Shown: one piece after another, positions 1 through 33,604 of the stretch
Position numbering within the stretch: position 1 is the stretch's first letter
Layout: every line of letters begins with the position of its first letter
NCBI GenBank assembly: GCA_022641595.1
Contig: JALCDN010000015.1
Span: 1 to 33,604, forward strand
From: Ruminococcus sp.
Lineage (GTDB): Bacteria > Bacillota > Clostridia > Oscillospirales > Ruminococcaceae
DNA: 33,604 nucleotides
Reading direction: 5' to 3'
Program-made: the position numbers and the translations under genes
The notes under the pieces: generated by a model
Told to the model about the DNA's origin: nothing
Database searches by the model: none
What the model saw: the letters and a program-made list of their open reading frames with translations, nothing else

Positions 1-193
1 GTTGTTTAAGTATCTGTTGTTTTGTAGCCTCATCTCCGTCGAATGAGATGGTTATTCTTGAAAATTCGCTTGATTCTGTTTCACCGACTGTAAGGCTGTT
101 GATGTTGAAACCTCTTCTTGTGAACATACTTGAAACTCGTGTAAGAACGCCTGATATATTGGAAACGAGGATAGCGATAACAAATCTTTCCAT
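1..193 (-). CDS. ilvN: Acetolactate synthase small subunit (partial, runs off window start)
   Basis: Reverse-strand reading from ATG at 193..191 gives MERFVIAILVSNISGVLTRVSSMFTRRGFNINSLTVGETESSEFSRITISFDGDEATKQQ, an ACT-domain IlvN/IlvH N-terminus. The ATG overlaps the ilvB stop (TAATG). Confidence 0.93.
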   Translation of the reverse strand, partial: MERFVIAILVSNISGVLTRVSSMFTRRGFNINSLTVGETESSEFSRITISFDGDEATKQQILKQ

Positions 194-1869
194 TATTTTT
201 CGTCCTCCTTGATTTCAGTAATAATGTCGTCGATAGAGCCGCCCGGCGGAAGCATAGGGAGAACAAATTCATCGCAGTCAACTGAGCAGTCGATTACAGA
301 AGGGCCATCATTTGAAAATGCCTTTTTGAAAGCGTCGGCAAATTCCTGAGTAGTCTCTGCTTTGAAGCCTTTTGCACCGAAAGCCTCAGCAAGCTTTATG
401 AAATTAGTTTTTCTGTTGAGTGTGGTATTGGAGTAGCGTTTGTCGAAAAACAATGTTTGCCATTGTCTTACCATACCGAGAACACCGTTATTCATAATAA
501 CTATTACCAAAGAGCAGTTCTGAGATACAGCAGCTGCAAGCTCGTTGAGGTTCATACCGAAGCTGCCGTCGCCTGTAACGAGAACAGTTTTGCAGCCTGT
601 AGCGACATTTGCGCCTATAGCAGCACCCATACCGAAGCCCATAGTACCGAGCCCTCCGCTTGATATAAACTTTCTTGGTTTCATAAACGGATATCTTTGA
701 GCAGTCCACATCTGGTGCTGACCTACATCTGTAACAATAACTGTATTTTCATCAGCCCCACTACTTATTATATCAATGATATTATAAGGTGTCAATGCCT
801 TTGAGGTCTTTATCATAGCATTTTCATCATTTTTGAGTTGTGATATTCTCTGCTGCCACTCTGAATTTTTCTGAGAATCAATCATAGCTGTAAGGCGGCT
901 AAGAGAATCTTTTACATCGCCTTGTATTCCGAGATAAACCGGAATGTTTTTTTCAAGCTCGGCATCGTCTATATCAATGTGGATAATCTTAGCATTTACA
1001 GCGAATTTGCTTTTATTTCCGGTAGCTCTGTCGCTGAATCTTGCACCTGCTGCAATAATCAGGTCAGCTTCGTTCTGAGCCATTGATGAAGCGTAATGAC
1101 CGTGCATACCCTGCATACCGAGAAAACGTGGATTTGAAGTCGGAACGGCAGAAATGCCCATCATACTGCAACCGATATAAGCATCGGCTTTTTCTGCAAG
1201 AGCCATTACCTCGTCCGATGCACCTCCGGAAATAACGCCGCCACCGCAGTAGATATAAGGTTTTTTAGCCTGGGCTATCATTTTGGCTGCTTCAAGAAGC
1301 TGAGAATTGTCAGCGGTAATTTTTTCAAAAGCCGGAGCAACAGTCTGAAGTTGAAAATCGCATTTATTGACCTGAACGTCCTTTGGAATATCAACAAGAA
1401 CAGGACCGGGACGACCTGATTTAGCTATTCTGAAAGCGAGTCTGAGTGTATCTGCAAGCTTGCTTACGTCCTTAACGATAAAATTATGTTTGGTTATAGG
1501 CATAGTTATGCCGATTATATCGACTTCCTGAAAGCTGTCCCTGCCGATAAGGCTACACGGAACGTTACCGGTGATAGCAACAAGCGGAACTGAGTCAAGA
1601 TGAGCCGTAGCGATACCTGTTACAAGGTTTGTAGCACCCGGGCCTGATGTGGCGATTACAACGCCAACCCTGCCTGTAGCTCTTGCATAGCCGTCAGCAG
1701 CGTGGGCAGCACCCTGTTCGTGTGCTGTCAGTACATTTGTTATACGGTCGCTGTGTTTATAGAGTTCATCGAACAGATTGATAACCTGACCGCCCGGATA
1801 TCCGAAAACGGTGTCACAGCCCTGTTCGATCAAGGTTTCAACAACTATTGCTGCACCTGATAAATTCAT
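193..1869 (-). CDS. ilvB: Acetolactate synthase large subunit (ThDP-dependent)
   Basis: ORF with MNLSGAAIVVETLIEQGCDTVFGYPGGQVINLFDEL... and GDGSFGMNLNELAAAV...NNGVLGMVRQWQ ThDP motif. The start could be ATG at 1869 or an upstream TTG (1875 or 1881). Confidence 0.96.
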   Translation of the reverse strand: MNLSGAAIVVETLIEQGCDTVFGYPGGQVINLFDELYKHSDRITNVLTAHEQGAAHAADGYARATGRVGVVIATSGPGATNLVTGIATAHLDSVPLVAITGNVPCSLIGRDSFQEVDIIGITMPITKHNFIVKDVSKLADTLRLAFRIAKSGRPGPVLVDIPKDVQVNKCDFQLQTVAPAFEKITADNSQLLEAAKMIAQAKKPYIYCGGGVISGGASDEVMALAEKADAYIGCSMMGISAVPTSNPRFLGMQGMHGHYASSMAQNEADLIIAAGARFSDRATGNKSKFAVNAKIIHIDIDDAELEKNIPVYLGIQGDVKDSLSRLTAMIDSQKNSEWQQRISQLKNDENAMIKTSKALTPYNIIDIISSGADENTVIVTDVGQHQMWTAQRYPFMKPRKFISSGGLGTMGFGMGAAIGANVATGCKTVLVTGDGSFGMNLNELAAAVSQNCSLVIVIMNNGVLGMVRQWQTLFFDKRYSNTTLNRKTNFIKLAEAFGAKGFKAETTQEFADAFKKAFSNDGPSVIDCSVDCDEFVLPMLPPGGSIDDIITEIKEDEK

Positions 1870-1972
1870 AATCAAAATCAAATCCTTTACAATTTACTTT
1901 GTGGCACATATTGCCGATACATTCTGTTGATGCAGTTTAACGACAGAATTACAAAGTTACTTTATTAACAAA

Positions 1973-2002
1973 ACAGACCTTCGACAAATGCCGAAGGTCT
2001 GT
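1973..2002 (-). terminator. Attenuator-type terminator hairpin in the ilvB leader
   Basis: Minus strand ACAGACCTTCG-GCATTTGT-CGAAGGTCTGT followed by TTTGTTAA; ~11 bp perfect stem between the leader ORF and ilvB. Confidence 0.7.
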
Positions 2003-2067
2003 AAGTATATATGCCTTATGGTATCAAACTATGTCATACATAATTCTGATGATATCAAAGCAGTTAC

Positions 2068-2178
2068 TTATAGTTTACAACAGCATGGTAATAAAGCATA
2101 TCCGGTAATTCTGTCGCTGAGGACTCGACCGTCGATGCTGCTAATAATGACAAAACCAATATTAATGACCGATTTCAT
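2068..2178 (-). CDS. Putative 36-aa Ile/Val/Leu-rich leader peptide upstream of ilvB
   Basis: Minus strand AAAGGAGTGGTAATAATG then MKSVINIGFVIISSIDGRVLSDRITGYALLPCCCKL*; strong SD, 13/36 residues I/V/L, followed by a terminator hairpin. Too short for the supplied ORF track. Confidence 0.65.
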   Translation of the reverse strand: MKSVINIGFVIISSIDGRVLSDRITGYALLPCCCKL

Positions 2179-2210
2179 TATTACCACTCCTTTGCTGTAC
2201 TTATAATATA

Positions 2211-2239
2211 AATATAGCACCTTACCGCATTAAAATCAA
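2211..2239 (-). promoter_or_regulatory. Predicted sigma-A promoter for the ilvB leader
   Basis: TTGATT (2239-2234), 17-bp spacer, TATATT (2216-2211) just upstream of the leader ORF SD. Confidence 0.5.
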
Positions 2240-2265
2240 TAAGTATCGGTACATTTTTACACAAA

Positions 2266-3981
2266 TTACATTATATTTGAGTTTTCAACATCTGATTTTG
2301 TCGATTTTTGCTTATAATTTTCCGATTTAAGCATAATATTCACAGCACTTACAAGTGCTTTTGCAGACGATGTAAAGATATCAGTATCAATTCCTGTACC
2401 CCAGTACAAAGCTTTGCTTCCGTCTGAAATGGCAACATATGAGACTGCCTTTGAAGTCGAACCTATTTCCAAAGCGTGTTCAGTGTAAGTTTCAATTGTA
2501 TATTTTCTGCCTACATAAGAAATAATTGCGTTGCTGACAGCGTCGAGACGACCGTTTCCTACGTCATTTACAACAGCATTCTTACCATTGTATTTCATTG
2601 TTACAGAAGCCTCTATGCCGTTTCTCTGCACGAAATGTATTTCGTTGACGCACACAGGCGAATCAAGATTGATATAATTCTCTTTGAAAATTTTGAAAAT
2701 TTCGTCGGGGTGAAGCTCTTTGTGCATTTTATCGGATACGTCTTTTATGTGATATCCAAAAACCTCACGCATTTTTCTTGGAAGATTAAATCCATAGCGT
2801 GTTTCCATAAGGTAACCTATACCGCCCTTACCGGACTGACTATTTATTCTGATAACATCGGTCTCGTAGGTTCTTCCGACATCTGATGGGTCTATTGGCA
2901 GATACGGAACTGTCCAGCGGCTGCATTTTTTCTCATCACGCCACTTCATTCCCTTTGCTATTGCGTCCTGATGTGAGCCGCTGAACGCTGCAAAAACAAG
3001 CTGACCACTGTACGGCTGACGCTCGTAAACGTGCATTCCCGTAACCTTTTCGTATATATCGGCAATTTCTGGAATATTTGAAAAGTCAAGCTGTGGATCT
3101 ACTCCCTGTGAATACATATTCATTCCAAGAACTATGATGTCAACATTACCTGTGCGTTCACCGTTTCCGAAAAGAGTGCCTTCAACCCTCTGAGCACCCG
3201 CAAGAAGTCCCATTTCGCTGTCCGCAACAGCACATCCTCTGTCGTTATGAGGATGAATTGATATAATTACGTTTTCACGATACTTTATGTTATCGCATAT
3301 GTATTCAACCTGATTAGCATAGATATGCGGCATAGAAAGTGAAACCGTTACAGGAAGATTAATAATAACCATGTCATTTTCAGTAGGTTTCCATATATCG
3401 AGAACAGCATTGCACACTTCAAGTGCAAATTCCGGTTCAGTACCTGTAAAGCTCTCCGGAGAATATTCAAACCTGAAATTTCCCGCTGTCTTTTCACGAT
3501 ACTGCATACAAAGCTTTGCACCTGAAACTGCGATTTCCTTTATTTCCTCACAACTTTTTCTGAAAACCTGTTCACGCTGTGCAACGGAGGTTGAATTATA
3601 GAGATGTACTATTGCATTTTTTGCACCTTTAAGAGCTTCAAATGTTTTGGCAATAATGTGTTCTCTTGACTGAGTAAGAACCTGTATTGTGACGTCATCG
3701 GGAATCATATTCTTTTCAATAAGAGTGCGGCAGAACTGATATTCGGTTTCGGAGGCAGCAGGAAAGCCTATTTCTATTTCCTTAAAGCCAACCTTGACAA
3801 GAAACCTGAAAAATTCGAGCTTTTCCTCAAGGCTCATCGGTGTAATAAGAGCCTGATTACCGTCTCTGAGGTCAACGCTGCACCATATCGGAGCCTTATC
3901 AATATACGATTTTTCAGTCCATTTCATAGCAGTTTTTGGAGCTTCAAAAAACTGTCTTGAATACTTTTCAAAATTTTTCAT
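2266..3981 (-). CDS. leuA: 2-isopropylmalate synthase (LeuA type 2)
   Basis: MKNFEKYSRQFFEAPKTAMKWTEKSYIDKAPIWCSVDLRDGNQALITPMS...; HMGL-like domain and C-terminal regulatory domain; SD AAAGGAAATTACTATG supports the start at 3981. Confidence 0.95.
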   Translation of the reverse strand: MKNFEKYSRQFFEAPKTAMKWTEKSYIDKAPIWCSVDLRDGNQALITPMSLEEKLEFFRFLVKVGFKEIEIGFPAASETEYQFCRTLIEKNMIPDDVTIQVLTQSREHIIAKTFEALKGAKNAIVHLYNSTSVAQREQVFRKSCEEIKEIAVSGAKLCMQYREKTAGNFRFEYSPESFTGTEPEFALEVCNAVLDIWKPTENDMVIINLPVTVSLSMPHIYANQVEYICDNIKYRENVIISIHPHNDRGCAVADSEMGLLAGAQRVEGTLFGNGERTGNVDIIVLGMNMYSQGVDPQLDFSNIPEIADIYEKVTGMHVYERQPYSGQLVFAAFSGSHQDAIAKGMKWRDEKKCSRWTVPYLPIDPSDVGRTYETDVIRINSQSGKGGIGYLMETRYGFNLPRKMREVFGYHIKDVSDKMHKELHPDEIFKIFKENYINLDSPVCVNEIHFVQRNGIEASVTMKYNGKNAVVNDVGNGRLDAVSNAIISYVGRKYTIETYTEHALEIGSTSKAVSYVAISDGSKALYWGTGIDTDIFTSSAKALVSAVNIMLKSENYKQKSTKSDVENSNIM

Positions 3982-4092
3982 AGTAATTTCCTTTCCCGAA
4001 CGAATTTGCAAAAATGGTATTGCAAATTTGTTCATATCGGTTGTTTGGTGTCTGTTGTTGATGCTGTGAAGCGTATTGAAAAACGGACATAA

Positions 4093-4385
4093 AAAAAGTC
4101 TCTTTTATGCTAAGCATAAAAGAGACGAAGAAGCTTATAAATATCTCCGTGGTACCACTCTTAATTGACATAAAAAAATATGTCCACTCAATCGCATCAT
4201 CATACAATGTGCCTCTCTATAACGGGAGAAACCGTTCAAGCCTAATTACACTCTGATTACGAATAGTGTTTTCAGCCGACTGCTCAGGGAGGAGCTATGA
4301 CTCACGACATTCTGCTGTCTTGCACCAAACGACAGCTCTCTGAAAAAATGAAAATGAGCTTTATTTCCCATCATTGCATTTACTA
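4093..4385 (-). promoter_or_regulatory. T-box riboswitch (probably leucyl-tRNA responsive) upstream of leuA
   Basis: Minus strand carries GATGGGAAATAAAG, AGAGAGCTG...GGTGCAAGACAGC, the T-box core AAGAGTGGTACCACGGAGATA and a terminator. A candidate CUC (Leu) specifier lies in AGCTCCTCC. Confidence 0.92.
4098..4126 (-). terminator. T-box regulated terminator
   Basis: GTCTCTTTTATGCTTAGCATAAAAGAGAC followed by TTTTTTT on the minus strand. Confidence 0.9.
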
Positions 4386-4391
4386 ATTTAA

Positions 4392-4419
4392 ATTATACTG
4401 CTTTTTTCCAATTTGTCAA
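4392..4419 (-). promoter_or_regulatory. Predicted sigma-A promoter for the T-box/leuA transcript
   Basis: TTGACA, 16-bp spacer, TATAAT on the minus strand. Confidence 0.75.
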
Positions 4420-4434
4420 GTAGTCTATTCAAAT

Positions 4435-4866
4435 TTACTTAGTTTTTTTATCGTCTTCTGTATTTCCTGAAGCATTCTGAGCCTTAAGCAGGTCACGGAT
4501 TTCGATAAGAATTTCCTGTTCCTTTGATGGCTTAGGCGGTTCGGCAGGAGTCTTCTTGACAAGTGCGTTCATAGCCTTTACTACAAGGAATATGCAGAAT
4601 GCGATTATAATGAAATTGATTACAGCCTGTAGAAATGCACCATAATAAACTACCGGAGGTTCATCTGTAAGGCTCCATGGAATTGTAAAACTTAAATTAC
4701 TGAGATTTATACCGCCAATAACTCCGCCGAGGATAGGCATAAGCACATTATTTACAAGTGCATTGACTATAGCTGTAAAAGCTGAGCCCATAATCAAACC
4801 TACAGCGAGGTCGATAACATTTCCTCTTGCAATAAACTTTTTAAATTCGTCGAAAAAATTCTTCAT
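4435..4866 (-). CDS. mscL: Large-conductance mechanosensitive channel MscL
   Basis: MKNFFDEFKKFIARGNVIDLAVGLIMGSAFTAIVNALVNNVLMPILGG is a classic MscL N-terminus; SD TAGGAG. Confidence 0.96.
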   Translation of the reverse strand: MKNFFDEFKKFIARGNVIDLAVGLIMGSAFTAIVNALVNNVLMPILGGVIGGINLSNLSFTIPWSLTDEPPVVYYGAFLQAVINFIIIAFCIFLVVKAMNALVKKTPAEPPKPSKEQEILIEIRDLLKAQNASGNTEDDKKTK

Positions 4867-4922
4867 TTTAGCAGCTCCTAATAAAATATTTCTTGATACG
4901 TCTTGTAGTATCATTCAGTGTC

Positions 4923-6701
4923 CTATAATTCCGGCAGTGTCGGGATTACGGGCGGGTCATTTTTGACCTTCTTTTTTGCCTGCATATGTTCCGGAAGTTC
5001 AATTGCGTCTATTTCGTCAATGTACACCTTCTTTTTTGGGAGTGCCTCAACAGCGTGGTCAGCCGTACCCATTATTGCCTCAACGTGTTCATGCTCGTAA
5101 GTCTCAAGTTCCTCAGGATTTGCACTGTCACTTTTTGACATAATAACATTCGGAGCTTTTTTTACAAACTGTTCAAGCTCGTCAGCATTTTCCTGATCAG
5201 TGACTTTCATTTTGACCTTTGATTTTTCAGTCACGTTTTCCTGAAGTTTTGAAGCGTCAACAACATCAGTAGCGTTCATATATTTTTTGTTAAGCTCACT
5301 TGCCATATTTGGGGCAAGCTCGTTGGCATCAGCCTGTGGAGCGGCTTTCATATATTTATTTGCTTTTTTTTCCTGATGTTTTTCGAGTGCTGAAACGTCA
5401 AGGTTTGAAGCTGAGACCTCATTCATATCGTGATTCCGTGACTTTGGCTTGCTAAAAAAGTCGTTATCGTCATCATCGTCTTTGGCTTTTGAAGCGTCGC
5501 CTTGTGCTGAAGCGGTTTCAGGGGTTGCAGGTAGTGGATTTTGTGGTGTTTGCTTCACTGTCTGCGGATTTGGATTCAGTGGCTGTGCAGCAGGTGTCTG
5601 AGCTATTGGCTGAGGCATACCCATAGCATTAGGCATAGGTGAAGCTGCAATTCCCTGAAAATTCTGTGCTGTATTCTGCATATTTACAGCACCGCCGACA
5701 GCTCCGCCCTGAACCGGCACAGGCTGAACGAACTGCGGATTCTGAACAAACTGTGGCTGACCATACATTTGTGGCTGAACAGGTTGAACCGGAGTTACAC
5801 CGGCTGGATTTGGAGTAGCATTTGGCTGTTCAGCAGAAGGCTGCTGATAGATATTCATCATTTGCGGAATACCGTAAACCGGCATTCCGTTATAGTCATA
5901 GCCTATAAGCTGAGGCTGCATTATTGGTTGCTGAGCATAAACAGGCATTCCGTTATAATCGTAGCCAATAAATTGAGGCTGCATCATCGGCTGACCATAA
6001 ATAGGCGGCTGCATATAGGGCATCTGCTGAGGATTTATTTGTCCCTGTGGCATATTTGGCTGCATAGGCTGAGAATTTATTTGTCCCTGCGGCATATTTG
6101 GCTGCATAGACTGAGGATTTATTTGCCCTTGCGGCATATTTGGCTGCATAGACTGAGGATTTATTTGCCCTTGCGGCATATTTGGCTGCATAGGCTGAGG
6201 ATTTATTTGTCCCTGCGGCATATTTGGCTGCATAGGCTGAGGATTTATTTGTCCTTGCGGCATATATGGATTACGGAACATAGGTGACTGTGCATACATC
6301 TGCTGAGGATTTATAGCCATATTCTGCTGAGTGGCAGGCTGTCCCTGCAACTGAGAGTTGAACTGTCTCTGGGAATTTTGCAGACCTTGTTGTGGAACAG
6401 AAAGCTTATCGGGGTCAAGTGTTGGAATAAAAGGTTCATCAGGTTCATCATAGATAGATTCATTGAGTTCATCGGCGGTAAACATATTTGAAGCTGTTGT
6501 AGGTGCATTGTCACTGATAGTAAAAGTACCGCTTCCAATTGTAAAATTCTGATTTGAAGACGCATAGTCTTCTTCGCTTTTGTAACCGCCGCGGTCAATC
6601 TGCTCGATATTAACTTTTGACGGATCTTCGAGATTACTTCCGCAGACAACGCAGAATTTAAACTTTGTTTTATTTTCAGCCCCACATTTTGGGCAAATCA
6701 T
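4923..6701 (-). CDS. Zinc-ribbon protein with long Pro/Gln-rich tandem-repeat region
   Basis: MICPKCGAENKTKFKFCVVCGSNLED zinc ribbon (CxxC...CxxC), then ~6 copies of a 14-aa NMPQGQINPQxMQP unit and 2 copies of QPQxIGYDYNGMPVY; SD GGAGTGATTGATATG. Confidence 0.85.
   Translation of the reverse strand: MICPKCGAENKTKFKFCVVCGSNLEDPSKVNIEQIDRGGYKSEEDYASSNQNFTIGSGTFTISDNAPTTASNMFTADELNESIYDEPDEPFIPTLDPDKLSVPQQGLQNSQRQFNSQLQGQPATQQNMAINPQQMYAQSPMFRNPYMPQGQINPQPMQPNMPQGQINPQPMQPNMPQGQINPQSMQPNMPQGQINPQSMQPNMPQGQINSQPMQPNMPQGQINPQQMPYMQPPIYGQPMMQPQFIGYDYNGMPVYAQQPIMQPQLIGYDYNGMPVYGIPQMMNIYQQPSAEQPNATPNPAGVTPVQPVQPQMYGQPQFVQNPQFVQPVPVQGGAVGGAVNMQNTAQNFQGIAASPMPNAMGMPQPIAQTPAAQPLNPNPQTVKQTPQNPLPATPETASAQGDASKAKDDDDDNDFFSKPKSRNHDMNEVSASNLDVSALEKHQEKKANKYMKAAPQADANELAPNMASELNKKYMNATDVVDASKLQENVTEKSKVKMKVTDQENADELEQFVKKAPNVIMSKSDSANPEELETYEHEHVEAIMGTADHAVEALPKKKVYIDEIDAIELPEHMQAKKKVKNDPPVIPTLPEL
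6018..6267 (-). repeat. ~42-bp in-frame tandem repeat, about 6 units
   Basis: Repeated unit ...ggctgaggatttatttgtccctgcggcatatttggctgcata..., encoding MPQGQINPQ(P/S)MQPN. Confidence 0.9.
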
Positions 6702-7316
6702 ATCAATCACTCCTTCATGCAAGGTTAGGACAGCAAACATTGCCGTCACGAGGAAGCTTGTTAATTTACAGACATAGTTGATGTAAGGTTAATTTGTAAA
6801 GCAGTTGGCAATGCAACAGTTTTATCTAAGTTTAGCGGTACAACATAATTAAAACATATTATATTATTTTTTTGAGCATCATATGATAAAGCTGTTAATT
6901 GAAGCTGCAATAATCAAGCAGATACGTCAATTCACATTCCGTACTCTATTATAACATCTTTATTTACTAATTTCAATAGGCATTGAAAAGATTGTGCAAA
7001 TGATTACTAAATCGTTATGAATTTTTGTTGAAATTTAACAAGTATGTAAGAAAGCTGTTTATTTTTTACAAGAGTTGTGGTATAATAAGGTCGTTAGGTT
7101 TTTGTAGTTGTTTCTCATTCCAGCATCTTAATTTTGCTAACTCCAAAAATTATATCTGATCAATAAAAATCAGATAGCATAACTGTCATAAAAGAATTGC
7201 CAAAAGCTTGATGTCTAACCATCGACTTCTATGGCAGTTGCAAGATGACACGATGATGCCTTTACTAAAAATATTCTCGTTTCCAACCATATTTATTTTA
7301 AATGGAGATTAATTTT

Positions 7317-8429
7317 ATGAACGATAATAAAAGGAAAAGTATTAAAAATGCAAAACTTATTACGGAAATCTGTATATCCGCCGCTATCATTGCAGGTGCA
7401 GGCTACTATGTTCACACTATAACAAGCCGCACTCAAACCGTTATTTCTTCACCGTTTATTGACAGCTCTTCTGACACTGACTCAAATATTGAAAGTATTA
7501 CAGGTGCTGACGGCAAAAAAACAATATATCAGTCCGTTGAAGTCGCTACCAAAAAGAAATACAAGGGTGACCTTATTCTTGTAAATAACGACCAGCAATA
7601 CTACACCGGCGAAGAGGACCTCATTACAATTAACGACGAAATCACTTCAAAAGGCTGGACAGGCTTTACCGCCAATGACGAATCCCTTCAGCTTTGTACC
7701 ACTCCGTGCGACTGCCTCGGAAAACTTCTTCAGGACTTCAGCACTGCTACCGGCATTACCGATGTCGTCGTTCTCGACGCATACAGAACTCAGCAGCAGC
7801 AGAAAACTCTTTATGACGATGACCTTGCCAGCACAGGTCTTGACCACTCTGAACGTGTTGCTATGCCAGGCTACAGCGAACACCAGACCGGCTTCGCCAT
7901 TGACCTTACAACCTCAGAAAATTGGGACTACGACGGCACAGGCTCTTATGCCTGGATTAATGATAACTGTTGGAAATACGGCTACATTCTTCGTTACCCT
8001 GAAAATAAGACTGACAAAACAAAATTCAAATACGAACCTTGGCACTATCGCTATGTCGGCGTTCCTCACGCATATTACATTCACAAAAATAACCTTTGCC
8101 TTGAAGAATATATAAGTCAGCTCAAGTCCTATACCTATGACGGTCAGCACCTCTGCTTTACCGACGATAATGGAGTTGCTTACGAAGTATATTATGTTCC
8201 GTCAGACGATGCAAACGACACAACTTATGTTTCCGTCCCTGTCGACTTAAAGTATGATATCTCCGGCAACAATTCTGACGGCTTTATTGTTACAGTTTAC
8301 AAGGACTCCGATACAGATACAACTCAGGCTGCTACTTCCGCTGACGCCTCCGCAGCTACTGATACTACTACTGCTGACCAGAATTCCACAACTGTTTCAG
8401 CTACCGAAACTTCACCGACAGAACAGTAA
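7317..8429 (+). CDS. Membrane-anchored D-alanyl-D-alanine carboxypeptidase (VanY-like, M15B)
   Basis: N-terminal TM; LDAYRTQQQQ...GYSEHQTGFAIDL...EPWHYRYVG contains the M15 zinc-site motifs SxHxxGxAxD and ExWH; SD GGAG before ATG at 7317. Confidence 0.9.
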   Translation: MNDNKRKSIKNAKLITEICISAAIIAGAGYYVHTITSRTQTVISSPFIDSSSDTDSNIESITGADGKKTIYQSVEVATKKKYKGDLILVNNDQQYYTGEEDLITINDEITSKGWTGFTANDESLQLCTTPCDCLGKLLQDFSTATGITDVVVLDAYRTQQQQKTLYDDDLASTGLDHSERVAMPGYSEHQTGFAIDLTTSENWDYDGTGSYAWINDNCWKYGYILRYPENKTDKTKFKYEPWHYRYVGVPHAYYIHKNNLCLEEYISQLKSYTYDGQHLCFTDDNGVAYEVYYVPSDDANDTTYVSVPVDLKYDISGNNSDGFIVTVYKDSDTDTTQAATSADASAATDTTTADQNSTTVSATETSPTEQ

Positions 8430-8460
8430 ACTCGACAAAATTCTTATTAATAAATTAAAA

Positions 8461-8485
8461 AAATCGGGATTTTAAATCCCGATTT
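8461..8485. terminator. Bidirectional terminator between vanY-like and folC
   Basis: AAATCGGGATTT/AAATCCCGATTT stem with T tracts on both strands; overlaps the last codons of folC. Confidence 0.8.
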
Positions 8486-9779
8486 TATTTTTTCCTTTTA
8501 ATTTGCAAAGGCAATCTTTTACCTCTCTGTACATATACAATGACCCCAACGCAATAAGCGGTCTGTTGTTATCAACAGAATCCTTATATGCTGTACAAAG
8601 TCCTTCTGAAAGTTTCTCATACGCAGTAGCATTTCTTTCATTTCTTACGAACACATCTGCAAGCTCAAAGCTGTCAAGTGCTCTTGGATTGCGTGGCATT
8701 ACCGTATAAACTCTGCAAGCAACCGGACAAAGCAGCTTAACCATAGTTTCATAGTCCTTATCAGCCATAACTCCGATAAGTACATTAACACGTTTGTCTC
8801 CGAAACGCTGACGAATACTTTCAACAGCATATTTTATTCCGTCAGGATTATGTGCACCGTCATATATAACAGTAGGTTCGAGGCTTATCGTCTCAAATCT
8901 TCCCTGCCAAAGAGCATTTTTTATTCCGTTGTAAACAGCATCGTCACTGATTTCAAGGAGCATTTCTCTGAGAAGCTCGACCGATGCAAGTACAAGTGCA
9001 GCATTTCTCGGCTGGTATGCACCGAAAAGTGATAGCTTTACATTTTTGAAGCGTCCATAACTAAGTACAATTCCATCGGACGTATTTCTGACATTTTCAA
9101 GCAGATTATAATGCACCTCAATAAACGGAGAATGCATATCTGCTGCTTTTTCGGCTATTACCTTCTCAGCCTTAAAGTCAGTTCCGCCGAAAATTACAGG
9201 ACGTCTTGCCTTTATGATTCCTGCTTTATGGCAGGCAATTTCCTCCACAGAATTTCCAAGCCAGGATAAGTGGTCGGCAGCAACATTTGTAATTATGCTG
9301 AGCAGTGGATTTGTGATAACATTTGTTGCGTCATATTTTCCGCCCATACCGCATTCTATAACAGCGGCATCGCAATGTTTCCTTTTAAAATACTCAAAAG
9401 CAGCGGCAGTCATAACTTCAAATTCGGTAGGCTTATCACGCATTTGTTCGGCAAATGAGCTTACGAAGCTGATAACCTCGGCAAATTCGTCATCGGAAAT
9501 ATTCACACCGTTAATTCTGAAGCTTTCATTGATGCGATAAATATACGGTGAGGTAAACATTCCGGTCGTATATCCCGCAGCGCTTAAAACCGATGCCAAC
9601 ATAACGCTGACCGAACCTTTTCCATTTGTTCCTGCCACATGAATACATCTGACCTCTTCCTGAGGATTACCCATAAGTTTGAGGAGTTGAAGAATTCTTT
9701 CAAGCCCTGGGTGACTTCCTCTTTGAGCAGCAATATTGATATATTCAATTGCTTTATCATAATTTATCATTTTTTGCAC
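8472..9779 (-). CDS. folC: Folylpolyglutamate synthase / dihydrofolate synthase
   Basis: HVAGTNGKGSVSVMLASVLSAAGYTTGMFTSPYIYRINESFRING... Mur ligase/FolC signature. Confidence 0.95.
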   Translation of the reverse strand: MQKMINYDKAIEYINIAAQRGSHPGLERILQLLKLMGNPQEEVRCIHVAGTNGKGSVSVMLASVLSAAGYTTGMFTSPYIYRINESFRINGVNISDDEFAEVISFVSSFAEQMRDKPTEFEVMTAAAFEYFKRKHCDAAVIECGMGGKYDATNVITNPLLSIITNVAADHLSWLGNSVEEIACHKAGIIKARRPVIFGGTDFKAEKVIAEKAADMHSPFIEVHYNLLENVRNTSDGIVLSYGRFKNVKLSLFGAYQPRNAALVLASVELLREMLLEISDDAVYNGIKNALWQGRFETISLEPTVIYDGAHNPDGIKYAVESIRQRFGDKRVNVLIGVMADKDYETMVKLLCPVACRVYTVMPRNPRALDSFELADVFVRNERNATAYEKLSEGLCTAYKDSVDNNRPLIALGSLYMYREVKDCLCKLKGKNKIGI

Positions 9780-10327
9780 ATTCTTTCGAGTTGATTTGCA
9801 AAAGCCTTATTATTCATAATCATATAGATTATGTAGAATTCGCAGACGCCCAAAATAGCACAGGACGGTATTCTGAGAAGTATAAGCTTCAGAGGATAGT
9901 GAAAATAGATATAAAATGCAATGGAGTTGATGATAAGTGAGCCGACTATTCTTGCTGCAGCAATAGAAACGGCGATATTGAGGGCTTTGTTTTCCTTGAA
10001 CATCGTATGCGAAACAATTCCTGAAATAAAGCCTACGCAGCACGCTCCAAGTGTGATTACAGGGTTTATGGCATAGCCAACCATAATACAGCCGATTATA
10101 TCGGCACAAGCCCCAACGGCAGCACCAATAAACGGTCCGAGCATGATACCTGCCATAAGGACAGTAAGTGTTTCAAAACCGAATCTGAGTGGACCTGCTG
10201 TAAATGAGAGTTGTTTACCTGCAACGCTTATAGCGATAAACACCGCCGCAACTGCAAGCACTCTGATATTGCCGAAAAGCCTTAGCTCTCCGACCGCCTG
10301 AGACCTGGAATTTTTGCTTATAAACAT
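9767..10327 (-). CDS. folT: ECF transporter S component, folate family (FolT-like)
   Basis: VAAVFIAISVAGKQLSFTAGPLRFGFETLTVLMAGIMLGPFIGAAVGACADIIGCIM; overlaps folC and follows a THF riboswitch. Confidence 0.88.
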   Translation of the reverse strand: MFISKNSRSQAVGELRLFGNIRVLAVAAVFIAISVAGKQLSFTAGPLRFGFETLTVLMAGIMLGPFIGAAVGACADIIGCIMVGYAINPVITLGACCVGFISGIVSHTMFKENKALNIAVSIAAARIVGSLIINSIAFYIYFHYPLKLILLRIPSCAILGVCEFYIIYMIMNNKAFANQLERMCKK

Positions 10328-10332
10328 AAAAA

Positions 10333-10374
10333 TACCTCCTTTTCCTCACACTCATATGGCAAGAAAAGAAGGTA
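10333..10374 (-). promoter_or_regulatory. Candidate SD-sequestering stem of the THF riboswitch
   Basis: Minus strand TACCTTCTTTTC (10374-10363) can pair with GAAAAGGAGGTA (10344-10333), 12 bp with one G-U, covering the folT SD. Confidence 0.6.
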
Positions 10375-10399
10375 AACTTCTTATTTATTGATGCCTTAT

Positions 10400-10498
10400 G
10401 AAGCGGGATGCAAAACACGAACCGCAAGTCATAAGACTTTTCGTTTAACCGACAACTCCCCGTTCGGTCAACACTTAACGCCCGTATTTTTACTCTTC
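10400..10498 (-). promoter_or_regulatory. Tetrahydrofolate (THF) riboswitch
   Basis: Minus strand GAAGAGTA...GGGCGTTAAGTGTTGACCGAACGGGGAGTTGTCGGTTAAACGAAAAGTC...GACTTGCGGTTCGTGTTTTGCATCCCGCTTC matches the conserved THF riboswitch core, upstream of folate transporter and folate synthase genes. Confidence 0.93.
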
Positions 10499-10503
10499 AA
10501 TAG

Positions 10504-10650
10504 ATTAAGAGCATTTCTAAAAACCATGTTTCGCAATGAAAAATTATTTATATACGGTAGCTACCGAAAAGCTGCCATCGAACTGCAATACAATTTAATG
10601 GCGTAAATAAATACTTTTTCTTATAATAGATTTTTAGAGATGCTCTTAAT
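10504..10650. repeat. 147-bp long imperfect palindrome with terminal inverted repeats (MITE-like, copy C)
   Basis: ATTAAGAGCATTTCTAAAAA ... TTTTTAGAGATGCTCTTAAT (20-bp TIR, 1 mismatch) and an inner inverted repeat GAAAAATTATTTATATAC/GTAAATAAATACTTTTTC. Confidence 0.8.
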
Positions 10651-10706
10651 TAACTACTACAGACATTATACTGCTTTCGCATTATTTTGTCAATAGTTTC
10701 TAAGTA

Positions 10707-11456
10707 TTATTTTTCTTTTTTGTTTTTCAGCCCTTTTCGTATGCCGTTGAGAATGATATTTTTAGCTTTTTCGGCATCATCTTTCGAAAGTGGCTTAACA
10801 TTTTCGAGTGGATAATCAATGCCGAGGCTTTTGTACTTTGTTTTTCCCATATCGTGATATGGAAGAACGTCAACGGCTTTGAGGTTATCAAGTTCTGCAA
10901 GAAACTGACCGAGTTCCATAAGTTCTTCACTGCTATCAGTAATTCCGGGAACAATAACGTGCCTTACCCACAGAGGGACTTTATTTTGCATCAGATAGCG
11001 TGCGAAAGCAAGAATATTTTTATTTTCGTGACCTGTAAGCTTTTTATGAGCTTCATTGTCAATATGCTTGATATCGAGCATAACGAGGTCAGTATATTTT
11101 ATAAGCTCATCAATGCTCCGTGTGTCATTCGGATTGAAAGTTACACCGGACGTATCAAGGCAAGTGTTAATGTTCTTAGCTTTGGCGGCAGCGAAAAGCT
11201 CAGTAACAAATTCTGTCTGAACAAGCGGTTCACCGCCACTGACAGTAATTCCGCCGTTATGCATAAATTCCTTATATTTTTCGTACTCGGCTATAAGCTG
11301 AGCTGCAGTCACCTCTTTGCCCGAACCGATTTTCCATGTATCTGGATTATGACAGTAAAGGCATCTCATTGGACAGCCCTGCATAAAAATTACAAATCGT
11401 ATTCCCGGACCGTCAACAGTCCCGAAGCTTTCAGTTGAGTGAATAAAACCGTTCAT
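10707..11456 (-). CDS. pflA: Pyruvate formate-lyase activating enzyme (radical SAM)
   Basis: MNGFIHSTESFGTVDGPGIRFVIFMQGCPMRCLYCHNPDTW; CxxxCxxC radical SAM motif; SD AAGGAG. Confidence 0.96.
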   Translation of the reverse strand: MNGFIHSTESFGTVDGPGIRFVIFMQGCPMRCLYCHNPDTWKIGSGKEVTAAQLIAEYEKYKEFMHNGGITVSGGEPLVQTEFVTELFAAAKAKNINTCLDTSGVTFNPNDTRSIDELIKYTDLVMLDIKHIDNEAHKKLTGHENKNILAFARYLMQNKVPLWVRHVIVPGITDSSEELMELGQFLAELDNLKAVDVLPYHDMGKTKYKSLGIDYPLENVKPLSKDDAEKAKNIILNGIRKGLKNKKEK

Positions 11457-11524
11457 ATATTGGCAGCTCCTTATGCAAAACGGGGCGGAAATCATCCGTC
11501 CCGTTTTCTAACGTAAGGTCACCT

Positions 11525-11602
11525 CTGAAAACCTATTTGATAAACTAAAAATCAGATATTGCATAAGTGATTTTTTTAAAGAGGTTTTTTAGAGATGCCC
11601 GT
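11525..11602. repeat. Short internally deleted member of the palindromic repeat family (copy D)
   Basis: GGTCACCTCTGAAAACC TATTTGATAAACTAAAAATCAGATA...GGTTTTTTAGAGATGCC; shares TIRs and the TTTGATnAA..AAAAATCAGATA block with copies A/B; flanked by possible CGTAA direct repeats. Confidence 0.7.
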
Positions 11603-11606
11603 AATA

Positions 11607-11846
11607 TTATAGGCTGGAGTGAAATGTTCTTGAGATAACATCGTCCTGCTGTTCTTTTGAAAGCTTAATGAAATTTACTGCATATCCTGAAACTCTTATA
11701 GTAAGCTGTGGATATTTTTCTGGATGCTTCTGTGCATCAAGGAGAGTTTCTCTTGTAAACACGTTTACGTTCAGATGATGTCCGCCTTTTTCGACATATC
11801 CGTCGAGCATATTAACGAGGTTATCAATTTGTTTCTGATTTGGCAT
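11607..11846 (-). CDS. Stand-alone glycyl-radical domain (C-terminal PFL domain, GrcA/YfiD-like)
   Basis: [88 protein letters not shown] glycyl-radical motif; strong SD AAGGAGGAGATTTTTATG. Confidence 0.95.
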
Positions 11847-11993
11847 AAAAATCTCCTCCTTAAACTGGGGATATTGCCCCGCTTTTATATAATGTCAGGC
11901 AAATCGCATAAATCATATAGCAAATAAAGCTTTTCTATTTATGCTATTGCGGCTATATATAAAAATTTTCTTTTACTTTCTGTATCCATCATT

Positions 11994-12197
11994 TTATAAA
12001 TCTTCGTCAAGCAATTCGGTTGGCTGACAGCAGGCACCTTTTTTTGCCGAGCAGTCGTTGCTGCGGCAGGTACTTACGCTTACTGAGCCATTTTCCTGCG
12101 AGATGTCAACATTTACATGACCTGTTCCCTGCTGCATAAGGTCGTCGATAATATTGGCAAGCTCAGCTGGATTTATTTTATCATCAGGTTTAATCAT
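11994..12197 (-). CDS. 67-aa Cys-rich protein with partial resemblance to the first half of the glycyl-radical domain
   Basis: [20 protein letters not shown] aligns with [20 protein letters not shown] of the adjacent 79-aa protein; tail has C-x4-C-x6-CC; overlaps the PFL stop by 8 nt. Confidence 0.75.
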
Positions 12198-14259
12198 TAT
12201 CTTCTTCCCTCAGCTTGTCAAGGTCTATTTCGCCTGCAAAAACACGGGTATCTTTTCCGAGAGCGTCCGGAATAATTGAAAATGTATTTGATATTCCGTC
12301 CTGAGCGTGTCTGAATGGAAGCTTTGCAACTGAAGAAAGTGAAGCCAGAGCACCATGTGTATCACGACCGTGCATAGGGTTAGCACCAGGTGCAAGTGGA
12401 ACTCCCATTTTACGTCCATCAGGAGTGTTACCTGTTTTCTTGCCATATACAACATTTGACGTAATGGTAAGAATTGACATTGTAGGTACGCCGTCCCTGT
12501 AGGTATGATGTTTTCTGATTTTGTCCATAAAGTTTCTAACAAGGTCAACGGCAATGCTGTCTACTCTGTCATCGTTGTTGCCATATTTAGGGAAGTCGCC
12601 TTCAACCTCATAGTCAGTAACTATACCGTTTTCGTCTCTTATACATTTTACCTTTGCATACTTGATAGCCGAAAGTGAATCTGCAACTACTGAAAGACCT
12701 GCAATACCTGTAGCAAAGTAACGTTTTACGTCACGGTCGTGCAAAGCCATCTGAATACGTTCGTAGCTGTACTTATCGTGCATATAGTGGATTACATTCA
12801 AGGTATTTACATAAAGACCGGCGAGCCATTCCATCATAGCGTCATATTTTTTCATAACATCATCGTAGTCAAGGTAATCGCCTGTAACCGGTCTGAATTC
12901 CGGACCTACCTGAATTTTGAGACGTTCATCGACACCGCCGTTTATAGCGTATAGCAAGCATTTTGCGAGGTTTGCCCTTGCACCGAAGAACTGCATTTCC
13001 TTACCGATTTTCATAGAAGAAACGCAGCAGGCGATAGCGTAGTCGTCACCATGAGTTTCTCTCATAAGGTCGTCATTTTCGTACTGTATTGAAGATGACT
13101 TGATAGACATTTCGGCACAATACTCCTTGAAATTTCTTGGAAGATTCTTAGACCAGAGAATTGTCATATTAGGTTCCGGAGCGGTACCGAGGTTGTCAAG
13201 TGTATGAAGGTAACGGAAACTGTTTTTGGTAACAAGCGGTCTGCCGTCAACACCAACACCGCCGATTGATTCTGTAACCCAAGTCGGGTCGCCTGAGAAA
13301 AGCTCATTATATTCAGGAGTTCTTGCAAATTTAACGAGTCTGAGCTTCATAATAAAGTGATCTATATATTCCTGAGCCTGCTGTTCGGTGATAATACCTT
13401 TTGCGAGGTCACGTTCGATGTAGATATCGAGGAATGTTGAAGTACGTCCAAGGCTCATAGCAGCACCGTTTTGCTCCTTTACGGCGGCGAGATAGCCGAA
13501 GTAAAGCCATTGAACGGCCTCCTGAGCATTTGCAGCTGGCTTTGAGATATCGAAGCCATAAATCTGACCAAGCTCTTTAAGTTCGCCCAAAGCTCTGACC
13601 TGTTCAGCAAGTTCCTCACGAAGTCTTATATTTTTTGAAGTCATTCTGATAAGTGAAGTATCAATCTGATGTTTTTTATCTTCAATAAGGCGGTCAATAC
13701 CATAGAGAGCGACACGGCGGTAATCGCCTATAATACGACCTCTGCCATAAGCATCCGGAAGACCTGTAATGATAGCAGCGTGTCTTGCAAGCTTCATTTC
13801 AGGGGTATAAGCGTCGAAAACGCCCTGATTGTGGGTTTTTCTGTATTTGGTAAAGATTTCGACTACCGAAGGGTCAACCTCGTATCCGTTTTCCTTGCAG
13901 GCATTCTGAGCCATTCTGATACCGCCAAAAGGCTGCAAAGAGCGTTTGAAAGGCTTGTCCGTCTGGAATCCCACGATTTTCTCAAGTTTCTTATCAAGGT
14001 ATCCGGGACCGTGAGAAGTAATTGTTGAAATTATTTTAGTATCCATATCGAGGACACCGCCTGCTGCTCTTTCCTTGGCAGAAAGCTCCATAACCTGTTC
14101 CCAAAGCTTTGTAGTAGCTTCTGTAGGTGCAGCGAGGAAGCTTCCATCTCCTGAATACGGCGTATAATTCATCTGAATAAATTCTCTGACATTAACCGAG
14201 CCGTTGCTCCATCTTCCGAGGTTAAAGCCATCCCATTCGTGTGGTATTGTATTATTCAT
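12190..14259 (-). CDS. pflB: Pyruvate formate-lyase catalytic polypeptide lacking the C-terminal glycyl-radical domain
   Basis: [42 protein letters not shown]...[28 protein letters not shown] (catalytic Cys-Cys)...[35 protein letters not shown]; ends where full-length PFL would continue; SD AAAGGAG. Confidence 0.95.
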
Positions 14260-14625
14260 AAACACACTCTCCTTTACATCCGCCTTTGGCAATCGAAAAA
14301 TATCTATAAAAATTTCAATGTACAGCACATCTGAAAGGATTGCTGCGTAAGTTTTTCAGATATGTTCTATAGTTATGATATCACATTGGCAAGCGAATTG
14401 TCAACTTAGTTAGCCATGGGCAATACATTTTTTTAAATCAGAGGCGGTTCTGACCTGAAAAAAAACCGCCTTTTTGACTTGTTTTTTCAACATTTCGGCA
14501 TTTTACTGTTGATTTTTAAATTACAAAGTATCTCAAGCTTTGTAAATTTTTTTGTTCATCAGCATTTCAGCGTAAATTTGGCTTCACATTGAACAAATTT
14601 AGCAAAATGAGTCGATTTAATCTGT

Positions 14626-15906
14626 TTATTTAAGAGAATTTTGACTTTTTGAAGGTTTTCCTGAATTTGCAGTATTAGCTGAATTATTTTTCTTAGTTGA
14701 TTGATTTTGTTTTGGTAATTTGTCTGTTTGCGTGTCTTTGTCCTTATCATTTGCGGTATCTGATTTATCATCATCTGACGTAGTTTTAGTTTTAGACTCA
14801 CGATTATCAATATCCTCGTAGACAAGCTTGTATACAGTTGCAACGATAGGAACTCCAAGGAGCATACCTGTTATTCCGAACAGACTTCCGCCAACGGCTA
14901 CGGCCGCAAGAACCCATATTCCCGGAAGTCCGATAGACGAACCTACGACCTTTGGATAAATAAAATTTCCCTCAATCTGCTGTAATATAACAAGAAAAAT
15001 GATAAAAATCAAAGCCTTCATAGGTTCAACCGTAAATATCATAAATGCACCGATTAAAGCACCTATATATGCTCCGACAATTGGAATGAGAGCAGTAACA
15101 CCGACAACAGTACCTGTCATAACAGCGTATGGCAACTTCAAGATAAGCATTCCGATAGCACAGAGCGTACCGAGAATAATTGCTTCGGTAAACTGACCGA
15201 CAAAAAAACTTTTGAATGTCTTATTCGTTGTGTCGGCTATATGGAGGAACTTGTTTCTTACAGTTTCGCTAAGGTAAACGTTTCCTGCACGGCGAAAACC
15301 TTCTTTAATTCCGTCTTTGCAGAGCAGTACATATACTGCGAATATTATAGCGATGATTATTCTTGTTACGCTAAGCGTAAACGCACCTATCATTCCTGCA
15401 ACAGAGCTTATAATACCGCCTGCACCAACTGTTATGAATTTTGCTGACGATTTCAGTATTGAACTCCAGTCTATGTTCAGATTCATTATTTTTTCCTGTA
15501 TATCAGGTAAATTTGCTGATTTTTTAATTGCCCATTCTTTAAACTGTTCAGCCATACCGGGTACAGATTCAGTCAAGAGTTTAATGCTTTTGATAAATTC
15601 CGGAACAACAACATTGATAAGCAAAGCGATAAGTCCAAGTGTAAGTGCGATTGAAAATGTAAGACAAACAGGTCTTCGGGAAAAAGCGGCAAACCCGGAC
15701 TTCTTTTTTGGAAAATAATATTTTTCACAGAATGACAAGAAGATGTTGAAAACAAATGCTATTGCAGCACCAAGTATAAGTGGATAAAGTGCACTGAAAA
15801 TCAGGCATATCACGTTACCTATTGAATCAAGATTTTTCACGATAATACATACGCCTATGATTATGAGTCCCAATATTGTGTAATGCTTGAGTTCTTTTCT
15901 GTCCAT
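14626..15906 (-). CDS. AI-2E family transporter (PerM/UPF0118-like permease)
   Basis: Polytopic protein with GALIGAFMIFTVEPMKALIFIIFLVILQQIEGNFIYPKVVGSSIGLPGIWVLAAVAVGGSLFGITGMLLGVPIVA; SD GGGAG. Confidence 0.9.
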   Translation of the reverse strand: MDRKELKHYTILGLIIIGVCIIVKNLDSIGNVICLIFSALYPLILGAAIAFVFNIFLSFCEKYYFPKKKSGFAAFSRRPVCLTFSIALTLGLIALLINVVVPEFIKSIKLLTESVPGMAEQFKEWAIKKSANLPDIQEKIMNLNIDWSSILKSSAKFITVGAGGIISSVAGMIGAFTLSVTRIIIAIIFAVYVLLCKDGIKEGFRRAGNVYLSETVRNKFLHIADTTNKTFKSFFVGQFTEAIILGTLCAIGMLILKLPYAVMTGTVVGVTALIPIVGAYIGALIGAFMIFTVEPMKALIFIIFLVILQQIEGNFIYPKVVGSSIGLPGIWVLAAVAVGGSLFGITGMLLGVPIVATVYKLVYEDIDNRESKTKTTSDDDKSDTANDKDKDTQTDKLPKQNQSTKKNNSANTANSGKPSKSQNSLK

Positions 15907-16073
15907 AAAATCTCCCAACTAAACAAAGTCATTTTTCATTTATGATTTATATTATACTACAGTTTTCATTATTTTTCACACCACAATTTGTTAATTTTAT
16001 GTGTATTTTATTTTTATTTTTATTCGTTAATTGGTGTTGACGTTTTTGAAATTTTATATTATAATTATTTTGA

Positions 16074-16228
16074 GTCACATCTAAAAACTCATTCGATTAA
16101 GAAAAAATCAGGTAGGTGCGGCGGCTGCAAGTAAGCCTTCCTAAAGCGTGCTGTTGCAATTTGAGAAAGGTGGACGCTGTAAATGCCGTTCATAGCTTCT
16201 TTTCTAAAAGAAGTTTTTAGAAATACTC
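16074..16228 (+). repeat. Palindromic interspersed element, copy A (5' of GGDEF gene)
   Basis: GTCACATCTAAAAACTC...GAAGTTTTTAGAAATACTC; aligns nearly end to end with the reverse complement of 31100-31257. Confidence 0.85.
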
Positions 16229-18081
16229 ATATTACATATTTTGAAAGGAACCGCTGTTTCAGAACATTATCATTGCTGCAACCTGCATTGACTGATAACT
16301 GTTCTCAGCTTAACATTATGAATGACTACTCTTTTCCCGACGAAAGCTGCTACGTCATCGGTGAAGCAGTTATTGACAGCAGCCTGCATACTCAACGTGC
16401 CGATGAGGAATTTTTCAGCTACTTCGGAAACGATGTTATATACTCTATTCAACGTACTATTCATGACGATGATTTCCCTCGCCTTAAAGTTTTGCTCGAT
16501 AATATCGCTCCGTTTGAAATAAGAAAAATTGCTCTGCGAATGAAAGGCATAAACTCCGAGTTTCGCTGGATGTGCGTTTCAGTTTCTCTTTGTAATTCAA
16601 AAGAGCCAAACTACCGCCTGAGAATCACTGATATTCTCTCTCTTGAACAGCTCTTTTATTCTTGTCAGTATAAAATTTCCGAGTTTCATCAGATCCTTAG
16701 TATGATTGAGGAGCTTTCATTTGAATATTCATTTGAGACCGAACGTATAAAAATCTCAATGTTCGACTGTTTCCGAACCATAACGCTTACAGATGAGCCG
16801 CTTCCTCTCTGGCAGCAGAAAGCTGTCTCATCAGGCTGGATTCCGCCAAGATTCACCGAAACTTTTGACAAGCTCTGCTCCGACATAAAAAATGGTACTT
16901 ACAAATTTGAATATGAACTCGAATCTGCTCTGCTTACCGCAGGAAAATCACATGAACTCAACCTTTTTAAAGGAGTCACAAGATACGATGACCTTGAACA
17001 TAAAAAAGTTATCGGCATCATCTCTGTAATAAGTTCAAAATACAAGTCCAAAGAAACAAGCTCATCTGTTGACAACAGCTATGACTCATTATCAGGTCTG
17101 CTTTCAAAACGTGCCATAACCGAAAATGCAATGCGCATAATCGCCGCTGCACCACACTATAACGTTAATTTCGTTCTGCTCGACATTGATAACTTTACTC
17201 GTCTGAATGCTGATTATGGTCACCTTTTTGGTGACGAAGTCCTCTTTACTGTCGCAAATATTATTAAAAGTGCCATTGGCACCCGTGGCATCGCAGGCAG
17301 AATAAGCGGCGGCGGCTTTATGATCGTTATTGAGGAAACTGTTGACGAAACCGATTTACGCAGCATTCTCAGAGCTATTCGCACAAAAATAGACTGGGCT
17401 TTCTCAAACAGATTTGAAAATCTTATTCTTACCTGTTCAATGGGTATTTCAACTTACCCTGTCGACAGCAAGATTTACGACGAACTATTTATGCAAGCTG
17501 ACAAAGCTCTTTTTATTGCTCAGGAAAAAGGAAAAAACAGATATGTTATATATGACGTAAGCAAGCATGGTGCTGTTGAAATGGACACGCAGAACAAAAT
17601 TGCTTACCTGAACTACAAAAAATCAGTATCAAATCACATAAATTTCATCGGTACAATTACTGATCGTCTCGTTTCCGGAAATCTGCCTGAACTTTCACAA
17701 CTGCTCGATGAAATACGAATCCAGTTCGCTCTCGACAGTGCATACATATTCCACGGAGCTGCAATGAAACCTATTGTATCGTGCGGAAACTCTTCAGATA
17801 TTGATGCTATGTATATTTTCTCAGATTCATACAACGAGAAATTCAGCGGCGACGGCGTACTTGCCGTTGACAACATAAACGAACTCGAAGGACGTGCCGA
17901 CGAAGCTTTTACTGCATTTACATCGCAAAATATAATGGGTACGTTCCAATATCTGATTACCGACAAAAGCAAAATTATAGCACTTATTTCATTCAACTAC
18001 ATAAACCGTTTCAAAAAATGGTCCGAAACCGATGTAAATTATCTCACAATTCTCTGCCGTATTATTGCCGCCGTTCTTTAA
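16183..18081 (+). CDS. Degenerate GGDEF-domain protein with PAS-like N-terminal and additional C-terminal region
   Basis: DSLSGLLSKRAITENAMRI...LLDIDNFTRLNADYGHLFGDEVL...RISGGGFMIVIEE; GGDEF fold with SGGGF at the active-site motif. Start uncertain: 16183 lies inside repeat A; ATG 16318 is an alternative. Confidence 0.85.
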   Translation: MPFIASFLKEVFRNTHITYFERNRCFRTLSLLQPALTDNCSQLNIMNDYSFPDESCYVIGEAVIDSSLHTQRADEEFFSYFGNDVIYSIQRTIHDDDFPRLKVLLDNIAPFEIRKIALRMKGINSEFRWMCVSVSLCNSKEPNYRLRITDILSLEQLFYSCQYKISEFHQILSMIEELSFEYSFETERIKISMFDCFRTITLTDEPLPLWQQKAVSSGWIPPRFTETFDKLCSDIKNGTYKFEYELESALLTAGKSHELNLFKGVTRYDDLEHKKVIGIISVISSKYKSKETSSSVDNSYDSLSGLLSKRAITENAMRIIAAAPHYNVNFVLLDIDNFTRLNADYGHLFGDEVLFTVANIIKSAIGTRGIAGRISGGGFMIVIEETVDETDLRSILRAIRTKIDWAFSNRFENLILTCSMGISTYPVDSKIYDELFMQADKALFIAQEKGKNRYVIYDVSKHGAVEMDTQNKIAYLNYKKSVSNHINFIGTITDRLVSGNLPELSQLLDEIRIQFALDSAYIFHGAAMKPIVSCGNSSDIDAMYIFSDSYNEKFSGDGVLAVDNINELEGRADEAFTAFTSQNIMGTFQYLITDKSKIIALISFNYINRFKKWSETDVNYLTILCRIIAAVL

Positions 18082-18111
18082 AGATTTATAGCTTTTCCTT
18101 GTAAAAAAGTC

Positions 18112-18139
18112 GAGCCGATGTAATTAATTACATCGGCTC
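18112..18139. terminator. Palindromic terminator between convergent genes
   Basis: GAGCCGATGTAATT/AATTACATCGGCTC, 14-bp perfect inverted repeat. Confidence 0.7.
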
Positions 18140-18177
18140 ACTTTATTTATTTTAAGAGGGACTGTAGAACGCTTAAT

Positions 18178-21100
18178 TTAAGCAATCGGAAGTGTTGCTA
18201 CAAGACCAAGTACTTTCTGCTGAATTGTAACAGCGTCCTGTGCATTTATACCATTTCCGCTACCCTGAACATCAGAATTTGCCTTGCCCTGTGCTGAAAG
18301 TGGGAACTTTGTTGAATTTATAAGTGAACGTCTTACTGCAACAACGTCTGAAATATCAATCTTGCCATCGCAGTTTGCATCGCCATACAAACTTACTGAC
18401 TGCTGTGCTGATGTAGTTTTTGTTGTAGTTGTCATTGTAGTTGTTGAAGCTGTTGTAGCAGTTGTAACTACAGGAGGATTTGGTGAATCTGAATTGAGTC
18501 TGTAACCCATTGTTGCATATGAACCGTTTGAGAGGGTTGTATAGAATCCATTTGTATTAAGAGTTCCATCTGCATTTCTCCAGAGAGCGTCGAAATCAGA
18601 CTTCATCGGAGCAACAGAAGTGCTTATAAAGTCAGCATCTGTAAGTCCTGAGAACTTTGTACCAATCTTGGAACCGTTGTCAACCTTGGTATCAGCATCA
18701 ACCTTGTAATAGCCGCCATTGTAATACACACCGTTTGCATATGTTCCGACATACTTATCGTTGACTGCAACTGCAGAACCGCCATAGTAAGAGATAAGAT
18801 TATCAAAGTCGCAATTGTTGCAACGATATGCAGAATAGTTAGGCTTACCGTTCTTGCCGAAGTTGTTGTTTACAGCTGTACAGTTCTTTATTGAGCCCAG
18901 AAGCGGGTTGTTATTATCAGTGAAACCGCAGTGGAGGTTCTCAAATGAAAGACAGTTTTCAACAACGTGAGCTGTACCTACGCCTGCACCACCAAGCTTG
19001 AATCCGTTACCATCGCAGTCACCGTAGCCTTCACCAAATTCTGTGTAGCCGTTTCTGAAAGCGATACTGTTCTTGATGGTTACAACACCTGTAGGTCCTG
19101 TTTCGGTTTTTGCATAAAGATCCCAACCATCATCGGAGTTATTGTATGACATACAGCCATCAAATACATTGCCCTCACCACAGGTAAGCTTTGCAGCAAA
19201 ACCATCAGCATTTTCCATTGTAGCGTCATCGCAGTTATCCTTTGATGTACAGTTGTAGATGTAGTTGCCTGTAGGCCACTGAGCAATAGTGCTGTATGAA
19301 GTCTGATAACGTGAAATCTGAAGACCCGTATCCTGATTATCATTGAACACCATTCTTTCAATCTTGTTGTAATCGCCTGAAAGAAGCATTCCGTTATCGC
19401 CGGCCTTTGTGATTTCAAAGTTATAGAAGTGCCAATATGCACCGTCAAGAATAACGCCTCTGTTTGTAGGAGATGTTCCGAGTGAAGAGAAGTCCCATAC
19501 TACCTTTGCACCTGGATATGCGGAAATTGTTTTAAGTGCAGAAGCAGTACCGCTGTTGCTTTCCTCGATAACAAGTGTCTTGTCCATTTTGTATGTGCCG
19601 TTGAGAAGGTAAATCGTACCGCCTGCCTTGACAGCACTTACAGCGGAATAAACATCTGTAGGTGAATCAATTGAAGCACCTGAGCCGCCGCCGTTTGGTG
19701 AGCAGTAGATTACGTCAGAGCCTGTTACCGGCTTTGTAGGAGTTGTAGAACCTGAAGTTGTTACTGTTGTAATATGAGTTACAACAGGAGCTGTTGCAGC
19801 AGTTGTGGCAGTTGTAACCGCAGGAGTTGTAACGACCGGTGAATCGTCCTTTACAAAACCGCTTCCGATAGCGAGAATTGAAGTTTTATAACTTGTAAGA
19901 GCTGTTTTAAGAGCCTGATTTACAGCATAGCTTGCATCATCGACTGAGTTATCGAAAGTCCACTTGAAGTCGCCGCCGTCAACACGACCAGCATTTGCAG
20001 TAACCTTTGCAGGAACGTCCTGAGCGTTATCAGCAGTGTATTTGTACATTGTTGCAGAAGTATCAAAGTTGTTGTAAGTAGTGCCGCCGTTCTTTGTCTT
20101 GACTGTTGACGGAACTGATTCTGTTCTTGAAGAAGCCTCATATGCATCGAAATCAGCAGCATTTTGCTGATATGTTACAAAAGACTTCTGACCTGTCATA
20201 AAGTTTCCGAAAGACTTGATAATGCCGCCTGTTTCGCCTGAGAAAGTACCGCCTGTAGCGACATCCGAGCCTTGCTCTGAAGAAAGCATTGGATAGCCGC
20301 AGTTTCTGTAGTAGTTATTTTCAGCGAATGCTGAAGCGCCCATAGTAACACCGATACCGTACTTAGCGTTTCCGTCGAAGTAGTTGTTGTAAACATGAAC
20401 GGAACAGGTTCTGATTCTTGGGTGACGTGAATCCGAGTGATCATACCAGTTATGGTGATAAGTTATATAATTATCTGTCGATTCGCTCTTCATACCCTGA
20501 AGGTTACATTTTCCGTTATCCCAGAAGTGGTTGTAAGAGTGAGTAACATAAGTAGAAGTTTTTGTATCGAGAGCTCCGTCGCCCTTAGCCTGATCAGCAT
20601 CGCCGCCTGGATTGCCGTAGAAGAAATCACAGTTATGAACCCAGATGTGGTCATTAGCCTGTTGTAAACCGCAATCATCGCCTTCGCTGCTGTTTGTGTT
20701 CATAAAGCCTATATTTCTTACTTCAACGTCTGAGCTGTTTTTCATAACAATTCCGAAGCCGTTGAAAGTAGTATCATTGCCGATACCTTCGAGAGTAAGG
20801 CCTTCCTTGTTTGTGTCAACATAGAGGTCGCCGTTTGAATTTACGGCTGGCAGAGTAATATTGCCGATAAATCTTACACAAAGCGGACGGCTGTCCTTGC
20901 CTTTTTTGTAGCCGTTAAGAATACTCATAACGCCTGTGAATGTTTCCTCAGATTTGCCTGTATTTACTCCGAGTGAAACTGAGTCCTTGTTAGCGTCTGT
21001 AACATAAATAACTCTTGCATCGCTTTTAAGAGTACCGTCTTCGTTGTAAGCACCAGAGGAAGTGCCATTTACAAAGCCGAAGCCTGATCTATCGTGAGCT

Positions 21101-21495
21101 GTTGCAGTAACTGTAGCTGAAGCTGATTTTGAAGCATCTTCGTTTCCGTTGAAAACAGGAACGACCTTGAGGGTGTGGCTTCCTGCCTTGAGACCGACAG
21201 CATCGGCTCTGAAATAGCCTGCATACTGTCTGATAAGCATTGAATTGAGCTGAGTTCCGTCGCAATAAACGTTGTAGCCTGTTGCGTTATCAACCGGTGA
21301 CCACTGAACGTAAGCAGCCTCTGCACAGCCCTTCTGAGCTGTAAAAACGACGCTGCTGCTTGCGGCATATGAGTTTATAGAAGTATTTAAGTTTCCGAAA
21401 AAGCCGTTAGCCATTGCAGTACCTGCAAAAGCTGTAGCCATAACGGTAAGTGCAGTAACAGAAGCCATGCATTTTCTTAATTTTAAATTATACAT
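18178..21495 (-). CDS. Secreted multidomain pectate lyase: PL1-like + PL9-like + dockerin
   Basis: Signal peptide MYNLKLRKCMASVTALTVMATAFAGTAMA; PL1 motifs (DGALDTKTSTYVTHSYNHFWDN, HHNWYDHSDSRHPRIR); Thr-rich linkers; PL9-like parallel beta-helix (NADGFAAKLTCGEGNVFDGCMSYNNSDDGWDLYAK); C-terminal dockerin GDANCDGKIDISDVVAVRR...GINAQDAVTIQQKVLG; SD GGAGG. Confidence 0.93.
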   Translation of the reverse strand: MYNLKLRKCMASVTALTVMATAFAGTAMANGFFGNLNTSINSYAASSSVVFTAQKGCAEAAYVQWSPVDNATGYNVYCDGTQLNSMLIRQYAGYFRADAVGLKAGSHTLKVVPVFNGNEDASKSASATVTATAHDRSGFGFVNGTSSGAYNEDGTLKSDARVIYVTDANKDSVSLGVNTGKSEETFTGVMSILNGYKKGKDSRPLCVRFIGNITLPAVNSNGDLYVDTNKEGLTLEGIGNDTTFNGFGIVMKNSSDVEVRNIGFMNTNSSEGDDCGLQQANDHIWVHNCDFFYGNPGGDADQAKGDGALDTKTSTYVTHSYNHFWDNGKCNLQGMKSESTDNYITYHHNWYDHSDSRHPRIRTCSVHVYNNYFDGNAKYGIGVTMGASAFAENNYYRNCGYPMLSSEQGSDVATGGTFSGETGGIIKSFGNFMTGQKSFVTYQQNAADFDAYEASSRTESVPSTVKTKNGGTTYNNFDTSATMYKYTADNAQDVPAKVTANAGRVDGGDFKWTFDNSVDDASYAVNQALKTALTSYKTSILAIGSGFVKDDSPVVTTPAVTTATTAATAPVVTHITTVTTSGSTTPTKPVTGSDVIYCSPNGGGSGASIDSPTDVYSAVSAVKAGGTIYLLNGTYKMDKTLVIEESNSGTASALKTISAYPGAKVVWDFSSLGTSPTNRGVILDGAYWHFYNFEITKAGDNGMLLSGDYNKIERMVFNDNQDTGLQISRYQTSYSTIAQWPTGNYIYNCTSKDNCDDATMENADGFAAKLTCGEGNVFDGCMSYNNSDDGWDLYAKTETGPTGVVTIKNSIAFRNGYTEFGEGYGDCDGNGFKLGGAGVGTAHVVENCLSFENLHCGFTDNNNPLLGSIKNCTAVNNNFGKNGKPNYSAYRCNNCDFDNLISYYGGSAVAVNDKYVGTYANGVYYNGGYYKVDADTKVDNGSKIGTKFSGLTDADFISTSVAPMKSDFDALWRNADGTLNTNGFYTTLSNGSYATMGYRLNSDSPNPPVVTTATTASTTTMTTTTKTTSAQQSVSLYGDANCDGKIDISDVVAVRRSLINSTKFPLSAQGKANSDVQGSGNGINAQDAVTIQQKVLGLVATLPIA

Positions 21496-21708
21496 AGTCC
21501 CAACCTCCAAAATAAATTGTAATTTCATTTTTTCTTGTACCATAATTATATCCTAATATTTTGAAACTTGCAATGATTAATAGTCTTTAAAAACTGATAT
21601 ATCTTGCTAAATCCGTAGAAAGAGTTTAAAAGTAGACAAATTTAGTTAGTGGTTTTTGTATGAAGTTACCATAACAGTTGATTCGTATTTGTTAAAAGAT
21701 ACAAAAAA

Positions 21709-21734
21709 ACAGGAAGTGCAAATGCACTTCCTGT
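21709..21734 (-). terminator. Rho-independent terminator after rplA
   Basis: ACAGGAAGTGCA/TGCACTTCCTGT stem, TTTTTTT on the minus strand. Confidence 0.9.
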
Positions 21735-21753
21735 AACATATGTTAAAAGTTAA

Positions 21754-22449
21754 TCAGACACCATACTTAGCAGTAGCAACCGGGATTCCAGGGCCCATTG
21801 TTGAAGTAAGAGTGCATGACTTAAGGAATGAACCCTTTGCAGAAGCAGGCTTAGCCTTTACAACTGCGTCCATAAGGGTGTTGAAGTTCTCTTCAAGCTT
21901 AGCTGCACCAAAAGAAGCCTTGCCTATTGGGCAGTGAATGATGTTAGTTTTGTCAAGACGGTACTCAATCTTACCTGCCTTAGCTTCTGTTACAGCCTTA
22001 GCAACGTCAGGAGTTACAGTACCTGCCTTAGGGTTAGGCATAAGTCCACGAGGACCGAGAACCTTACCGAGACGACCTACCATACCCATCATATCAGGTG
22101 AAGCGACAACAACGTCGAAGTCCATCCAGTTTTCCTTCATAATCTTGTCAACGAGATCCTGACCGCCAACGTAATCAGCACCTGCAGCCTTAGCAGCATC
22201 GTACTTATTTTCCTTACAGAATACACAGACTCTTACAGTCTTACCTGTACCGTTAGGAAGTACTACAGCACCTCTTACCTGCTGGTCAGCGTGTCTTGAG
22301 TCAACGCCGAGACGGATATGAAGTTCAATTGTTTCGTCAAACTTAGCCTTTGCGTTCTTGCAAACCAGATCAAAAGCCTCAGCGGACTCATATAGCTTTG
22401 AAAAATCAACAGCTTTAGCGCTGTCAGCATATTTCTTGCCGTGTTTCAT
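21754..22449 (-). CDS. rplA: 50S ribosomal protein L1
   Basis: [50 protein letters not shown]; conserved operon context. Confidence 0.98.
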
Positions 22450-22587
22450 AATATATCCTCCTATTTAAGTGGTAATACCAATAAGCTCAGACGCTTACCG
22501 ATTAGCGGAAATTTCCTCCCACCATTGAGAAGTCAGAAACAAGACCCGGTAAATACCGAATCTTATTCGTCATTCAATTGAAATTAA

Positions 22588-23013
22588 TTAGTCAACGACT
22601 ACAACGCCCATTGAGCGAGCAGTACCTGCGATCATGCTCATAGCTGTTTCGATTGAGCCTGCATTGAGGTCAGGCATTTTCTGCTCAGCGATTTTTCTGA
22701 TCTGTTCCTTAGTGATATTAGCGACCTTAGTCTTGTTAGGAACACCTGAAGCTGTATCAATACCGCAAGCCTTCTTGATAAGAACGGCAGCTGGCGGAGT
22801 TTTTGTTACAAAAGTGAATGAACGGTCTGCATAAACAGTTATAACAACAGGAATAATAAGACCGATATCGTTCTTAGTTCTCTCGTTGAATTCCTTAGTA
22901 AATGCCATAATATTAACACCGTGCTGACCAAGTGCAGGACCAACCGGTGGTGCAGGAGTAGCCTTTCCTGCTGCGATCTGAAGCTTAATGTAGCCTACTA
23001 CTTTCTGTGCCAT
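22588..23013 (-). CDS. rplK: 50S ribosomal protein L11
   Basis: [52 protein letters not shown]. Confidence 0.98.
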
Positions 23014-23106
23014 TTGAATTCGCACCTCCATAATGTGGTAAATGGCGAGATAATGTTGATTTTACCTCTCCCACTGAAGCTTCTTGTGAGCTTCTTTTGA
23101 CCTTAA

Positions 23107-23637
23107 CTAATCGTCCTGACGGGCAACCTGACTTAAAGGCAGGGTCGTCGGGGTTTCACGTCCGAACATAGAGACGAGAACGTCAACTGTATGTTCTTCT
23201 GTATTGATAGCCTGAACGATACCGACAAAACCGTCCATAGCCGTACCGATGATTTTGATTCTGTCGCCGACGCCGAAGTTTACTTCTATTGAAGGAGAAA
23301 CGTCGATGCCGAAGAGTGACTGAACTTCTTCTTCGGAAAGCGGTGTAGGTTCTGAAGCCGGGCCTACGAAGCCTGTGCAGCCTCGGGTATTTCTAACGAC
23401 GTACCATGAATCGTCAGTGCATATCATTTTCAGCAAAACGTAGCCGGGGTAAGTTTTGCGTTCTACCTCTTTAGTTTTGCCGTCGGTGATTTCCGTCACC
23501 GTTTCTGTAGGAACTCTAACTTCCTGGATAAGATCATGAAGCTTACGGTTTTCGACAACCTTTTCTATGTTTTGTGCTACCTTATTCTCATAGCCCGAGT
23601 AGGTGTGAATAACGTACCACTTAGCTGCTTCTGACAT
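23107..23637 (-). CDS. nusG: Transcription termination/antitermination protein NusG
   Basis: MSEAAKWYVIHTYSGYENKVAQNIEKVVENRKL...; KOW motif near the C-terminus. Confidence 0.98.
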   Translation of the reverse strand: MSEAAKWYVIHTYSGYENKVAQNIEKVVENRKLHDLIQEVRVPTETVTEITDGKTKEVERKTYPGYVLLKMICTDDSWYVVRNTRGCTGFVGPASEPTPLSEEEVQSLFGIDVSPSIEVNFGVGDRIKIIGTAMDGFVGIVQAINTEEHTVDVLVSMFGRETPTTLPLSQVARQDD

Positions 23638-23663
23638 TACAAATCCTCCTTAGACTTCCCGAA

Positions 23664-23906
23664 TCAGCGATTATAAAGTAAATTCATAAGTTTCAGAAAA
23701 CCAAAGTCGAGCAAACCTACGAATGTGCTTGAAAGTACAACTGTAGCGAGAACAACAGCGGTGTTATTCACGACAGTCTGCTTTGTCGGCCATACTACTT
23801 TTTTGATTTCGCTTCTCAAGTCCTTAAACCATTTGGCAAGCTTATTAGGCTTCTTAGGAGTGTTTTCGGACTTTTCTGAGGTCAATGTTTCCTTATCCTT
23901 AGCCAT
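23664..23906 (-). CDS. secE: Preprotein translocase subunit SecE
   Basis: LAKWFKDLRSEIKKVVWPTKQTVVNNTAVVLATVVLSSTFVGLLDFG. Confidence 0.96.
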   Translation of the reverse strand: MAKDKETLTSEKSENTPKKPNKLAKWFKDLRSEIKKVVWPTKQTVVNNTAVVLATVVLSSTFVGLLDFGFLKLMNLLYNR

Positions 23907-23923
23907 AATTCAAAGACCTCCGA

Positions 23924-24073
23924 TTACTTGGTTTCTCTGTGAAGAGTGTGTTTCTTACAGAACTTGCAGTATTTATTCATTTCAAGTCTGTCAGGATCGT
24001 TCTTCTTGTTCTTCTTTGAAACGTAATTGCGCTGTTTGCACTCTGTACAAGCTAAAGTAACCTTTACTCTCAT
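23924..24073 (-). CDS. rpmG: 50S ribosomal protein L33
   Basis: [59 protein letters not shown]. Confidence 0.97.
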
Positions 24074-24175
24074 ATCGGCACCTCCTGAAAAAATACTTCT
24101 TCCGTTTTGGCGGAAGGTAGGTTGTTTGCCTCCCTCAGACGGGGCAAAAAAATAAACCCCTGACGAGGTAATCTC

Positions 24176-24204
24176 ATTATAACACATTTCTTCCTGATTG
24201 TCAA
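24176..24204 (-). promoter_or_regulatory. Strong sigma-A promoter of the rpmG-secE-nusG-rplKA operon
   Basis: TTGACA, 17-bp spacer, TATAAT. Confidence 0.85.
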
Positions 24205-24359
24205 GCATTTTCCAAATTAAAATCGTATAGTACCGGGCATTGTACTGTCACAATTTGTTTTTCTTCTTTTTTCGATATTTTTCCTGTCGGCTATTGACTT
24301 TTTTTCGGTATTGTAATAAAATGAATATACTAATGAAAAATTAAAGAGGTATTTCTTAT

Positions 24360-25001
24360 ATGAATAAAATCAAGGATTTTATAGTAACGCTTTCAAAATC
24401 AACTAAAGTTACGCTTATTTCTTGTGCAAGCTTCATTTTTATGACAACGCTGATACTTTTTTTCTTTGTCATATTTCCTATAACACCTTCTGAGCGTGTT
24501 ATCTCGGGTCTTGGCAGAGAAGCTATAGTCTCTGGAACAACTGCCGCTGTAACCGATTCCAAAGGTTCAAAAGTTGTCGTTACTACTGTTACTATTGATA
24601 CTCGTCAGGTCGTTACTCCTGCACAGTCTCTTGCTGCTTATGACCCTAACGCCGTAGTTACTTATGCCAAAAAGGTATTCACAACAAACGAAAATTACGT
24701 TTATTCCGGAAATGCTATTCCTACCGGTGACCGCTATGATGACGAAACAGTCACAACTACTATTTCAGGTGACGACTCCTACAATAATAATGATAATAGT
24801 TATTCCCCTTCGGACAGTTCTTCTTATTCAAGTCCTGATTCACAACCGTCAACCGACTCACACCAGCCTGTTGTGACAGACCAGCCTTCTACTGATGCTC
24901 CTTCGAATTCAAAGGTTGAAGAACCTACTGATCCACAAAAATCTCCCGACACTACAGAGTCTCAGAATAACGACAACAATAATGATAATGCCGCTGATTA
25001 A
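24360..25001 (+). CDS. Membrane-anchored, Ser/Thr/Asn-rich extracytoplasmic protein of unknown function
   Basis: Single N-terminal TM (LISCASFIFMTTLILFFFVIFP) followed by a low-complexity S/T/D/N/P tail. Confidence 0.7.
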   Translation: MNKIKDFIVTLSKSTKVTLISCASFIFMTTLILFFFVIFPITPSERVISGLGREAIVSGTTAAVTDSKGSKVVVTTVTIDTRQVVTPAQSLAAYDPNAVVTYAKKVFTTNENYVYSGNAIPTGDRYDDETVTTTISGDDSYNNNDNSYSPSDSSSYSSPDSQPSTDSHQPVVTDQPSTDAPSNSKVEEPTDPQKSPDTTESQNNDNNNDNAAD

Positions 25002-25014
25002 TTTCAATTTTTAT

Positions 25015-25036
25015 GCCGCCTTCGGGCGGCTTTTTA
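25015..25036 (+). terminator. Rho-independent terminator
   Basis: GCCGCC-TTCG-GGCGGC followed by TTTTTATTTT. Confidence 0.93.
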
Positions 25037-25328
25037 TTTTGTGATTTTTCCAGTCTGGATTCTCATACACAATTATATTTTTTATAAGCAGTTGTTAAGT
25101 TGTAGCATAACAAAGTCAATTTTCATTTGTTGCTCTTTTGGAAATGATATCTAAACATTTAGATGATGCCATTATAGACTAAATTTATGAGTAGAATAAT
25201 AATTTTGTCACACTTCGTTGGGAGATTTTTCATACAATATCTGATACCTAAGCCACTAATATTTCCATGCAATTTGATATAATTTCGCACATATATTTTT
25301 GCACAATAAAATCGTGTATGCAAAAAAA

Positions 25329-25350
25329 TATCCGTCTAAAATAGGCGGAT
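25329..25350 (-). terminator. Terminator downstream of tRNA-Pro
   Basis: Minus strand TATCCGCCTATTTTAGACGGATA then TTTTTTTG. Confidence 0.8.
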
Positions 25351-25360
25351 AAAATATATA

Positions 25361-25437
25361 TGGTCGAGGTGACGTGATTCGAACACGCGACCCCTACGTC
25401 CCGAACGTAGTACTCTACCAAACTGAGCCACACCTCG
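25361..25437 (-). tRNA. tRNA-Pro, anticodon CGG, CCA encoded
   Basis: CGAGGTGTGGCTCAGTTTGGTAGAGTACTACGTTCGGGACGTAGGGGTCGCGTGTTCGAATCACGTCACCTCGACCA; full cloverleaf, anticodon loop TTCGGGA, C1-G72 as usual for bacterial tRNA-Pro. Confidence 0.96.
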
Positions 25438-25525
25438 ATTACAGATAATATTATAGCACATTTTTGAAATAATGTCAATAAGGAATTTTAAAATTATGTA
25501 TTATTTATTTTACAGCACAAAAAAT

Positions 25526-25550
25526 GGAAAGGCGAATAAATCGCCTTTCC
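25526..25550 (-). terminator. Terminator downstream of the PVLDD-repeat membrane protein gene
   Basis: GGAAAGGCGA/TCGCCTTTCC stem then ATTTTTTG on the minus strand. Confidence 0.85.
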
Positions 25551-25574
25551 TGGAATAAATTTAACATTAGCAGG

Positions 25575-26735
25575 TCAGTTTCTATTTTTCTTAAAGAAAA
25601 GGCTGACTGATTCGCTGGCACAAAGTGTAACGAAAACTGAGACTGAACCTATGAGACAAAGACCGTACAATATACCGTTCAGAGCCATATGACCGTCCTT
25701 TTGAGTAATCATAACGATTCCTGGGAAAATCATAAGAAAAGAGAAAACTAAATAAATGAAAGATGCAAGGCTTTTAAGGCTCTTGATGCCCGTAATCAGG
25801 AGAAGTGCTGACACACCTGAAATGATGCTGATATACATAGCGGAGTCAGCTATTACCTGACGGAATTTGTTAGCCGCATCTGCTTTATAGGAGAGTCCGA
25901 AATAATTTCCGGAAGCAAACATAGTAAAGAGAACCGACGTAATAAAGCCGATTATTGCAATAACTACAGTGATTTTGAAGCCTTTTGCAGCCGCTTCATC
26001 TTCACGTTGACGTCTGAGCTCCTGCATCATACGAAGGCTTTCTTTCTGGTCCTTCTGATTTGAGGTAAGCTGAGATGCAACCGAGCGTTTTGCGCCCTCA
26101 GCCTTAGCTTTTTCGAGGTCTTCATCAGCGTATTTAGGAACATATTTAGGCTGTTCGACAGGAGTGTCAAGAATCGGAGCTTTTATAGTTTCATCAGGCT
26201 GTTTTGGTGAAACACTTTCCTTAACAGGCTGAACGTAGTTGTCATCGTCGAGAACAGGAGGCTTGATATTGGCTGCAGCTTTCTGTTCAGCGAGTTGTTT
26301 TTTGCGAAGTTCAATTACTTTCTGCTGTTGCTGAGGATTGAGCTTATCGAAAGCTTCTTTTTGCTGAGGAGTGAAGTTCATAATGAGAGAAATGTCGTCG
26401 GAGCTGTCAGTATTGTCTGTCTGAGCCAAAGCTTCAGCAGGCTGTTTCTGAGTTGTTTTGTTAGAATTGAGAACGTAGTTGTCATCATCGAGAATCGGGG
26501 CTGTGACTCCCTGAGGGCCGTCCTTTTTAGAAGAATTCGGCACAAAAGCGTCCATATCGTCTAGAACAGGGGCTTCAACACCTTTAGGACCGTCTTTTTT
26601 CGGCGTTGGAGTATAGTAATCGATATCGTCAAGAACCGGGGCTGTAACGCCTTCAAGGGAGTTTGTCTTTTTAGAATCTGTCGGCGTGTATGAAGTTTCC
26701 TCCGGCAGATTAATATTTTTATTTTCCTCGTTCAA
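25575..26735 (-). CDS. Membrane protein with repeated APVLDD(D/M) motifs in a disordered N-terminal region
   Basis: N-terminal region repeats VTAPVLDDIDYY / VEAPVLDDMDAF / VTAPILDDDNYV / IKPPVLDDDNYV / IKAPILDTP; several C-terminal TM helices. Start probably TTG at 26735 (SD AGGTGA). Confidence 0.75.
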   Translation of the reverse strand: MNEENKNINLPEETSYTPTDSKKTNSLEGVTAPVLDDIDYYTPTPKKDGPKGVEAPVLDDMDAFVPNSSKKDGPQGVTAPILDDDNYVLNSNKTTQKQPAEALAQTDNTDSSDDISLIMNFTPQQKEAFDKLNPQQQQKVIELRKKQLAEQKAAANIKPPVLDDDNYVQPVKESVSPKQPDETIKAPILDTPVEQPKYVPKYADEDLEKAKAEGAKRSVASQLTSNQKDQKESLRMMQELRRQREDEAAAKGFKITVVIAIIGFITSVLFTMFASGNYFGLSYKADAANKFRQVIADSAMYISIISGVSALLLITGIKSLKSLASFIYLVFSFLMIFPGIVMITQKDGHMALNGILYGLCLIGSVSVFVTLCASESVSLFFKKNRN

Positions 26736-26785
26736 ATCAGTCACCTCACAACATAAATAGAAATGCAATTAACCGTGTATTAATA

Positions 26786-26822
26786 AAGGCAACACTGCAC
26801 AAGAACTGTGCAGTGTTGGCAA
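26786..26822 (-). terminator. Hairpin (probable terminator) downstream of purA
   Basis: CAACACTGCACA/TGTGCAGTGTTG 12-bp perfect stem; only a weak T tract follows. Confidence 0.55.
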
Positions 26823-26851
26823 AAGCAGTGCGATGAAATAACGTGAAAAGA

Positions 26852-28126
26852 TTATCTTTCGAGAATCTGGCTTCTGTCAGGGCCTATGCCGACCATTTTA
26901 ACAGGACAGCCGCAAAGCTTTTCGAGTCTTGCGATATATTTTTTGCAATTTTCAGGGAGTTTGTCGAAGCTGTCGCACTTAGAGATGTCCTCATTGAAGC
27001 CGTCAGCCTCTTCATATATAGGTGTACAGCCTGCGAGTTCTTCAAGAGCAGCCGGGAAATTCTCGATAACCGAGCCGTCCGGCTTTTTGTAAGCGACGCA
27101 GATTTTGAGAGTACCGATGCCTGCAAGTGTATCGAGTTTATTTATAGCGAGTGCATCGAGACCATTTACACGAACGGAGTGACGTACGATAACCGCATCA
27201 AACCAGCCTGTTCTTCTTGGGCGGCCTGTTGTTGTACCGAATTCGCCGCCGACGTTTCTTATAGTATCGCCGATTTCGTCGTTAAGCTCTGTAGGGAAAG
27301 GGCCTTTACCGACTCTTGTAGTATATGCCTTTGCGACGCCGATTATGTTTGATATCATTCTCGGACCTACGCCTGTGCCTACGCAAACGCCTGCTGAAAG
27401 CGGGTGCGAAGAAGTAACGTAAGGATAGGTACCGAAGTCAATATCGAGTAAAGTAGCCTGAGCGCCCTCAAACATGATAGTTTTGCCTGCTTTGTCGGCT
27501 TCAAAAGTAAGTACGGAGACATCGTCCATATGCTGAGAAAGGCGCTGACCGTAGGCAGTATATTCCTTGATAACAGCATCGAGGTCGAAAGGCTTTCCGC
27601 CGTAAACAGCAGTAATGATTTTATTTTTAAGCATACCTGTTGACTTGATTTTCTCAGCGAGAATATCAGGGTGAACGAGGTCGAACATTCTGATGCCGCA
27701 GCGTTCATACTTATCCATATATGTAGGACCTATACCTCTTTTAGTAGTACCGATATCAGAGTTGCCTCTGAAGCTTTCTGACAGACCGTCGAGTTCTATG
27801 TGCCACGGCATAACGATGTGAGCTCTTGGATCGATTTTAAGGTTCTTGGTAGATATACCTCTTTGCTGTAAGCCGTCGAGTTCGCCGATAAGGTCTTTAG
27901 GGTCGAGAACGACGCCTGCACCGATAAGGCAGAGAGTATTCGGGTAAAGGATACCTGAAGGGACGAGATGAAGCTTGTAGGTTTCGCCGTTATTTACGAC
28001 AGTATGTCCTGCGTTGTTACCGCCCTGAGAGCGTACAACAACCTGAGCACGGGAAGCAAGGATATCAATAATTTTACCTTTACCCTCGTCACCCCACTGA
28101 GTTCCGACAACAATATTAGCAGGCAT
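26852..28126 (-). CDS. purA: Adenylosuccinate synthetase
   Basis: MPANIVVGTQWGDEGKGKIIDILASRAQVVVRSQGGNNAGHTVV; SD AGAGGAAATGTAATG. Confidence 0.98.
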   Translation of the reverse strand: MPANIVVGTQWGDEGKGKIIDILASRAQVVVRSQGGNNAGHTVVNNGETYKLHLVPSGILYPNTLCLIGAGVVLDPKDLIGELDGLQQRGISTKNLKIDPRAHIVMPWHIELDGLSESFRGNSDIGTTKRGIGPTYMDKYERCGIRMFDLVHPDILAEKIKSTGMLKNKIITAVYGGKPFDLDAVIKEYTAYGQRLSQHMDDVSVLTFEADKAGKTIMFEGAQATLLDIDFGTYPYVTSSHPLSAGVCVGTGVGPRMISNIIGVAKAYTTRVGKGPFPTELNDEIGDTIRNVGGEFGTTTGRPRRTGWFDAVIVRHSVRVNGLDALAINKLDTLAGIGTLKICVAYKKPDGSVIENFPAALEELAGCTPIYEEADGFNEDISKCDSFDKLPENCKKYIARLEKLCGCPVKMVGIGPDRSQILER

Positions 28127-28375
28127 TACATTTCCTCTTTTCGTAATAATGATAATGATTTCGATGAATACGGCAGTGCAGTAAGAATCTGTTCTAAAAC
28201 GGCACTGCAACGCAAGTCAATCCGAGTATTAAAACTTGTTTATAAAAAGTACTCACGATATCGGATTGAGGTAAAACATCACATATAATTAATTATAGCA
28301 GATTTCTCAATAGATTTCAATAGCTGCACAAAAAAAATTGATAATTTTTGCCATGCTTTAAAAATTCGGGTAGCA

Positions 28376-28406
28376 AAAACAGTCTGCAAAAGGTGCAGAC
28401 TGTTTT
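28376..28406 (-). terminator. Terminator downstream of the dockerin protein gene
   Basis: AAAACAGTCTGCA/TGCAGACTGTTTT stem with trailing Ts. Confidence 0.85.
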
Positions 28407-28455
28407 AATAAATGTATAGGAGAAATAGCAATATTTGCTAAGAAAAGCAATCATG

Positions 28456-30204
28456 TTAATTTTTTACCGGAAGTGAATTTATTGCACCCAATACAAACTG
28501 CTGAATTGCGACTGCATCCTGAGCGTTTATACCGTCACCGTCTCCCTGAACGTCAGAAGATTTCTGACCATCGGCAGAGAGAGCATATAGAGTGCTGTTC
28601 AAAGTATAGCGTCTTACTGCAACAACGTCTGAAATGTCCACATTGCCGTCATTGTTTGCGTCGCCATAAATAACAGTATTTGTTGTTGTATTTTCAGCAG
28701 AATAGACATTAACTGAAGGATTTGAAATCTGAACAGGATCTTCTGTCATAGCGTTCTCAGTCCACTGAAGTGTGTATTTCAGACCACTGTTTTTCAGAGC
28801 CTTGAAGTCGTTGTAAGCTTCTTCGCTTAATGTATTTTCGGAAGTACCTGGCAGAGTTTCTGAAAACTCAAGGCTTATCTGACCATCCGGAGCTTTTGCA
28901 TATATAGATGTAGGGTCAGTCGGTTTATGCAGCTTGAGATTTGGGAACTGGGCTATCAAAGATTCCTCGGTAATATTTTCACTGTTTTTGTCGAAATAAA
29001 CGAACTGTGTTTTGTAGAAATAAATGTACTGTGACTTCCAATTGCCGTACTTAGGGGTTGTTACGCTATAGCTCTCATCAATTGACAGAACATTGCTGTC
29101 AGCTTTTATTTTGTCATAAATCTGTTGTCTGTTAGCGGACTCACGCAAGTCGAAGAAATAATGAGCAGAATCTTTTTTGACTATTACGTTAGAGGCAGTG
29201 ATTCCGTAATCTGCACTGCTTGTTGACAATTCAGAGCCTTCCTTAACCGTAACGGTTGCACCATTATAAGTTTCGGTCAAAAATAAAGGTGTGGCATTCT
29301 TTGCCAAAGCGATTGCTGTTGTCTGGAAGTTATTTGGAGTATAGAACTGGCTGAAATTATCACTGCCGAGTTTTTCGTTGATTACATTTTTGAGCATACT
29401 CTCTGTTGTATTTGCGACAGAATAAACATTAGAATAAGATTCATAAGTATCAGCAGGGTCGTTTGTAGTTGTAGCTACTACCCAGTTAAGCCTGTATTTA
29501 AGGCCGCTGTTTTTCAGAGCCTTGAAGTCGTTGTAAGCATCTTCGCTTAACGTGTATCCAAGAGCTCCCGGAAGTTTATCCGTCAGCTCAAGGCTTATCT
29601 GACCATCAGGTGCTTTTGTAAACATATCGTCAGGGTCAGTAGGTGTATGGAGTTTAAGATTCGGGAACTTGGCTATCAAAGATTCCTCGGTAATATTGTC
29701 ACTTGTTTTTTCAAAGTAAATGCAGCGTACGCTCCAAAGACCCGGCTTAGGTGTTGTAATGCTATAGCTCTCATCAATTGAGAGAACATTACTGTTTGCT
29801 TTGATTTTGTCATAAATCTGTTGTCTGTTGGTGGACTCACGCAAGTCAAAGAAATAGTGAGCAGAATCTTTTTTGACTATTGTGTTAGTGGCAGTGATGC
29901 CATAATCTGCACCGTTTGTTGACAAGTCTGAGCCTTCCTTAACCGTAACTGTTATGCCATGATAAGTTTCGGTCAGAAGTACAGGGGCTGCATTTTTCTT
30001 CAGAACAATAGCTGTCCTTTCAAAGCTATTTGTAGGGTAGTATTCAGTGATGCAGTCACTGCCGAATTTTTCAGCTATTACATCTTCAAACTTGCCAGTA
30101 GCATATTTATTTTGAACCATAGCTGAAGCGTAAATCGGAAAAGTTGAGACTGCACAGATACTCATAGCGAGAATTGCTGCCAAAGTTTTTTTCATTCTTT
30201 TCAT
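28456..30204 (-). CDS. Secreted dockerin protein with a tandemly duplicated ~200-aa domain of unknown function
   Basis: Signal peptide MKRMKKTLAAILAMSICAVSTFPIYASA; two copies of KFEDVIAEKFGSD...LLTETYxGxTVTVKEGSxLST...ADYGITATN...KKDSAHYFFDLRES...NRQQIYDKIK...VLSIDESYS...PTDP...KAPDGQISLE...LSEDAYNDFKALKNSGLKY; dockerin GDANNDGNVDISDVVAVRRY...GINAQDAVAIQQFVLG. Confidence 0.92.
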   Translation of the reverse strand: MKRMKKTLAAILAMSICAVSTFPIYASAMVQNKYATGKFEDVIAEKFGSDCITEYYPTNSFERTAIVLKKNAAPVLLTETYHGITVTVKEGSDLSTNGADYGITATNTIVKKDSAHYFFDLRESTNRQQIYDKIKANSNVLSIDESYSITTPKPGLWSVRCIYFEKTSDNITEESLIAKFPNLKLHTPTDPDDMFTKAPDGQISLELTDKLPGALGYTLSEDAYNDFKALKNSGLKYRLNWVVATTTNDPADTYESYSNVYSVANTTESMLKNVINEKLGSDNFSQFYTPNNFQTTAIALAKNATPLFLTETYNGATVTVKEGSELSTSSADYGITASNVIVKKDSAHYFFDLRESANRQQIYDKIKADSNVLSIDESYSVTTPKYGNWKSQYIYFYKTQFVYFDKNSENITEESLIAQFPNLKLHKPTDPTSIYAKAPDGQISLEFSETLPGTSENTLSEEAYNDFKALKNSGLKYTLQWTENAMTEDPVQISNPSVNVYSAENTTTNTVIYGDANNDGNVDISDVVAVRRYTLNSTLYALSADGQKSSDVQGDGDGINAQDAVAIQQFVLGAINSLPVKN

Positions 30205-30416
30205 AAAAATTACTCCTTAAAGTGCTTGCTCTGACGGTATGCTATTTTATCATGCAAGCCGACTGAGCTTATACCTATTCTGTACAATTATATTATGAGA
30301 TACAGTAATAATGCTATACAGTTGCCGCAACAGTATAACAAAAAATTCGTCATCATCAAAATGTGCCTATAAAATGTACCTCCTTTCACATAATTCTAAC
30401 CTTTGTAATAATGACT

Positions 30417-31073
30417 TCAGACGATTTTTGAATAGCCGAAAGTATTGATAATTGCGTCTACGTTCTGATTTGAAGCACACATAGAGCATTCAGCAGGAGT
30501 CATAGTTTTGTATTCCGGGCAATCGTTGTCAGTAATGTCATCAACGGTAAAGACGGAATTTACAGTGATACCGCCGAAAGAAGCTATAGCACTGAAAATT
30601 GAGCAGATTCCTGCAACGTGACCTCCATAATAGCTCAGGCACTCTACTGAACGGTTTATAGTTTTGCCTGTAGACGCTGAAGAAATCAGCATAAGAACCT
30701 GTTTATTGCGTATTTCAGCCTGAAGATTATCACGGAAAATGAGTTGGTTATTGTAGTTTGTTTCCGGAGTAATAACTCTGATATCGCTGCCGGAATTTAT
30801 GCCGTTTCCGTGACGGCCGAGATTTTCTGCGAGAAAAGCTCCTACTATTTCGGTACCCTCAAGGCATATTATAGTATCAACAGGAGTTGAATGTGCATAG
30901 AACTTTGCAAGCTCTCCTGCGGCTTCACGAGCCATTCTGTAGCTTGTTTTGATAGATGTCATATCAATATAATAATTTACATGTGAGTGATTTGTTGCAA
31001 AATGGCCGGGGATAATATCTATTTTCACCCTGCCGTTAGTTTTTGATTTAATGGTAATTGCTCTTGATTCCAT
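30417..31073 (-). CDS. Orotate phosphoribosyltransferase-like PRTase-fold protein
   Basis: DTIICLEGTEIVGAFLAENL and NKQVLMLISSASTGKTINRSVECLSYYGGHVAGICSIF resemble a PRTase core; SD AAGGAG before ATG at 31073. Confidence 0.65.
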   Translation of the reverse strand: MESRAITIKSKTNGRVKIDIIPGHFATNHSHVNYYIDMTSIKTSYRMAREAAGELAKFYAHSTPVDTIICLEGTEIVGAFLAENLGRHGNGINSGSDIRVITPETNYNNQLIFRDNLQAEIRNKQVLMLISSASTGKTINRSVECLSYYGGHVAGICSIFSAIASFGGITVNSVFTVDDITDNDCPEYKTMTPAECSMCASNQNVDAIINTFGYSKIV

Positions 31074-31099
31074 TAGATTCATCTCCTTAAATACATAAT

Positions 31100-31257
31100 G
31101 GCATCTCTAAAAACTTCTTTTGAGAAAAAACAGCTATGCACGGCATCTGCTGTGTCAACCATCCCTCATAGTGCGACAGCACGCTTTCGGAAGGTTTCCT
31201 TGCAGCTGCTGCACCTATCTGATTTTTCCTTAATCAAACGAGTTTTTAGAGGTGCCC
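31100..31257 (-). repeat. Palindromic interspersed element, copy B (5' of PRTase-like gene)
   Basis: Minus strand GGGCACCTCTAAAAACTCG...GAAGTTTTTAGAGATGCC, 15/16 bp terminal pairing; homologous to 16074-16228. Confidence 0.88.
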
Positions 31258-31464
31258 ATAAATACCGTATCTCATACTATCAGCATACCAAATTCTGCTA
31301 TATTTGTCAAGCTAATATATAAATTTTGTAACGGTTCACCAATATTCGGTAATATTTTTGTGCATTTGTAAATGTTAACATTTTTCGCATTGCATTTACA
31401 AAGTAAAAAAAATGTGTTATTATATTATAAAAGAATGATATAAATATTTTTCGAGGAGGAAATA

Positions 31465-32442
31465 ATGTCAAATTTAAGAAGAAAACATCTTAACCTGCGT
31501 ATACTTGCGGTTTTTCAAAGTATAATAATACTTATTCTTATCATATTACTTGTATATGTCGAATTTATCAAAGTCCCTGTCGAAACAAGCGTTCCTGCCT
31601 CGGTAATCCTCGATAACAGCAAGGAGGACGGCGAAGTTCGCACAAAAGCTGTCATTGAAAAAAAAGAAACCTACTACCAGCTCGATGGCAAGAAAATCCT
31701 CCTGTCAGACGATACCTACGGCGAAATATTTCTTCCTGTATACAAGGATGTTCCTGCAAGTACACTCGATAAAAAAGCTATGGTAACAAGAAACGGTTAC
31801 ACTTTCTATAAGCCCGACAGTAAGGTTACGTCAATACTTGGCATAGACGTATCTGCTCATCAGACCTCAGTCAACTGGCAGCAAGTCAAGGACGCCGGAG
31901 TTCAGTTCGTTATGATACGTGTAGGTTATCGCTCCTACGGCGGCGGTCAGATACATATTGACGAAAACTTTGAAGATAATATAAAGGGCGCTGAGGCTGT
32001 CGGTATAAACGTCGGCGTTTACTTCTTCTCTCAGGCTGTCACTACTGACGAAGCCGTTCAGGAGGCTGATGCCGTTATTGACGCAATTTCTAAATATAAA
32101 ATAACTTACCCCGTCGTTTTCGACTGGGAACTCATTTCAGACGACACTGCCCGTACTGATAATATACCCGTAGATACCCTTACTGACTGCTGTGTATCTT
32201 TCTGCGAACGTGTTAAATCTGCCGGTTATAAGCCAATGATTTATCAGAATAAACGTACTTCCCTGTTTAAGCTTGACTTACCTCGCCTTACTGATTACGA
32301 TTTCTGGCTCGCCGAATACGGCTCTACTCCCTCTTACTATTATAACTACAATATGTGGCAGTATTCATGCACAGGCACAATTCCGGGCATTTTTGGCGAT
32401 GTAGACCTCAACTTAAGCTTCAAGGATTATGCTGCACAATGA
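31465..32442 (+). CDS. Membrane-anchored GH25 lysozyme (muramidase)
   Basis: SILGIDVSAHQTSVNWQQVKDAGVQFVMIRVGYR...VGVYFFSQAVTTDEAVQEAD...YPVVFDWELIS...MWQYSCTGTIPGIFGDVDLN; SD GAGGAGG. Confidence 0.95.
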   Translation: MSNLRRKHLNLRILAVFQSIIILILIILLVYVEFIKVPVETSVPASVILDNSKEDGEVRTKAVIEKKETYYQLDGKKILLSDDTYGEIFLPVYKDVPASTLDKKAMVTRNGYTFYKPDSKVTSILGIDVSAHQTSVNWQQVKDAGVQFVMIRVGYRSYGGGQIHIDENFEDNIKGAEAVGINVGVYFFSQAVTTDEAVQEADAVIDAISKYKITYPVVFDWELISDDTARTDNIPVDTLTDCCVSFCERVKSAGYKPMIYQNKRTSLFKLDLPRLTDYDFWLAEYGSTPSYYYNYNMWQYSCTGTIPGIFGDVDLNLSFKDYAAQ

Positions 32443-32478
32443 TTCAATTGCCGACAACTAAAATTGAAAAGTAAATAA

Positions 32479-32517
32479 AAACAGGACTGACCTTGAAAAG
32501 TCAGTCCTGTTTATTTT
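32479..32517. terminator. Bidirectional terminator between GH25 and EamA genes
   Basis: AAACAGGACTGAC/GTCAGTCCTGTTT with T/A tracts on both sides. Confidence 0.9.
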
Positions 32518-32535
32518 TCAGATGTGTATTATATT

Positions 32536-33426
32536 TCACGATTCCTTTGCTTTAGTAACCAATGTATCTGCCGTTGCAAAAATTGAACCTGCTATCATAA
32601 ACAATAGTGCTATAAAATACTGAAAAGATAATTTTTCCTTTAAAAATACAAAAGATAAAACAGAGCCAACAAATGGTGCTATGGCATAATACGCACTCGT
32701 TTTTGCTGCACCAAGAACATTTTGCGCCTTAATATAAAAAAATATACTTAATCCATATGCAATAAAACCAAGAAGTAATACAAGAAAAATATACTTGAGA
32801 TGCGGCAAACGTTCTCCAATTATTGCTGCTATAATAAGTGAACCAAGTCCGGAGCATATTCCTTTTAACGTTACTATCTGATATGTATTTTTATCAGATA
32901 TTTTCCTTGTACAATTATTTTCAAATCCCCAGCATATTGTTGCTAAAAGTATAAATGCCGAACTCCATGAAAACTTCAGACAGGATATATCTTCAAATGA
33001 CAATATAGCACTCGATATTGTAATAAGAACTATTGCTATAAGCAGCTTATGAGAAACACTTTCCTTAAAAATTAATGAAGCAATTATTGTTGTTGCAACA
33101 ATTTCAAAATTATTCAGCAATGACGCATTTGCTGAGGTTGTATGTAATAGTCCGTACATCAGGAAAATTGGTGCGAGAATATCAAGAACTATCATTCCGA
33201 TAACATACGGAATGTCGCTTTTCGACAATAAATTATTTTTATTTGTTTCAGAAGAATTTAAAATGAATATTATACCTATTCCTATGCCTGCTCCGCAATA
33301 AAGCAATCCCGCCATCATCGTTGATGATACATGATTCAGCAAAGTTTTAGAGCAAGGCATATTTACAGCATAGAATACAGCGGCTGATATTGCAAAAAAA
33401 ACGGCTTTCATTTTTGGATTTTTCAA
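32536..33426 (-). CDS. EamA/DMT family transporter
   Basis: Ten-TM EamA-like protein: MKAVFFAISAAVFYAVNMPCSKTLLNHVSSTMMAGLLYCGAG...VLGAAKTSAYYAIAPFVGSVLSFVFLKEKLS. Confidence 0.92.
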   Translation of the reverse strand: MKNPKMKAVFFAISAAVFYAVNMPCSKTLLNHVSSTMMAGLLYCGAGIGIGIIFILNSSETNKNNLLSKSDIPYVIGMIVLDILAPIFLMYGLLHTTSANASLLNNFEIVATTIIASLIFKESVSHKLLIAIVLITISSAILSFEDISCLKFSWSSAFILLATICWGFENNCTRKISDKNTYQIVTLKGICSGLGSLIIAAIIGERLPHLKYIFLVLLLGFIAYGLSIFFYIKAQNVLGAAKTSAYYAIAPFVGSVLSFVFLKEKLSFQYFIALLFMIAGSIFATADTLVTKAKES

Positions 33427-33604
33427 TGTTTTTCACTTCCGATTACTTTAGGTTACCATTTAATTATACACCCACTTCATTTAAATTTCAACACGGAAAT
33501 ACAAGTTGTAAGTGTCAAGTAAAAGTAGGCAGGGATTTGAAAAATCGTCACAATGCACAAAATGGGAATTATAATTCTGTAAGAGATTTGCAGGCAGATA
33601 AAGA

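Follow-up and report, generated by a model that had tools for sequence, protein, structure and literature searches.

Transcription attenuators such as those of Escherichia coli ilvGMEDA, ilvBN, and trp combine control codons, mutually exclusive helices, and a terminator before the structural gene. In Firmicutes, ribosome-mediated attenuation of the ilv-leu operon was shown by mutation for Rli60 from Listeria monocytogenes (PMC5864092), and the ilvD leader from Staphylococcus aureus responds to Leu through a Leu-rich 26-aa peptide (PMC5794164). Ordinary leader peptides in Firmicutes have been noted for hisS (PMC2965389), while T-box surveys list BCAA synthesis in Clostridia as T-box-controlled (PMC2494555). 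In Corynebacterium (PMC10272879; ilvB-OMG), ilvB is preceded by an upstream ORF of 15-17 aa with BCAA codons, a terminator, and an antiterminator.

In the window, i.e., the whole analysed stretch of 33,604 nt from Ruminococcus sp. (contig JALCDN010000015.1), the region ahead of ilvB is very probably a ribosome-mediated transcription attenuator of ilvB(N) that responds to Ile/Val charging. It resembles Rli60 in its Firmicute host, BCAA-rich leader peptide, and terminator/antiterminator pair, but Rli60 encodes a 13-aa peptide, precedes ilvD, and acts together with CodY, and no sequence relation between the two was seen. As in S. aureus, a Firmicute leader peptide stands in place of a T-box on BCAA genes, although its core consists of Val and Ile codons rather than being Leu-rich. 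The layout before ilvB is also that of Corynebacterium, with a peptide of different length and sequence, and the control codons, exclusive helices, and terminator ahead of the structural gene are shared with the E. coli attenuators. No paper on leader-peptide attenuation in Ruminococcus turned up in the literature library searched. Switches of this kind are known, but the genus-wide Ruminococcus version seems to be undescribed. It adds a well-supported, genus-wide leader-peptide attenuator in Clostridia (rumen and gut organisms of the Ruminococcus type), where T-boxes are the expected BCAA control. The features of the locus are as follows.

4118..4383, minus strand: T-box leader of leuA (RF00230, 113.6 bits)
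2266..4035, minus strand: leuA, 2-isopropylmalate synthase (Pfam HMGL-like, IPMS_D2, LeuA_dimer)
2234..2239, minus strand: -35-like TTGATT; a TTGATT-N17/18-TATAAT-like site recurs in relatives
2211..2216, minus strand: -10-like TATATT, 17-nt spacer to TTGATT, by consensus match alone
2184..2193, minus strand: Shine-Dalgarno (SD) sequence of the leader, AAAGGAGTGG; AGGAG is conserved in alignment A1
2068..2178 (stop included), minus strand: leader ORF MKSVINIGFVIISSIDGRVLSDRITGYALLPCCCKL, 36 codons, ATG at 2178, TAA at 2070-2068
2143..2151, minus strand: control codons GTC ATT ATT (Val-Ile-Ile), the core conserved in leaders of the genus
2107..2124, minus strand: GTC CTC AGC GAC AGA ATT (VLSDRI), with conservation limited to the subclade of the window; possibly further control codons
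2081..2086, minus strand: antiterminator 5' strand ATGCTG, within codons P31-C33, in register with TTCTGCC of other leaders; same pairing in G129
2002..2070, minus strand: spacer, predicted from a single-sequence fold to form one hairpin that would draw both antiterminator strands together
1988..1993, minus strand: antiterminator 3' strand CGGCAT, overlapping the terminator 5' arm and loop
1973..2002, minus strand: intrinsic terminator hairpin ACAGACCTTCGGC-ATTT-GTCGAAGGTCTGT, followed by TTTTGTT
193..1869, minus strand: ilvB, acetohydroxyacid synthase large subunit (Pfam TPP_enzyme N/M/C)
start at 192, minus strand: ilvN (Pfam ACT_AHAS_ss)

All leader elements lie between the leuA stop at 2266 and the ilvB ATG at 1869. 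The promoter-like site, SD sequence, 36-codon ORF, terminator, and ilvB were found where the original prediction had put them (2239-1973, minus strand), and the peptide, with its 13 I/V/L residues, is exactly the one quoted there. Two details required correction: the ORF, described as ending in CCC, actually ends in ...PCCCKL, and the stem of the hairpin, given as 11 bp, has 11 contiguous Watson-Crick pairs and extends slightly further, to 13 bp, when one G.U is counted. When the 396-nt intergenic region was Markov-shuffled 20,000 times, an SD-led ORF equally rich in Ile and Val appeared in 16 of the copies; a chance origin of the leader is excluded because it is conserved across the genus.

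ilvB is present in 120 of the 125 genomes of the genus. Among the 110 ilvB upstream regions examined from the genus, 78 contain an ORF of 25-55 codons that starts at an SD-preceded ATG, carries a Val/Ile core, and is followed by a terminator; about 30 members lack such a leader. Conservation in relatives, on which the original prediction had been staked, was thus found. The consensus of the main type is M(K/R)x.V....SGIVII.GAVINVSDC...SFCPNGALA, whereas FVII-S..-RVLSDRI characterizes a small diverged subclade (G000, G029, G062, and G040) that includes the window. The closest relatives of the window's leader are the leaders of G029 (MKTIMLTGFVIINSVVGRVLNDRISVNALSLCRNGTD) and G129 (MKSVILTGFVIINSIIGRVLSAVTFSCSETVCCKA), the latter, located before ilvB, being the single member found outside the genus, and a related leader in G110 ends with LLCCCYA. 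Named public records with such leaders include Ruminococcus flavefaciens isolate RUG13777 and other Ruminococcus MAGs (L040, L044, and L058). Searches of 398 genomes of the family with a covariance model of the leader gave clear matches only in the genus and in G129, the many matches at 20-32 bits being treated as noise. The window's genome carries one clear copy (65 bits; the next match scores 22 bits), and a protein search with the 36-aa leader returned G029 as the sole convincing match.

In two loci (L208 from G071 and L205 from G104) an early stop shortens the leader ORF, and the pairing elements seem to be kept (clearly so in L208); these are possibly decaying or recoded attenuators. In other lineages, unrelated-looking BCAA-rich leader ORFs occur upstream of ilvB in L043, L063, L066, L068, L114, and L060 (e.g., MFIFGTLSIVLLAVISLVLVVNNGQSGCAFSLK in L043, MQNIWLAIIMILAVIIVLHDNVCLRNATFER in Oribacterium, L066, and MNTVFNNINSIIIIAAVVIIGCGTAGCCC in Lentisphaerae, L068), with strong terminators scored in all except L060, where the ORF was missed by the scan. 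This suggests a repeated origin of BCAA-rich ilvB leaders.

The coding signal is concentrated in the first part of the leader. Across the 78 leaders, position 0 of the core is Val or Ile in all 78, position 1 is Ile in 77, and position 2 is Ile in 69. These counts are approximate, as in about ten leaders the automatic anchor was placed on a Val/Ile run further upstream in the same frame. The core is in frame with an SD-preceded ATG in 73 of the 75 leaders of alignment A1. Ile and Val account for 44% of leader codons 2-20, compared with 4% of the remaining codons and 13% in window genes. Codon choice is also skewed: the core Val codon is GTC in 61/65, within leader codons 2-20, 74% of Val is encoded by GTC vs 15% in ilvB of the same genomes, and ATT reaches 64% in leaders vs 27% in ilvB. 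tRNA-Val(UAC) anticodon arms are found nearly everywhere in the genus; perfect-stem versions of tRNA-Val(GAC) are scattered and absent from several near-complete genomes, and the tRNA loci found in the incomplete assembly that contains the window include none. The leader GTC is probably read by tRNA-Val(UAC) alone. Slow-codon choice, which has been modelled for attenuators (PMC1183508), would fit the GTC bias at the core; an unseen RNA constraint on GTCATT would fit as well, and the first core GTC lies outside every supported helix.

Conservation of the core as codons, in frame with an SD-led start, also bears on the reading in which the hairpin is a metabolite- or tRNA-binding RNA (a T-box remnant, a ppGpp riboswitch, or another riboswitch) and the ORF is incidental. 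Such an element would have precedents, as ilv genes elsewhere are controlled by riboswitches and T-boxes. However, an Rfam search with the window leader and its relatives gave no ilv-leader or riboswitch match over the gathering score (the ilvB-OMG model possibly lies outside the library) and only chance-level matches at a low threshold; the same search found T-box sequence and specifier fold before leuA only, and not in the ilvB leader. No conserved aptamer-like core exists beyond the three helices described below, and this explanation is very improbable.

The 75 leaders of alignment A1 served as the basis for three helices. P1 lies just behind the core, its 5' arm formed by the xGAV codons and its 3' arm by the SDCR codons (A1 columns 94-138). 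The antiterminator (AT) joins leader CATTCTGCC with terminator GGCAGAATG, so that the codons at the leader's 3' end (TCATTCTGCC) base-pair with the terminator (T), specifically with its 5' arm and loop. P1 is 87.6% paired with 67 double-change cells (shuffled mean 29), AT 93.6% with 16 (2.7), and T 93.8% with 53 (12.4), the covariation score of each being reached in 0/500 shuffles; these shuffles keep no control for relatedness and the figures are not probabilities, whereas slid controls, which retain relatedness, score far lower (slid versions of AT are only 31-55% paired). Mutual information calculated with no structure assumed likewise gave top ranks to pairs of P1 and T and to the AT pair 108-173. 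Matched changes in AT include TCGTTCTGTC:GACAGAATG (L185), CACTCTGCC:GGCAGAGTG (L149), TGCTGCCG:CGGCAGC (L157), and TGTGCCC:GGGCGCA (L192), and, within the subclade, TCTGCCG:CGGCAGA (G029), TGCC:GGCA (G062), and TACC:GGTA (G040). The window is a diverged member: its AT has only 6 bp (AUGCUG:CGGCAU, the pair ATGCTG:CGGCAT being common to the window and G129), and the P1 columns are unpaired in its subclade.

AT and T share A1 columns 276-279 and 287-288, and both covary; because the same columns are used, the two helices are mutually exclusive. Alternative pairing of terminator and antiterminator, proposed for modelling in the original prediction, was in this way recovered, and peptide-based attenuation is borne out by the genus-wide ORF, its in-frame Val-Ile-Ile core (73/75), and the covarying, exclusive AT and T. 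Judged from sequence, the locus has the features of the attenuator class: a conserved, short, SD-led ORF ahead of the operon, control codons for the end products, an intrinsic terminator before the structural gene, and an antiterminator excluding it. From these we infer translation, termination, the amino acids sensed, and the direction of the response. The classical four-segment design (1:2, 2:3, 3:4, as in trp and ilvGMEDA) is not followed. There, hairpin 1:2 takes up strand 2, whereas here P1 covaries and leaves the AT strand (columns 144-152) free, with no overlap and no competition between the two. P1 might act as a polymerase pause or as a roadblock to the ribosome.

Two further pairings were tried and rejected. 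A start-core hairpin (AUAAUGA/UCAUUAU) proposed by RNAalifold is 93% paired but lacks excess covariation, its slid versions scoring alike, and a large alternative antiterminator predicted solely for the window, between codons 14-19 and ACAGACCTTCGGC, is not conserved in G029.

The helices also weigh on whether the ORF encodes a functional small protein, with the hairpin as a plain terminator of the small gene or of leuA. The conserved ORF with its own promoter-like site, SD sequence, and terminator would suit such a gene. Against this, the C-terminal third varies freely in frame and sequence while the terminator-pairing nucleotides are kept, a terminator overlapping a conserved antiterminator is unexpected at a plain gene end, and the leader has been lost in several genomes. 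We consider a small-protein gene highly unlikely.

As an attenuator, the region would operate as follows. Transcription would start near 2205, and the leader would be translated while being made. Under a shortage of Ile-tRNA or Val-tRNA, the ribosome would be held at GTC ATT ATT or at later Val/Leu/Ile codons, leaving the leader's 3' codons free to pair with the terminator 5' arm and loop before its 3' arm exists; AT would form and transcription would continue into ilvB. With both tRNAs charged, the ribosome would reach the leader's end and cover the antiterminator strand, so that the terminator could form and transcription would stop.

The effect of ribosome position was estimated by folding the transcript at the point where synthesis of the terminator's 3' arm is about to begin. 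RNA was masked as far as 14 nt downstream of the A-site codon's first base; this is a thermodynamic estimate that ignores kinetics. As long as the ribosome is no more than 8 codons beyond the core, the terminator 5' segment pairs with upstream RNA at a mean of 0.66-0.69, P1 being allowed to form; at 16 or more codons beyond the core, the mean is down to 0.17-0.25. Mean AT occupancy is 0.68 with the ribosome at the core and 0.20 at the stop, compared with 0.47 when the 3' part of the leader is shuffled, and it exceeds that of the leader's own shuffles in 75 of 78 cases. The window is the weakest member (0.50 at the core, 0.38 at the stop, and 0.39 shuffled); with occupancies of 0.55 at codons 17-26 and 0.01-0.15 at codons 30-35, it follows the pattern of AT loss in the model, as a weak member.

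AT remains high even when no ribosome has moved beyond codon 2, so that read-through is predicted for an untranslated leader. Rli60 mutants that have lost the start codon are, in contrast, super-attenuated (PMC5864092). That termination requires complete translation of the leader, with control codons chosen for slow decoding, is a tentative proposal, which we regard as somewhat less probable than its opposite.

The cysteine codons near the stop (TGC TGT TGT in the window and TGC TGC TGT in G110) could be taken to make the ORF a cysteine sensor in which these codons control termination, all the more as most relatives have a Cys codon at the same place. This common codon is, however, part of the AT core, being the TGC of TTCTGCC. 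In 12 of the 75 leaders (e.g., G111, G091, G038, and G041) the AT nucleotides are read in another frame, giving HSAR instead of SFCP and no Cys, as the distance from core to AT has changed by non-triplet lengths (44, 47, 50, and 53 nt beside 45, 48, 51, and 54). Since the AT nucleotides are kept while the frame changes, the C-terminal peptide, including Cys, is a by-product of RNA pairing. G062 and G040 also have no Cys near the stop. Cysteine sensing was rejected on account of the frame shifts and is extremely improbable; the Cys run of the window is best seen, from the compared sequences, as a side effect of AT pairing. C-terminal residues of leader peptides should accordingly be read with caution, being set here by RNA pairing.

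The T-box on the adjacent leuA, suggested in the original prediction, was detected with RF00230, and its specifier, read by eye from the alignment as CTC, is probably that for Leu. leuA and ilvB would use two different tRNA-charging sensors, the former a T-box (probably for Leu) and the latter the translating ribosome (Ile/Val). The expectation of two different sensors in neighbouring genes holds beyond the window, as 14 of the 17 genus-level loci checked have T-box-leuA ahead of ilvB (13 over the Rfam cut-off and one below), whether or not an ilvB leader is present. As the leuA-ilvB gap holds no other terminator call, transcripts reading through leuA would pass both controls. The leader belongs to ilvB, because it is present in G122, G040, and G129, where leuA is not the neighbour. 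Conversely, nine T-box-leuA loci have no ilvB leader (G043, G105, G068, G070, G076, G011, G118, G102, and G089); in the first five (L306-L310), ilvB lies directly behind T-box-leuA, and the leuA T-box has apparently replaced the ilvB attenuator. Such natural losses of the leader, with ilvB behind T-box-leuA or its own promoter, make the switch of control testable.

The window's genome has nine T-box matches, four of them over the cut-off, and tRNA-sensing leaders are common in it. Separately, a THF riboswitch is located at 10399-10499 (minus strand) of the window, upstream of an ECF transporter substrate-specific component (9767-10327); a THF riboswitch also adjoins leuA in L315.

Follow-up and report, generated by a model that had tools for sequence, protein, structure and literature searches.

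The window analysed here is the whole stretch of 33,604 nucleotides from Ruminococcus sp. contig JALCDN010000015.1. It contains two copies of a short hairpin element, on opposite strands. Copy A (16072-16228, +) is a decayed, 157-bp copy of a 158-bp hairpin MITE. It is 79% identical to the consensus of its genome, and has no target-site duplication. Its left terminal inverted repeat, GAGTCACATCTAAAAAC (16072-16088, +), is mutated from GGGCACCTCTAAAAAC; the right one is GTTTTTAGAAATACTC (16213-16228, +). Copy B (31099-31257, -) is a younger copy of the same MITE, with 4 substitutions from the consensus over model columns. It is flanked by a target-site duplication, which on the element strand reads TTAT both on the left (31258-31261, -) and on the right (31095-31098, -).

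Within both copies lies a core hairpin, matched by a 76-nt covariance model called R2. In copy A the core is at 16116-16191 (+), with 47.4 bits, E=2.3e-14 and eight non-standard pair positions marked, and in copy B it is at 31138-31214 (-), with 74.4 bits and E=3.2e-24; the E-values of the covariance models built here are rough, and most genomes searched are drafts.

An initial annotation of this DNA, made from the letters alone, had remarked that A matches the reverse complement of B almost end to end, at some three-quarters identity. Such a match is indeed found: 16072-16228 (+) aligns end to end with 31099-31257 (-), at 79% over model columns, and an inverted-repeat search recovers a 100-bp stretch of this alignment at 83%. 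The start of the element shifts from the 16074 given earlier to 16072. GATTAAG..AAAAATC and the closing stem CTAAAAACT/AGTTTTTAG, which the annotation saw in both copies, are present in both.

Copy A also touches a gene. The longest reading of a GGDEF-domain ORF (16183-18081) has its ATG start inside copy A, and copy A makes up the 5' end of this open frame. The true start may be downstream.

The source genome (G000) measures 1.97 Mb in 82 contigs and is 81% complete. A genome search for similarity to A (E=1.8e-36) gave 40 scored copies, at 80-84% identity to A, among 101 candidates. There are at least 48 full-length copies in this genome and 25 in the sister species G020. The repeat unit is 158 bp (copies range from 157 to 159 bp), contains no transposase gene, starts with GGGCACCTCTAAAAACTC and ends with the inverted repeat of that sequence. 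The terminal inverted repeats, of about 16 bp and with sequence GGGCACCTCTAAAAAC, are found at both ends of the MITE and are degenerate in copy A.

An exact AT-rich duplication of 4 bp flanks most of the tabulated full copies, where TATA, ATAT, TTAA and TAAA are the commonest; 19 copies are without any. No copy among the 62 scored ones lies within a gene. Genome-wide, the short end motif has 126 occurrences, versus one for a reversed control motif, and an internal 21-mer used as a search pattern on genome contigs had no match. A and B are non-autonomous members of one MITE family. Its anatomy, its copies, their duplications and the matching IS ends described below are demonstrated by computation; the dispersed copies and target duplications suggest that the MITE is, or has been, mobile.

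Two further elements with ends of this kind are absent from the initial annotation. Element D (10509-10645, +) is a 137-bp MITE with ends of the same kind as A and B (GAGCATTTCTAAAAACC) and a TTAA duplication (10505-10508/10646-10649). Element C (11517-11600, +) is a shorter MITE of 84 bp, whose ends are similar (GGTCACCTCTGAAAACC..GAGATGCCC) and whose duplication is GTAA (11513-11516/11601-11604). The interiors of C and D differ from that of A and B, and the core is absent from both (no R2 match). Element D lies upstream of a THF riboswitch (10399-10499, -), with a gap of about 10 bp, and the riboswitch itself precedes an ECF transporter component (9767-10327). This places a hairpin MITE at or beside the promoter region of the riboswitch.

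A longer element that carries the end repeat of the MITE is cut off at contig ends of the source genome, 45-128 bp inside. Five left ends and six right ends of it were found, all near-identical, as expected of a multi-copy IS that breaks the assembly. The left end begins an ORF, MKVRMRSFFDEENRMVKISK. In a sister species (G093), a homologous ORF (MKVRQKSFFDEENRMEKISK / MKVRQKSFFDEENRMEKISKIGDPLE) stands behind GGGCATCTCTAAAAACC in a TTAA-flanked IS, split across both ends of one contig. The two halves of this transposase ORF score 159 and 151 bits against NF033581 (transpos_IS5_4), which has a cut-off of 140 bits, and they match PF05598 and PF01609. The transposase of locus L227 scores 272.8 bits against NF033581. 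A complete 1296-bp IS with the same ends and the same transposase type is present on a viral contig.

These IS5 insertion sequences (NF033581) share GGGCACCTCTAAAAAC ends and TTAA-type flanks with the element in the window, and their transposase consists of DUF772 and DDE_Tnp_1. The window element, in contrast, has no transposase, and the similarity between MITE and IS is confined to the terminal 16-17 bp or so. The assignment of the transposase with matching ends to IS5 (NF033581 group) is well supported. From the shared ends, such a transposase is the likely mover of the MITE in trans. DUF772 transposases of the sister species G019 and G020 were rejected as parents, having loci without matching ends, and the DDE_Tnp_1 fragments L071 and L072 in the source genome are other, broken transposases without the ends of the MITE.

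The 22-base end TTAAGGGCACCTCTAAAAACCC is present in records of Sulfurimonas, Arcobacter, Nitrosomonas, Spirochaeta, Streptococcus and Ruminococcus. These are often short TTAA-flanked MITEs with a sequence that is otherwise different. Ends GGGCACCTCTAAAAACC with TTAA flanks (L109-L226; for example L121:937-1202, L109:3384-3649 and L139:4498-4677) are carried by MITEs of 264-267 bp in Sulfurimonas and Arcobacter, and by MITEs of 180 bp in Nitrosomonas and others. Two such Campylobacterota MITEs that were folded pair end to end, with z of -10 and -16, and are unrelated in sequence to the window element.

The initial annotation held that the differences between A and B mostly keep pairing, and took this for selection on a folded hairpin as opposed to decay. 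Copy A does not bear this out. There are 22 structure pairs that differ between the copies; A leaves 14 of these unpaired, and B pairs 20 of them. A differs from the family consensus by 31 substitutions and retains 41 pairs, where the same substitutions placed at random would keep 44.1 +/- 2.0 (p=0.97). Pairs are thus broken slightly more often than by chance and, in the absence of a target-site duplication as well, A is a decayed copy. Each of the 4 substitutions of copy B from the consensus also breaks a pair. The stem that had been drawn inside the element, GTGCAGCAGC/GCTGTCGCAC, does not stand either. Covariation instead supports GTGCGGCA/TGCCGTGC, with GTGC-TGTC-GCAC as the apical hairpin.

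The copies in the genome as a whole behave similarly. Summed over all of them there are 2469 paired cells versus 2472 expected, and the terminal, recent branches of their tree show a net change of -118 pairs versus -136 +/- 8 expected, which is near neutral.

Between species the outcome is different. The structure for this test was predicted from the consensus of the source genome alone, and 12 other lineages were found by BLAST, which uses no structure model. In all 12, the number of pairs kept is above the null (p<=0.033), and compensated pairs number up to 11 versus 1.8 expected. On deep branches the net change is +6 pairs, versus -26 +/- 3 expected. With a covariance model the family is found in 57 of 125 species of the genus.

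A tree-aware null was then used on 37 lineages, with 100 null alignments that were generated on the tree and match the data in substitutions and column rates, using our own script in the manner of R-scape. For the inner helices, which exclude the terminal repeats, summed covariation is 207 versus a null of 0 +/- 20 with a maximum of 65, and 4 inner pairs are significant in a structure-restricted test. Paired cells number 1189 of 1332, where the null reaches at most 1092. The lineages later than the BLAST set were found with the structure model, and such a search is biased towards sequences that pair; neither the lineages from BLAST nor the non-canonical covariation described below is affected by this. 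In a simultaneous test of all column pairs, no single pair reaches E<0.05, so the claim of covariation rests on the structure-restricted and pair-preservation tests.

The outer stem covaries too (GGGCAYC, GGCAACC, GGTGACC, TGCAGTC). This is not evidence of folding, because both ends have to fit one transposase.

In short, the fold is kept between species with many compensatory changes beyond the tree-aware null, and resident copies are near-neutral. Selection on a folded hairpin, which failed for copy A, thereby holds at the level of the family. The pattern named in the initial annotation as speaking against it, many near-identical copies with no covariation and neutral decay, is what is found within the genome and is not what is found across genomes.

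Outside the genus, matches to the full-length model are alike in the interior only, and this interior is the core. A gapless alignment of thirteen cores, taken from different families, spans 76 columns; compensatory changes occur at 22 of the 25 pairs, and 94.8% of cells are paired. The covariation score of these 13 cores is 0.672; shuffles give 0.241, and slid versions do not exceed 0.159. The core has two similar internal loops, where CAAGG faces CGCAG and, further in, CGCAGG faces CCAAG, with a G.A pair in each. Beside the G.A pair is a non-canonical pair that is A.G in some cores and C.A in others. On trees that leave out the switching columns, this pair has switched at least 9 times at model positions 18/58 and at least 6 times at 28/48. 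Because the covariance model treats those columns as unpaired, the switching is not due to search or alignment.

Model R2 matches 110 of 394 genomes and 56 of 168 sampled genera of the order of the host, often with at least 12 matches per genome. In a phylum-wide sample there are matches in 14 of 399 genomes, 11 of these outside the order. One genome outside the order, G849, has at least 12 copies. Among plasmid and phage collections, one Paenibacillus record matches the G849-type element; judging by this single plasmid match, G849 is probably Paenibacillus-like. The element of copy B had no match in the same collections. A search of Rfam 15 at gathering and permissive thresholds gave no family at or near its gathering score, and returned chance-level microRNA matches only. 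Like the structured RNA families of Rfam 15, the core has conserved loops and compensatory changes in its stems, but it matches none of them.

The core also turns up in other contexts. In G305, G272, G219 and G155 (L346, L351, L358, L366, L380, L389, L407-L411) it is within a different, longer repeat, for which no clear terminal repeats were found at these core loci. The repeat in G305 (L407-L411) exceeds 210 bp and has GGCTTGACAGGCGCCAGCCTGCCTGC upstream of the core. In G761, G908 and G871 (L369, L371, L372, L382) the outer internal loop alone is kept, with CAAGG facing CACCGCAG or CACAGCAG, and the apical half is replaced. This is possibly a minimal or variant form of the core.

Multi-copy alignments from other genomes show elements, about 155-168 bp long, that enclose the core between ends that differ. 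These ends are AGAACCTGTCTTCATAAG in G440 (where all five aligned copies have a matching TTA or TCA flank), TAGGGCGTGTCTGAAAACTC in G849, AGGGTGTATCTGAAAAGTC in G341, AGAGCTTGTGTTCATAGGAT in G488, TAGGGAACCTCTGAATAAATGG in G496, TAATACTAATATCTATTT in G275 and TATTGCTCCACCAATTAAAC in G028, a member of the genus that also has the GGGCATC type. All 7 of 7 representative elements fold end to end, with the same strand the more stable. Strong inverted ends, meaning at least 13 of 16 matching bases, are found at 39 of 66 wide loci versus 1 of 198 control positions, and they are mostly 155-170 bp apart.

The spread of the core with other ends is thereby demonstrated by computation. Some of the different ends may in fact be a graded series among related IS5-like transposases, given that the outer arms of some are still alignable. 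At least the TAATACTAATATCTATTT and TATTGCTCCACCAATTAAAC ends look unrelated. With the same core in MITEs that have other terminal repeats, the core appears to be the part common to these elements, with ends that fit the available transposase.

The pairs of the fold do not change alike on both strands. Across lineages, Watson-Crick pairs have become G-U 58 times and A-C 31 times. The excess of G-U persists (54 versus 26) when the pairs are taken from opposite-strand folds. The mutational baseline comes from recent terminal branches, with 52 changes to G-U and 59 to A-C. Since a G-U on one strand is an A-C on the other, selection sees one fixed single strand. The simpler and likelier reading is that this strand is RNA, in which case the core would be transcribed.

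In all sets taken together, 36 copies are in the same orientation as the flanking genes and 41 in the opposite one, which is no bias. A cis-acting RNA role is therefore not visible. The interior is kept only in lineages that are still moving, is strand-specific, is common to elements with different ends and has no preferred orientation to host genes, which argues for a function for the element itself.

The best explanation, which we consider probable, is then that these are MITEs moved in trans by an IS5-type transposase, and that they share a folded single-strand core that serves their own spread and not the genes of the host. An IS5-family transposase (transpos_IS5_4 group) would recognise the terminal repeats in trans and insert the 158-bp unit into intergenic, AT-rich sites of 4 bp. 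As a folded transcript or single strand, the core might aid transposition, or make insertions harmless or tolerable. Copies once inserted would decay almost neutrally, copy A being an old one of this sort, and the full-length hairpin would be retained by those lineages that go on moving. The occurrence of a folded core across otherwise different mobile elements of Bacillota suggests that it helps the element spread, and a role in spread would seem to fit better than one in regulating neighbours.

A bolder version, which we put forward tentatively, is that the core is a small functional RNA, perhaps self-processing or binding a conserved host protein, that spreads through Bacillota as the filling of MITEs, with ends swapped per transposase. 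The result would be a mobile RNA of bacteria whose defining feature is the structured core instead of the transposase.

The folded unit might also be single-stranded DNA, a doubtful variant of the preferred explanation that is compatible with its MITE part. Here a plus-strand hairpin would be extruded at replication forks and used by a protein for transposition or replication. This would account for strand-specific structure without a gene-orientation bias, and the core sits in mobile repeats wherever copies were aligned. G.T and G.A pairs are tolerated in single-stranded DNA too, where tandem G.A pairs are stable. The matching transposases are however IS5-family DDE enzymes, and these move double-stranded DNA with target duplications.

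It is unlikely that the host has adopted the copies as terminators, RNase III sites or 5'-UTR structures, and that this use keeps the fold. The copies lie between genes, with B just upstream of the ribosome-binding site of 30417-31082, and Correia and ERIC elements are known to act in such ways (PMC10969869). Set against this are the balanced orientation to flanking genes, a terminator scan that came up empty at A and B, and the near-neutral loss of pairs in resident copies.

That same neutral rate within the source genome, copy A included, could be read as the mark of a plain MITE. Its palindrome would then be a by-product of its origin, a snap-back copy of an IS end, with copies that just decay and folding that is not selected. 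Full-length hairpins are likewise formed by MITE families of Sulfurimonas, Arcobacter and others that have the same ends but are unrelated. This reading is nonetheless quite improbable, as it does not provide for inner stems that covary between species far above the tree null, for loop sequences and a non-canonical pair conserved across families, or for a length that stays at about 155-170 bp though the ends change.

Very improbable, finally, is that template switching or repair between the arms of the quasi-palindrome, an established mutational process, keeps the pairing through mutation, with no part for selection: double changes that give Watson-Crick pairs are frequent, but such homogenisation predicts Watson-Crick pairs that are symmetric on both strands and not the 58:31 of G-U to A-C, the two internal loops remain unpaired and conserved, the A.G/C.A pair keeps switching, and recent copies show little such repair, though they are replicated alike.

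Prokaryotic MITEs are well known, including types that form hairpins (reviewed in PMC10969869). Like the element described here, they are short and non-coding, with terminal inverted repeats, target duplications and many intergenic copies, as for example QMITE2 of Coxiella burnetii (PMC5896051). Transcripts of prokaryotic MITEs have been predicted to fold into stable stem-loops (PMC10969869, PMC5896051). What differs here is that one covarying core with conserved loops is common to differing terminal repeats in many genera. Neither this element nor a structured core that covaries and is shared by MITEs with different ends is described in the open-access full-text literature searched.

The Correia, ERIC, RUP and BOX elements are likewise MITE-like intergenic hairpins. 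Their ends, hosts and target duplications differ from those of the window element, and we know of none that shares one core between different terminal repeats. Some serve as targets of RNase III or contain structured motifs (PMC10969869, PMC2649163).

It is usual to define a MITE by its ends and to take what lies between them as inert. In these elements the interior is what is conserved, and it is constrained only in lineages that are still moving. If the core acts as RNA, it would be a widespread, uncatalogued structured RNA. It would also give a concrete handle on the question of which features, apart from its ends, a non-autonomous element requires.

The window contains some other features. 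A T-box leader (Rfam RF00230, 113.6 bits) is at 4118-4383 (-). A 42-bp unit is repeated six times, head-to-tail, within an ORF at 5978-6311. Finally, two 59-bp repeats (18329-18387 and 28610-28668) are 85% identical and lie in two minus-strand ORFs of 1121 and 582 amino acids; by eye, these could be dockerin-like.
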